From Candidatus Vogelbacteria bacterium RIFOXYD1_FULL_51_18 (GTDB lineage Bacteria; Patescibacteriota; Minisyncoccia; Phycocordibacterales; UBA9988): DNA of 48,268 bases. The stretch lies in NCBI GenBank assembly GCA_001823095.1, contig MHTL01000008.1:2221-50488 (forward strand), written 5' to 3'. The notes under the pieces are model-generated. The model did not search any database, was not told the DNA's origin, and saw only the letters and a list, made by a program, of their open reading frames with translations. Both the position numbers and the translations under genes were made by a program. Positions 1 through 48,268 of this stretch are shown one piece after another. Numbering within the stretch: position 1 is the first letter of the stretch; the number at the start of each line of letters is the position of its first letter.

Positions 1-25
1 CCAACAACCGAAAGGAGACAGTGGC

Positions 26-670
26 ATGAAGACCTACGAACCGATGGCTGGCGAGAACGTCAGCGAAACCGCCAAGCGAATGGTCGCTCTGGCGAAGAAG
101 ACGAAGGGACCCGTGACAGCGAAGTTCAACGACATCGCACTCACGGTCAAGCCCGGCGACAACCCCTACGCGATCGTGCAGTACTACCAGACCGAGTCGA
201 ATCGCCGTCACGAGGAGTACGTGAAGTCCCCGGAGTACAAGAAGCGGCAACGCGAGGCCAAGGAGGCCCAGCAACGCCATGACTTGATACTCAAGGGCGC
301 TCTCGCGGTCGCTCCCGAGAAGATGACGCTCCGAGACGAGGAGGGCTGGAAGAAGTCGGTCGCGGTCAACACGGACGGCTACGGCGGCGGAGTCATCAGC
401 TTCGCCGGGCGATGGGCACGTCTTATGGAAGGCCGGATGACCAACGGCGACACTCTCGAAGCGTGCGCAGACGAGGCTTCCTCGCTGGCGGACAACGAGG
501 GCATCACCGGCTTCATGTACGGGGCCGCCGTGTCCATTCTCTCGCAGGTGTGGATTCATGGCGAGCAACTCCGCCGCTGGCACAACCTCAAGACCCAGAT
601 CGGTCACGAGGGCGAGAAGGCCAACAAGAGCGGTGGCGTGCTCAACCCCGCGCTTCTGTCCCTCGGATAA
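26..670 (+). CDS. hypothetical protein, probable cargo gene of an integrative element whose right end is at ~801-940
   Basis: 214 aa ORF with strong SD (gaaaggag) and a downstream hairpin terminator; no recognised family. Confidence 0.75.
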   Translation: MKTYEPMAGENVSETAKRMVALAKKTKGPVTAKFNDIALTVKPGDNPYAIVQYYQTESNRRHEEYVKSPEYKKRQREAKEAQQRHDLILKGALAVAPEKMTLRDEEGWKKSVAVNTDGYGGGVISFAGRWARLMEGRMTNGDTLEACADEASSLADNEGITGFMYGAAVSILSQVWIHGEQLRRWHNLKTQIGHEGEKANKSGGVLNPALLSLG

Positions 671-694
671 CGGCGAACGAAGGTTTGCCGTCAA

Positions 695-737
695 TAGGGC
701 TCCCCACGAGAAATCGTGAGTGGAGCCCTTTCTTTTT
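695..737 (+). terminator. Rho-independent terminator
   Basis: agggctcc...ggagccct stem followed by ttctttttt. Confidence 0.75.
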
Positions 738-800
738 TGATTTATCTCATTATTTTTCATATAATACATTTGTATTCACTTTGCGAATTCTTGGATTTAA

Positions 801-940
801 TGCCGCCAAAGAAAAACTTGAAATTGTCAGCGGTGCGGCTCCGCCGCCTTTCCGTCCGCCAGCTGGCGGATTCGCGGGGGGACTTCCTCGCCGCCGCAGG
901 CGGCGAAATGCGTTCGGACTAATTCAAGAATACTGCACCA
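801..940 (+). repeat. element right-end repeat, copy A (attR-like, ends in CACCA)
   Basis: tgccgccaaagaaaaacttgaaattgt start identical to copy C at 37787; hairpins tccgccagctggcgga and tttcgccgccgcaggcggcgaaa; ends ttcaagaatactgcacca. Confidence 0.75.
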
Positions 941-993
941 TGTAGAAAATTGCTCCACTATCTTTTTTCTGTTACATTTTATCTGTTCTTCAA

Positions 994-1069
994 CCGCCCA
1001 TAGCTCAGCTGGTAGAGCAGATGGCTCTTAACCATAAGGTCGGGGGTTCGAATCCCTCTGGGCGGACCA
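994..1069 (+). tRNA. tRNA-Lys (CTT), CCA encoded
   Basis: acceptor ccgccca/tgggcgg, anticodon loop CTCTTAA, T arm ggggttcgaatccc. Confidence 0.93.
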
Positions 1070-1101
1070 AAAAAATCCGAAGTTAAACTTCGGATTTTTT
1101 C
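1070..1101 (+). terminator. terminator after tRNA-Lys
   Basis: aaaaaatccgaag-ttaaa-cttcggatttttt hairpin. Confidence 0.8.
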
Positions 1102-1115
1102 TAGCCTCTAGAGTA

Positions 1116-1187
1116 AGGCACGGGAGGGACTCGGACCCTCGCATAGCGGTTTTGCAGACCGCCGCGTTACCCCTTCGCCACCGTGCC
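1116..1187 (-). tRNA. tRNA-Cys (GCA)
   Basis: acceptor GGCACGG/CCGTGCC, loop CTGCAAA, U73 discriminator. Confidence 0.92.
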
Positions 1188-1236
1188 GTCTATATGCCCT
1201 CCTTCGTTCGCTGCGGCGAACTTCGGCGAGGCGATG

Positions 1237-1521
1237 TCAAACAACAGAACTCCCCACCACAAATTCCATGAAGGGGACGTGCATGAGCCGCGCGTGCTCC
1301 ATCATATAGCCGCGGAACTCTCGCCCCTGTCGCGTGAGGAATGACTGCGCTTCCCCCTCATGCTCATGGGGGAACACGGATACAAAAATGCGCGCCGTGC
1401 GCTGGTCGGAGGAGAGGCGCACATCCACGACTGTTAGAAGCGACTTTCCCGTCGTGTGCTCGGCGATGAAACCGGATGCAAGCTCCTGGATGAGCGACTC
1501 GGTGCGTTGCCTCTTCCTCAT
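1237..1521 (-). CDS. rbfA: ribosome-binding factor A
   Basis: RbfA-like sequence, adjacent to infB. Confidence 0.85.
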   Translation of the reverse strand: MRKRQRTESLIQELASGFIAEHTTGKSLLTVVDVRLSSDQRTARIFVSVFPHEHEGEAQSFLTRQGREFRGYMMEHARLMHVPFMEFVVGSSVV

Positions 1522-1536
1522 AGGTTTACTATATCC

Positions 1537-3057
1537 TTAGCGCTCTACAACCGCAACGACTTGGAGCTCATCACCAGGCGCCACCGCAATGTCGCACTTT
1601 ATGAGGCTCCCAAACTGGCTTCCTGCTTCCACCGCTCCCACCGTTGTGCGGTCCTTCTGCAATTCTGCAATGCGGCAACGGCCGACGTCATTTCCGCGGC
1701 GCATGAGACGCGCCTGCAAATCTCTCTTGATAACTCCCTCCAGCACTTCGCCGCCGATGACCTGCTTGCCTTTTTCCGTTGAAAAGATTTTCAGCACCTT
1801 TGCTCTCCCGATCACTTCTTCAACGGTAACCTTTGGCAGGCGCTCGGCAATTTTCTCCGCAAGCCACTTGCTCATCTTGTAAATAATATCAAAAGAGGCG
1901 ACAGTGATCCCGAGCTTCTCGGCTAAATCCTGCGCTCCGCGCTCTATCTTGACGTTAAAGCCGATGATGAGCGCGCGGGAGGAGGCGCTCGCCGTCCTGA
2001 TGTCATTTTCGGTAATTGACCCAACGCCCTCGTGGATGATGCGCACGCTCACTGCTTCAGTATTCTGCTTCTCTGCCTCTCTCTTGAACGCTTCCAGTGT
2101 TCCGTAGGTGTCTGCCTTCAGTGCGAGAGGGAGTTCAAATTGCTCTTCCGCTTTTGCGTCTCTCGCTTCTTTTCCGCGCTTCTGTGTTTCCAGTCCTTCT
2201 TGTTCTTCACAATACTGTTCCGCCTCTTTTTTATCCGCAAATGTCTTAAATTCATCTCCCGCCTGCGGCACAGAGCTGAAGCCGTACACTCGAACGGGCG
2301 AAGGGCACGAGGCCTCACGCACTGATGCACCGAGAAAGTTTTCAAGTTTTTTTACCTTTGCACTATGAACTCCAGCGGCTACGCAGTCGCCGAGGTGTAT
2401 GGTGCCGTCGCGCAGGATAAGCGTTGCAATCGGCCCTGCCTTGGAGTCAAGCGAGCTCTCCAGTACAAAACCCTGCGCCGGAGCGGCCACAGTTCCCTTT
2501 AGCGCTTCCATTTCAGCCACAAGAATTAGCATATCAAGCAGTTCGGGGACTCCCTCTCCTGTTTTTGCCGAGACTGCAACGCAGGGGATAGTGCCGCCGT
2601 AGCCCTCCACCAGCACCTCCGCTTCAGCAAGCGTTTGCTTTGCGCGCTCCACCGATGCGCCCGCCTTGTCTATTTTATTGATAGCGACAATATAAGGGGT
2701 CTTGCTCTCTGTAATAGCTTTGAGCGCCTCAAGCGTCTGGGCTTTGACTCCGTCATCAGCGGCGATGACAAGTATCACAATGTCGGCGATTGCCGCGCCG
2801 CGTTCCCGCATTGCCTGGAAGGCCTCGTGACCCGGTGTATCCAAAAAAGTGATGGTAGACTCCGCGTGTCTTACCTCATAGGCGCTTACATGCTGGGTGA
2901 TGCCGCCAGCCTCGCCCGCGGTTACATTTGCCTTTCTGATGTAATCAAGGAGTGTTGATTTGCCATGGTCAATATGCCCCAAGACTGCCACGATGGGGCC
3001 CCTGCCTGCCGGCAGGCAGGCCTGTTGCTCTTTCCTCTTGTCTTTTGCTGTATTCAT
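1537..3057 (-). CDS. infB: translation initiation factor IF-2, short form starting almost at the G domain
   Basis: GHIDHGKSTLLD, DTPGHEAF, NKIDK motifs. Confidence 0.97.
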   Translation of the reverse strand: MNTAKDKRKEQQACLPAGRGPIVAVLGHIDHGKSTLLDYIRKANVTAGEAGGITQHVSAYEVRHAESTITFLDTPGHEAFQAMRERGAAIADIVILVIAADDGVKAQTLEALKAITESKTPYIVAINKIDKAGASVERAKQTLAEAEVLVEGYGGTIPCVAVSAKTGEGVPELLDMLILVAEMEALKGTVAAPAQGFVLESSLDSKAGPIATLILRDGTIHLGDCVAAGVHSAKVKKLENFLGASVREASCPSPVRVYGFSSVPQAGDEFKTFADKKEAEQYCEEQEGLETQKRGKEARDAKAEEQFELPLALKADTYGTLEAFKREAEKQNTEAVSVRIIHEGVGSITENDIRTASASSRALIIGFNVKIERGAQDLAEKLGITVASFDIIYKMSKWLAEKIAERLPKVTVEEVIGRAKVLKIFSTEKGKQVIGGEVLEGVIKRDLQARLMRRGNDVGRCRIAELQKDRTTVGAVEAGSQFGSLIKCDIAVAPGDELQVVAVVER

Positions 3058-3075
3058 AATAGCAGTGGCACATAC

Positions 3076-3522
3076 CTAGACCTTCGCGCGTGTGATTGCC
3101 TCACGCTCCTCGCGGGTGAGCTGGAACTCACTTTCGTAGGTCTTCACCGGCTTGGAGTATACGGAGACGCTGTCTCGCGAGTAGAGAGATGAGATTACCA
3201 CGCCATCCCCGTGCTCGTTGAGGAGCGCTGTTGCAAAACTCTGATTGCCTCCTGCGTCCGAGAAGGGATTAAAGCGCACTGTTTCAACTCCCTGGACGCT
3301 CCGCCGCACACGGGTGTTCATCTCCTCCATCCGCGCCTCAATCTTTTTATGCGTCGCGTCAAGCTCGTCCATGAACTTGCTCATGTCAATCAGCACATGC
3401 TCCAGACTGTGCGCATGTTTGCCGCGAAAGAGCTTTCCCAATCGTATCTCAAGCCAAACCACCCATCCGCTCAACACGGCAATGATGCCGATAAGCGCAT
3501 AGATGATGGTGCTCTGGTCCAT
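3076..3522 (-). CDS. DUF4446-like membrane-anchored protein
   Basis: one N-terminal TM, coiled coil, VRFNPFSDAGGNQSFATALLNEHGDGVVISSLYSRD. Confidence 0.75.
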   Translation of the reverse strand: MDQSTIIYALIGIIAVLSGWVVWLEIRLGKLFRGKHAHSLEHVLIDMSKFMDELDATHKKIEARMEEMNTRVRRSVQGVETVRFNPFSDAGGNQSFATALLNEHGDGVVISSLYSRDSVSVYSKPVKTYESEFQLTREEREAITRAKV

Positions 3523-3589
3523 ACCTAGAAGAGTATACTCATTTATGGTCATTTTGCAAAATATGTGGTCGCGTTTAGAATGCACCTAT

Positions 3590-4765
3590 ATGGAACGCAT
3601 TGATGCAGACTCCGCCGCCGCAACCCCTCTGGACCCTCGAGTCCGCTGTGCTATGGAGCGCGCGGCGGAGGCATGCGCTGGCAATCCCGGTAGCATCCAC
3701 AAGGAGGGAGAGCGTGCGCACGAGGAACTGGAACGGGCGCGGCGGAGCATTGCGCGCCTCATAGGCGCAAAGCCGCACGAGATTATTTTTACTGGCGGCG
3801 GCACCGAAGGGAACAACCTGGCGCTCTTCGGCATCGCCTACGGGAAAGAGCGCTTTGGAGGGAGCATCGTGACCAGTGCGATTGAGCACTCGTCGGTGCA
3901 AGAGCCCCTCCGAGAATTGCAGAGGAGGGGCTGTACTCTCATGGAATTGCCGTGTGACGCAGATGGCCATGTGAGAGCCGAGCAAATTCTGGAGGCGCTT
4001 GATTCACGCACATTTCTAATAAGCATTCACCTTGCCAATAATGAAATTGGGACTATCCAGCCCATACGCCAAATTGCCGAAGCGCTCCGGCGCTACCGCA
4101 AGGAGCATGCGAGCGTGTATCCCTATCTGCACACGGATGCTTGCCAGGCGCCGCGAACGCTCTCCATAATGGCAGAGACGCTCGGGGTGGATGCACTGAC
4201 CATCAGCGGCGCAAAAATTTACGGCCCGCGCGGCGCGGGCATTCTCTACGTGCGAGAGGGGACCAACCTTGCGCCACTCTTCTACGGCGGCGGGCAGGAG
4301 TATGGTCTGCGCGCGGGCACGGAAGATGTGTTGGCTTGCATCGGCCTTGCCGAGGCGCTTACAGTGTGCGCAGAGTTGCGCAATGAGGAACGGGAGCGAC
4401 TTACGCAACTGCGTGACGAACTGATTGACGCACTGCTTGCGCTTCCCGGCGTCGTGCTCAACGGGAGTCGTGGCAGAGAACGCCTGCCCCAGAACGTGCA
4501 TGTTTCTTTCAAGCACATTGCTGGGGAGCGCATGGTGGTGGAACTTGACCGACGCGGCATTGCCGCGGCAACGGGTAGCGCCTGCAGTGCGCGGACAAAG
4601 AGCGCTTCGCACGTCATCCGCGCGCTTGCCTCGCCAGAGGCGCCGTGGCGCGCGGAGGGAGCGCTGCGCCTCTCTCTCGGGCGCGATGCAACACACGCGC
4701 AGGTCCGGATGATTGCAGATACAATTTCTGATATACTGGACGCATGCACACACTTTTACCGTTAA
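3590..4765 (+). CDS. cysteine desulfurase (NifS/IscS-like)
   Basis: ATPLDPRV, TGGGTEGNNLA, HTDACQAP, GSACS motifs; start chosen at MERIDADS. Confidence 0.9.
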   Translation: MERIDADSAAATPLDPRVRCAMERAAEACAGNPGSIHKEGERAHEELERARRSIARLIGAKPHEIIFTGGGTEGNNLALFGIAYGKERFGGSIVTSAIEHSSVQEPLRELQRRGCTLMELPCDADGHVRAEQILEALDSRTFLISIHLANNEIGTIQPIRQIAEALRRYRKEHASVYPYLHTDACQAPRTLSIMAETLGVDALTISGAKIYGPRGAGILYVREGTNLAPLFYGGGQEYGLRAGTEDVLACIGLAEALTVCAELRNEERERLTQLRDELIDALLALPGVVLNGSRGRERLPQNVHVSFKHIAGERMVVELDRRGIAAATGSACSARTKSASHVIRALASPEAPWRAEGALRLSLGRDATHAQVRMIADTISDILDACTHFYR

Positions 4766-5361
4766 ACTATGCGTACGACGCGCTGGAGCCACATATTGAC
4801 GCGCGCACAATGGAGCTCCACCATACCAAGCACCACCAAGCGTATATTGATAAACTCAATGCCGCGCTTGAAAAATATCCGGAAGGCGCCGCGTTATCGA
4901 TTGAAGAGCTACTTCGTAATTTGAAAGTAGCGCCGGAAGAAGTGCGCACGGCAGTGCGTAATCACGGCGGCGGGCATGCTAATCACTCATTTTTCTGGAC
5001 CATCATCGGGCCGGCGAGCACGTCGGGGACTCCGAGCGTCGCGCTTGTTGCCGCGCTCAATTCTTCGTTCGGCAGTATGGAAAAGTTTTGGGAGGCATGG
5101 CAGAGTAAGGCGCTCGGACTCTTCGGGAGCGGCTGGGTGTGGCTGGTGAAAGGGGGCGATGGTCTCTCCATCATAACTACCGCCAATCAAGATTCATCGA
5201 TTTCAGAGGGGAAAACTCCCATCCTCGCGCTAGATGTGTGGGAACATGCGTATTATCTCTCGTACCAAAACCGCCGCGCTGATTATGTGACTGCGTTTAA
5301 AAATGTGATACAGTGGGATGAAGTAAGCCGTCGTTTTGACCTTTCAATGAATTCAAGGTAA
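4744..5361 (+). CDS. sodA: Fe/Mn superoxide dismutase
   Basis: LHHTKHHQAYIDKLN, GGGHANHSFFW, DVWEHAYYLSYQNRRADY. Confidence 0.95.
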   Translation: MHTLLPLNYAYDALEPHIDARTMELHHTKHHQAYIDKLNAALEKYPEGAALSIEELLRNLKVAPEEVRTAVRNHGGGHANHSFFWTIIGPASTSGTPSVALVAALNSSFGSMEKFWEAWQSKALGLFGSGWVWLVKGGDGLSIITTANQDSSISEGKTPILALDVWEHAYYLSYQNRRADYVTAFKNVIQWDEVSRRFDLSMNSR

Positions 5362-6135
5362 ATGAAAATGGACGACCTCAATCACGGCCAAATTGTACTC
5401 CTCACCATCTTGGTGAGTTTTGTCACGTCTATTGCAACAGGCATCGTAACCGTTTCTTTAATGCAGGAGGCGCCGACAACAGTCACGCAAACCATTAATC
5501 GAGTGGTTGAGCGCACTGTGGAGAAAATCATCCCCGGCGAGACTAAGACAGTCGTGCAAGAGGTGTCAAAAGTCATCAACGTGGACGATCTGGTGGTGGA
5601 AGCGGTAAAGAAAGCTTCTCCATCGGTGCTTACCATCTATAGCACACAGGGCACCTCAACCAAGGTTGGCTTTGTGGTGAGCAGCGGCGCCTACGTGGCG
5701 ACTGTTGACGGGGTAAGCGCCGCGGGCTCCTACGAGCTCCGTCGCACTGAAAAAGAGAAAATCGGGCTCAAGTTTGTAAAAAATGATGAGGAGAGCGGCA
5801 TCTCCCTCTATGCGCCGCTCTTCCCGGCACATGCGAGTGCGGCAGAGAAAAACCTTAATCCCATTGATTTTGCTGACTCGGAGACAGCCCCCGGCCAAAC
5901 TTCCATTGCGCTTGGCGCTACCGCAAATGGTGACAAAACACTCTCGGTAGGCATTATCACTAGTGTAACGGGGGCAACCAGCACAATGCAGAAAATCAGC
6001 TCGCAGGCGATTTCCGCGCAGGTAGTGGGCGGCCCGCTTATAGACATTCACGGCAAACTCATTGGGATCAATACGGCGGAAGGGAAGGCAGTCAGCGTTT
6101 TTGCGCTGAAGCGGGTACTTGACTCAATCAAGTAG
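5362..6135 (+). CDS. HtrA/trypsin-fold protein with apparently degenerate catalytic site
   Basis: N-terminal TM; VKKASPSVLTIY and GGPLIDIHGKLIGINT resemble S1C proteases; catalytic Ser motif GNSGGP replaced by QVVGGP. Confidence 0.7.
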   Translation: MKMDDLNHGQIVLLTILVSFVTSIATGIVTVSLMQEAPTTVTQTINRVVERTVEKIIPGETKTVVQEVSKVINVDDLVVEAVKKASPSVLTIYSTQGTSTKVGFVVSSGAYVATVDGVSAAGSYELRRTEKEKIGLKFVKNDEESGISLYAPLFPAHASAAEKNLNPIDFADSETAPGQTSIALGATANGDKTLSVGIITSVTGATSTMQKISSQAISAQVVGGPLIDIHGKLIGINTAEGKAVSVFALKRVLDSIK

Positions 6136-6176
6136 CGGTTGTACAATTTACTTCGGTGTAACGTATACACAAATAT

Positions 6177-8864
6177 ATGCCGCCATTTAATAATTTCACT
6201 ACAAAAGCGCGCGAGGCAATACGCCGCGCGCATGAACTTGCCATAGAGCGGGGGCAAAACCAGGTCAATCCGGTGCATCTTTTGGCGTCGCTCCTCCTGC
6301 AAGAGGAGAGCATCGTGCTCACCATCTTGGACAAGCTGGAGATAGACACCATGCTCCTCACTGATTACGTGCTGGACTCCATTGAGGCGCCCGAGGGCTC
6401 GTCGGTGCTCTCGCCTTCCTACCAGATATACCTCACCCAAGAGCTCGTGCACACCTTTGACCAATCGGGGAAAATTGCAGGGAATCTGCGGGACGAGTTT
6501 GTCTCCACCGAGCACTTCTTGCTCGCACTCTTGGAAGTACCTAGTCAAGCAAAAGAGATTCTCACGCGCTTTCGCGTGGGACGGGACGGGATAGTGCGCG
6601 TGCTGGAGGAGCTCAAGAGCGGAGGTATGGAAGAAGCCCGTAGCGGAAAAAAACTCCGCAATTTGGAAAAGTATACCAAAAACCTTACCGAGCTCGCGCG
6701 CGCGGACAAGCTTGATCCGGTCATCGGACGCGATGAGGAGATTAAACGCATCATGCAGATTCTCTCGCGTCGCACTAAGAACAATCCCATCCTCATCGGC
6801 GAGGCGGGAACGGGCAAGACCGCAATCGTGGAGGGGCTCGCACTGCGCATTGCGCACAATGATGTACCGGAGTCCCTTAAAGACAGGGAAATTGTCTCGC
6901 TTGACCTCGGGCTCCTCATGGCAGGGACCAAATACCGCGGCGAGTTTGAAGAGCGGCTGAAGAACATTTTGAAAGAAATTGAGCGCGCGGGGAACAAAAT
7001 CATTCTCTTTATTGACGAGATACACGCCATTGTGGGCGCCGGCGCGGCAGAAGGCGCCTTGGATGCGTCTAACATGCTCAAGCCCGCGCTCTCACGCGGC
7101 GAACTGCGCGCGGTGGGCGCGACAACTCTCAAAGAATACCAAAAGCATATTGAGAAAGACCAGGCGCTTACACGACGCTTCCAGCCCGTGCATGTGGAGG
7201 AACCCTCTCCTGATGACGCGGTTACTATCCTGCGAGGGCTGAAGGAAAAGTATGAATTGCACCATGGCATCCGCATCACGGACGAGGCGATTGTGGCGGC
7301 GGTGACTCTCTCCTCGCGCTACATCTCTGACCGCTTTCTCCCCGACAAGGCAGTGGACCTGATTGACGAGGCTGCCTCGGCCCTGCGTCTTGAACTTGAG
7401 AACAAACCGGAGACGCTGGAGAAGGCGCAACGCGACATCACGCGCCTGCGGGTGGAGCAGGAGGCGCTTAAGGAGGAGGTGAATTCGCACGCAGACACAA
7501 AGTCAAAGACGCGCATTAAGGACATTGAGAAGGAAATTGCAAATCTGCGCGAAAAGACGGGGGAGTTGGAATTGCGCTGGGAAAATGAGAAGGAGGCCAT
7601 CGGGGGCATCCGCGATATTAAAGAGAAACTGGAGAGCGCACGGGTGGAAGCGGAACGCGCCGAGATGAACACTGATCTCTCAAAAGCGGCGGAAATTCGC
7701 TACGGGCGCATCCCCGGGCTCAACAAAGAACTCAAGGCAAAGGAGGCGCGGCTCAAGAAGTTGCAGAGCTTCCGCAAAATCACCAAGGAGGATGTGACGG
7801 GGGAGGATATCGCATCCGTGGTCGCCCGCTGGACGGGCATCCCGGTGCGGCGCATGCTTGAGGAGGAGGCGGATAAACTCGGGCGCATGGAAGAGGAACT
7901 GGGCAAACGCGTGCTGGGGCAGGTAGAGACAATCAAGAAAGTGTCTGACGCAGTGAAGCGCTCACGCGCGGGCATGGCTGACCCCAAGCGGCCGATTGGC
8001 TCCTTCATCTTCCTCGGTCCCACTGGCGTGGGCAAAACCGAGCTCGCCAAGGCGCTTGCCGAATTTATGTTTAATGACGAAAAGTCGCTCATCCGCGTGG
8101 ATATGAGCGAGTATATGGAAAAGCACGCGGTCTCCAAGATGATTGGCTCGCCACCCGGCTATGTGGGCTATGAGGAGGGCGGCGCGCTTACCGAACTGGT
8201 GCGGCACCGGCCCTACTCGGTAGTGCTCTTTGACGAGATTGAAAAGGCGCACCCGGAGGTTTTCAACATCCTCCTGCAGGTCCTGGACGACGGACGGCTG
8301 ACCGACTCCAAGGGACGGGTGGTGAACTTCAAAAACACCATTATCATCATGACCTCAAACATCGGGAGCGATGTTCTCAATCGTCAAGGGGCGCTCGGCT
8401 TTAGCGAGGGGGGTGCGGTGCGCGACAATGCGACGGTGAAGGAGCGGATTATGGAGAACCTCAAGGAACGCTTCAAGCCCGAGTTCCTCAACCGTGTGGA
8501 TGACATCATCTTCTTCAATATCTTAAGCAAGGAAGTGCTCAAGGGGATTGTGGGCAATCAGATTGCGATTGTCTCCGCGCGCCTCAAGGCAAAAGATATT
8601 GAGCTTGAAGTGAGCGAGGATGCACTTAATTACCTCGGGGAAAAGGGCTTTGACCCCCACTACGGCGCGCGGCCGCTGAAGCGCCTCATTCAAGACAAGG
8701 TACTCAATCCGGTGGCGGAGTTCATCATTACGGCTAAGGTGCGCGGCGGCGGCGCGGTATCGGTAACCATTGTAAACGGCGAGCCTAAGGTGGAGCTCGT
8801 CCGCTCGGGAAAAGCCCGCGCCAAGCGAATCTCTGAAAAGCACCCCGAAGGCGCGATGGCGTAG
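6177..8864 (+). CDS. clpB: ATP-dependent chaperone ClpB
   Basis: Clp_N, two AAA+ modules (GEAGTGKT, GPTGVGKT), long ClpB-type middle domain. Confidence 0.92.
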   Translation: MPPFNNFTTKAREAIRRAHELAIERGQNQVNPVHLLASLLLQEESIVLTILDKLEIDTMLLTDYVLDSIEAPEGSSVLSPSYQIYLTQELVHTFDQSGKIAGNLRDEFVSTEHFLLALLEVPSQAKEILTRFRVGRDGIVRVLEELKSGGMEEARSGKKLRNLEKYTKNLTELARADKLDPVIGRDEEIKRIMQILSRRTKNNPILIGEAGTGKTAIVEGLALRIAHNDVPESLKDREIVSLDLGLLMAGTKYRGEFEERLKNILKEIERAGNKIILFIDEIHAIVGAGAAEGALDASNMLKPALSRGELRAVGATTLKEYQKHIEKDQALTRRFQPVHVEEPSPDDAVTILRGLKEKYELHHGIRITDEAIVAAVTLSSRYISDRFLPDKAVDLIDEAASALRLELENKPETLEKAQRDITRLRVEQEALKEEVNSHADTKSKTRIKDIEKEIANLREKTGELELRWENEKEAIGGIRDIKEKLESARVEAERAEMNTDLSKAAEIRYGRIPGLNKELKAKEARLKKLQSFRKITKEDVTGEDIASVVARWTGIPVRRMLEEEADKLGRMEEELGKRVLGQVETIKKVSDAVKRSRAGMADPKRPIGSFIFLGPTGVGKTELAKALAEFMFNDEKSLIRVDMSEYMEKHAVSKMIGSPPGYVGYEEGGALTELVRHRPYSVVLFDEIEKAHPEVFNILLQVLDDGRLTDSKGRVVNFKNTIIIMTSNIGSDVLNRQGALGFSEGGAVRDNATVKERIMENLKERFKPEFLNRVDDIIFFNILSKEVLKGIVGNQIAIVSARLKAKDIELEVSEDALNYLGEKGFDPHYGARPLKRLIQDKVLNPVAEFIITAKVRGGGAVSVTIVNGEPKVELVRSGKARAKRISEKHPEGAMA

Positions 8865-8897
8865 CTGTCCAACCTCCGAGGTTGGACAAAACTTGTG

Positions 8898-8969
8898 TGC
8901 TCCCACGAGGATTCGAACCTCGATTTCAGGCTTCGGAGGCCTGCGCTCTATCCATTGAGCTATGAGAGC
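8898..8969 (-). tRNA. tRNA-Arg (CCG)
   Basis: cloverleaf, loop CTCCGAA, acceptor GCTCTCA/TGGGAGC. Confidence 0.9.
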
Positions 8970-9019
8970 ATGGGCGGGGTCCGTTCGCCGTGGTGGACTA
9001 ACGGGGATTAATTAACGAG

Positions 9020-9103
9020 TGCGCCGGGAGGGATTCGAACCCCCGTAGCCCAAAGGGCGCGAGATTTACAGTCTCGTGCAATTGACCGCTCTGCCACCGA
9101 CGC
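9020..9103 (-). tRNA. tRNA-Tyr (GTA)
   Basis: class II tRNA, loop CTGTAAA, acceptor GCGTCGG/CCGGCGC. Confidence 0.9.
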
Positions 9104-9172
9104 ATAGGTGCATTCGCGTGGCAGTATAACATATTTGCGTTCTGGCGGGGAATCGGGTATAGTTTCCCTCGT

Positions 9173-9331
9173 ATGTCACAAGATAACCTCATCAAGCTCG
9201 CCTGCAGCACATGCAAACGAGTTAACTACTGGAGTAGCAAAAACCGCAAAAAGGTGGAGCGTAAAATTGAGCTCAAAAAGTACTGCAAGTGGTGCAAGAA
9301 GGCCACAATACACAAAGAGGTAAAGAAATAG
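9173..9331 (+). CDS. rpmG: 50S ribosomal protein L33
   Basis: MSQDNLIKLACSTCKRVNYWSSKNRKKVERKIELKKYCKWCKKATIHKEVKK, two CxxC. Confidence 0.93.
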   Translation: MSQDNLIKLACSTCKRVNYWSSKNRKKVERKIELKKYCKWCKKATIHKEVKK

Positions 9332-9340
9332 TGTATAATC

Positions 9341-9418
9341 ACAAACAGCTTGATTTTTTCCGGCTTTACCCTCGCCAGAGGCGGGGCTCCGACGCCGATC
9401 AAAAATCAAGCCGTTTGT
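9341..9418. repeat. 18 bp inverted repeat around a GC-rich centre
   Basis: acaaacagcttgattttt ... aaaaatcaagccgtttgt (17/18 complementary). Confidence 0.75.
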
Positions 9419-9426
9419 TCTCTTTT

Positions 9427-9498
9427 GGGCCTATAGTTTCAATGGTAAAACGGCGGTCTCCAAAACCGTAGTTCGAGGTTCGACTCCTCGTGGGCCCG
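9427..9498 (+). tRNA. tRNA-Trp (CCA)
   Basis: loop CTCCAAA; acceptor GGGCCTA/TGGGCCC. Confidence 0.92.
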
Positions 9499-9501
9499 CA
9501 G

Positions 9502-10344
9502 CTATACCCACCCAATATTTTTGTTCCGTTTAAACCAGGTGCGTTGACGTTTGGCGTAGTGCCAAATATCGAGCTCTAATTTTTCCAGCATTTCTTCTTT
9601 GGTGATTTTATTTTGCAGATAACGCGCGAGCCAGCGATATTCAAGACCGAAGCTCTCCATCCGCTTCCATGAGAGACCGCGAGTGTGCAAGCGTTTTACT
9701 TCTGCAAGCATTCCGCCGCGCATACGCGAGAGGAGGCGCAGGTGAATTTTTTTCTTCAGCTTCTTGTCGGGGAGATCAATACCAATCCATTCAAACTTAA
9801 TTCCTTCTGGAGCGCGCTTCTGCATTCGCGGCACCTTCCCTAGCGCTTCTGCAATCTCAATCGCGCGGATAAGGCGACGCGGATTGTGCCAGTCAATGGA
9901 CTTTGCGCGCGCGGCGTCCTTCTTTTTTAAGAGCGCAAAAAGTTTTTCTATACTTATTGTCTCTAATTTTTTCCGCAGAGCCGGATTTGGTGGAACAGAG
10001 GGGAGGAATGTACCCTCAACAAGCGCATCAATGTAGAGGCCGGTGCCGCCACAGATGATGGGAGTTTTGCCGCGCACGAGGATGCTCTGGAGCGTCCGCG
10101 CGGCATCCCGTTGGTAGCGCGCAACACTGTAGCGCCGCCGCGGGTCGGCAACGGAGAGAAGGTAGTGGGGGATGCCCGCCATCTCCTTTTTTGTCACCTT
10201 GCCTGTGCCAATGTCCATGTCGCGGTAGACTTGCCGCGAGTCAGCGGAGATAACCTCGCCGCCCACCTTTTTTGCAAGCCGCACCGCGTAAGCGCTCTTG
10301 CCGCTTGCGGTGGGTCCCACAATGATGTATGCCTTTTTCTCCAT
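9502..10344 (-). CDS. miaA: tRNA dimethylallyltransferase
   Basis: IIVGPTASGKSAYA, ADSRQVYRDMDIGTGK, GGTGLYIDAL. Confidence 0.95.
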   Translation of the reverse strand: MEKKAYIIVGPTASGKSAYAVRLAKKVGGEVISADSRQVYRDMDIGTGKVTKKEMAGIPHYLLSVADPRRRYSVARYQRDAARTLQSILVRGKTPIICGGTGLYIDALVEGTFLPSVPPNPALRKKLETISIEKLFALLKKKDAARAKSIDWHNPRRLIRAIEIAEALGKVPRMQKRAPEGIKFEWIGIDLPDKKLKKKIHLRLLSRMRGGMLAEVKRLHTRGLSWKRMESFGLEYRWLARYLQNKITKEEMLEKLELDIWHYAKRQRTWFKRNKNIGWV

Positions 10345-10410
10345 ATTTGATGGAAGTCTCACTTCCATCACCCTAGCAGATTGCCCAAACATGTGGTACT
10401 TTTTGAGTGC

Positions 10411-10492
10411 GCCAGAGTGATGAAATTGGTAAACATGCACGACTCAAAATCGTGTGCCGCAAGGCTTGTGGGTTCAAATCCCACCTCTGGCA
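10411..10492 (+). tRNA. tRNA-Leu (CAA)
   Basis: class II tRNA, loop CTCAAAA, acceptor GCCAGAG/CTCTGGC. Confidence 0.9.
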
Positions 10493-10496
10493 CTAT

Positions 10497-11252
10497 ATGG
10501 AAACAATAGATTTCACAAGGAAATTCATAAATAAAATTATCTGCGGTGATGCAATAAGCGTGATGAAAAACATCCCGGACGGAACTATTGATTTGGTAGT
10601 CACCTCACCTCCATACAATCTCAAGAATTCTACCGGCAGCGGAATGAAAGATGGCCGTGGCGGGAAATGGGCAAACGCCGCCTTACAAAATGGATATTCC
10701 CACCACGACGACTGTATGCCTCACGATGAGTATGTGAAATGGCAGAAAGATTGCTTGAGCGAGATGATGAGGATTATCCCAGAAGACGGCGCAATTTTCT
10801 ACAACCACAAATGGCGTGTGCAGGGCGGCTTATTGCAAGACCGCCAAGACATTGTAAGCGGTTTTCCGGTTCGCCAGATAATCATTTGGAAATGGAAAGG
10901 CGGACTCAATTTCAATGCCGGATATTTTTTGCCAACTTATGAAGTTATTTATCTCGTTACTAAACCAAAGTTCAAGCTTGCCAAAAAGGCGAATGCTTAC
11001 GGCGATGTTTGGGAGTTTATGCAAGAAATGGATAATGAGCACCCTGCGGCTTTTCCGGTTAGTTTGATTGATAGAATTATTGGCTCAACAGAGGCACAAA
11101 TTATTCTGGACCCATTTATGGGATCTGGAACAACGGCGATTTCTGCGATGAATTTTGGCCGGGATTACATCGGAATTGATATTTCACCAAAGTACTGCAA
11201 GATGGCCAAGGATAGAATTAAAAAACACAAGGCACAAGCTAAACTTTGGTAA
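10497..11252 (+). CDS. DNA N4/N6 methyltransferase, orphan type II-like
   Basis: LVVTSPPYNL and DPFMGSGTTAISAMNFGRDYIGID motifs; start METIDFTRKF. Confidence 0.9.
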   Translation: METIDFTRKFINKIICGDAISVMKNIPDGTIDLVVTSPPYNLKNSTGSGMKDGRGGKWANAALQNGYSHHDDCMPHDEYVKWQKDCLSEMMRIIPEDGAIFYNHKWRVQGGLLQDRQDIVSGFPVRQIIIWKWKGGLNFNAGYFLPTYEVIYLVTKPKFKLAKKANAYGDVWEFMQEMDNEHPAAFPVSLIDRIIGSTEAQIILDPFMGSGTTAISAMNFGRDYIGIDISPKYCKMAKDRIKKHKAQAKLW

Positions 11253-11308
11253 CACTAATGGACGCTTTGCCGATGTTGTATGAGAAACAAACTATAATTC
11301 TTTAATTA

Positions 11309-11425
11309 TGGATGAATTCATTTACTCAATTCTAAAACAATCAGGAGATCTACTAAACATCTTGGGAATGGTGAGCATCGCTCTTTTGACTGTCCTAATT
11401 CCGATAGCAGTCTATTTTCAATAAC
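11309..11425 (+). CDS. small single-TM protein (38 aa)
   Basis: MDEFIYSILKQSGDLLNILGMVSIALLTVLIPIAVYFQ read by eye; end coordinate approximate. Confidence 0.35.
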
Positions 11426-11556
11426 GAACAGGATTTTGAGGTTTTAGATAGAAATGTAATCTTGGGAATTCATTGCTGTTTTTGAGAAAATGAAAACTCT
11501 ACTCAAGTCTGTCAGATAACCTTAACCCCGCCCTTTGATTTTGCTATACTCTATGC

Positions 11557-12522
11557 ATGACCAACATCTATAATAACTCCATTTTCTGGATTGAGGTTGA
11601 TAAGATTCTGCCCAACCCCTACCAGCCGCGACATGAGTTTGACGAGGGCAAATTGAGTGAGTTGGCCGAGTCCATCCGCCAATACGGTGTTCTCCAGCCA
11701 TTGGTAGTGACCCGCCGCGAAGACATCCGCGACGACGGCGGCATTACCGTGACCTACGAGCTTATCTCGGGCGAACGGCGCCTCCGCGCTTCTAAGCTTG
11801 CCGGCGTCTCACAGGTGCCGGCCATTATCCGCATCGGCTCCGACACTGAAAAGGAAAAGCTGGAGCTCGCCATTATTGAGAATCTCCAGCGCGAAGATCT
11901 CAACGCCATTGACCGTGCGATGGCCTTTCACCGCCTTGCCAACGAGTTCGGCTTCAAACACACCGAGATTGCCAAGAAGGTGGGCAAAAGCCGCGAGTAC
12001 GTCTCCAACACCATCCGCATTCTCTCCTTGCCACAGGATGTGATTGATTCACTACGCGAGCGAAAAATTACCGAGGGCCACACCCGTCCCATCCTCATGC
12101 TCGCCGAGAAGCCGGAGGAGCAGCTCACGCTCTTTAAGGAAATTTTGTACAAACAGCTCACGGTGCGCGAGGCAGAGGCGCTCTCGCGCCGCATGGCGCA
12201 GGAGCGCGTGCGCAACAAGGAGTACCTTGTTGACCCGCGCATCCTTGAGATTGAGGGGGCGCTTGCCGAGAAGCTCGGCACCCGCGTGCATATAGAAAAG
12301 CGAGGCGAGAAGGGCGGCAAGATTACCATAGACTTTTTCTCAGACGAGGACCTTAGAGCGCTCCTCACGCCGCTCTTGGCTGAAGGTGCGCAAGCAGCGG
12401 TGGAGGCGGTTGCCGCAGTAGGAGAGGGGCCGGCCTTGATGGTAGAAGAGAACTCCGACGCGCAGACTATTGCGGAGGATGACAGTGATGACCTCTACGC
12501 AGTGAGCAACTTTTCGCTTTAG
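11557..12522 (+). CDS. parB: chromosome partitioning protein ParB
   Basis: ILPNPYQPRHEFDEGKLSELAESI, ISGERRLRASKLAG, ENLQREDLNAIDRA. Confidence 0.96.
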   Translation: MTNIYNNSIFWIEVDKILPNPYQPRHEFDEGKLSELAESIRQYGVLQPLVVTRREDIRDDGGITVTYELISGERRLRASKLAGVSQVPAIIRIGSDTEKEKLELAIIENLQREDLNAIDRAMAFHRLANEFGFKHTEIAKKVGKSREYVSNTIRILSLPQDVIDSLRERKITEGHTRPILMLAEKPEEQLTLFKEILYKQLTVREAEALSRRMAQERVRNKEYLVDPRILEIEGALAEKLGTRVHIEKRGEKGGKITIDFFSDEDLRALLTPLLAEGAQAAVEAVAAVGEGPALMVEENSDAQTIAEDDSDDLYAVSNFSL

Positions 12523-13937
12523 TCTTCTTCTTTTTTCGGCATCAGACTCATCCTGATGTGTTTGCGCGCCATGGAAGTTTTGACATAGTCCAGCCACTTA
12601 TGCGAGGGGCGACTCGTCTTTTTTGTCTCAATTTTTACAATATCGCCGCTCTTGAGCTTGTAATCCAGCGGGCTGTACTTGCCCGAGACGGTCGCCGCTG
12701 ACGCATGCATGCCGATGTCGGAGTGTATGCAAAAGGCAAAGTCCAGCACGGAGGCGCCCTCAGGGAGCTCCACCACGTCGCCCTTGGGAGTGAAGACAAA
12801 GATGCGATCCTGAAAAAAGTCCATCTTGAGATTCTCTAAAAATTCTTCGTTCTCTTTGTACTCGCGCTGGAGCTTGAGGAGCTCATCAATCCACGCAAGC
12901 CTCTTGCTCATATCCCTCTCCTTGTAGGCCATGTGCGACGAGACGCCATACTCCGCCTCGCGGTGCATGTCGGCAGTGCGAATCTGCACCTCGGCCACGG
13001 TTCCATCGCCTACAAAGACACTCGTGTGGATGCTCTGGTAGCCGTTGGGCTTGGGCGTGGCGATATAGTCTTTGATACGTTCTGGAGCAGGCTTCCACAG
13101 CATGTGTACGATGCCAAGCGCCTGGTAGCAGTCCGAAATGCTTTCCACAATCACCCGTAGCGCAATGAGGTCATATACCTTCTCAATATCCATCTTGTAG
13201 CGCAGGAGTTTTTTGTAGAGACTGTAGAGACCCTTGGCGCGGTAGTCAATACTAAAGTTTTTCATCCCTGCCACCGCGAGCGAGCGCGCGAGCGCGCGGT
13301 ACATCTTCTCAAGCCGTGGCTGTGTCTCACGTCGCTTTTCTTTGAGGAGCTTTTTGACGAGTGTGTGTTCTTCAGGGAGAGTGAAGGGGAAGGCCCCATC
13401 CTCTAGCTCCTCCTTCAGCTGTCCCATGCCGAGGCGGTTGGCCAAGGGCGCGTAAATCTCAATAGTCTCCACGGCAATGCGCAGCCTCTTTTCTTCAGGA
13501 ACTGCGGCGAGGGTGCGCACGTTGTGCAGGCGGTCGGCAAGGCGGATGAGCAATACACGGATGTCTTTTGCCGTAGCGATGAAGAGCTTACGCAGGCTCT
13601 CGGCGTGCCGCTCTGCTCCCTTATACTTGAGATGTCCCAGCCTGGTCACTCCCTCAACGAGGAAGAATATTTCTGGCCCGAATTCTTTTTTCAAACACTC
13701 GCGCACTCCATGGTTCTCTTCTAGGCAGTCGTGGAGGAGCCCCGCGGCTATGGTCTTGGCGTCGGCATGCTGTTCTGTTAGGATGCCTGCCACGGCAAGC
13801 GGGTGCGTAATGTAGGGTTCGCCAGAATAGCGCAACTGCCCCTCGTGCGCCTCACGCGCAAAGACGTATGCGCGACTCACCAGCTCGCGATCTGGGAGAG
13901 AGTTCAGCGAGTTTACAATATTCGTAAGCGGCTCCAT
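12519..13937 (-). CDS. RelA/SpoT-family (p)ppGpp synthetase/hydrolase
   Basis: HD domain (AAGLLHDCLEE), synthetase region (KPNGYQSIHTSV), TGS domain. Confidence 0.93.
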   Translation of the reverse strand: MEPLTNIVNSLNSLPDRELVSRAYVFAREAHEGQLRYSGEPYITHPLAVAGILTEQHADAKTIAAGLLHDCLEENHGVRECLKKEFGPEIFFLVEGVTRLGHLKYKGAERHAESLRKLFIATAKDIRVLLIRLADRLHNVRTLAAVPEEKRLRIAVETIEIYAPLANRLGMGQLKEELEDGAFPFTLPEEHTLVKKLLKEKRRETQPRLEKMYRALARSLAVAGMKNFSIDYRAKGLYSLYKKLLRYKMDIEKVYDLIALRVIVESISDCYQALGIVHMLWKPAPERIKDYIATPKPNGYQSIHTSVFVGDGTVAEVQIRTADMHREAEYGVSSHMAYKERDMSKRLAWIDELLKLQREYKENEEFLENLKMDFFQDRIFVFTPKGDVVELPEGASVLDFAFCIHSDIGMHASAATVSGKYSPLDYKLKSGDIVKIETKKTSRPSHKWLDYVKTSMARKHIRMSLMPKKEED

Positions 13938-13938
13938 A

Positions 13939-16143
13939 TTAATGTTCTCCTGTCTTCAGCTTATGGGGATTGTGATTGGGGCACAATTTGCTTGAACATC
14001 GCTCGGGTATGGTCTTGGTGCCCTCCATCATCAAGGACCCGCACAGGGGGCAGAGATTGCCCGTGGGCTTGCTTTTGATAATCGTTTTGCACTTTGGATA
14101 ATTGGAACAGCCGTAAAAGAGCCCGTAGCGACCGCGCTTCTCCACCATAGTTCCCTGCCTACCGGCCGGCAGGCCCTCCTTGCAGACGGGGCAGATAACG
14201 CCGGTGTCGTTTGCGCGCACTGTCTCCTCATCCTGCTTTTTGTACTTGCATGTGGGGTAGTTGGAGCAGGAGACGAACTTGCCGTAATGTCCGTCACGCT
14301 CAATCAGCCGCCCATCCTCGCACTCGGGGCACTTCTCACCGGTCTCTTTAGGCCCCTCAATCACCTTCCCCTCAAGAGTGAGCGCGCCGAAGCAGGCGGG
14401 GAACTTTTTGCAACTGTAGAATTTGCCGCTTTTGCCAAGCTTTACGCACATAGAGTCGCCGCAAACGGGGCAGTGTAATTCTTTGGGCGCGTCGCCGAGG
14501 TTGTTAATTTTTGGAATGTCCTTTTTCCCCAGCACGGCGCGGTGGAAGGGCGTGTAAAAATCCGTCAATGTTTTTTCGTAACTGCGTTTGCCGCGCGCAA
14601 TGTCGTCCAGCTCGTCCTCCATCTCGGCGGTAAAGGTGTCGCTAATGTAGTTCATGAAGTGCTCTTCAAGGAAGGAGCTGACGAGCTCACCGAGCTCGGT
14701 CGGCTTCAGCGAGCGCCCCTCCTTGGTAACATACTCGCGGTCGCCTAAAGTCTTTAAGATAGCCGCGTAGGTTGATGGCCTGCCGATGTCGCGCTTTTCT
14801 AACTCTTTTACAAGTCCTGCCTCGGAGTAGCGGTGCGGCGGCTCGGTCTCTTTACCCTCCTTTTCTATAGACTTGAGCTCAAGCGAGTCGCCTACCGCGA
14901 GGTGGGGGAGTTCCAATTCCTCACCCCGCGCTTCCGGGTCCGCGAGGAGCCAGCCGGGAGAGACCACGACGTTGCCGTTTGCCGTGAAGTCGGGAACCTT
15001 TGTGTTTTTTGGGAGGGCGGTAATCTTTGTCCGCAGGAATTTCGCATCGGCCATCTGGCTCGCAACCGTTCTCGCCCAGATGAGCCGGTACAATTTTTTC
15101 TCGTCAGGATTGCGCCCCGCGCCCCGCGTGCGTGTGTCTGTGGGGCGGATGGCCTCATGCGCCTCCTGCGCATTCTTGCTCTTGGTTTTAAATTGCCTGG
15201 TGGCAACAAGCTGTGCGCCGAACTCTTTTTCAATCACGCGCGCAATAATGGGGAGCACAAGCTCCGAGAGCGCCGTTGAGTCGGTGCGCATGTAGGTGAT
15301 AAGCCCCGCCTCATAGAGCTTCTGCGCGATGCGCATAGTATTGGCAGGGGAGAAGCCGAGCCGCGATGAGGCAGCCTGCTGGAGTGTGGAGGTGGTAAAG
15401 GGCGCTTTAGGAGAACGAGCAACCTCTGTTTGCGTAACATCCGTTACACTCCAAGGATGTTCACGACCTGCTCCAACAATCAGGTCGGCTTCTTTCTCGT
15501 CGCGCGGCTCTTCTACACAGGTAAACGTAATTACTTGTGTTTTTAATCTGCCCGGTGTCTCAAGCTCTGCGGTAATTACAAAATAGGCCTCGGGCACAAA
15601 GGCGCGTATCTCGCGCTCGCGCTCAACGAGGATGCGCAGTGCCGGCGACTGCACGCGACCTGCGGAGAGGCCGTAGCGTAATTTTTTCCAAATGAGCCCT
15701 GAGAGGTCGTATCCTACGAGGCGGTCCAGGACGCGCCGCGCTTCCTGCGCTTCCTTGAGGTTCTCGTCTATGGCGCGCGGATGAGCAAGCGCCGTGAGCA
15801 CGGCGTCGCGGGTAATCTCGTGGAAAACGACGCGCTTGGGGTCGCGGAGCTTGCAGGCCTCCTTCACATGCCAGGCAATCGCCTCGCCCTCGCGGTCGGG
15901 GTCAGTGGCGAGGAGCACTTGCTCTACCGTTCGCGCGCGGCGCGCAATCTCGTCAACGATACGCTCTTTACCTTTCACCACCTCGTAATGCGGTGTGAAG
16001 CCGTGCGTGATGTCTACTGCTTGCCTATTGCTCTTGGGGAGATCCCTGATGTGGCCAACGCTCGCAAGCACCTCATAGCCCTCGCCAAGATACTTTGAAA
16101 TCGTTTTCGCTTTTGCGGGTGATTCAACGATGAGTAATTTCAT
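13939..16143 (-). CDS. topA: DNA topoisomerase I
   Basis: LLIVESPAKAKTISKYLG, DPDREGEAIAWH, ITYMRTDS, C-terminal zinc ribbons. Confidence 0.97.
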   Translation of the reverse strand: MKLLIVESPAKAKTISKYLGEGYEVLASVGHIRDLPKSNRQAVDITHGFTPHYEVVKGKERIVDEIARRARTVEQVLLATDPDREGEAIAWHVKEACKLRDPKRVVFHEITRDAVLTALAHPRAIDENLKEAQEARRVLDRLVGYDLSGLIWKKLRYGLSAGRVQSPALRILVEREREIRAFVPEAYFVITAELETPGRLKTQVITFTCVEEPRDEKEADLIVGAGREHPWSVTDVTQTEVARSPKAPFTTSTLQQAASSRLGFSPANTMRIAQKLYEAGLITYMRTDSTALSELVLPIIARVIEKEFGAQLVATRQFKTKSKNAQEAHEAIRPTDTRTRGAGRNPDEKKLYRLIWARTVASQMADAKFLRTKITALPKNTKVPDFTANGNVVVSPGWLLADPEARGEELELPHLAVGDSLELKSIEKEGKETEPPHRYSEAGLVKELEKRDIGRPSTYAAILKTLGDREYVTKEGRSLKPTELGELVSSFLEEHFMNYISDTFTAEMEDELDDIARGKRSYEKTLTDFYTPFHRAVLGKKDIPKINNLGDAPKELHCPVCGDSMCVKLGKSGKFYSCKKFPACFGALTLEGKVIEGPKETGEKCPECEDGRLIERDGHYGKFVSCSNYPTCKYKKQDEETVRANDTGVICPVCKEGLPAGRQGTMVEKRGRYGLFYGCSNYPKCKTIIKSKPTGNLCPLCGSLMMEGTKTIPERCSSKLCPNHNPHKLKTGEH

Positions 16144-16185
16144 TACCTTAAAGTAGTAACACGCTTTGCATCTGCATGCAATTTC

Positions 16186-17052
16186 TTACGCCAAATAAAA
16201 TTCTCCCAAGCGTTCCACAATCGCGCCGCGCAACTCCAACGAGGCGATAATCGTGTTTGCTTCGCTCACGGGGAGCTTGAGCGCTCGGATGAGTCCGTCG
16301 CGTGGCGATGGCTCATCTGCGAGGAGCTCAATAATACTGCGCTCTATCGGAGTGAATAAATCCAAATTGAGCGTCCGCGGCTCGTTATCATCTGTGCGGA
16401 TGCCGAGCGTCGCGAGGATGTCGCCGCTCCCGCGCGCGGGAGCGGCTCCCTGCGAGAGGAGCGTGTTGGTGCCCTGTGCCGTAGGCGCAAAGATGGAGCC
16501 GGGCACCACGAGCACTTCGCGGTTGTAGTCCAGCGCGAGGCGCGCGGTAATCAGCGTCCCCGATTGCTCGCTCGCCTCAATGATGAGTACCGCGTGCGCG
16601 AGTCCGGCCATGATGCGGTTGCGGCGCGGGAAGGTGTGGAGTCCTGCGGGCGCGGTGGGCGGGAGCTCCGAGATGAGCGCGCCGCCGGCCTCAATAATTT
16701 CATCCGCAAGGCGCACATTTGATGGCGGATGTAGCACAGCGCGGTCCAATCCCGAACCGGGGATGGCAATGGTGATAAGGCCGGCGGCAAGCGCAGTTTT
16801 GTGCGCAATGGTGTCTATGCCGATGGCAAGTCCGGAGACGATAACAATGGGCTGGCCTGCGAGGCCGTGGAGGAGGAATTCGCAAGCTTCTCTGCCGTAG
16901 CCGCTGTATTTGCGCGAGCCGACCACAGCGAGGCACTTGAGTTCAGAGGAGGGGAGTTTTCCTTCCAGCCACAACTCTTTCGGTGCATCCGGTATCTCTT
17001 GCAATAATTCCGGAAATTCATCAAGTGTGAGATGTTCGAACTTACGAAGCAT
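16186..17052 (-). CDS. dprA: DNA-processing protein DprA
   Basis: VVGSRKYSGYGREACE, VSGLAIGIDTIAHKTAL, FPRRNRIMAGL. Confidence 0.94.
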   Translation of the reverse strand: MLRKFEHLTLDEFPELLQEIPDAPKELWLEGKLPSSELKCLAVVGSRKYSGYGREACEFLLHGLAGQPIVIVSGLAIGIDTIAHKTALAAGLITIAIPGSGLDRAVLHPPSNVRLADEIIEAGGALISELPPTAPAGLHTFPRRNRIMAGLAHAVLIIEASEQSGTLITARLALDYNREVLVVPGSIFAPTAQGTNTLLSQGAAPARGSGDILATLGIRTDDNEPRTLNLDLFTPIERSIIELLADEPSPRDGLIRALKLPVSEANTIIASLELRGAIVERLGEFYLA

Positions 17053-17123
17053 CTGTACAGTGTAAAGTTACAGAGGGAAATTTACAATTTTCAATTTACG
17101 AATTTACATTCAATTTTTAAATA

Positions 17124-17167
17124 AAATCATACCACTTTTCTACGATCGTAGAAAAGTGGTATGATTT
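17124..17167. promoter_or_regulatory. perfect 44 bp palindrome with outward TGn-TATGAT boxes on both strands
   Basis: AAATCATACCACTTTTCTACGA/TCGTAGAAAAGTGGTATGATTT between divergent dprA and serS. Confidence 0.85.
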
Positions 17168-17223
17168 CTTAAAACATCGTGTAGGGATTTTTCTTTTGTA
17201 TGAGGCTGCGCTACTATAAGGGC

Positions 17224-18486
17224 ATGCTGGATATTAGGTTTATTCGGGACAATAAGGAGCTTGTAGCCGAGGCGGCCACAAAAAAGCACATTGAGTTTGA
17301 TGTGGAGAAGCTCATTGCCCTTGACGACGAGCGCATCAAACTCCTTGCCGAGGTGGAAAGTGCCCGTGCCACGCAGAATGCCGCTAACGACGCCATCTCT
17401 AAAGCGGGCGAGGGTGAGCGAGAAAAGCTCCTCACCGAGATGCGCGCAGTCAAAGAGACGCTCGCGGGAAGCGAGGAAAAGCTCAAGAGCGTAATGGACG
17501 AATGGCGCATAGCAATGCTTCAGGTTCCCAACATCCCCGACATGAGCGTGCCGGAGGGAGATAATGATGCGTCAAATCTGGAATACTCGCAATGGGGCAA
17601 GATTCCCCAGTTCTCCTTCGCTCTCAAAAATCACATTGAGCTCATGGAGGGACTGGGGATGCTGGACCTTGAGCGCGGCGCAAAGGTCTCGGGCTTTCGC
17701 GGCTACTTCCTCAAGGGCGATGCCACACTTCTCTCGTTTGCGCTCTGGCGCTTTGCCATTGATACTCTGGTCCAAAAAGGATTTGAGCCACTCTTGACGC
17801 CCGCAATCGTCCGCAAGGAGCCCCTCTTGGGCACCGGCTACCTCCCGCAGGGCGAGGAGGACCTCTACCGCACCCAGGATGGCGAGTACTTCTCGGGTAC
17901 TGCGGAGGCGCCGACCATGGGCTACTCTATGGACGAGACGCTTGAGCTTACAGAACTTCCCAAAAAATCCATTTCCTTCTCACCTTGTTACCGCCGCGAG
18001 GCGGGGAGTCACGGTAAAGATACGCGCGGTATACAGCGAGTCCACGAGTTTTACAAAGTGGAGATGGTGGTGCTCTGCGAGGGCAGCCATGAAGTAAGCG
18101 TGCAGTGGCACGAGGAATTGCGCGAGAATGCAGAGGAGCTCATGCAGGCGCTCCACATCCCCTATCGCGTCGTTATTAACTGCGGCGGCGACCTTGGACT
18201 CGGCCAAGTCAAAAAGTATGACATTGAGGCCTGGGTGCCCTCGGAGGGGCGCTACCGCGAGACACATTCCATTTCATACTTCCACGACTTCCAAACACGG
18301 CGCTTCAGCATCAAGTACAAGGATGCGGAAGGGAAGAAGCGCTTCGCGCACTCCTTAAACGGCACAGCAATCGCAACACCACGCCTCCTCATTTCACTTT
18401 TGGAAAATCACCAGCGTGCTGACGGCTCCGTGGGCGTGCCGCCGGCGCTCATCCCATACGTTAAGAAGAATGTTCTTAGCCCCTAA
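17224..18486 (+). CDS. serS: seryl-tRNA synthetase
   Basis: MLDIRFIRDNKELV; FSGTAEAPTMGYSMDETL; SLNGTAIATPRLLISLLENHQ. Confidence 0.96.
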   Translation: MLDIRFIRDNKELVAEAATKKHIEFDVEKLIALDDERIKLLAEVESARATQNAANDAISKAGEGEREKLLTEMRAVKETLAGSEEKLKSVMDEWRIAMLQVPNIPDMSVPEGDNDASNLEYSQWGKIPQFSFALKNHIELMEGLGMLDLERGAKVSGFRGYFLKGDATLLSFALWRFAIDTLVQKGFEPLLTPAIVRKEPLLGTGYLPQGEEDLYRTQDGEYFSGTAEAPTMGYSMDETLELTELPKKSISFSPCYRREAGSHGKDTRGIQRVHEFYKVEMVVLCEGSHEVSVQWHEELRENAEELMQALHIPYRVVINCGGDLGLGQVKKYDIEAWVPSEGRYRETHSISYFHDFQTRRFSIKYKDAEGKKRFAHSLNGTAIATPRLLISLLENHQRADGSVGVPPALIPYVKKNVLSP

Positions 18487-18495
18487 TCTGGCACG

Positions 18496-19296
18496 ATGAA
18501 TAGAAAGAAAGCTATTCTCAAAAAGTCTATTGAGTTCACACGTCGCGTGCGGGCGATTAAAATTACACTCTCTTTTGGCTTTGCTGTTTTTAGTGTTGTG
18601 GGACTGCTTATTGCATTCAACCTAGATGCCCTGCGTCTCTCGCGGATTAGCGTAAGCGGCGCGCGGGTCGTCTCGGGAGAGAACATTTCCCATGCGGCCG
18701 CAGGCGCTCTGCACGGCTCCTACTTTTATCTTATCCCGCACAGCAATGCGCTTCTCTATCCGCGCGAGCGCGTGCGAGTCGCCGTGACGGCTGTGTCGCC
18801 GCGTATCAAGAATGTTCGTCTGCGCGTGCGCGGCTATAGCACACTGATTGTTCAGGTGCTGGAGCGCACGCCTGCCGCGCTGTGGTGCCCTGCAGTAGAG
18901 CAAGCCCATTGCCTCTATCTTGATGAAAGCGGCTTCGCCTTTGGTATTGCGCCGTTTTTCAGAGGGGATTCCTACCTGGTTTTTACTAGCTCCCGCACAC
19001 CTGCCGTCGGCTTCTCGCTCATGGATGAGGGCGCCTTTGCCGCACTGCAGAGCTTTGCGCGCAGTTTCCCTGTCCCCCTTGTCGGCGTGACGGCAGAGGA
19101 GGAGCGTTATACGCTCAAAACGCGCGAGGGTTATGACATCCTAGTCAATCCCCAGGTTCCCTTTGATATAACGCGCACAAGCGTCTTGGCGGCTCTGGCC
19201 AGCGAGGCGCTTGCGTCAAAGCTCCGGGAGGGGAAGGAACTCCTCTATCTTGATGCGCGCGTGCTGGGAAAGGCGTTCTACAAATTAGAAGACTGA
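18496..19296 (+). CDS. FtsQ/DivIB-like POTRA-domain protein
   Basis: single TM followed by POTRA-like ISVSGARVVSGENI...VRLRVRGYSTLIVQVLERTPAALW. Confidence 0.7.
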   Translation: MNRKKAILKKSIEFTRRVRAIKITLSFGFAVFSVVGLLIAFNLDALRLSRISVSGARVVSGENISHAAAGALHGSYFYLIPHSNALLYPRERVRVAVTAVSPRIKNVRLRVRGYSTLIVQVLERTPAALWCPAVEQAHCLYLDESGFAFGIAPFFRGDSYLVFTSSRTPAVGFSLMDEGAFAALQSFARSFPVPLVGVTAEEERYTLKTREGYDILVNPQVPFDITRTSVLAALASEALASKLREGKELLYLDARVLGKAFYKLED

Positions 19297-19314
19297 TACG
19301 TTATACTAAAGGAT

Positions 19315-21738
19315 ATGAAGACTGTTATCTCTGTCTCTCTCGCCCTTGCCGTGGGGCTTTTTGCCGCATTCATACTATTTTTTGGTGGACGCTTTGCGCT
19401 TTCCCTGGTCACCGGGAGCAATCCGAAATCTGCACAGAGCGCACCCGTCGCCGAGGCTACGAGTTCCGAGAACGCATACTCAAAACTCTCACTCGGCTCC
19501 CTAGCCGAAGAACCTTTTACTGCGCCAAAAGAGGGCAAAGCAATATATGTTGACCTTGACAGCATGAAGCTTTCACTCTACAAGGATGGCGCACTTGTTG
19601 AGACGGTGCCTGTTGTCTCCAAGGGGCGTGTGGGCACTGCTTGGGAGACACCGCCCGGAGTCTACCGCGTTGAGACCAAGGAGGAGAATCACTTCAGCTC
19701 CATCGGCAACGTGTGGATGCCTTCCTCAATGCAGTTTTTTGGGAACTTTTTCATTCATGGATGGCCCTACTACCCGGGTGGCACGCCTGTTGCGCAAGGG
19801 TACTCGGGCGGCTGTATCCGGCTCACCAGCGATGATGCCAAGCGAGTCTTTGTGTTTGCCGAAAAAGGCACGCCGATTGTAATTTCTAGCTCCTCGTCAT
19901 CCGCCTCCGCGGACCTGGTCGTCCACAGCGCCGGCGAGACAAGCCAGAGTTTTTACTACGTGGCAAACCGCGCAGCGCCTCCGCGCATTTCAGCCGACGC
20001 GTACCTCGTTGCCGATTTGGATTCCGGCGACATACTCATGGAGCGCAATAGCGGGAAGATGTATGCCATCGCCTCCATCACCAAACTGATTACGGCGCTC
20101 ACCTCGCTTGACGCGGTCAACCAGTATCAGGCGGCGCGCGTGTCTGTACGAGCAGGGGCGACCCACGGTGACTTTGGCGGCCTCAAGGTGGGAGAAACGC
20201 TCACTGTGAGTACCTTGCTCTACCCGCTGCTTATGGAGTCCTCCAATGATGCCGCAGAGGTAATTGCCGAACACTACGGACGGGACCGCTTTCTTTCGCT
20301 GATGAATAAGAAGGCGGAGTCCATCGGCCTCCTCAATACGCACTTTGGCGACCCCAGCGGGCTCTCCCCGGAAAACGTCTCCACGGCGCAGGACCTTTTT
20401 ACTCTCGCGCAGTATATTTACCGGTATAAATCGTTTGTGCTGGAGACGACTAAGATGGCGGTGAAAAAGGTTGAGGCGGAAGTTCCCGGTTCGCGCACGC
20501 ACACCTGGTACAACAACAACTACTTTGTGGTGCGCGGCGACCCTAAGTACCTGGGCGGCAAGAACGGCTACACCGATGAGGCCGGCCGCACACTTCTCTC
20601 CCTCTTCTCTCTCCCGCTTTCTGAATTTGAAAAAAAGCATATTGCGGTGATTGTACTTGCGAGCGAGAACCGTGAGAAGGACGCAGAGCAACTAGTGCGA
20701 TATATAACCAAAAATGTCTATTACGGCGTGAGCTCCGACATCGGCCGCGTGGCTGTAAAAAAGCTCTCTGCTCCATTGCTGGCAGAAGAAAAAGGCGAGA
20801 ATTCTCTGTTCACGCAAGCAGGGGAGCGTCTCGCGGCTTCGCTCGGCGCCGCCAAGCGGCCCATGGGTTCTGATGAAAAAGACGAAGTAAAACTTCTCTT
20901 TGTGGGAGACATAATGGCGGACCGCGGCGTAAAGGGTATGGTGGAAAAACAGTTTGCCAAAAAGTACGACGCGCTTTTTGCTCATGCAACTTCGCTTGCT
21001 GACTACGATATCACCTTCGGTAATCTTGAGGGGCCAATCTCTGACAAAGGCAAAAATGCGGGGAGTATTTACTCCTTTCGCATGAGTCTTGCAGTCGCGC
21101 CCGCGCTCAAGCGAGCGGGCTTTGATATAGTCAGTGTCGCCAATAACCATGCAGGCGATTGGGGGCAGGAGGCATTCACCGACACTCTCTCCCATTTGGG
21201 CGAGTACGGCATACGCTACACGGGCGGAGGCTACGACTACAGTGACGCGGCAGGCGTTACGGTGATTGAGCGCAAAGGGGTGCGCGTGGGCTTTCTCGGC
21301 TTTTCTGATGTGGGGCCGAATTGGTTGCGCGCCAGCGGGGGACAGGCGGGGATACTCACCGTTGACTCGGACTTTGACGCCATTATCAAACGCGCCTCGC
21401 GCTCTGTGGATGTGCTTGTGGTCTCACTGCATTTTGGCGACGAGTACCAACCCCTAAGCAATGAGCGTCAAAAGGCGCTCGCGCGGCGCGCCGTGGAGGA
21501 CGGAGCGCGCATCGTCATCGGGCATCACCCGCATGTGACGCAGGAGCTTGAGCGCTATAACGGCGGAATCATTGCCTACAGCCTCGGCAATTTCATCTTT
21601 GACCAATACTTCTCGCCAGAGACCATGCAGGGGCTCGCGCTTGCCGTAACGGTGAGCAAAGAAGGTGTGGGCGAGGTTAAGCGCCTCCCCTTCATTATCA
21701 ATGCGCAGTACCAACCGCTCTTGGATGAAAAAAAGTAG
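19315..21738 (+). CDS. three-domain envelope enzyme: L,D-transpeptidase + D-Ala-D-Ala carboxypeptidase + CapA-like metallophosphatase
   Basis: YkuD HGWPYYPGGTPVAQGYSGGCIRL; SITK, SND and GGKNG of peptidase S11; CapA LLFVGDIMADRG, FGNLEGPI, ANNHAGDWG, GHHPHV. Confidence 0.92.
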   Translation: MKTVISVSLALAVGLFAAFILFFGGRFALSLVTGSNPKSAQSAPVAEATSSENAYSKLSLGSLAEEPFTAPKEGKAIYVDLDSMKLSLYKDGALVETVPVVSKGRVGTAWETPPGVYRVETKEENHFSSIGNVWMPSSMQFFGNFFIHGWPYYPGGTPVAQGYSGGCIRLTSDDAKRVFVFAEKGTPIVISSSSSSASADLVVHSAGETSQSFYYVANRAAPPRISADAYLVADLDSGDILMERNSGKMYAIASITKLITALTSLDAVNQYQAARVSVRAGATHGDFGGLKVGETLTVSTLLYPLLMESSNDAAEVIAEHYGRDRFLSLMNKKAESIGLLNTHFGDPSGLSPENVSTAQDLFTLAQYIYRYKSFVLETTKMAVKKVEAEVPGSRTHTWYNNNYFVVRGDPKYLGGKNGYTDEAGRTLLSLFSLPLSEFEKKHIAVIVLASENREKDAEQLVRYITKNVYYGVSSDIGRVAVKKLSAPLLAEEKGENSLFTQAGERLAASLGAAKRPMGSDEKDEVKLLFVGDIMADRGVKGMVEKQFAKKYDALFAHATSLADYDITFGNLEGPISDKGKNAGSIYSFRMSLAVAPALKRAGFDIVSVANNHAGDWGQEAFTDTLSHLGEYGIRYTGGGYDYSDAAGVTVIERKGVRVGFLGFSDVGPNWLRASGGQAGILTVDSDFDAIIKRASRSVDVLVVSLHFGDEYQPLSNERQKALARRAVEDGARIVIGHHPHVTQELERYNGGIIAYSLGNFIFDQYFSPETMQGLALAVTVSKEGVGEVKRLPFIINAQYQPLLDEKK

Positions 21739-22954
21739 TCTCGCGTTCTCGTTCGCACTCCTCTTTCCATTCTCTTTTGGATGGGTAGGGGATATTGCTC
21801 TGCAATTTGCCTCGCTGGCAACCACGCGCGCCTATCCGGTGACAGTGAATTCGCAGGACCTCATGAAAAGTTATCAGGCTCGGAAACTCACCGTGCTCAT
21901 CGTGCCCGGGCATGACAACATAGATCCGGGCGCCGCATTTGGGGATGTCAGCGAAGCAGATATTAATCTCACCATGACTAAGTATCTCCTGGAGCGCTTT
22001 GGCAATGACGCTAATATACACGCATCCAGCGCCCGCGATGTGGTCAGCGGCGACTACAGCCCCGAGATTAAGACATATATTGCGGAGGAGAAAGAAGATA
22101 TTGATTCGTGGAGCAAAATTCTGCGCGCGCTCGCCACATACTATCGGGAGAACAATGCGCTTAAGCCGGAAGCGCTTGTGCACCATAACTCCGCAAACCC
22201 GCGTGTTGCCCGCGTTCTCTACGGCATTAACCGCTGGGCGAACGAGCACGACATAGATGTTGTGCTCCACGTGCATTTTAACGACCATACTCGTCGCGCA
22301 CGCAGTCGCCCGGGCAACTACTCTGGCTTCACCATCTATGCGCCGCATGAGGGTCTCCCCAACGGCAGAGCGAGCCAGGAGCTTGCGCAGAGTATTTTTG
22401 ACCGGCTCAATGACCGCTTTCCAGTGAGCGACTTGCCCGGCGAACACCTCGGCGTAACTCCGGACGCCGAGCTCATCGCAGTTGGCGCAAACGGCTCGCG
22501 CGAGAAGGTGTCGTTCCTCATTGAGTACGGATACATCTACGAGTCGCAGTTCAAGGACCCGGAAGTGCGGGATAAAATTGTGCGCGAGATGGCCTATCAG
22601 ACGTACATGGGCGTAAAAGATTTTTTTGAAGCGCATGCGCTTGAGCGGGCGAGGGAGACGACGCTCATCCCCTACGTGTTTACACGCGACCTTGCGCGGG
22701 GAGCAAAAAATGATCCCGACATTCTCCATCTGCAGGGGGCGCTCAACGCGGCAGGATTCTATCCTCCAAGCGGAAAGACTTTGAACCGATGCCCTATAAA
22801 TGGCAGTTTTGGCCCCTGCGTGGAGCGGGCGGTGAAGAGCTTCCAATCAGCATACGGGATTAACACGACGGGCACGGTGGGCCCGCAGACGCGGGCCAAG
22901 CTCAACGAGCGCTTCAGCTCAAGCGGTGCGAGCACCACTGCTCCTGCGGAATAA
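21725..22954 (+). CDS. N-acetylmuramoyl-L-alanine amidase-like protein with C-terminal peptidoglycan-binding domain
   Basis: signal peptide, VPGHDNIDPGA, VVLHVHFNDH, VSFLIEYGYIYE; LQGALNAAGFYPP...YGINTTGTVGPQTRAKLNE. Confidence 0.82.
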   Translation: MKKSSLAFSFALLFPFSFGWVGDIALQFASLATTRAYPVTVNSQDLMKSYQARKLTVLIVPGHDNIDPGAAFGDVSEADINLTMTKYLLERFGNDANIHASSARDVVSGDYSPEIKTYIAEEKEDIDSWSKILRALATYYRENNALKPEALVHHNSANPRVARVLYGINRWANEHDIDVVLHVHFNDHTRRARSRPGNYSGFTIYAPHEGLPNGRASQELAQSIFDRLNDRFPVSDLPGEHLGVTPDAELIAVGANGSREKVSFLIEYGYIYESQFKDPEVRDKIVREMAYQTYMGVKDFFEAHALERARETTLIPYVFTRDLARGAKNDPDILHLQGALNAAGFYPPSGKTLNRCPINGSFGPCVERAVKSFQSAYGINTTGTVGPQTRAKLNERFSSSGASTTAPAE

Positions 22955-22994
22955 AAAAGTCCCCACCGCATGTCGCCCGTAGTGGTGGGGAAAA
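22950..22994. terminator. bidirectional terminator
   Basis: aaaaaagtccccacc...ggtggggaaaa. Confidence 0.75.
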
Positions 22995-23019
22995 TCAGAC
23001 ATCAGACATAGGAATGTGC

Positions 23020-23475
23020 TTAGAAATCTTCATCCTCTCCGCGGTATGCGGGGGAGGGTGGCGCATAGTACTCTTGGTAGAGCGGGCCGCCATTCCGTTC
23101 ATTGGTTCCGAGAAATGTAAGCGGGAAGGTGGCTATCTCAAACACGCCTACCGCTGCATCTCGCACGGTGCGGAGTGGTCCGAGCACTGCCCCCGCGATA
23201 TTGGATAGTACAGGCATCTCTACTGCCTGATCTCCGTTGAAGAATGAGCGGGGAATGTGTTTTGGCGAAGTTATCGCTGTGTGCACTCCGTGTGCGAAAC
23301 GATTGCTCATGCGAGCTCCCATGTTGTCTATACGCATTTCGAACTCCGTTGGGCAAGGGTCGGGAGGACAAACATAATATGGTGTACTCTGGATGTAGTA
23401 CTGCTGTGCAATCCCTGTGAACGGGAATGAGCACATAACGAGGGCCGTCGCCAGGACGAGTAATAACGGCTTCAT
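23020..23475 (-). CDS. secreted hypothetical protein, weakly reminiscent of exosortase-associated TIGR04073 proteins
   Basis: signal peptide; NRFAHGVHTAITSPKHIPRSFF...GAVLGPLRTVRDAAVGVFEIATFPLTF. Confidence 0.6.
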   Translation of the reverse strand: MKPLLLVLATALVMCSFPFTGIAQQYYIQSTPYYVCPPDPCPTEFEMRIDNMGARMSNRFAHGVHTAITSPKHIPRSFFNGDQAVEMPVLSNIAGAVLGPLRTVRDAAVGVFEIATFPLTFLGTNERNGGPLYQEYYAPPSPAYRGEDEDF

Positions 23476-23585
23476 GAGTGGACTCCTTTTGCCGTAAAGA
23501 TCATACCGCGAAAGCGGTTACTGGGCTTATAGTACTATTCGTGTATTCGGTTGTCAATCTGTATCTCCTCTGTTACGCTCTCTTT

Positions 23586-24542
23586 ATGCAGAGAGGATTT
23601 TGGAACAAACTCCCGCGTCCCTTTTTTTGCTTAGCGCCGATGGCAAACGTCACCGACGCGGCTTTCCGGCGCGTGATCGCGAAGTACGGGAAACCTGATG
23701 TGCTCTGGAGTGAATTTGTATCGGCAGACGGACTGCAGTCAGCGGGGAGAGAGAAATTGCTCATTGATTTTTTGTACGACAAGAGCGAGCGGCCCATTGT
23801 TGCGCAGATCTTTGGCGCGCGACCGGAGACGATTGAGCAGAGCTCCGCGCTTATTGTAGAGCTCGGATTCAGCGGCATAGACATCAACATGGGCTGCCCC
23901 GACCGTGCGGTGGAGAGGCAGGGTGCGGGCGCGGCGCTCATTAAAAATCCAGCCTTGGCTAAGGAAATTATTGCAGCAGCTAAGCAGGGCGCGGGGGATG
24001 TCCCTGTCTCGGTTAAGACGCGCACAGGCTACAATACGAACATAGTTGAGGAATGGATAGACAATCTGCTGGAGGCACGTCCTGCCGCGATTACGCTCCA
24101 CGCGCGCACGCGCAAGCAAATGTCAAAGGTTCCCGCCGACTGGGACTCGGTGCGTCGGGCAGTGGAGATAGCACGGGGAAGCGGCACGCTCATCGTCGGC
24201 AACGGCAGTGTCGGTTCGCCAAAAGAGGCGCGCGTGCGCGCGGCGGAGAGCGGCTGTGATGGTGTGATGTTCGGCAGTGCCATTTTTGGCAACCCGTGGC
24301 TGTTTGCCAATAGAACTCCCAAATTGCACGAGCGGCTTACCGTGATGGTGGAGCATGCAAGAGCTTTTGAGGAGCTCTTGGGAGAGCATAAAAATTTTTC
24401 CATCATGCGCAAGCATTTTGGCGCCTATGCGCGCGGCTTTGACGGCGCAGCAGAGCTGCGGGAGAAATTAATGAGGACCGAGAACGCGGACGAGGTAGAG
24501 TCGATCGTCTTAAAAGATCACAAAATTTCACGATCGTGTTAA
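23586..24542 (+). CDS. dus: tRNA-dihydrouridine synthase
   Basis: LAPMANVTDAAFRR, GIDINMGCPDRAVERQGAGAAL, VSVKTRTGY, LHARTRKQ. Confidence 0.93.
   Translation: MQRGFWNKLPRPFFCLAPMANVTDAAFRRVIAKYGKPDVLWSEFVSADGLQSAGREKLLIDFLYDKSERPIVAQIFGARPETIEQSSALIVELGFSGIDINMGCPDRAVERQGAGAALIKNPALAKEIIAAAKQGAGDVPVSVKTRTGYNTNIVEEWIDNLLEARPAAITLHARTRKQMSKVPADWDSVRRAVEIARGSGTLIVGNGSVGSPKEARVRAAESGCDGVMFGSAIFGNPWLFANRTPKLHERLTVMVEHARAFEELLGEHKNFSIMRKHFGAYARGFDGAAELREKLMRTENADEVESIVLKDHKISRSC
24529..24538. promoter_or_regulatory. CACGATCGTG palindromic site overlapping the presumed promoter of the PaaX-like gene
   Basis: TTTCACGATCGTGTTAAGATGTTACAAT; TACAAT at 24548-24553, 8 nt before ATG 24561. Confidence 0.6.
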
Positions 24543-24560
24543 GATGTTACAATCTGACAT

Positions 24561-25169
24561 ATGGGAATTAGGAGGAGAAGAAGAAATAAGATAATCATCT
24601 CTAGCCCGATGAAGAAAAAAGTTCTCCTCCTTATTTTTAGTGGAATAGCGCTGTCGCTCTCACGTTCTCCTCGCGGATATTTTAAAATTATCGGACATCT
24701 GCGGAGGGAATGGAAAAGCGTTGACCACCGCTATCTCTTAATGATCATCAGAGAGTTTAAGGAGCATCGCTTGATTGATTATCGTGAATCGGAAGATGGG
24801 ACAATTTCACTCGTACTTACCGAGCGTGGCAGAGAGCGCACGCTTTCTTTTCAGCTTGATACGATGGAAATTCCGCATCCTGTGCGATGGGATGGCCTGT
24901 GGCGAATAGTTTTCTTTGATATTCCTGAAAAATTTCGCGAGAGACGAGATGCTTTTCGCAATTTCTTAAAACAGCTTGGTTTTATAGAAATCCAAAAGTC
25001 AGTCTGGGTGCACCCCTATCCATGTAAAGATCAGATTGATTTTGCAATTGAGGTTTTTGAAGTACGTGTTCATGCACGCTATGGAGAACTCGCAACTTTT
25101 ACCTTGGAAGAGGAGCTTTTGGCCCGTTTCCATCTTAAAAAACCGGCAGGAGACATACAAAAAAGATAA
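24561..25169 (+). CDS. PaaX-like regulator: winged helix plus Cas2-like C-terminal domain
   Basis: SRSPRGYFKIIGHL...LTERGRERTL; DGLWRIVFFDIPEKFRERRDAFRNFLKQLGFIEIQKSVWVHPYPCKDQIDFAIE. Confidence 0.82.
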   Translation: MGIRRRRRNKIIISSPMKKKVLLLIFSGIALSLSRSPRGYFKIIGHLRREWKSVDHRYLLMIIREFKEHRLIDYRESEDGTISLVLTERGRERTLSFQLDTMEIPHPVRWDGLWRIVFFDIPEKFRERRDAFRNFLKQLGFIEIQKSVWVHPYPCKDQIDFAIEVFEVRVHARYGELATFTLEEELLARFHLKKPAGDIQKR

Positions 25170-25198
25170 CACTTTATCACGATCGTGTTAAAGTGTTG
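25169..25198. promoter_or_regulatory. AACACTTTATCACGATCGTGTTAAAGTGTT near-perfect palindrome
   Basis: 30 nt with one mismatched pair; upstream of dnaX. Confidence 0.75.
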
Positions 25199-25239
25199 TA
25201 AAATCGGCGGGGACTTGGACTGTGCTATGATACGAGTCT

Positions 25240-26298
25240 ATGAACGAGCGTGTGCTGTATCGCAAATACCGGCCGGCACAGTGGAGCGAGGTCCTTGGCC
25301 AGCCGCACATTGTAGCGGTGCTCAAGACGGCGGCGGAAGAGCACACCATTGCGCACGCGTACCTCTTCTCGGGCTCGCGCGGAACGGGCAAGACCTCGGT
25401 GGCGCGCATCTTTGCCGCGGCAATCGACTGCACACCCACCGACCTCTATGAGATTGATGCCGCGTCCAATCGTGGCATTGACGACGTGCGGGAGCTACGT
25501 GACGCGGTCTCCACACTCCCCTTTGAGAGCCCTTACAAGGTTTATCTTATTGATGAGGTGCACATGCTTACCAAAGAGGCCTTCAACGCGCTGCTTAAAA
25601 CGCTGGAGGAGCCGCCGTCGCATGTGATCTTCATCCTCGCGACCACAGAGCTCTCGCGCGTGCCGGAGACAATCATTTCGCGTTGTCAGAGTTTTGTATT
25701 TAAAAAGCCCTCGCGCGAAGAGCTGGTAAAGCACGTGAGTGCGATTGCAAAAAAAGAAGGTGCGGCGCTGGGGAAGGATGCCGCCGCGCTCATTGCGCTC
25801 CTTGGCGATGGTTCCTTTCGTGATGCGCTGGGAGTGTTGCAGAAGGTGATGACGGTAAGCCTGCCTAGCCGGCAGGCAGGCAAAGATAAAGAACTTTCTG
25901 CTGACGAAGTGGCGCGCGTAACCGGCGCGCCCAAGGCGGAGCTGGTGCGGCAGGCGGCTCGCGCGCTTGCAGAGGCGGATGCGGATACCGCGCTTGCGGC
26001 GGTGAGTACGGCGCTTGAGGGGAATGTGGATATGAAAGTGTTTGCGCGCCTCGTGATGCATACACTGCGCGAGACGATGCTCCTTATCTTTGCCAAGGAC
26101 CTTGCAGTACAGATTAAGGAAGGAGTTTCCAGCGACGAGTACGCATTTCTAGCGGAGCTAGGGAAGAGCAAGGGAGCTAAACGCCTTCCAGAAATCTTGC
26201 GCGAGCTCCTTGCCGCGTACCCACTCATTGATGCTTCCCCCGCCCCCGCGCTCCCCCTCGAGCTTGCGATTATCAAGCTCTCGGGGCAAGATAAGTAA
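25240..26298 (+). CDS. dnaX: DNA polymerase III gamma/tau subunit, short, without the Cys4 zinc module
   Basis: YRKYRPAQWSEVLGQPHIV, GSRGTGKTSVARIFA, EIDAASNRGIDDVRELRD, YLIDEVHMLTKEAFNALLKTLEEPP. Confidence 0.94.
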   Translation: MNERVLYRKYRPAQWSEVLGQPHIVAVLKTAAEEHTIAHAYLFSGSRGTGKTSVARIFAAAIDCTPTDLYEIDAASNRGIDDVRELRDAVSTLPFESPYKVYLIDEVHMLTKEAFNALLKTLEEPPSHVIFILATTELSRVPETIISRCQSFVFKKPSREELVKHVSAIAKKEGAALGKDAAALIALLGDGSFRDALGVLQKVMTVSLPSRQAGKDKELSADEVARVTGAPKAELVRQAARALAEADADTALAAVSTALEGNVDMKVFARLVMHTLRETMLLIFAKDLAVQIKEGVSSDEYAFLAELGKSKGAKRLPEILRELLAAYPLIDASPAPALPLELAIIKLSGQDK

Positions 26299-26342
26299 GT
26301 TAAAGCATTTTGAGATCGCCCGGAGTGTATCCGACCTATGGC

Positions 26343-26416
26343 TGCGGGGTCGTCTAGCGGCAGGACATCAGCCTTTGGAGCTGAGTACGAAGGTTCGAAT
26401 CCTTCCCCCGCAGCCA
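26343..26416 (+). tRNA. tRNA-Gln (TTG), CCA encoded
   Basis: loop CTTTGGA; acceptor TGCGGGG/CCCCGCA. Confidence 0.92.
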
Positions 26417-26502
26417 TGGGCCGGAGAGGCGAGCGTAATCTGCTCCGCCTGCTTGCATCAGCGGGGGAAAGGGGTAGTATGCTTGTAGAACGAACCTCGT
26501 GA

Positions 26503-27063
26503 ATGGAGAAAGTGAACATGGAGGAAAGCAAGTTGTTGGAGCTGTTGGAAAAACATCAGGTACCGGTGCGAACGTGGGGCAAAGGCAAAGCAAGGAAGGT
26601 TGAAGAACTAATGGCGGAGCTCATGGCGGGGAGGTCAACACTTGTTAATAACGGAGTCGGACTCGTGCGCCTCGTGCGCGTTGCTGCTGTCTCGGTGTGC
26701 TACACTCTGGACGGTCCACCGCACCTGCAGCTCAAAGCAAAGAAGGCAAACCCGCAGAGTAGCAAAGAGTACCCATGGAGCATGAATGGCGTGAGCCTCT
26801 ATGAAAAGCTGTTGCGTGGCGAAGATGCCCTTGATGCCGCCATGAGAGTCTTGGGGGAATTCGGCATCTCCGGCAAACTCTCCTCTACTACTCTTGAGAC
26901 AAAGACTGTCTGGGGTCCTAAGGACTCAATCGTGTATCCTGGCCTTCAAGATCGTTTTGAGAAAGTTCCCGTAAGTATTTTCCTCCCTCGCTACTTCTAT
27001 CGCCCGAAGGGCTACAGGGCAGAGGGGAAGGGAGCTGCGCGCTTTGTCTGGGTTGAAAACTAA
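26503..27063 (+). CDS. hypothetical protein
   Basis: 186 aa ORF (start 26503 or 26518), followed by terminator. Confidence 0.7.
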   Translation: MEKVNMEESKLLELLEKHQVPVRTWGKGKARKVEELMAELMAGRSTLVNNGVGLVRLVRVAAVSVCYTLDGPPHLQLKAKKANPQSSKEYPWSMNGVSLYEKLLRGEDALDAAMRVLGEFGISGKLSSTTLETKTVWGPKDSIVYPGLQDRFEKVPVSIFLPRYFYRPKGYRAEGKGAARFVWVEN

Positions 27064-27076
27064 ACCCCTGCGGTTT

Positions 27077-27112
27077 GCCAGTTGTCCGTCAACAACTGGC
27101 TTTTTGCTTTTC
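27077..27112 (+). terminator. Rho-independent terminator
   Basis: gccagttgt-ccgtca-acaactggc-tttttgctttt. Confidence 0.8.
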
Positions 27113-27166
27113 CGCCCCTCCTTGTGTAAGATGCGCCCGGATGCTACTTGAAAGGAGGCATACAGA

Positions 27167-28612
27167 ATGCCCAACGATGCTCTTCCGGGGAATCCTCGCT
27201 ACCAACCGTCCTCACTCAAGCCGATTTTTGGCTACGACAATCTCTATGTGCCTGTAGGTGAAGTTGAAATTGCGACTCTCCAAACACTGGCGGAAATCGG
27301 CCTCATTCCCGAAGCGGACGTGGCGTATCTCACTGATAAGGTGATTAAGCAAGTTCTCTCTATTACTACCACGGAGGTGGATGAAGTTGAGCGTGCGGTA
27401 ACTCATCACGACATCCGCGCATGGGTGCATTGTGCGCAGAAGCATCTCGGCTCGCTTGGCCGCTGGGTGCATATACCGCTCACGAGCTACGACGCACTGG
27501 ATACCGCGCGGAGCTTGCAGTTTGCCCGCGCGCACCAACAGGCGCTCAAACCCCTAGTCGAACACCTCATCCGTATTCTCTGTGAGAAAGTGCGCGCCTT
27601 TGCAGACCTGCGGCAGATCGGGCGCACGCACGGCCAGCATGCACTCCCCATCACCGTAGGCTTTTGGCTCGCGACCATCCTCAACCGCGTGCTCTACAAC
27701 ATAGGGCAGATGGATTACTTCGCGCGCGGCTTGGTGGGGAAGGTCTCTGGCGCCGTCGGCGCGCATAATGCACAGATCGGCCTCGGCATTGCCGCACATT
27801 GCGGGAACACGAGCTTTGAAGAGCGCGTGCTCCATAAACTCGGCCTCAACCTCGCACCCATCAGCACGCAAATTCTCCCGCCGGAGCCGCTCGCGTACTA
27901 CCTCTACTCGGCCTGCATGCTCTCTGCTGTGCTTGCGCAGTTTGGACGCGACTGCCGCCACCTGATGCGCAGTGAAATTGGCGAAATTTGCGAGCCTTTT
28001 GAAGCAGGACAGGTGGGCTCCTCAACCATGGCGCACAAGCGCAATCCCATCAACTTTGAAAATCTTGAAGGGATGTGGGAGCGCAACATTGGTGAGTTTG
28101 TTAAGGTACTCCTTACGATGATCAGCGAGCACCAGCGCGACCTTACAAGCAGTCCAGTAGCGCGGGACTTCCCCATCATCATCGTCAACCTCGTCCAGCA
28201 GTTGGAAACGCTCCTGCGCACCAAGCGCGATAAGGACGGGAAGCCGGTAGAGGGGAGCGAATTCCTGCGGCGGATTACGGTGAATGAAAGGGCCCTTAAG
28301 CGCAACATGGACATGAACGCGGGCGTCATCCTTGCAGAACCTCTCTACCTTGCGCTCCAGATCTTTGGCGGTTACGACGATGCGCACACACTCATCAATG
28401 AGCGCGTAATGCCAATCGCGCAAAGCTATGGCGACCTGCTTTCAGCAGTTGCATGTATTGCAGGGAGGGATCCAGAGGTAAAAGCGGCGCTCAAAAAAAT
28501 CCCGTCAGATATCATGGACATCCTGTATCATCCACATGAGTATGTGGGTGATGCGCCACAAAAGGCGCTCGCTATTGCCGACGAGGGGATGAAGTACCTC
28601 CTTGCGGAGTAA
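27167..28612 (+). CDS. purB: adenylosuccinate lyase
   Basis: LTSYDALDTARSLQ, GRTHGQHALP, VGSSTMAHKRNPINFENLEG; SD gaaaggagg. Confidence 0.93.
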   Translation: MPNDALPGNPRYQPSSLKPIFGYDNLYVPVGEVEIATLQTLAEIGLIPEADVAYLTDKVIKQVLSITTTEVDEVERAVTHHDIRAWVHCAQKHLGSLGRWVHIPLTSYDALDTARSLQFARAHQQALKPLVEHLIRILCEKVRAFADLRQIGRTHGQHALPITVGFWLATILNRVLYNIGQMDYFARGLVGKVSGAVGAHNAQIGLGIAAHCGNTSFEERVLHKLGLNLAPISTQILPPEPLAYYLYSACMLSAVLAQFGRDCRHLMRSEIGEICEPFEAGQVGSSTMAHKRNPINFENLEGMWERNIGEFVKVLLTMISEHQRDLTSSPVARDFPIIIVNLVQQLETLLRTKRDKDGKPVEGSEFLRRITVNERALKRNMDMNAGVILAEPLYLALQIFGGYDDAHTLINERVMPIAQSYGDLLSAVACIAGRDPEVKAALKKIPSDIMDILYHPHEYVGDAPQKALAIADEGMKYLLAE

Positions 28613-28635
28613 TCTGTATTCACGTTCCTTCATAA

Positions 28636-28670
28636 AGTCCCGACACCGAAAGTCGGGGTTTTTTTCTTTA
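28636..28670 (+). terminator. Rho-independent terminator
   Basis: cccgac-accgaaa-gtcgggg-ttttttt. Confidence 0.8.
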
Positions 28671-28680
28671 CTTGCGTTAA

Positions 28681-29061
28681 TTACCAAGAACCTTGCGACT
28701 GTTCGGTTGATTGTGGCGTCAGCGCTACCGAGAGAAGGGCTGTGGCGATGGCAATGTCTCGCGCCATAATCGGTCCCCAGGAGAGGAGGGTAATGGTATG
28801 AATGAGATTTACCAAGAGGAGCGCTGCAACAATGCGCGTGCCAATGCCGGCAAAGAGAAGGAGGCCAAAGATGAGCTCAAATGCCCCATGCGCCTGCACC
28901 AAACTTTCCGGTGCCGCAATTGCCGCAGTCCATGCGGGCACAAGCCCCGTCCATATTGTTGGGTTGGATACGCCGCTCCAGCCAAACCACATAAACACAA
29001 ACGCAAGCCCCACACGCAAGACAAGCGGCGCGTAGGGTTCGAGGTGCGAGACGATGTTCAT
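28681..29061 (-). CDS. DoxX-family membrane protein
   Basis: LRVGLAFVFMWFGWSGV, HGAFELIFGLLLFAGIGTRI. Confidence 0.82.
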   Translation of the reverse strand: MNIVSHLEPYAPLVLRVGLAFVFMWFGWSGVSNPTIWTGLVPAWTAAIAAPESLVQAHGAFELIFGLLLFAGIGTRIVAALLLVNLIHTITLLSWGPIMARDIAIATALLSVALTPQSTEQSQGSW

Positions 29062-29062
29062 A

Positions 29063-29455
29063 TCATTGCGAGAGCGACCCTATCAACAATGATGCGAGCG
29101 TGGTGGTTGCTTTTGTCGACGAGCCGTGCTGTTTGCTAAAGGCGGCAGTCGCATCGGTGCCGCACAACGGGATGATTTTTTCCGGCCCGCCCGGGTGCTT
29201 CCCGATCCAGGAAGTCAGGTCGTAGACAGTGCCGCTGACAATCGCGTAGCAGCTCGTTGCGCTGTTATGCGTTGCCACATCAGAGCGGGTGAAGAGGACG
29301 CCGATGTTTTCTTCAGACGCGGGGCTTGTACGTATCACTTGTCCGTCAGCTGGCGGATTGTTCCTTTGCGCTTCACGTGTCGTCCACCGCGACACAAGCA
29401 CGATACCGATGATGACAATAATCCCGCCAATGAGCCAGTATACTTTGTTATTCAT
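29063..29455 (-). CDS. membrane-anchored cytochrome b5-like heme-binding domain protein
   Basis: one N-terminal TM; YDLTSWIGKHPGGPEKIIPLCGTDATAAFSKQHG. Confidence 0.85.
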   Translation of the reverse strand: MNNKVYWLIGGIIVIIGIVLVSRWTTREAQRNNPPADGQVIRTSPASEENIGVLFTRSDVATHNSATSCYAIVSGTVYDLTSWIGKHPGGPEKIIPLCGTDATAAFSKQHGSSTKATTTLASLLIGSLSQ

Positions 29456-29550
29456 AGCGCAGTGTGCCTAACAGTATACCAATGGCGCATTATTTGTGTC
29501 CACAGCACTATCCTATACCGCTCGGGCGGCAGATGCTAGAATAGTATCCT

Positions 29551-29943
29551 ATGGAAACACCGCGCTTTGAGGAGATCGACTTCTCTCCCCGCAAGGAAAA
29601 GCGCGAGGAGGCGGATACAAAGCTCGCAGGCGAGGTGCAGGCACTGCGTGGAGAGGTGAAGCGAGAAGCGGCGTCCCGCACCAGTTTTGAACTCAAAGGG
29701 CGCAGAGTGGAAATTGCAAGCGAGCGCGACTGCATTGTTGCGGAGGGGCTTGCGATTGTGGAAAAACTCTCCGCACTGACAAAAAAGAAAGCCGCCGAGG
29801 GTAGCTATTTTGAAGAGCAAATTGCCGCTAAACTATTGGAGCGGGAGCGAACGGCTTTGGACCTTGCCATTCGCGACGGAGAGCTGGAGCAGGAATTTCC
29901 CAACACCGCAGGGCACATCATGCATGCTGATAAGGCGCCATGA
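29551..29943 (+). CDS. hypothetical coiled-coil protein
   Basis: 130 aa; last codons overlap the start of the GH15-like gene. Confidence 0.6.
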   Translation: METPRFEEIDFSPRKEKREEADTKLAGEVQALRGEVKREAASRTSFELKGRRVEIASERDCIVAEGLAIVEKLSALTKKKAAEGSYFEEQIAAKLLERERTALDLAIRDGELEQEFPNTAGHIMHADKAP

Positions 29944-30974
29944 ACGAGCTCATAGACAAGCATCTAAACGTAATCCGGCGGCTACAAGCGCCGTCGGGTC
30001 TCTTTTTGGCGTCGGCGCAGGAAGTTTCTACCGGCTACAACAAAGCGTGGCTGCGCGACAACTTTTATACTGCGCTCGCCTTTGAGTCGGTGGGGGACTG
30101 GGAGACGGTGCGGCGCTGTTACCGCGCACTCTTGGACCTCTTAAAAAAGCATGAGGAAAAAATCTCGTGGGCCACAGAACACAAGCCCTACCATACCTGG
30201 CAGTACATCCACGCGCGCTACAACCCCGAGACCTTTGAGGAGTTCTGGGAGGAGTGGGGGAACAAACAGCACGATGCGGTCGGTGCGCTCCTGTTTAAGT
30301 TTGGACGGCTGGAACAATCTGGGCACGGTGTGATTGAATCTGAAGACGATAAACGCATGGTGCAGAGACTCGTTGACTATATGGGGAACATTGAGTACTG
30401 GCAGAATCCGGACTCCGGCATGTGGGAGGAGTGGGAGGAGGTGCACGCCTCCTCGGTGGGCGCTGTGCTCGCGGGGTTGGAATCGGTGGCCCAGCTCCCC
30501 TATCTCACTGTGCCGAGCGATTACATTGAGAAGGGCGGCGCGGCCTTGGAGCGGATCCTGCCCCGCGAGAGCGCGGATAAGTTCTGCGACCTCTCGCTCC
30601 TCTCTCTCATCTGGCCTTACCGCATTGTGAGTCCCGAGAACATCGCCTTAATTCTCAAAAATGCGGAGTATCATTTGGAGAAACGCCGCGGCCTCATCCG
30701 CTACAAGACCGACCGCTACTACAACGCCAATGCAGACGGTTGGAGCGAGGAGGCAGAGTGGACATTCGGCTTCCCCTGGCTTGCCATCATCTACGCTGAC
30801 CGTGGTAACAAAGAAAAGGCGCGGGAGTATATGCAAAAAGCGGAAAGCGTCATAACCCGCGAGGGCCTCCTGCCCGAGCTCTACTTCAGCAATAATGAGC
30901 GTTGCAACGAGAATGTGCCACTCGCCTGGAGCGAGAGTCTCTATGTGGTGGCCCGCTCCCTTGTGGGCTCCTAG
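29940..30974 (+). CDS. glycoside hydrolase family 15-like protein
   Basis: QAPSGLFLASAQEVSTGYNKAWLRDNFYTALAF; WEEWEEVHASSVGAVLAGL; EEAEWTFGFPWLAIIYADRGN. Confidence 0.8.
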   Translation: MNELIDKHLNVIRRLQAPSGLFLASAQEVSTGYNKAWLRDNFYTALAFESVGDWETVRRCYRALLDLLKKHEEKISWATEHKPYHTWQYIHARYNPETFEEFWEEWGNKQHDAVGALLFKFGRLEQSGHGVIESEDDKRMVQRLVDYMGNIEYWQNPDSGMWEEWEEVHASSVGAVLAGLESVAQLPYLTVPSDYIEKGGAALERILPRESADKFCDLSLLSLIWPYRIVSPENIALILKNAEYHLEKRRGLIRYKTDRYYNANADGWSEEAEWTFGFPWLAIIYADRGNKEKAREYMQKAESVITREGLLPELYFSNNERCNENVPLAWSESLYVVARSLVGS

Positions 30975-31023
30975 CGCGCGTGCTATAGTCTTTTCGGATT
31001 TGATTTTTTGAAAGGAGGAGTCA

Positions 31024-31503
31024 ATGGAGGATTTAGAGCGTGCTGGATTGGCGAGCGATTCTTGGTATGGTGCGGTAAGACCGGAGGATGAAGACGTTGA
31101 TATTGTCTTGGAAGCGGCGGAGAGTTTTGATATCTCCCATAAGAGTCTGGAGTCCTTGGAACATCTTGCCGTCAATAGCAGTGCCGGTAGCCTGTTTGTC
31201 ATCCTCTGCTGTATAGTTGCAAAAGATGGCGAGGCAGAAGACATGCCGCGTGAATTAGGTGAATGGTTTGCTCGGAGTGGGTCAATTCCTGTAAAAACAC
31301 TCCCACTGCGGATCTCGGGTTTCAAGCTGCCGGTGTTTTATTTTGAGCTGTTACGGAATGATGTAAATCCTATTGTGCGCAGTTTGCTTGCAGAACACCC
31401 CTGCATCCCTGCAGGTATCTTGCGCGCTCTGCGCGCTGACTTGGACCCATCGGTACGCGCTGCTGCTTTGCGCAATTCCTGCCAGCCCATAGCTCGCCAA
31501 TAA
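31024..31503 (+). CDS. hypothetical protein with C-terminal HEAT/leucine-rich-variant-like repeat
   Basis: SD gaaaggagg; NDVNPIVRSLLAEHPCIPAGILRALRADLDPSVRAAALRN; strong terminator follows. Confidence 0.7.
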   Translation: MEDLERAGLASDSWYGAVRPEDEDVDIVLEAAESFDISHKSLESLEHLAVNSSAGSLFVILCCIVAKDGEAEDMPRELGEWFARSGSIPVKTLPLRISGFKLPVFYFELLRNDVNPIVRSLLAEHPCIPAGILRALRADLDPSVRAAALRNSCQPIARQ

Positions 31504-31509
31504 AAGCCT

Positions 31510-31562
31510 CCTCCCCTGTCTCGTACTGATACCAGAATCAGTACGGGGCAGGGGGTTTTTTT
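31510..31562 (+). terminator. Rho-independent terminator
   Basis: cccctgtctcgtactgat...atcagtacggggcagggggttttttt. Confidence 0.85.
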
Positions 31563-31578
31563 ATGCTACAATCCACAA

Positions 31579-32169
31579 ATGTTTGAGCTGTTTGACGTGG
31601 TGGCGCTAGTGCAGTGGGGCGGATACCTGGGAGTTGCCGCGATTATCTTTGCCGAGAGTGGCTTGTTTTTTGGCTTCTTCCTTCCCGGCGACAGTCTCCT
31701 TTTTACTGCCGGATTCCTCGCCTCGCAGGGCTACCTCAACTTTTGGCTCCTTGCCCCGCTCCTCTTTATTGCCGCCGCCGCGGGCGACTCGGTCGGCTAC
31801 GCCTTTGGCTACCGTGTGGGACCGGCGCTCTTTTCGCGGCCGGATTCGCGCTTTTTTCGCCACGAACATCTCATCCGCACGCAGAAATTTTTTGAGAAGT
31901 ATGGCGCCCGGGCAGTGGTGCTCGCGCGCTTCATGCCCATCGTGCGCACTTTTACGCCCATCCTCGCGGGGGTGGGGAAGATGCGCTACGCTAGCTTCCT
32001 CACCTACAATCTCGCGGGCGCCGGGCTCTGGGCCGTTGGCGTTACCGGCGTCGGATACTTTTTAGGCTCTGCCGTGCCGGGCATAGACCGTTACCTCTTC
32101 CCTATTATCATTACTATCATTATCATCTCTATCCTCCCGTCTTGTTATGAGTATTTGAAGAGGAAATGA
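31579..32169 (+). CDS. DedA-family membrane protein
   Basis: FAESGLFFGFFLPGDSLLFTAGFLAS, ARFMPIVRTFTPILAGVGKM. Confidence 0.9.
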   Translation: MFELFDVVALVQWGGYLGVAAIIFAESGLFFGFFLPGDSLLFTAGFLASQGYLNFWLLAPLLFIAAAAGDSVGYAFGYRVGPALFSRPDSRFFRHEHLIRTQKFFEKYGARAVVLARFMPIVRTFTPILAGVGKMRYASFLTYNLAGAGLWAVGVTGVGYFLGSAVPGIDRYLFPIIITIIIISILPSCYEYLKRK

Positions 32170-33104
32170 CATTCTCTCTCCTTATTACAGAAACAGTGCG
32201 GATATTCAGAGAGCGATGGGCTCCACTCCTTTCTCTCTCGCTTGGCCTCATGTTCTTTTCCGCGCTCATGCGCGGCATCTTTTTTGGCGAAGGATTCTTT
32301 CATTCGCTTGCGCTCCCGGGAGAGAATACCGCGCTTCTTGTGGCGAGCGTGCTTTTGATGCTTGCAGTGCACATTCTCACTGCCGGAGCGGTGCTCCGCG
32401 TTATTACCGAGGGCGATTCTGCCGCAAGTCCTCGTAATGCGCTCGCCTACGCGTGGGGGAGGAGAGGCGACCTGTTTTCCCTCTTTTTCCTCAACTTTCT
32501 CTTAGGCGGCGCATACGCGCTCTTCATCATCCCCGGCATTATCTTTCAGGTGTGGTTCAGTTTAAGCGTCATCGTGCTCATTGCCGAAGGGCGCTCGGGC
32601 ACGGAGGCGCTCCTTGCAAGCCGCGAGTATGTCCGCGGCCATGACTGGGCGGTCTTCTCGCGTATCGGTTTCCTCGTTTTCTTTGCACTCCTCATCTCTT
32701 CAGCGGCGGATCTACTGCCCCTGCCGAGCCCTGTGCGGCAGGGGCTCACCTTTGTTCTCTCGGCGCTCGCCGGGCCTTTCATCGCCATCTACCTCTATCG
32801 TATCTACCACTCTCTCAAGCATCATGGAAAAGGGGTCAACAAATATCCCGCACACAGGCGCATTGCCCCGTACCTCGCGCTCGGCATGCTCGGATGGGCC
32901 TTCATCCTTATTTTTGGTTCTTTCTTCATCTTGTCGCTCAAGAGCTACAGAGAAGGAGGCGGCATGCTTGACCGCTTGTTAGGAGACACTCCTCCTGCCT
33001 TTGAGGAGCTCAAAGAGCTTAAAGGAGATGAGCTTCCGCCCGAGGCGGCAGAAGTGCTCCACAATCTTGCCGCGCCCGTACATGTCTACGAGATTGCCCG
33101 GTAG
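32166..33104 (+). CDS. multi-pass membrane protein of unknown function
   Basis: 312 aa, several TM segments; overlaps dedA stop. Confidence 0.75.
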   Translation: MTFSLLITETVRIFRERWAPLLSLSLGLMFFSALMRGIFFGEGFFHSLALPGENTALLVASVLLMLAVHILTAGAVLRVITEGDSAASPRNALAYAWGRRGDLFSLFFLNFLLGGAYALFIIPGIIFQVWFSLSVIVLIAEGRSGTEALLASREYVRGHDWAVFSRIGFLVFFALLISSAADLLPLPSPVRQGLTFVLSALAGPFIAIYLYRIYHSLKHHGKGVNKYPAHRRIAPYLALGMLGWAFILIFGSFFILSLKSYREGGGMLDRLLGDTPPAFEELKELKGDELPPEAAEVLHNLAAPVHVYEIAR

Positions 33105-33155
33105 TATGATATGTGGTACAATCCACTGCAGAGTTTTTGAAAGGAGAAAACAATC

Positions 33156-33365
33156 ATGGCAATTCACTATGCTGATGAGAAGCAGGGAGAATTAAAGCCC
33201 GAGAGGAAGCTTACATCCTCGAAATGGAACCACTCCCGCTACTGCACCGAATGCGGCGACATACAGCTTTCCGTTAGCAAAGAAGGAGTTATAGAAATCT
33301 CCGGAGGAGTCAGACTCATCTGGGATGGGTCGCTGGTTATGAAAATCCCTGTGAGCGAAAGCTGA
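33156..33365 (+). CDS. hypothetical protein
   Basis: 69 aa, SD gaaaggag, own terminator. Confidence 0.65.
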   Translation: MAIHYADEKQGELKPERKLTSSKWNHSRYCTECGDIQLSVSKEGVIEISGGVRLIWDGSLVMKIPVSES

Positions 33366-33378
33366 CAGGGATATTTTT
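33344..33378 (+). terminator. Rho-independent terminator
   Basis: atccctgt...acagggatattttt. Confidence 0.7.
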
Positions 33379-33505
33379 ATTGCGAAGAGTTATCAACAGT
33401 TTTATACTTCAACAACTCATTTTACATTGCGCGCGCGCGGTAATACTTTACAATGAAAGATAAGAGTAGGTCGAGCATTACCCACAGTTGGTAATCATAC
33501 GAATC

Positions 33506-33544
33506 ATGGCAAAGAAAAAGAAGGCAAAGAAGGGCAAGAAATAG
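33506..33544 (+). CDS. 12-aa lysine-rich micro-ORF MAKKKKAKKGKK
   Basis: atggcaaagaaaaagaaggcaaagaagggcaagaaatag followed by terminator-like hairpin. Confidence 0.45.
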   Translation: MAKKKKAKKGKK

Positions 33545-33638
33545 TTTTTGTCGCCACCCCGTCCCGTCCTCTCTCAAGAGAGGGCGGGATTTCTTGTTGC
33601 TTGCAAGAGTCAAGGAGTAGTTGTAAAGTAAACAGACT

Positions 33639-34781
33639 ATGAAGCGCACCATTGCCGCAATCGGTATTGTGTTGCTCCTGCCATCTTTTACCTACGCGGC
33701 GCTCATTAAGGGAGGGGAGGAGTATACGCTCCGCGAGGATGACAGTGTTTTTGGAGACCTGTACGTGGGAGCTGGCACTGCCTTGGTGTCCGGAACAGTT
33801 TCCGGCGACCTAAGCATTGGTGGCGGCTCTGTGCTGTATTTAGGAAATACCAGTGGCGATGTGCTTGTGGGCGGAGGCAACCTCACGCTTACCGGGAGCG
33901 TGGGAGATGACCTTCGCGCCGCAGGCGGCACGGTAACGGTGAGCGGCCCCATCCGCGGAGACTTGGTTATTGCGGGCGGCTCTGTGCGCATTGAGTCAAG
34001 CGCCCGTATCGGCGGCGACGTGCTCATTGCGGGCGGCCGCGTGCTTGTTGACGGGCCGGTAGCGGGTAATCTGCGTGTCTACGGCGGGCAAGTTGATATT
34101 GAAAATAGTATCGGCGGGTCCGCCGATATCTCGGCGGACAAGGTAAACATCGGGTCGCGTGCATCCATCAAAGGCGACCTTTCGTATCGCGCGCCACAGC
34201 GGGCGGTGATTGCAGAAGGCGCCACTGTGGGCGGTCATACTATCTATAAAGAGAGCAGGGACTTTGTGGGAATCGGAAAAAATTCCCTGCGCGAGGCGCT
34301 CTTGGCATTTCTTGGGCTCTGGCTCATTCTCAAATTCATGATGACGCTCCTTGCCGCATTGGTCATTACACTCCTCTTCGGCAACCTCGCAAGAGAGCTC
34401 TCCGCGCGCGCGGTAAAAGAGCCATGGTGGAGTCTCTTGATGGGTTTTGCTTTGGTGGTCTGTGTTCCCATTGCGGCAGTGTTTACCTTTATGACCATCG
34501 TCGGCGCACCGTTGGGTGTGCTCGCGCTCATCCTCTATGCATTTTTCCTGCTTTTGTCAGTCCCCATGGCGGGGATAGTGCTCGGTGCCTGGATGCTAAA
34601 ACTGCTTAAAAAAACAGGGGCAGTGGAAATTAACTGGCAGAGAACTGTGCTGGGTGTTCTCCTCTATACGGCTCTCGGGTTCATCCCCGTTATCGGCTGG
34701 GTACTCAAGCTCGCGCTGATTCTCTCGTCGCTGGGCGCCTTCTCTCACTATTGGTATCGCTTTGTCTGGCTGAATCGCTAA
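33639..34781 (+). CDS. polymer-forming cytoskeletal/bactofilin-like repeat protein with C-terminal TM region
   Basis: repeated GDLxxxGG/VSGxVxGDL beta-helix pattern followed by TM helices. Confidence 0.8.
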   Translation: MKRTIAAIGIVLLLPSFTYAALIKGGEEYTLREDDSVFGDLYVGAGTALVSGTVSGDLSIGGGSVLYLGNTSGDVLVGGGNLTLTGSVGDDLRAAGGTVTVSGPIRGDLVIAGGSVRIESSARIGGDVLIAGGRVLVDGPVAGNLRVYGGQVDIENSIGGSADISADKVNIGSRASIKGDLSYRAPQRAVIAEGATVGGHTIYKESRDFVGIGKNSLREALLAFLGLWLILKFMMTLLAALVITLLFGNLARELSARAVKEPWWSLLMGFALVVCVPIAAVFTFMTIVGAPLGVLALILYAFFLLLSVPMAGIVLGAWMLKLLKKTGAVEINWQRTVLGVLLYTALGFIPVIGWVLKLALILSSLGAFSHYWYRFVWLNR

Positions 34782-34820
34782 CCCCACTTCGTTCGCCGAG
34801 GCGAACTATGGCGGGGCGAG

Positions 34821-34853
34821 TAAAAAAGCCCCGACGGCGCCGTCGGGGCTTCG
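34821..34853. terminator. terminator hairpin
   Basis: agccccgacggcgccgtcggggct perfect palindrome next to an A-tract. Confidence 0.7.
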
Positions 34854-35150
34854 CTATGGCTAATTGTGTCCATAGCGTGAAGAAGGCGGGGTGGGGGAAT
34901 CGCCTCTGCGTCTGTCTAGCACTAGAACAGATAATGATAGAATAATAGATGATGAACAAAAGTCCAGATGTAACCTAGCAAATCATGAAGAATATGTCAA
35001 ACTGCTGTACTAGTCCAGCACGTTAACAAGACCGCGCTTCTCTGCTAGGATGAACCATGGCTATCTATTCTAAAATTAGCTGACTTGTTCCTTGGCACTT
35101 GCTTGCCCTGCGGAGCCTTGGCGGAGTGGGGATACTTGGTACTTATTGAC

Positions 35151-35221
35151 GGGCCTATGGTCTAGTGGTACGACGCCACATTCGCATTGTGGAGACGGGA
35201 GTCCGATTCTCCCTAGGTCCA
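35151..35221 (+). tRNA. tRNA-Ala (CGC), CCA displaced by element insertion
   Basis: loop TTCGCAT, acceptor GGGCCTA/TAGGTCC with G3:U70. Confidence 0.88.
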
Positions 35222-36673
35222 CATTTTAGAAAAGCGCAAGGATTTGGAAGCCGCCTCGCTTCGCTCGGCGGCCAAATCGTAAGGTTTTCTGGACGAAAAA
35301 ATCAGTTGGCGATTCTGCAAAATGCAGTTCGAGCCGATATTTTTAAGAAATGTTGTCATTTCTGTCTTGTTTTCGGATTCAAGCAGTTTCGCGGCTTGAT
35401 TTAAGGACAAAACGAACTCACGAGCCGGTTCGAGCCACGATAGACCTTTCTGTTCAAAATCTTCTATTTGTTCCTTTAATCCGACCTTTTGCTTGACTAA
35501 CTTTTCTTTGCGAGAGGTGTATTCCTCCGCAGTAATCGTTTCGGCTAAATAGACATCAAGCAGTTTCTCTAGTTTTTGCTCATTCACCGCAAATTCTGTT
35601 TTGAGATCTTGGGCAGTAGTTTTGGCTTGTTCCTTTGCGCGGGATTCTTCCTTTTCAAGTTTGGCCAAAACCATTTCTGTGTCGTAGCTCGACAAAGAAA
35701 CTTTTTGAAGGAAAGATTTGATTTGCGGATATAGTTCCTCGCCCCGCAAAAAGTGTTTTTCTTGGCAAGGGCCCTTCTTCTTGGTGCAACGGTAGTAAAT
35801 ATATTCTTTGCCGCTTGGCTTGATTTTCTTTTCAGCTGTTATAGCCGCAGAGCAAGGACACTTCATTAAGCCAAGAAAATCAAAATTGTGCTTTTTAACT
35901 TTTTGCGGTTTTCCTTTCTCTCGCATAATTTCCTGCACCCTATCAAAAAGTTTCTTTGAAATTAGCGGCTCGTGAGTTGCTTCGTGGATTTCACCTTTGT
36001 ATTTCATAAGACCGAGGTAGAAAACATTTTGTAAAAGCTCATGGACTTTTCCGATCGAAATATCGTTGCCCAAATTGCTTTTGAGATTTACTCGTTTGCA
36101 CCACTCGGCTATCTCAATAATCCGAAAACAAGAGGCATTGATGTTGATCGAGAAAAAGCTCACAAAGTTAAAAAGATTTTTGAGCTTTATGCCACCGGAA
36201 ATTACAATCTCCGCGAATTAGCCGAGTGGTGCTCCGCTTGGCCACACACCGTTTCGTACTTTTTGCCTCATTCCGCGCGTTACATTCTCGCGCAGGGTGT
36301 CCACATAATATTTACTTTGGCCAAAAGCAATTTGGAGCATAAATAAACCCTGCGGTGTCGCTTCGAACCAAAATGTCGGGAATTTTAGCGCAACAATTTT
36401 TAGCGTATCCACAAAATATATGACCTTGCCACCATCAATCGAGTTTCTCGCTAAACGGTCTGGATTCCACGCTAAAATTCCCGAGGCAACACCTTTTTCA
36501 ATTTCGCCAAGCATTTCGTTAAATACTTCGCGACCCGGTTCTTTCGCGGTTTTGGACTCATAAAATTCTTTCACCACAAACAGATTTTGTTGCTTGGCGA
36601 ATTCCCGAAGCTCCGTCAATTGTGCCTCAATACTTAAAACTTGACGTTCTTCGTCCTCACTTGATTTTCTACA
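35213..36673 (-). pseudogene. large serine recombinase interrupted by an internal inversion and lacking its native 5' end
   Basis: minus-strand fragments CRKSSEDEERQVLSIEAQ.TELREF...GAPLG* and AEWCKRVNLKS...FSKMWT*; missing YLNNPKTRGIDVDREK...LRELAEWC encoded on plus strand 36098-36232. Confidence 0.88.
36098..36232. repeat. inverted segment flanked by perfect 14 bp inverted repeats
   Basis: GCACCACTCGGCTA at 36098-36111 and TAGCCGAGTGGTGC at 36219-36232. Confidence 0.92.
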
Positions 36674-36683
36674 ACTTGGTTTT

Positions 36684-36978
36684 GATTAAAAATTTTCTTT
36701 TCCCAAAATGCAGAATCGCCAACTGATTTTTTCGCCCAGAAAACCTTACGATTTGGCCGCCGAGCGAAGCGAGGCGGCTTCCAAATCCTTGCGCTTTTCT
36801 AAAATGTGGTCTATTCTTGAAATAGTTCGGACGCATTTCGCCGCCGCAGGCGGCGAGGAAAGCCCACCGCAAAATTCCGAAATCGCGGCTCCGCCGCGCC
36901 GATAAAAACTGCCAAAGAACCTGTAAAAATATCGGCTCGAGCTGCATTTTAATTTTGGGAAAGGAAAATTTTTAATCA
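36684..36978. repeat. ~245 bp attP-junction-like copy (recombinase 3' end plus right-end repeat B) in terminal inverted repeats
   Basis: gattaaaaattttcttttcccaaaatgcag ... ctgcattttaattttgggaaaggaaaatttttaatc; interior matches 35224-35350 and repeat C in inverted orientation. Confidence 0.75.
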
Positions 36979-37179
36979 TAAAATTCATAAGATTTAGGCC
37001 ATAAAAACAGCAGAAATGCTGGTTTTTTTTGTCGCTATTGACTTTCTTATGCACATATGCTATATTTGAGTTGTTATCAGAATGGTTCTGGTAACGGTAC
37101 CTTGAATCCGTCGCTGATGGCCCGTAGAGATGAGTAATCCTGCGGTAAACCAAGCGACACAAGAGAAGGAGAAGTAGCC

Positions 37180-37659
37180 ATGTCGATCAACGTGTATCTG
37201 AAGGATGGTGTGGAACAGCTCGAAGAGTTTCAGACCAAGGAGCGGAAGTCGAAGGACGAACAGCAGTGGAACGAATACTATCTCCCGGGTCTCCAAGTTT
37301 CCCGAGACAAGGGACGGTGGTATTTTTACCTTCACGAGCTGACTGATCCGATCCCTCCCATCGTGAGAGACCTCGTGGACGAGATCTCGTTCTACGATCG
37401 GATTCCGCGTCGTCCAGAGCGTGCCATTGGCATCTACAAGCACGATGATGCTGAGGCAGAACTCGACCGCAGCGGCGAAGCTGTGAGCTACGGCCTGAGA
37501 ATCCGCGGCAAGAGCATGGAGAACATGCTTGAGCTGTACCGGAGAATCAGGGCCGGCAAGATCACTCCGATGGAAAGCTGGGACACGGAGCAGGAGATGC
37601 CTCAAACCCCAGAGACTCCGGTTCCCGACGCCGTAGCTGACGAAATCAGCATCTCCTAG
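37180..37659 (+). CDS. hypothetical protein, probable element cargo
   Basis: 159 aa, SD agaaggag, own terminator. Confidence 0.75.
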   Translation: MSINVYLKDGVEQLEEFQTKERKSKDEQQWNEYYLPGLQVSRDKGRWYFYLHELTDPIPPIVRDLVDEISFYDRIPRRPERAIGIYKHDDAEAELDRSGEAVSYGLRIRGKSMENMLELYRRIRAGKITPMESWDTEQEMPQTPETPVPDAVADEISIS

Positions 37660-37688
37660 TTTTAACAAGGACTGAGCAGACCCACTGC

Positions 37689-37726
37689 TCCCCGCTACGT
37701 CTTCGGACCTAGCGGGTTTTTTCTTT
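37689..37726 (+). terminator. Rho-independent terminator
   Basis: cccgcta...tagcgggttttttctttt. Confidence 0.8.
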
Positions 37727-37786
37727 TCATTTGTTTTTAAATGATTTATCATTTGATTGTATTCGTTACCCGAGTTCATTATTATT

Positions 37787-37914
37787 TGCCGCCAAAGAAA
37801 AACTTGAAATTGTTATCGGCGCGGCGGAGCCGCGATTTCAGAAATTCGCGAGGGGCCTTCCTCTCCGCCTGCGGCTGCGAAATGCGTCCGAACTATTTCA
37901 AGAATAGACCACCA
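37787..37914 (+). repeat. element right-end repeat, copy C (attR)
   Basis: tgccgccaaagaaaaacttgaaattgt shared with copy A; ends ttcaagaatagaccacca. Confidence 0.8.
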
Positions 37915-37933
37915 AATTGCTATACTATATCTC

Positions 37934-38235
37934 ATGAAAGGATTTATTGATTTTATCCGCGAGCAGGGAGTGGTGGGACTGGCGGTGGCTTTATCCTAGG
38001 CGGCGCGGTGTCTAAGGTCGTCTCGGCGCTGGTGAGCGACATTGTCAACCCGTTGCTCGGCCTCGTGCTCGGTGCGGCGGGAGACCTCAAGAGCGCCTCG
38101 CTCTCCATAGGCTCGGCGACCATTCTCTACGGCGACCTCATTGTAGTAATTATTGACTTTGTGGTCATTGCGCTTGTGGTCTACTACGGCATTAGGATTA
38201 TCGGCATTGATCGACTTGACAAGAAGAAAGTGTAG
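37934..38235 (+). pseudogene. mscL: large-conductance mechanosensitive channel MscL, frameshifted near codon 19
   Basis: MKGFIDFIREQGVVGLAV then +1 shift to FILGGAVSKVVSALVSDIVNPLLGLVLG; gcggtggctttatcc probably lacks one G. Confidence 0.88.
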
Positions 38236-38253
38236 AAATATACTATTATATAC

Positions 38254-38955
38254 ATGGAAGACGCTCACATTACCGAGCGCATCAGGGGCCTCCTTGCAGA
38301 AGGGAGGCGCAAAGAGGAGATATATCAAACGCTCCTTGCGGAGGGAGTGAGTCTTGCCGACATTGAATCAGGATTTACGGGGCCCACGCAGGAGGCGGCC
38401 AAGCGCGACACGCATCAATGGGCGGTGCGGGTAATCGTGGGCATTGGCGTGCTCCTCATTGCGGCGGGCGTCTTCTCTTTCATTGCGGCAAACTGGAACG
38501 AAATCAGCCGCGCCGGGAAAGTTGGCCTCATTCTTGCCGCCATGACGCTCTCGTACGGGATTGGCTGGTACCTCAAAGAGTTCCTCGGCTACATCCGCTC
38601 GGGCGAGGCGCTCATCTTTCTCGGCTCCATCGCCTATGGTGGAGGCATCTTCCTCGTCGCCCAGCTTTTTAATGTTGCAGTAGAATGGCCGGATGGCTTT
38701 ATCCTCTGGATGCTCGGCACTCTCATTATGGCTGTCGCCGTTGATTCTTATCTCCTTTACTACCTTGCCATGCCCATTGGTGCCGCGGCGCTTGTTGGAC
38801 ATCCGCTCATCATGGTTGAGCGCTTCTGGTCAGCAGGTAGTCCGGGCGCCATCCCGATGTCCCTCGCACTTCTCATCCTTGCCGTGGCGCTTACCTTTAC
38901 AGTCGGGTGGCTCATTCGTCGGAGGATGCCGGAAGAACAGAAAAAATTCTACTAA
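38254..38955 (+). CDS. DUF2157-like membrane protein
   Basis: IGVLLIAAGVFSFIAANWNEISRAGKVGLIL, ALIFLGSIAYGGGIFLVAQLFN. Confidence 0.82.
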   Translation: MEDAHITERIRGLLAEGRRKEEIYQTLLAEGVSLADIESGFTGPTQEAAKRDTHQWAVRVIVGIGVLLIAAGVFSFIAANWNEISRAGKVGLILAAMTLSYGIGWYLKEFLGYIRSGEALIFLGSIAYGGGIFLVAQLFNVAVEWPDGFILWMLGTLIMAVAVDSYLLYYLAMPIGAAALVGHPLIMVERFWSAGSPGAIPMSLALLILAVALTFTVGWLIRRRMPEEQKKFY

Positions 38956-38959
38956 TACT

Positions 38960-40063
38960 ATGTTTGCGCTTGACTACATCCCCTTTCTCATTATCATCGC
39001 AGTCGCGATTCCGCTCCTCCTGCTCTTCTTTCTCCTGCGTCTTGTGCTCGGGTTTTTCAAAGGCAAGAGCGCGGCGGGCGTTCCCAGTGAGTGGCACCTA
39101 ATGGTAGCCAATTCCCGCGAGGATGCAGTGAGCCAAGCGCTCTTCCTCCTCTCCTTTCTCTTTCTCGGCATTACGCTCCTGCGCCTCAATCAGGAGATGA
39201 ATTACCTGCTACAGTGGCAGACGATACTCCTCATCTCATCCCTCGCCGCTCTCGCGGGCGCTTATACGTTAAAAAATGTGTATCTCCTTGCGGGCGGTCT
39301 GGTGAGCATCAGCATGTGGTGGACCACGCAGGCAGATCTCTGGGGTGAGAAAATTAACGTTGCTCCTGCATCCGTTGTTGCCGGCATCGGTCTCATTGCA
39401 ACACTTTTCTATACCTTGGGGCGCCTGCATGAGTGGAACCCGCGTGCCAAGCGCTTTGCGCTTACTTACCTTGTGTTTGGTCTCGTGTCCGCAACGGTCA
39501 TCCTTTTCATCTTCTCTACCGGCTTGGGACTCGAAGGTTTGGAAGAGCTCACCGACGGTGCGCCAATTACCCAGGTCCCGCAGGTACTCCTCTCTCTTCT
39601 TGTGTTTGCAATTGCCATTGTCGCCGCGCTTGCGATGGCGGTAATGAAGAAGCTCATCTTCCCCGGCGAGCTGGCAGGAGTGCTGATTGTTGCAGCGCTC
39701 ATTGGGAGCATCGCCTTCCTCCCCGCGCAGACGCTTGTCAAAGGTGACTCCTATGGCTTTTCGCGCGAGCTTACCAGTACGGGCATCATCTGGGCGAGCA
39801 TCTTTAACATTGCACTCCTTGCCGAGCTCGTGGGCATCGTCTTTATGGGTTACGCGCGGCGCGCCACTTGGCTCATTAACCTTGGCGCCTTGGGGCTCTT
39901 CATCTTCATCTTTACCAAATACTTTGACTGGTTCTTTAGCTTTCTCAACAAGAGCGTCTTCTTTATCGGGGCGGGGCTCCTGCTCTTCCTGCTCGGTTGG
40001 GGGATGGAACGCGGCCGCCGCCGCATGCTTGCGCGCATGCGCGCGCAAGCGCCACAGCCATGA
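38960..40063 (+). CDS. multi-pass membrane protein (DUF4401-like by context)
   Basis: many TM segments; between DUF2157 and GDYXXLXY genes; start MFALDYIPF. Confidence 0.75.
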   Translation: MFALDYIPFLIIIAVAIPLLLLFFLLRLVLGFFKGKSAAGVPSEWHLMVANSREDAVSQALFLLSFLFLGITLLRLNQEMNYLLQWQTILLISSLAALAGAYTLKNVYLLAGGLVSISMWWTTQADLWGEKINVAPASVVAGIGLIATLFYTLGRLHEWNPRAKRFALTYLVFGLVSATVILFIFSTGLGLEGLEELTDGAPITQVPQVLLSLLVFAIAIVAALAMAVMKKLIFPGELAGVLIVAALIGSIAFLPAQTLVKGDSYGFSRELTSTGIIWASIFNIALLAELVGIVFMGYARRATWLINLGALGLFIFIFTKYFDWFFSFLNKSVFFIGAGLLLFLLGWGMERGRRRMLARMRAQAPQP

Positions 40064-40647
40064 TACCCAAGAGCACAAAATTTATTCTCGCCTTTGCCCT
40101 GCAGGTCATCGTCATCCTCGGGCTCATTATCCTCAACCTCTCGGTGGTGGAGGGCGGCACCGAAGTCTTTTTGCGCATCCAGCCTGTTGACCCACGCGAC
40201 CCGCTCCGCGGCGACTATGTGAGCTTCCAGTACGAGATTTCGCGGATTAGCTACTACCAGATCAGATCCGACAGCAATACTTCTGTCCGCAATGGAGATG
40301 AGCTCTATGTGGTGTTGCGAGAGGGGAGTCCGTATTGGCACGTTGATTATGCAAGTCTTACAATGCCACCTGTTAACAACGGTCTTATTTTTATCAAGGG
40401 CCGTGTGGTTTCGGGAGGTATAGACCCATATGCTCCCCGACAAGAGCTCGCAACTTCTACGCGGTTCATACCCATTACTCAAAAAGAATTTAGAGTCTCC
40501 TACGATATTGAGCAGTACTACATCCCCGAGGGGGCGGGGAACAATGTTAGCTTTTGGAATAAAGACGCAGGCATGCGCGTGAAGGTGGACGAGCGCGGCA
40601 AAGCCATTCCCACACAACTCTACGTTGACGGCAAAAAATGGCCGTAG
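40060..40647 (+). CDS. GDYXXLXY-domain protein
   Basis: N-terminal TM; QPVDPRDPLRGDYVSFQYEIS. Confidence 0.85.
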   Translation: MIPKSTKFILAFALQVIVILGLIILNLSVVEGGTEVFLRIQPVDPRDPLRGDYVSFQYEISRISYYQIRSDSNTSVRNGDELYVVLREGSPYWHVDYASLTMPPVNNGLIFIKGRVVSGGIDPYAPRQELATSTRFIPITQKEFRVSYDIEQYYIPEGAGNNVSFWNKDAGMRVKVDERGKAIPTQLYVDGKKWP

Positions 40648-41195
40648 AAGAGAAAGCAGTTTTTGGCGGGGGATGTTTTTGGTGCACGGAGGCAGTGTTT
40701 ACAATGCTTAAGGGGGTGAGTGCGGTAATGCCCGGCTATGCGACAAGTAATTCAAAAGATGCTAAAGAAGCCCCTAGTTATGAAGAAGTGAGTACAAGGG
40801 AGACGAATTATGTGGAATCGGTAGAGATTAGCTACGACCCAAGCATAACGACTTACCGCGAACTTCTTGACGTATTTTTTGCCTCTCACGACCCTACAAC
40901 ACTCAACCGGCAGGACAATGATGTGGGATCACAGTACCGCTCGGTAATTTTTTACCACGATGATGCAGAGCGCAAAGAAGTAGAGAAATATATAGAAAAG
41001 TGCCAGGTATCAGGCGCCAAGTATCAAGGGAGGAAAATTGTGACAGCGGTTGAGCCGCTGGTGAAATTTTACCCGGCGGAGGACTACCACCATGACTACT
41101 TTGCAACACATAAGAACGCGCCCTATTGCCAGCTCATCATTGAACCGAAGCTGGAAAAGATTAAAAGCGCATTTGCTGATAAGATACAAAAATGA
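40638..41195 (+). CDS. msrA: peptide-methionine (S)-S-oxide reductase
   Basis: AVFGGGCFWCTEAVF, GSQYRSVIFYHDD. Confidence 0.96.
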   Translation: MAVEEKAVFGGGCFWCTEAVFTMLKGVSAVMPGYATSNSKDAKEAPSYEEVSTRETNYVESVEISYDPSITTYRELLDVFFASHDPTTLNRQDNDVGSQYRSVIFYHDDAERKEVEKYIEKCQVSGAKYQGRKIVTAVEPLVKFYPAEDYHHDYFATHKNAPYCQLIIEPKLEKIKSAFADKIQK

Positions 41196-41566
41196 AAAAG
41201 GACGAAGAACTGTCGCCAGACCTGCGACGCGTGGCGCGGGAGGGAGGAACGGAGACGCCCGGGAGCGGCAAGTATCTGCATGAGAAGGCAAAAGGCATGT
41301 ACCATTGCGCCGTCTGCGGCGCGGAGCTTTTCTCATCCGAAACAAAATTTGATTCCGGCACCGGCTGGCCTAGCTTTACCGAGCCAGTGAATCTAGAACA
41401 GATAGAGTTACGTGATGATAGTAGTGAGGGAATGCAGCGTACCGAGATACGCTGCAAGAACTGCGGCGCGCATCTCGGGCATGTATTCAACGATCTGCCC
41501 GACGGCAAGGCGGGCAAGCGCTATTGCATCAATTCAGTCTGTCTGGACTTGGAGAAAAAGGACTAG
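41192..41566 (+). CDS. msrB: peptide-methionine (R)-S-oxide reductase
   Basis: YHCAVCGAELFSSETKFDSGTGWPSF, RCKNCGAHLGHVF, RYCINSVCL. Confidence 0.96.
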   Translation: MKKDEELSPDLRRVAREGGTETPGSGKYLHEKAKGMYHCAVCGAELFSSETKFDSGTGWPSFTEPVNLEQIELRDDSSEGMQRTEIRCKNCGAHLGHVFNDLPDGKAGKRYCINSVCLDLEKKD

Positions 41567-41775
41567 GAGCCGCCGAAAATTTTTTTAATGCGCTCCGCGT
41601 GCTTAGGCCAGCGGGCGCTGATCTTATCTTGGAGCACCACCCGCCATCCGAGGAGCTCTAAACCCACAATACCGAGCCACGCGCCGGGAGTGAGTGGCGT
41701 AACGAGCGCAATGAGCCCGAGGATAAGGAGCAGGACCCCGAGCGTTTTTTTGAGAACGAGTTTCGTCCTTTGCAT
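41563..41775 (-). CDS. small PGPGW-like transmembrane protein
   Basis: LGLIALVTPLTPGAWLGIVGLELLGWR. Confidence 0.65.
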   Translation of the reverse strand: MQRTKLVLKKTLGVLLLILGLIALVTPLTPGAWLGIVGLELLGWRVVLQDKISARWPKHAERIKKIFGGS

Positions 41776-41800
41776 GCTCGCATGATAGACTTATTGCAGT

Positions 41801-42325
41801 ATGGCGTCAAAGAAGGAAACCTTTGCCCTCTATGTGCGGACATTTGTCTTTGGCGTGGAAGACAGTCTTGTTTCAACTGTGGGGCTCCTCTCGGGAGTGG
41901 CGCTTGCGGGGGCAAGCCGCAATACCATCCTGCTCTCCGGATCCATTCTCATCTTTGTTGAGGCCTTCTCTATGGGAGTGGGGAGTCTCCTCTCCGAGCA
42001 CCAGGCCGAGAAGTACCTTGCTCGCCGCGATGTGCCCATCCTGCACTCGGCTATCGCCGGTGTGTTGATGTTCATCTCCTACCTCGGGGCGGGGTTCATC
42101 CCCCTCGCCCCTTATCTTTATTATGAAAATCATACGGCAGTGATACTCTCCATCGCGTTTGCTCTCCTCGCCCTCTTTGTGCTCGGGTTGGTGAGCGCTG
42201 CCATCTTCAAGACTCGCCTGTTGCGCAATGCCTTTGAGATGCTTATTATTGGAGGGCTCGCTATCGTGGTGGGCATCGCCGTCGGGCGCCTTGTAGAGGG
42301 CGGGCTTCTCACAGTGGGTCTTTAG
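41801..42325 (+). CDS. VIT1/CCC1-family membrane transporter
   Basis: GVEDSLVSTVGLLSGVALAG, EAFSMGVGSLLSEHQAEKYL. Confidence 0.85.
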   Translation: MASKKETFALYVRTFVFGVEDSLVSTVGLLSGVALAGASRNTILLSGSILIFVEAFSMGVGSLLSEHQAEKYLARRDVPILHSAIAGVLMFISYLGAGFIPLAPYLYYENHTAVILSIAFALLALFVLGLVSAAIFKTRLLRNAFEMLIIGGLAIVVGIAVGRLVEGGLLTVGL

Positions 42326-42326
42326 C

Positions 42327-42401
42327 GCGCCTTTAGCTCAGTGGTAGAGCGTTCGCTTCACACGCGAAAGGCCGTAGGTTCAATCCCTACAAGGCGCACC
42401 A
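42327..42401 (+). tRNA. tRNA-Val (CAC), CCA encoded
   Basis: loop TTCACAC; acceptor GCGCCTT/AAGGCGC. Confidence 0.92.
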
Positions 42402-42492
42402 TGGAATAAAAAAGGGTTATAGGTTCAATAACTTGGTAGCACTGAAATCAGGGGACTTGGTACAGATTGTATGTATGAGAGATAGTAACATC

Positions 42493-42518
42493 ATCCTTAT
42501 AAACTTGAGTATGTAAGG
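42493..42518. promoter_or_regulatory. imperfect dyad upstream of the HTH gene (approximate coordinates)
   Basis: CCTTATAAACTTGAGTATGTAAGG; related CCTTACAAACTGGAGTTTATGAGT after the gene at ~42830-42854. Confidence 0.5.
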
Positions 42519-42539
42519 GTATGGTTTTATACTGTGAGT

Positions 42540-42824
42540 ATGGGAAAAGCAAAAACCGCGCGGCAGATGGAGCGGCATTTGAAGGGAATAGCAAATCACT
42601 ACCGCATTGAAATTTTGCTGTACATCTCCGCGCACGAAGGAGTAACACTTGATGAAATTATTGAAGCCATTAAAGCGAACGAAAAAACACTTGGCGAGCA
42701 CACAAGGCGACTCCAGCAGGCAGGACTGATTAACAAAAGATATCGTGGTAAGTTTGTTGAGCATTCCCTCTCTCCCTATGGGAAAACGGCTGTCAATTTC
42801 TTAAAATTATTTCAACATATTTAA
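42540..42824 (+). CDS. ArsR-like winged-helix regulator
   Basis: ERHLKGIANHYRIEILLYISAHEGVTLDEIIEAIKANEKTLGEHTRRLQQAGLINKRYRGKFVEHSLSPYG. Confidence 0.8.
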   Translation: MGKAKTARQMERHLKGIANHYRIEILLYISAHEGVTLDEIIEAIKANEKTLGEHTRRLQQAGLINKRYRGKFVEHSLSPYGKTAVNFLKLFQHI

Positions 42825-42874
42825 AATATCCTTACAAACTGGAGTTTATGAGTATTATTATAAGTGGATGATAA

Positions 42875-43705
42875 TTAATCTACCCCGCGGATTTTTATTG
42901 AGAAGTTAGGGTCATCTACGTACTTTTCTGCGCGGATGTTAATGAGGTAGCGCTCGCGCGCTTGTTCAAACGGCAGTTCGGTGTCAATGAGCCCGAGGGT
43001 GTACGCGAGCCGGTCCGAGTTCTTGGGGAAGAAGACCTGCAGGCTGAAGGAGGGGACGCGCCCGGGCGCAATGTTGTTGATGTGCCGGACAATGTTGGTG
43101 GTGCAGGTGTTGAAGAGCGTGTTATAAAATTCCGGCTCCTCTTTCAAGGTATTAGCGCGCTTGAGCATGCTCACCAGGAGCTCGCGCGCCTTATCCTGTG
43201 TTGCCTTGCCCGGGTAGAGGTAGACGAGGTCTTTGCGGTAATTTGAGCGCAGTTTAATCACATCGCGCTCGTCGGCAATCACATACATGAGTTCGTAGCG
43301 ATTGAAGAATCCCTTGAGCGCGCTGAAGCGCTCGCCTTTTTCTTTTCTGATTTCTACCGAGATGGCAAGGAATTGATTTCCTTCGAATTCAAAACTCAAA
43401 AAAGTGTGCGCCGAGCCGGGGACGCCTGAAAAGGGCTCCACCACATACCACACCCGCGATAGTTGCCGCAGGTCAAACTTTTTGTCGTAATAGCGAGGCG
43501 TGTAGCTTGTTGTTGATGCGTAGACGAAGTTGCGTATGTTATAGACGGTGACTATGTTTCCCTTAATCTCCGCAGATGGGAGCACCGCTTGGTCGATATT
43601 CCATTCTCTATTATTTGAAGGCTCTCCGATCTGAAGCATTGCCGCATACGCAAGCGCCAACACAGCAAGAGGGATGAGCACATATTTACATACCTTGCGG
43701 AGCAT
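42875..43705 (-). CDS. DUF4105-like (Lnb N-terminal domain) protein
   Basis: FVYASTTSYTPRYYDKKFDLRQLSRVWYVVEPFSGVPGSAHTFLSFEFEGNQFLAISVEIRKEKGE; FNTCTTNIVRHIN. Confidence 0.82.
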   Translation of the reverse strand: MLRKVCKYVLIPLAVLALAYAAMLQIGEPSNNREWNIDQAVLPSAEIKGNIVTVYNIRNFVYASTTSYTPRYYDKKFDLRQLSRVWYVVEPFSGVPGSAHTFLSFEFEGNQFLAISVEIRKEKGERFSALKGFFNRYELMYVIADERDVIKLRSNYRKDLVYLYPGKATQDKARELLVSMLKRANTLKEEPEFYNTLFNTCTTNIVRHINNIAPGRVPSFSLQVFFPKNSDRLAYTLGLIDTELPFEQARERYLINIRAEKYVDDPNFSIKIRGVD

Positions 43706-43744
43706 ATACGCTATTCTAGCATTTTGTGCTATACTAGGCTTGTT

Positions 43745-44158
43745 ATGAAATCAGCGCTGTCAGTACTGCTTATTGCAAGTCTTATCGGCATTGCCGCGCT
43801 GGGGGCTTTAAGTGTGCACGCAGGCATGCAGGACCACGACGGTAACTGCGCAATAGCGCTCGCGCAGGGCACAGACTGCCCCAGACAGGCAAATCCTCTT
43901 GACTACGCTTCTTTTCACATTGGCGCATTCAAGAATTTTTCACTGGCTACAGTGGGCGCCCTCTTTGCGCTTCTTGCCGCAGTTGTGGCGGGTGTTGCTG
44001 TGCGAGTAAATAGGGACTTAAGTACGCTTTTACATCCTCGGGTGGCCTATGCTCGATATCTGAAAGATTCTGTGGTTTATGTGCCTCAATGTGGATTTAT
44101 CCATTGGCTCGCGCTTCACGAAAATAGTCCAGCTTCTCTCCCTAGGGCAGCGATGTAA
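43745..44158 (+). CDS. hypothetical membrane protein
   Basis: two TM segments; -10 TATACT at 43730. Confidence 0.65.
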   Translation: MKSALSVLLIASLIGIAALGALSVHAGMQDHDGNCAIALAQGTDCPRQANPLDYASFHIGAFKNFSLATVGALFALLAAVVAGVAVRVNRDLSTLLHPRVAYARYLKDSVVYVPQCGFIHWLALHENSPASLPRAAM

Positions 44159-44237
44159 ACAGGTGTATTTTTGCCTGTTCGCTGCTGTCCAATCCCTTAT
44201 AAAGGGATTTTTAGTTGCACAATAAATCATCACACAT

Positions 44238-44756
44238 ATGAACAAAGTAATTATCGGCATCGTTATCACACTTATCGCACTTGGCGGCATTATTTGGGTT
44301 GCGCGTCCGAGTGCGCAAAACGCTGCTCCGTCTCCCCGCGCCTCTGGCGGGACACTGCGCGTAGAAGGTGAGAGCTCTTACAATTTTGGCAGTATCTCCA
44401 TGGCAGCTGGCACCGTATCCCGCATCTTTACCCTGCGCAATACCGGCACCGGCGCGCTTACTATTAAAAAAATCTATACGTCGTGCATGTGCACTACCGC
44501 ACTACTGCGTCTGGGAGGCGCTGCAAGCAGTTCGGGAGAACTTAAACAGTTTGGACCTTTTGGTATGCCCGGGCACGGCGCTGTACCATCCATTAACCAG
44601 CAAATCGGACCGAGTGAGGCGGCGACGGTTGATATCGTCTTTGACCCGGCGGCACATGGCCCGGCCGGAGTCGGGCGGATAGAGCGAGTCGTTACCATAG
44701 AGAATGATGCCGGAGACCCGGTGGAACTCTCATTCAGCGCGCAAGTGACCCCATAG
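44238..44756 (+). CDS. DUF1573-domain extracytoplasmic protein
   Basis: YNFGSISMAAGTVSRIFTLRNTGTGALTIKKIYTSCMCTTALL. Confidence 0.85.
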   Translation: MNKVIIGIVITLIALGGIIWVARPSAQNAAPSPRASGGTLRVEGESSYNFGSISMAAGTVSRIFTLRNTGTGALTIKKIYTSCMCTTALLRLGGAASSSGELKQFGPFGMPGHGAVPSINQQIGPSEAATVDIVFDPAAHGPAGVGRIERVVTIENDAGDPVELSFSAQVTP

Positions 44757-44764
44757 TCTACACT

Positions 44765-45547
44765 ATGAGTAAAAAATTAACCGCACTTATCATGGCTGGT
44801 GCACTGCTTGTCGCCGCAGTACTCTTCTTCAGAATGGGGAACATCGGCACCGGCGCACTCTGGAGCATCAGCAATGAGGGTAGTTGGCTCCTCCCGCTGG
44901 TGCTCGTTGCGGCGCTGATTGACAGCATCAACCCCTGCGCCTTCGGCATCCTTCTCTTGACCGTGGCCTTTCTCCTCTCCATAGGGAAGGCGCGCCTCGG
45001 CATCCTTAAAATCGGAGGGGCCTACGTCATAGGCATCCTTGCAGTGTACTTCCTTATCGGGCTAGGTATCTTACAGGCGCTCCACCTTTTTAACACGCCG
45101 CACTTCATGGCAAAGCTCGGCGCAGGTCTCTTGATTGTTCTTGGTGCCATCAATCTTATCAGCGAATTCTTCCCCTCATTTCCGCTTAAGCCCCGCATCC
45201 CCCACGCGGCACACAAAAAGATGGCGGAGCTGATGGAGAAGGCGTCCATCCCTACCGCATTTGTTTTGGGTGCGCTCGTAGGTCTCTGTGAGTTCCCTTG
45301 TACCGGCGGACCCTATCTCATGGTGCTTGGGCTCTTGCATGACAATACGACCTACCTCACTGGCGTGGGCTATCTCATTCTCTATAACGCTGTTTTCATC
45401 ATCCCCCTCGTCATCGTGCTCCTTATTGCAAGTGATGCTACGCTTGTGGAAAAGGTAAGAGCATGGAAGCAGTCGGAGACAAAGCACATGAGACTATGGG
45501 GCGGTATTGCCATGATTATTCTGGGTCTTAGCATCTTTCTCCTCTAA
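44765..45547 (+). CDS. CcdA/DsbD-like thiol:disulfide electron transporter
   Basis: ALIDSINPCAFGILLLTVAFLLSIGK, GLCEFPCTGGPYLMVLGLL. Confidence 0.88.
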   Translation: MSKKLTALIMAGALLVAAVLFFRMGNIGTGALWSISNEGSWLLPLVLVAALIDSINPCAFGILLLTVAFLLSIGKARLGILKIGGAYVIGILAVYFLIGLGILQALHLFNTPHFMAKLGAGLLIVLGAINLISEFFPSFPLKPRIPHAAHKKMAELMEKASIPTAFVLGALVGLCEFPCTGGPYLMVLGLLHDNTTYLTGVGYLILYNAVFIIPLVIVLLIASDATLVEKVRAWKQSETKHMRLWGGIAMIILGLSIFLL

Positions 45548-45553
45548 TACACC

Positions 45554-46057
45554 ATGACTACTATCACTAAACAACAGTTTGACGCAGTGCTTGAAAAAGT
45601 TGAACAACTGAAGCGCTCCGGCGACATTGACCTCTCAAGTGAAGAGGACTTGAGCATTGCCATTATGAATCTCTTGAGCTTGGAAGAGCACTTCTTTTTC
45701 ACCGCAGAAAAAACCAAGAAGCCAGAGTATCTTACTCTCTTACATGAAGCACGCACCGTGCGACGAGAACTACTCGCTACCATGATGGATGCAAACGAGG
45801 GCGAAACGTGGTGCATTGCCAAACATCTCCTCGCAGCCACCATGCGGCTGATTGAAGTGGGCACCAAGCTTCAGAGCGGTAATAAAAGCGCGGATGCGCA
45901 GGCGATGTTTGACCGCGCGTATAAGCTCTACACGCTCTTTTGGGCTCTGCGACTTAAACTTGTTGACGTATCCGGACTTAAAGCGGCAGAAGGAGGTAAA
46001 CCATGGACGCTTGAAACTATTATGAATAAATTAGTTGATTGCTGCGATGAAAAATAA
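45554..46057 (+). CDS. hypothetical helical protein
   Basis: 167 aa; overlaps next start. Confidence 0.65.
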   Translation: MTTITKQQFDAVLEKVEQLKRSGDIDLSSEEDLSIAIMNLLSLEEHFFFTAEKTKKPEYLTLLHEARTVRRELLATMMDANEGETWCIAKHLLAATMRLIEVGTKLQSGNKSADAQAMFDRAYKLYTLFWALRLKLVDVSGLKAAEGGKPWTLETIMNKLVDCCDEK

Positions 46058-46907
46058 CCCATTACTCCCTGCGAGCATCGTTCTTGCTGCGTTCATTCTT
46101 GCGGGAACGTGGCTCTATGTCTCTGGACCTGTAGTAAAGTCCGAGCCAGCCGCGGTGGCAGAAGAGACTATCCTCCCGCCGGAGGGTGTGGAATTGCCTG
46201 TTTCGTGGGGTGACCTCGGAGCGCAATTGCTGGCCACAGGGGTCATTGACCGGCAGAAGTTTGATGCCCTATACAAGGGCCGCGGCGGCCTTAGCGAGAA
46301 GGAGCGCGTACTTCTCGAAGAAGAGAGTGTACAGAGACTGCGCATAACGCCAGAGAACGCGCCCTTCTTTCTCAACCTTTTTTGGGCGCTAGGATTGGGG
46401 AACAAGAACACTATACTGGAGAAAGGCGAGATGACTAATCCGGAGTATGGAGGAGCGGGTAACTTTGCTTCCACCGGCGGATGGACGCTTGCCAAGGGAG
46501 ACGCGATGGATCACTACAGCGCGCACCCCTTCATAATGCTCTCGAGAGAACATCAGGAACTTGTTGAACGCGTAAGCAAAGGTATCTACCGCCCCTGTTG
46601 TAATAATTCCACTCACTTTCCCGACTGCAATCATGGCATGGCAATGCTGGGACTCCTTGAGCTCATGGCGAGTCAAGGGGTGAGCGAGGAGGATATGTAT
46701 AAAACAGCGCTTGTCGTTAATGCGTACTGGTTCCCCGATACCTACCTTACCATTGCGCGCTATCTTGCCGCGCAGGGTGTAAAATGGGAGGACGCCGACC
46801 CTAAAAAACTTCTCGGCGCGGAATACTCAAGCGGCTCCGGCTACCAGCAGATTCTCACGCACGTAGCCCCGCTGGAGGGGGGAAGCGGCGGCGGATGCAG
46901 TGTGTAA
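46047..46907 (+). CDS. Cys-rich extracytoplasmic hypothetical protein
   Basis: signal/TM anchor; IYRPCCNNSTHFPDCNHGMAMLGLLELMASQGV; C-terminal GGGCSV. Confidence 0.7.
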   Translation: MKNNPLLPASIVLAAFILAGTWLYVSGPVVKSEPAAVAEETILPPEGVELPVSWGDLGAQLLATGVIDRQKFDALYKGRGGLSEKERVLLEEESVQRLRITPENAPFFLNLFWALGLGNKNTILEKGEMTNPEYGGAGNFASTGGWTLAKGDAMDHYSAHPFIMLSREHQELVERVSKGIYRPCCNNSTHFPDCNHGMAMLGLLELMASQGVSEEDMYKTALVVNAYWFPDTYLTIARYLAAQGVKWEDADPKKLLGAEYSSGSGYQQILTHVAPLEGGSGGGCSV

Positions 46908-46954
46908 GAGAAAAAGATTATCAGATGGATTATTAGCTCTCATAGATAAATACT

Positions 46955-47218
46955 ATGGAAAGACTCTCACTCACATCGTACGTCTGGAAGTGCATACTCG
47001 GCGCAGAAGTCATCTATACACTCTGCCTTATCGGCGGATATCTGCCCTGGCGCACCCAGAGGGGGATTGAACTGCACCACACGCTTTTTGAGACCTTGCC
47101 CGGCTTTGTGTGGGGCAACAGCACAAGCATACTCTGGGGAGCGCTTGCTATAGCGGTGTTCGCGGTTTTCTTTGGCTCCTACATGGTCTGGATGCACAAC
47201 TCAAGCTTAATCAAATAA
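46955..47218 (+). CDS. small membrane protein, two TM
   Basis: 87 aa ORF with conserved gene-cluster spacing. Confidence 0.6.
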   Translation: MERLSLTSYVWKCILGAEVIYTLCLIGGYLPWRTQRGIELHHTLFETLPGFVWGNSTSILWGALAIAVFAVFFGSYMVWMHNSSLIK

Positions 47219-47231
47219 TAAGTGTAGGATT

Positions 47232-47405
47232 ATGAATAGCAGTAATCTTACAAAATCAATTTTCTTTGGAACATTGGCTGGCGGGCACCACAGAGAAGGG
47301 GTGCTCTCATTCAGCCGACTAACGTCTGCTCCAAAATCAATAGAGTTAAAAATTACTGGAATAGCCGATACAATCAGAACTTTTACATGGCAATTAGATA
47401 AATAA
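47232..47405 (+). CDS. 57-aa hypothetical, possibly C-terminal remnant of a larger secreted protein
   Basis: MNSSNLTKSIFFGTLAGGHHREGVLSFSRLTSAPKSIELKITGIADTIRTFTWQLDK read by eye. Confidence 0.4.
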   Translation: MNSSNLTKSIFFGTLAGGHHREGVLSFSRLTSAPKSIELKITGIADTIRTFTWQLDK

Positions 47406-47464
47406 TATGCAGTATATTTGGTTAATTTGGAGGAGAATTAAATTAATGAAGTAACTATACACTT

Positions 47465-47644
47465 ATGAATCAGCTACACGATAATAATAATGAAAGCAAC
47501 AAAAAATTTTATCAATGCCCGGAGTGCGGTTTGCATTATAAAGACAAGGATCAGGCGGAAAAATGCGAAGCGTGGTGCAAAGAACACAAGAGCTGCAATG
47601 TAGAAATTACAAGTAGTGCCATTGAGAATAAAAAAATAAAATGA
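47465..47644 (+). CDS. small Cys-rich zinc-finger-like protein
   Basis: FYQCPECGLHYKDKDQAEKCEAWCKEHKSC; ATGA overlap with next gene. Confidence 0.65.
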   Translation: MNQLHDNNNESNKKFYQCPECGLHYKDKDQAEKCEAWCKEHKSCNVEITSSAIENKKIK

Positions 47645-48268
47645 AAAAAGAAACATACAAAATTCGCGGGATGCATTGCGCCAGTTGTGTTGCAACAATT
47701 GAACACGTGCTCGGCACGACGGCGGGTGTGCATTCAGCCTCGGTCAATGTTGCTTCAGAGTCGGCGTTGATAGAGTTTGAAGAAAGCATCATTTCCGAGG
47801 CAGATCTTGCAAAGATCGTTGAATCAGTTGGCTACCACCTTGAGATCGGTGCGAAGGAGAAGGAAGTCGTTGCCGATAATCGCACCAGGACAATTTCAAT
47901 GAAGGTTGTCGGCATGGATTCTCCGCATTGCGCAATGGTTGTTGAGGGCGCTCTTAAAAAATTGCCGGGCATAAAAAATATCGATGTTGATTTTTCAAAC
48001 CGTCGGGCAACGGTGGTTTTTGATTCATCTTTGACGACCAGTGACGCCATTTTCAAAGTTATTGCTGACGTCGGCTACACGCCGATTAAAGAAGAGGGCG
48101 AAGCGGAAGAAATTTTGGATAAGGAAAAAGTTGAACAGGAAAAGCAAATAAAAATCATGAAGAGAAAGCTGGTGGTTGGCGGTATTCTTTCAGCTTTCAT
48201 CTTTTTAGGCAGTTTCCCGGAATGGTTCTCTTTTATGCCACAGATTTTTAATAATAACTGGACTCTGT
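47641..48268 (+). CDS. copA: copper-type P1B ATPase, N-terminal part with two HMA domains (truncated by window end)
   Basis: YKIRGMHCASCVATIEHVLG; second domain VVGMDSPHCAMVVEGALKKLPGI; open-ended reading frame. Confidence 0.88.
   Translation, partial: MKKETYKIRGMHCASCVATIEHVLGTTAGVHSASVNVASESALIEFEESIISEADLAKIVESVGYHLEIGAKEKEVVADNRTRTISMKVVGMDSPHCAMVVEGALKKLPGIKNIDVDFSNRRATVVFDSSLTTSDAIFKVIADVGYTPIKEEGEAEEILDKEKVEQEKQIKIMKRKLVVGGILSAFIFLGSFPEWFSFMPQIFNNNWTL

What the first reader, a model, noticed from the sequence alone, without database searches (positions are those of the whole stretch)
35151..37934. tRNA-Ala-targeting serine-integrase element with readable attL, attR and reconstructable attB
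Seen directly: tRNA-Ala(CGC) ends CTAGGTCCAC|ATTTTAGAAAAGCG (attL) running into the 3' end of a serine recombinase; 2.7 kb later repeat C ends CAAGAATAGACCAC|CAAATTGCTATAC (attR). Joining the outer flanks at the shared CCAC gives CTAGGTCCACCAAATTGC, a tRNA-Ala with an encoded CCA followed directly by the mscL promoter. An internal copy reads CAAGAATAGACCAC|ATTTTAGAAAAGCG, as expected for attP. The sites are mutually consistent. Most tRNA-targeting integrases are tyrosine recombinases, so a serine recombinase at the CCA end is notable.
Basis: partly seen in the sequence, partly recalled or inferred. Interest (0 to 1): 0.88.

Follow-up and report, generated by a model that had tools for sequence, protein, structure and literature searches.

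The report
Foldback serine-integrase elements at tRNA ends
The window holds a decayed copy of a mobile-element family, found across Patescibacteria, whose serine integrase inserts at tRNA 3' ends, whose attachment site is kept in two inverted copies, and whose integrase gene also spells out a conserved DNA fold, suggesting an unrecognised way of moving genes in these tiny bacteria.

Summary
The layout is tRNA | A-LSR-A'.core.C'-cargo-C | flank (LSR = large serine recombinase), with A/A' and C/C' near-perfect inverted repeats meeting at the att core.

This recurs across Patescibacteria: 64 of 70 related LSRs end at a tRNA or tmRNA 3' end, 55 of 70 are flanked by A/A', and 20 elements show both repeat pairs. 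A later set of 17 loci gave 16 and 15. The repeat-flanked LSRs lie in one clade. Cargo is diverse: DGRs, hydrogenase maturation, defence-like genes, D-Ala-D-Ala ligase.

Crossover maps to tRNA 72/73. attP carries the T-loop motif TTCGA 4-5 bp further out than the tRNA does, matching the known attP/attB half-site rule.

Unexpectedly, the LSR coding sequences contain conserved nested stems (247 versus 0.7 expected; DNA-fold z -7 to -16), compensated but without the G.U excess of RNA: a DNA-level fold. Integration at tRNA ends is well supported; the role of the fold and second attP (single-stranded stage?) is inferred.

The parts
35151..35222 (+). tRNA-Ala(CGC), the target; tRNA side of attL
   Evidence: ARAGORN; sequence
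35219..35319 (+). arm A (101 nt), element half of attL, begins with core CCAC 35219-35222
   Evidence: 99% inverted match to A'
35213..36690 (-). large serine recombinase gene, broken: no start codon, 36112-36218 flipped
   Evidence: PF00239, PF07508, PF13408
36098..36232 (.). 14-nt inverted repeats 36098-36111 / 36219-36232 with the flipped 107-nt piece between; arms of one of the nested coding stems
35943..35958 (-). arm of a coding stem (with 35693-35708); others: 36470-36484 / 36376-36390, 36322-36335 / 36070-36083, 35966-35978 / 35415-35427
36709..36809 (-). arm A', inverted copy of A
36806..36809 (-). core of the inverted second attP (C'.CCAC.A')
36806..36908 (-). arm C', inverted copy of C
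36924..36981 (+). remnant of an LSR 3' end and of LSR upstream sequence before the cargo
   Evidence: I3, I4; compare the tRNA-Met element
37038..37066 (+). promoter-like TTGACT-17-TATATT of the cargo gene
   Evidence: read from sequence; not tested
37180..37659 (+). cargo ORF, 159 aa, no Pfam or PHROG match
37691..37725 (+). terminator-like hairpin and T run after the cargo ORF
   Evidence: read from sequence
37810..37912 (+). arm C (103 nt), other half of attP; attR core CCAC 37909-37912
   Evidence: 91% inverted match to C'
26..940 (+). right part of a sister element without recombinase, integrated at tRNA-Leu(TAA) just left of the window: cargo ORF 26-670, C arm, attR core GCACCA 935-940
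   Evidence: L016 = contig C8; window position + 2220

Best explanation
This is a decayed member of a family of integrative elements common across Patescibacteria. A clade-specific large serine recombinase (LSR) recombines the element's attP with an attB at a tRNA or tmRNA 3' end. The tRNA-side half of attB is the T arm plus the acceptor 3' strand: the T-loop TTCRA acts as the distal (zinc-ribbon) motif, crossover is at tRNA 72/73, and attP matches those bases. attP usually brings its own CCA. The integrated element has two modules, A-LSR-A' and C'-cargo-C. Their inverted repeats meet as a second, inverted attP, so the excised circle would carry two attP copies as an inverted repeat. The LSR gene itself encodes nested inverted repeats maintained at the DNA level. 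As one strand, the module would fold with A/A' as closing stem, and A/A' with C/C' would form a double-stranded attP. Most likely the element passes through a single-stranded stage (uptake, transfer or replication) in which this fold matters (about 40% for this last step). Shown by sequence: target, core, module architecture, coding stems. Inferred: LSR chemistry at these sites, circle formation, the single-stranded stage.
For: tRNA targeting: 28/48 LSRs in 41 genomes of the order; 62/70 in the close family, 64 with a tRNA-Lys and a tmRNA; 16/17 in a later set. In the host genome all four LSRs sit at or near a tRNA/tmRNA. Architecture: A inverted beyond the LSR start in 49/62 tRNA loci plus six others; C inverted in 15 loci with enough DNA, four more in the order, and the window. 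LSR ORFs flanked by such repeats 49/76, other ORFs 6/336. One clade (SH-aLRT 99) holds all 63 such rows. att: 28/29 attP copies match their own tRNA at 72 and 73 (read), position 71 is at background; TTCG at -23/-24 in attP versus -19 in tRNA; attP right half begins CCA in 28/35; compare the 5-bp shift of the zinc-ribbon motif in PMC3783163. Fold: 247 stems versus 0.7; 70% pairing versus 22-32% slid, 78 versus 38-44 columns with two-sided changes, GT 94: AC 124 versus 84: 11 in tRNA stems; DNA z -7.1 to -16.5 versus controls +0.7 to -2.9; practically none in LSRs of other clades; independent RNAalifold stems.
Against: No clean empty site and no free circle was found; attB is reconstructed. Serine recombinases cut both strands, so acting on a folded single strand would give hairpin-capped ends; strand-only integration as in CTXphi is not straightforward. 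Twenty-two of 70 LSR genes have weak coding stems (40% pairing) although most of those loci still have the flanking repeats. No RDF, relaxase or Rep was identified. The downstream half of attB is not conserved. No experiment exists.
Confidence: 0.72

Rival explanations
1. Double-stranded circle with two inverted attP copies, working like the yeast 2-micron plasmid: recombination between the inverted repeats flips one half, supports amplification and keeps the arms identical. The coding stems are incidental.
For: Topology of the excised circle; arms 94-100% identical inside most elements; cargo operons occur in both orientations; L148 looks like an LSR-flipped case.
Against: LSR orientation is almost fixed (3' end at the tRNA in 64 of 70, one probable flip in L148), whereas two equivalent attPs in a circle would give about half and half unless flipped insertions are selected against. 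It does not explain the coding stems. attP x attP is not a normal LSR reaction (PMC3783163).
Confidence: 0.2
2. By-product: the inverted attP descends from an old dimer or rearrangement, and both the arms and the coding stems are kept perfect by hairpin template switching or gene conversion during replication, without a function.
For: Stems are perfect Watson-Crick, with no G.U excess; the flip in the window LSR sits at such a stem; arms are homogenised within each element.
Against: Stems and arms persist at homologous positions across a clade of many phylum-level groups, are absent from other LSR clades and from neighbouring ORFs, and change on both sides.
Confidence: 0.2
3. RNA-level structure: the stems serve the LSR mRNA or an antisense read-through transcript of the tRNA.
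For: Strong nested fold inside a gene; the tRNA promoter points into the element.
Against: G.T: A.C mispairs are 94: 124 on the coding strand (the reverse on the other strand), whereas tRNA stems in the same loci give 84: 11.
Confidence: 0.07
4. Assembly artefact: inverted copies are joins made by assemblers or by amplification.
For: Many contigs end just past A'; all genomes are metagenome assemblies or drafts.
Against: The same layout, with clade-specific arm lengths, in dozens of independent assemblies, some inside long contigs; the window layout is repeated in the Leu element of the same genome; coding stems compensate.
Confidence: 0.02

Closest known systems
Serine-integrase (LSR) prophages and genomic islands (phiC31, Bxb1, A118 type)
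   Same: Resolvase + Recombinase + zinc-ribbon LSR; attP/attB with a short core; distal motif 4-5 bp further out in attP than in attB (A118 rule: 5 bp, PMC3783163)
   Different: Target is the tRNA/tmRNA 3' end; attP kept twice in inverted orientation; LSR gene carries a DNA-level fold; elements are small (2.7-8.8 kb) with one or a few cargo genes
Tyrosine-integrase genomic islands in tRNA/tmRNA genes (Islander/TIGER)
   Same: Site-specific insertion at tRNA and tmRNA 3' ends; varied cargo
   Different: Unrelated recombinase; core is 2-6 nt instead of a long tRNA 3' segment; inverted second att site
CTXphi (attP1/attP2, XerC/XerD)
   Same: Two att copies in opposite orientation which, in one strand, pair to a duplex attP (PMC3089051)
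   Different: Tyrosine Xer enzymes of the host, about 150-nt hairpin, phage genome known to be single-stranded; here an own LSR, arms of hundreds of nt, single-stranded stage not shown
Yeast 2-micron plasmid (FLP/FRT; from general knowledge)
   Same: Circle split into two unique halves by inverted repeats that hold the recombinase's site, recombinase gene in one half
   Different: Tyrosine recombinase, no integration into tRNA genes; flipping of the LSR half is rare here
Streptococcal ICEs with a serine integrase in rumA
   Same: Element end lies in the 3' part of the integrase gene, so insertion changes the integrase C-terminus (PMC4701971)
   Different: Protein-gene target, conjugation genes, no inverted attP described

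Membership tests
Large serine recombinases | Resolvase (PF00239) + Recombinase (PF07508) + zinc ribbon (PF13408) | tested here: met
   for the window gene in two pieces; for the order (PF07508)
Large serine recombinases | Catalytic Ser and Arg motif (YxRKS..) in the N-terminal domain | tested here: met
   invariant Y-x-R-K-S-T in nine family members; the window copy keeps CRKSS but has lost the start
Large serine recombinases | attP distal motif shifted outward relative to attB by about 5 bp | tested here: met
   4 bp in the main clade, 5 in the window clade
Large serine recombinases | Recombination of attP with attB in vitro or in vivo | not testable with these tools
   no experiment
tRNA-targeted genomic islands | Integrase gene at one end next to a tRNA/tmRNA 3' end | tested here: met
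tRNA-targeted genomic islands | Empty site in a relative | tested here: inconclusive
   no clean empty site; attR flanks often carry terminator-like hairpins
CTXphi-like folded single-strand attP | Two att copies in opposite orientation able to pair in one strand | tested here: met
CTXphi-like folded single-strand attP | Integration by tyrosine Xer recombinases | tested here: not met
   the enzyme is a serine recombinase: so 'may work like', not 'is'
CTXphi-like folded single-strand attP | Single-stranded element DNA is the integrating form | not testable with these tools
   only assembled sequence is available
DDE-type insertion sequence | DDE transposase with terminal inverted repeats and target-site duplication | tested here: not met
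   LSR instead of a DDE gene in the window element; ends are att half-sites with a shared core
ICE / IME | Relaxase or T4SS genes inside the element | tested here: not met
   window element: one 159-aa ORF without a Pfam match besides the LSR; none among the 30 cargo proteins scanned with Pfam

The most novel reading that the evidence does not exclude
A phylum-wide class of mobile elements that moves as a folded single DNA strand: its two inverted attP copies pair into a duplex attachment site, the integrase gene doubles as the structural scaffold, and a serine recombinase (so far known to act on duplex DNA) inserts it at the near-universal T arm/acceptor end of tRNA genes, giving Patescibacteria a general cargo-exchange system fed by single-stranded DNA uptake.
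Probability: 0.3. Interest if true: 0.97.

Novelty: new variant of a known kind. Interest (0 to 1): 0.9.

Why it matters
Serine integrases are used as genome-writing tools, and few are known to use tRNA genes. A clade that reads the near-invariant T loop and matches only positions 72-73 would offer insertion at almost universal sites. LSRs related to this set occur in 123 of 287 sampled genomes of the phylum (E <= 1e-80), and the elements carry metabolic genes, DGRs and defence-like genes, so they are a candidate main road of gene flow in bacteria whose mobile elements are poorly known. A protein gene that also encodes a conserved, compensated DNA fold is unusual in itself and makes the idea of a single-stranded life stage directly testable.

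Tried and rejected
Empty site for the window: tRNA-Ala search in 41 genomes, mscL in 118 genomes of the order (few mscL genes have a tRNA nearby) and a joined-flank search for L112: no clean empty site; the genus-mate G118 is rearranged. Relatives of a named locus cannot be searched. IMG/VR gave nine weak hits, none shown to be a free circle. RNA structure disfavoured by the G.U test. DDE transposon reading rejected. A strict 5-bp shift for all members rejected: 4 in the main clade, 5 in the window clade. The claim that the LSR never faces the other way was dropped after L148. In one search some hand-added rows were set one base off, so the 28/29 match at 72 and 73 is taken from the automatically aligned set. 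Later-set row L277 (39 coding repeats) probably contains masked N and is not relied on.

Full report
WHAT THE WINDOW HOLDS. tRNA-Ala(CGC) at 35151-35222 ends ..CTAGGTCCAC and runs into ATTTTAGAAAAGCG; 2.7 kb later CAAGAATAGACCAC (37899-37912) precedes CAAATTGC; the string CAAGAATAGACCAC|ATTTTAG occurs once inside, on the minus strand. Repeat analysis shows two pairs of inverted repeats: A 35219-35319 with 36709-36809 (101 nt, 99%) and C 36806-36908 with 37810-37912 (103 nt, 91%), abutting at CCAC. The element therefore reads tRNA | A - LSR - A'.CCAC.C' - cargo - C | mscL side, and the 'attP' is an inverted copy inside it. Joining the flanks gives GGTCCACCAAATTGC, a tRNA with an encoded CCA. 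The recombinase is a large serine recombinase (PF00239, PF07508, PF13408) but broken: a TAA precedes SCRKSSEDEERQ, and 36112-36218 is flipped between perfect 14-nt repeats; in the other orientation the frame is continuous through APLGYLNNPKTRGIDVD. The cargo is one 159-aa ORF with a promoter-like sequence and a terminator-like hairpin (read) and no Pfam or PHROG match.

SAME GENOME. The 634-kb assembly (99% complete) has four PF07508 LSRs, all at or near a tRNA or tmRNA: tRNA-Ala(CGC), tRNA-Ala(TGC), tmRNA, and tRNA-Asn at 195 nt. It also has elements with the same ends and no recombinase. One sits at tRNA-Leu(TAA), overlapping the left end of this window, and has the same A-A'.core.C'-cargo-C order with A reduced to about the half-site; one sits at tRNA-Met and keeps only a remnant of the LSR 3' end in its A arm (C/C' of the Leu element 94% over 99 nt).

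HOW GENERAL. In 41 genomes of the order, 28 of 48 LSRs with readable flanks have a tRNA or tmRNA antisense at or near their 3' end; several others end at group I introns or a weak tRNA, and one in IMG/VR ends at an intron-bearing tRNA-Thr. A scan of 84,980 species genomes with nine LSRs gave 80 loci, nearly all Patescibacteria. Of 70 with a readable 3' end, 62 have an antisense tRNA there, plus a tRNA-Lys and a tmRNA found later. In 49 of the 62, arm A (mostly 65-165 nt, mostly 95-100%) recurs inverted beyond the LSR start, and six more loci show it. About 28 contigs end 0-280 nt past A', as expected for an assembly break in a repeat; of the 19 or so with more DNA, 15 show C inverted at the far end. 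Four elements of the order (L109, L111, L112, L113) show both pairs in full. Control: LSR ORFs flanked by inverted repeats 49/76, other ORFs 6/336. A set of loci fetched afterwards gave 16/17 at tRNAs and 15/17 with inverted flanks. On an LSR tree, all 63 inverted-repeat rows lie in one clade of 83 (SH-aLRT 99); a separate clade of ten has no inverted repeats and only one member near a tRNA; other clades use tRNAs without the repeats. LSRs related to this set occur in 123 of 287 genomes sampled over the phylum (E <= 1e-80; this count includes relatives outside the clade).

THE att SITES. Aligned on tRNA position 73, the internal attP equals its own tRNA at 72 and 73 in 28 of 29 elements, including those with T72 or T73, while position 71 agrees only at background. 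attR comparisons share C74 but not always C75. This fits a crossover dinucleotide at 72/73. The attP right half begins CCA in 28/35, so the element usually restores the encoded CCA. The attP left half has the consensus AAAATAGGTTCGAGC..; its TTCG lies 23 nt (window clade 24) before position 73, versus 19 nt for T54 of the T loop. In the A118 integrase the zinc-ribbon motif occupies positions 16-24 in attP and 11-19 in attB (PMC3783163); positions 11-19 counted from 72/73 are tRNA 62-54, the T loop and adjoining stem. I infer that the LSR reads the T loop as the distal half-site of attB. The other half of attB lies in unconserved flank. Nine of 19 attR flanks begin with a terminator-like hairpin, versus 5% of random windows, as expected if a tRNA was cut from its terminator.

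CARGO. Very diverse: two diversity-generating retroelements (RT with Lcl_C or Fib_succ_major target-like proteins), a HydF/radical-SAM set with a deoxyhypusine-synthase-like gene, glutamate dehydrogenase with an aminotransferase, alcohol dehydrogenase, D-Ala-D-Ala ligase, glycosyltransferase, M23 peptidase, and defence-like sets (PDC-S37 helicase/nuclease, Z1 helicase with C5 methylase, GmrSD with M78 and Beta protein, Schlafen).

THE INTEGRASE GENE IS ALSO A DNA FOLD. The window LSR has six perfect inverted repeats of 13 nt or more, against 0.15 expected. Over 69 LSR genes the mean is 3.46 per 1335 nt, against 0.11 after codon shuffling and 0.27 in 140 other ORFs of the same loci; direct repeats are not enriched comparably (0.09 versus 0.04). 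With a stem score, 247 stems are seen against 0.7. They are nested and positionally conserved: 12 helices on a 70-gene codon alignment, 70% paired in 48 genes versus 22-32% with slid partners, 78 of 185 pair columns with changes on both sides versus 38-44 slid; 22 genes pair weakly, 40%. LSRs of other clades have practically none (0.00 and 0.09 versus 4.36). DNA-parameter folding against codon shuffles gives z -7.1 to -16.5 in 12 strong genes, -1.1 to -7.4 in eight weak ones, and +0.7 to -2.9 in controls. RNAalifold independently recovers the 3' domain with two-sided changes. G.T and A.C mispairs are about equal (94: 124), whereas tRNA stems give 84: 11. The structure is therefore not held as RNA of either strand; it is a DNA-level set of inverted repeats. 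The flip in the window LSR lies between the arms of one of these nested stems.

INTERPRETATION. Integration at tRNA ends by the LSR is well supported by sequence. The inverted second attP recurs across the clade and is not an assembly accident of this window. As a single strand the excised element would be two lobes joined by a duplex attP, the arrangement CTXphi uses with Xer enzymes (PMC3089051). Patescibacteria are thought to take up DNA as single strands (general knowledge, not tested here). I judge a single-stranded stage the most likely reason for the fold, at about 40%, ahead of a 2-micron-like duplex circle (20%) and a mutational by-product (20%). A difficulty is that serine recombinases cut both strands. 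LSR orientation is nearly fixed (64 with the 3' end at the tRNA, one probable flip, L148), which a duplex circle with two equal attPs would not give unless flipped insertions, driven by the tRNA promoter, are selected against.

LITERATURE. Nine of ten searches of the open library were used; no paper was found on Patescibacteria LSRs at tRNAs or on an inverted second attP. Papers consulted: PMC12884075, PMC3783163, PMC4701971, PMC12455944, PMC12424338, PMC3089051. Subscription journals and preprints are mostly absent, so prior description cannot be excluded.

Noticed in passing
window 37934-38235: mscL next to attR is interrupted (in-frame TAG after MKGFIDFIREQGVVGLAVALS), so it looks frameshifted or misassembled. 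L112, an element at tRNA-Ser in another genome, also has mscL directly after attR.
   Followed up: partly
L113 10412-10562 / 12034-12184, and L146: Diversity-generating retroelements (RT, variable protein; in L113 also an Avd-like ORF and a 151-nt repeat pair 87% alike) ride on these tRNA elements.
   Followed up: partly
L032, L033, L040, L080, L205: LSRs of other clades end at group I introns, in L205 inside a tRNA-Thr gene: they seem to target intron-bearing tRNA genes.
   Followed up: partly
L242 (genus-mate of G031): tRNA-Ser(GCT) is followed by a hairpin that repeats its own 3' end inverted (GTCTCCGCCAATG .. CATTGGCGGAGAC), perhaps a minimal relic of such an element.
   Followed up: no
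L155 7432-7754: A further C.A junction in direct orientation beyond the element end, consistent with a tandem of two elements.
   Followed up: partly
window tRNAs 8897-10493 and L016, L017: Several tRNA genes without an encoded CCA still have C at position 74, as if left by past insertion and excision at 72/73.
   Followed up: no
L199 (Kiritimatiellia) and L135 (MAG called Syntrophaceae): The same architecture in two MAGs outside Patescibacteria; transfer and binning contamination were not distinguished.
   Followed up: no
L130 9366-9483, L155 16912-17036: LOOT RNA (RF03000) in two of the few loci whose LSR has no tRNA at its end.
   Followed up: no
L119 12641-12837 / 14884-15080 (contig C12 of the window's genome): A 197-nt inverted repeat pair, 99.5% alike and 2.4 kb apart, away from any LSR; may be another element of this kind.
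   Followed up: no
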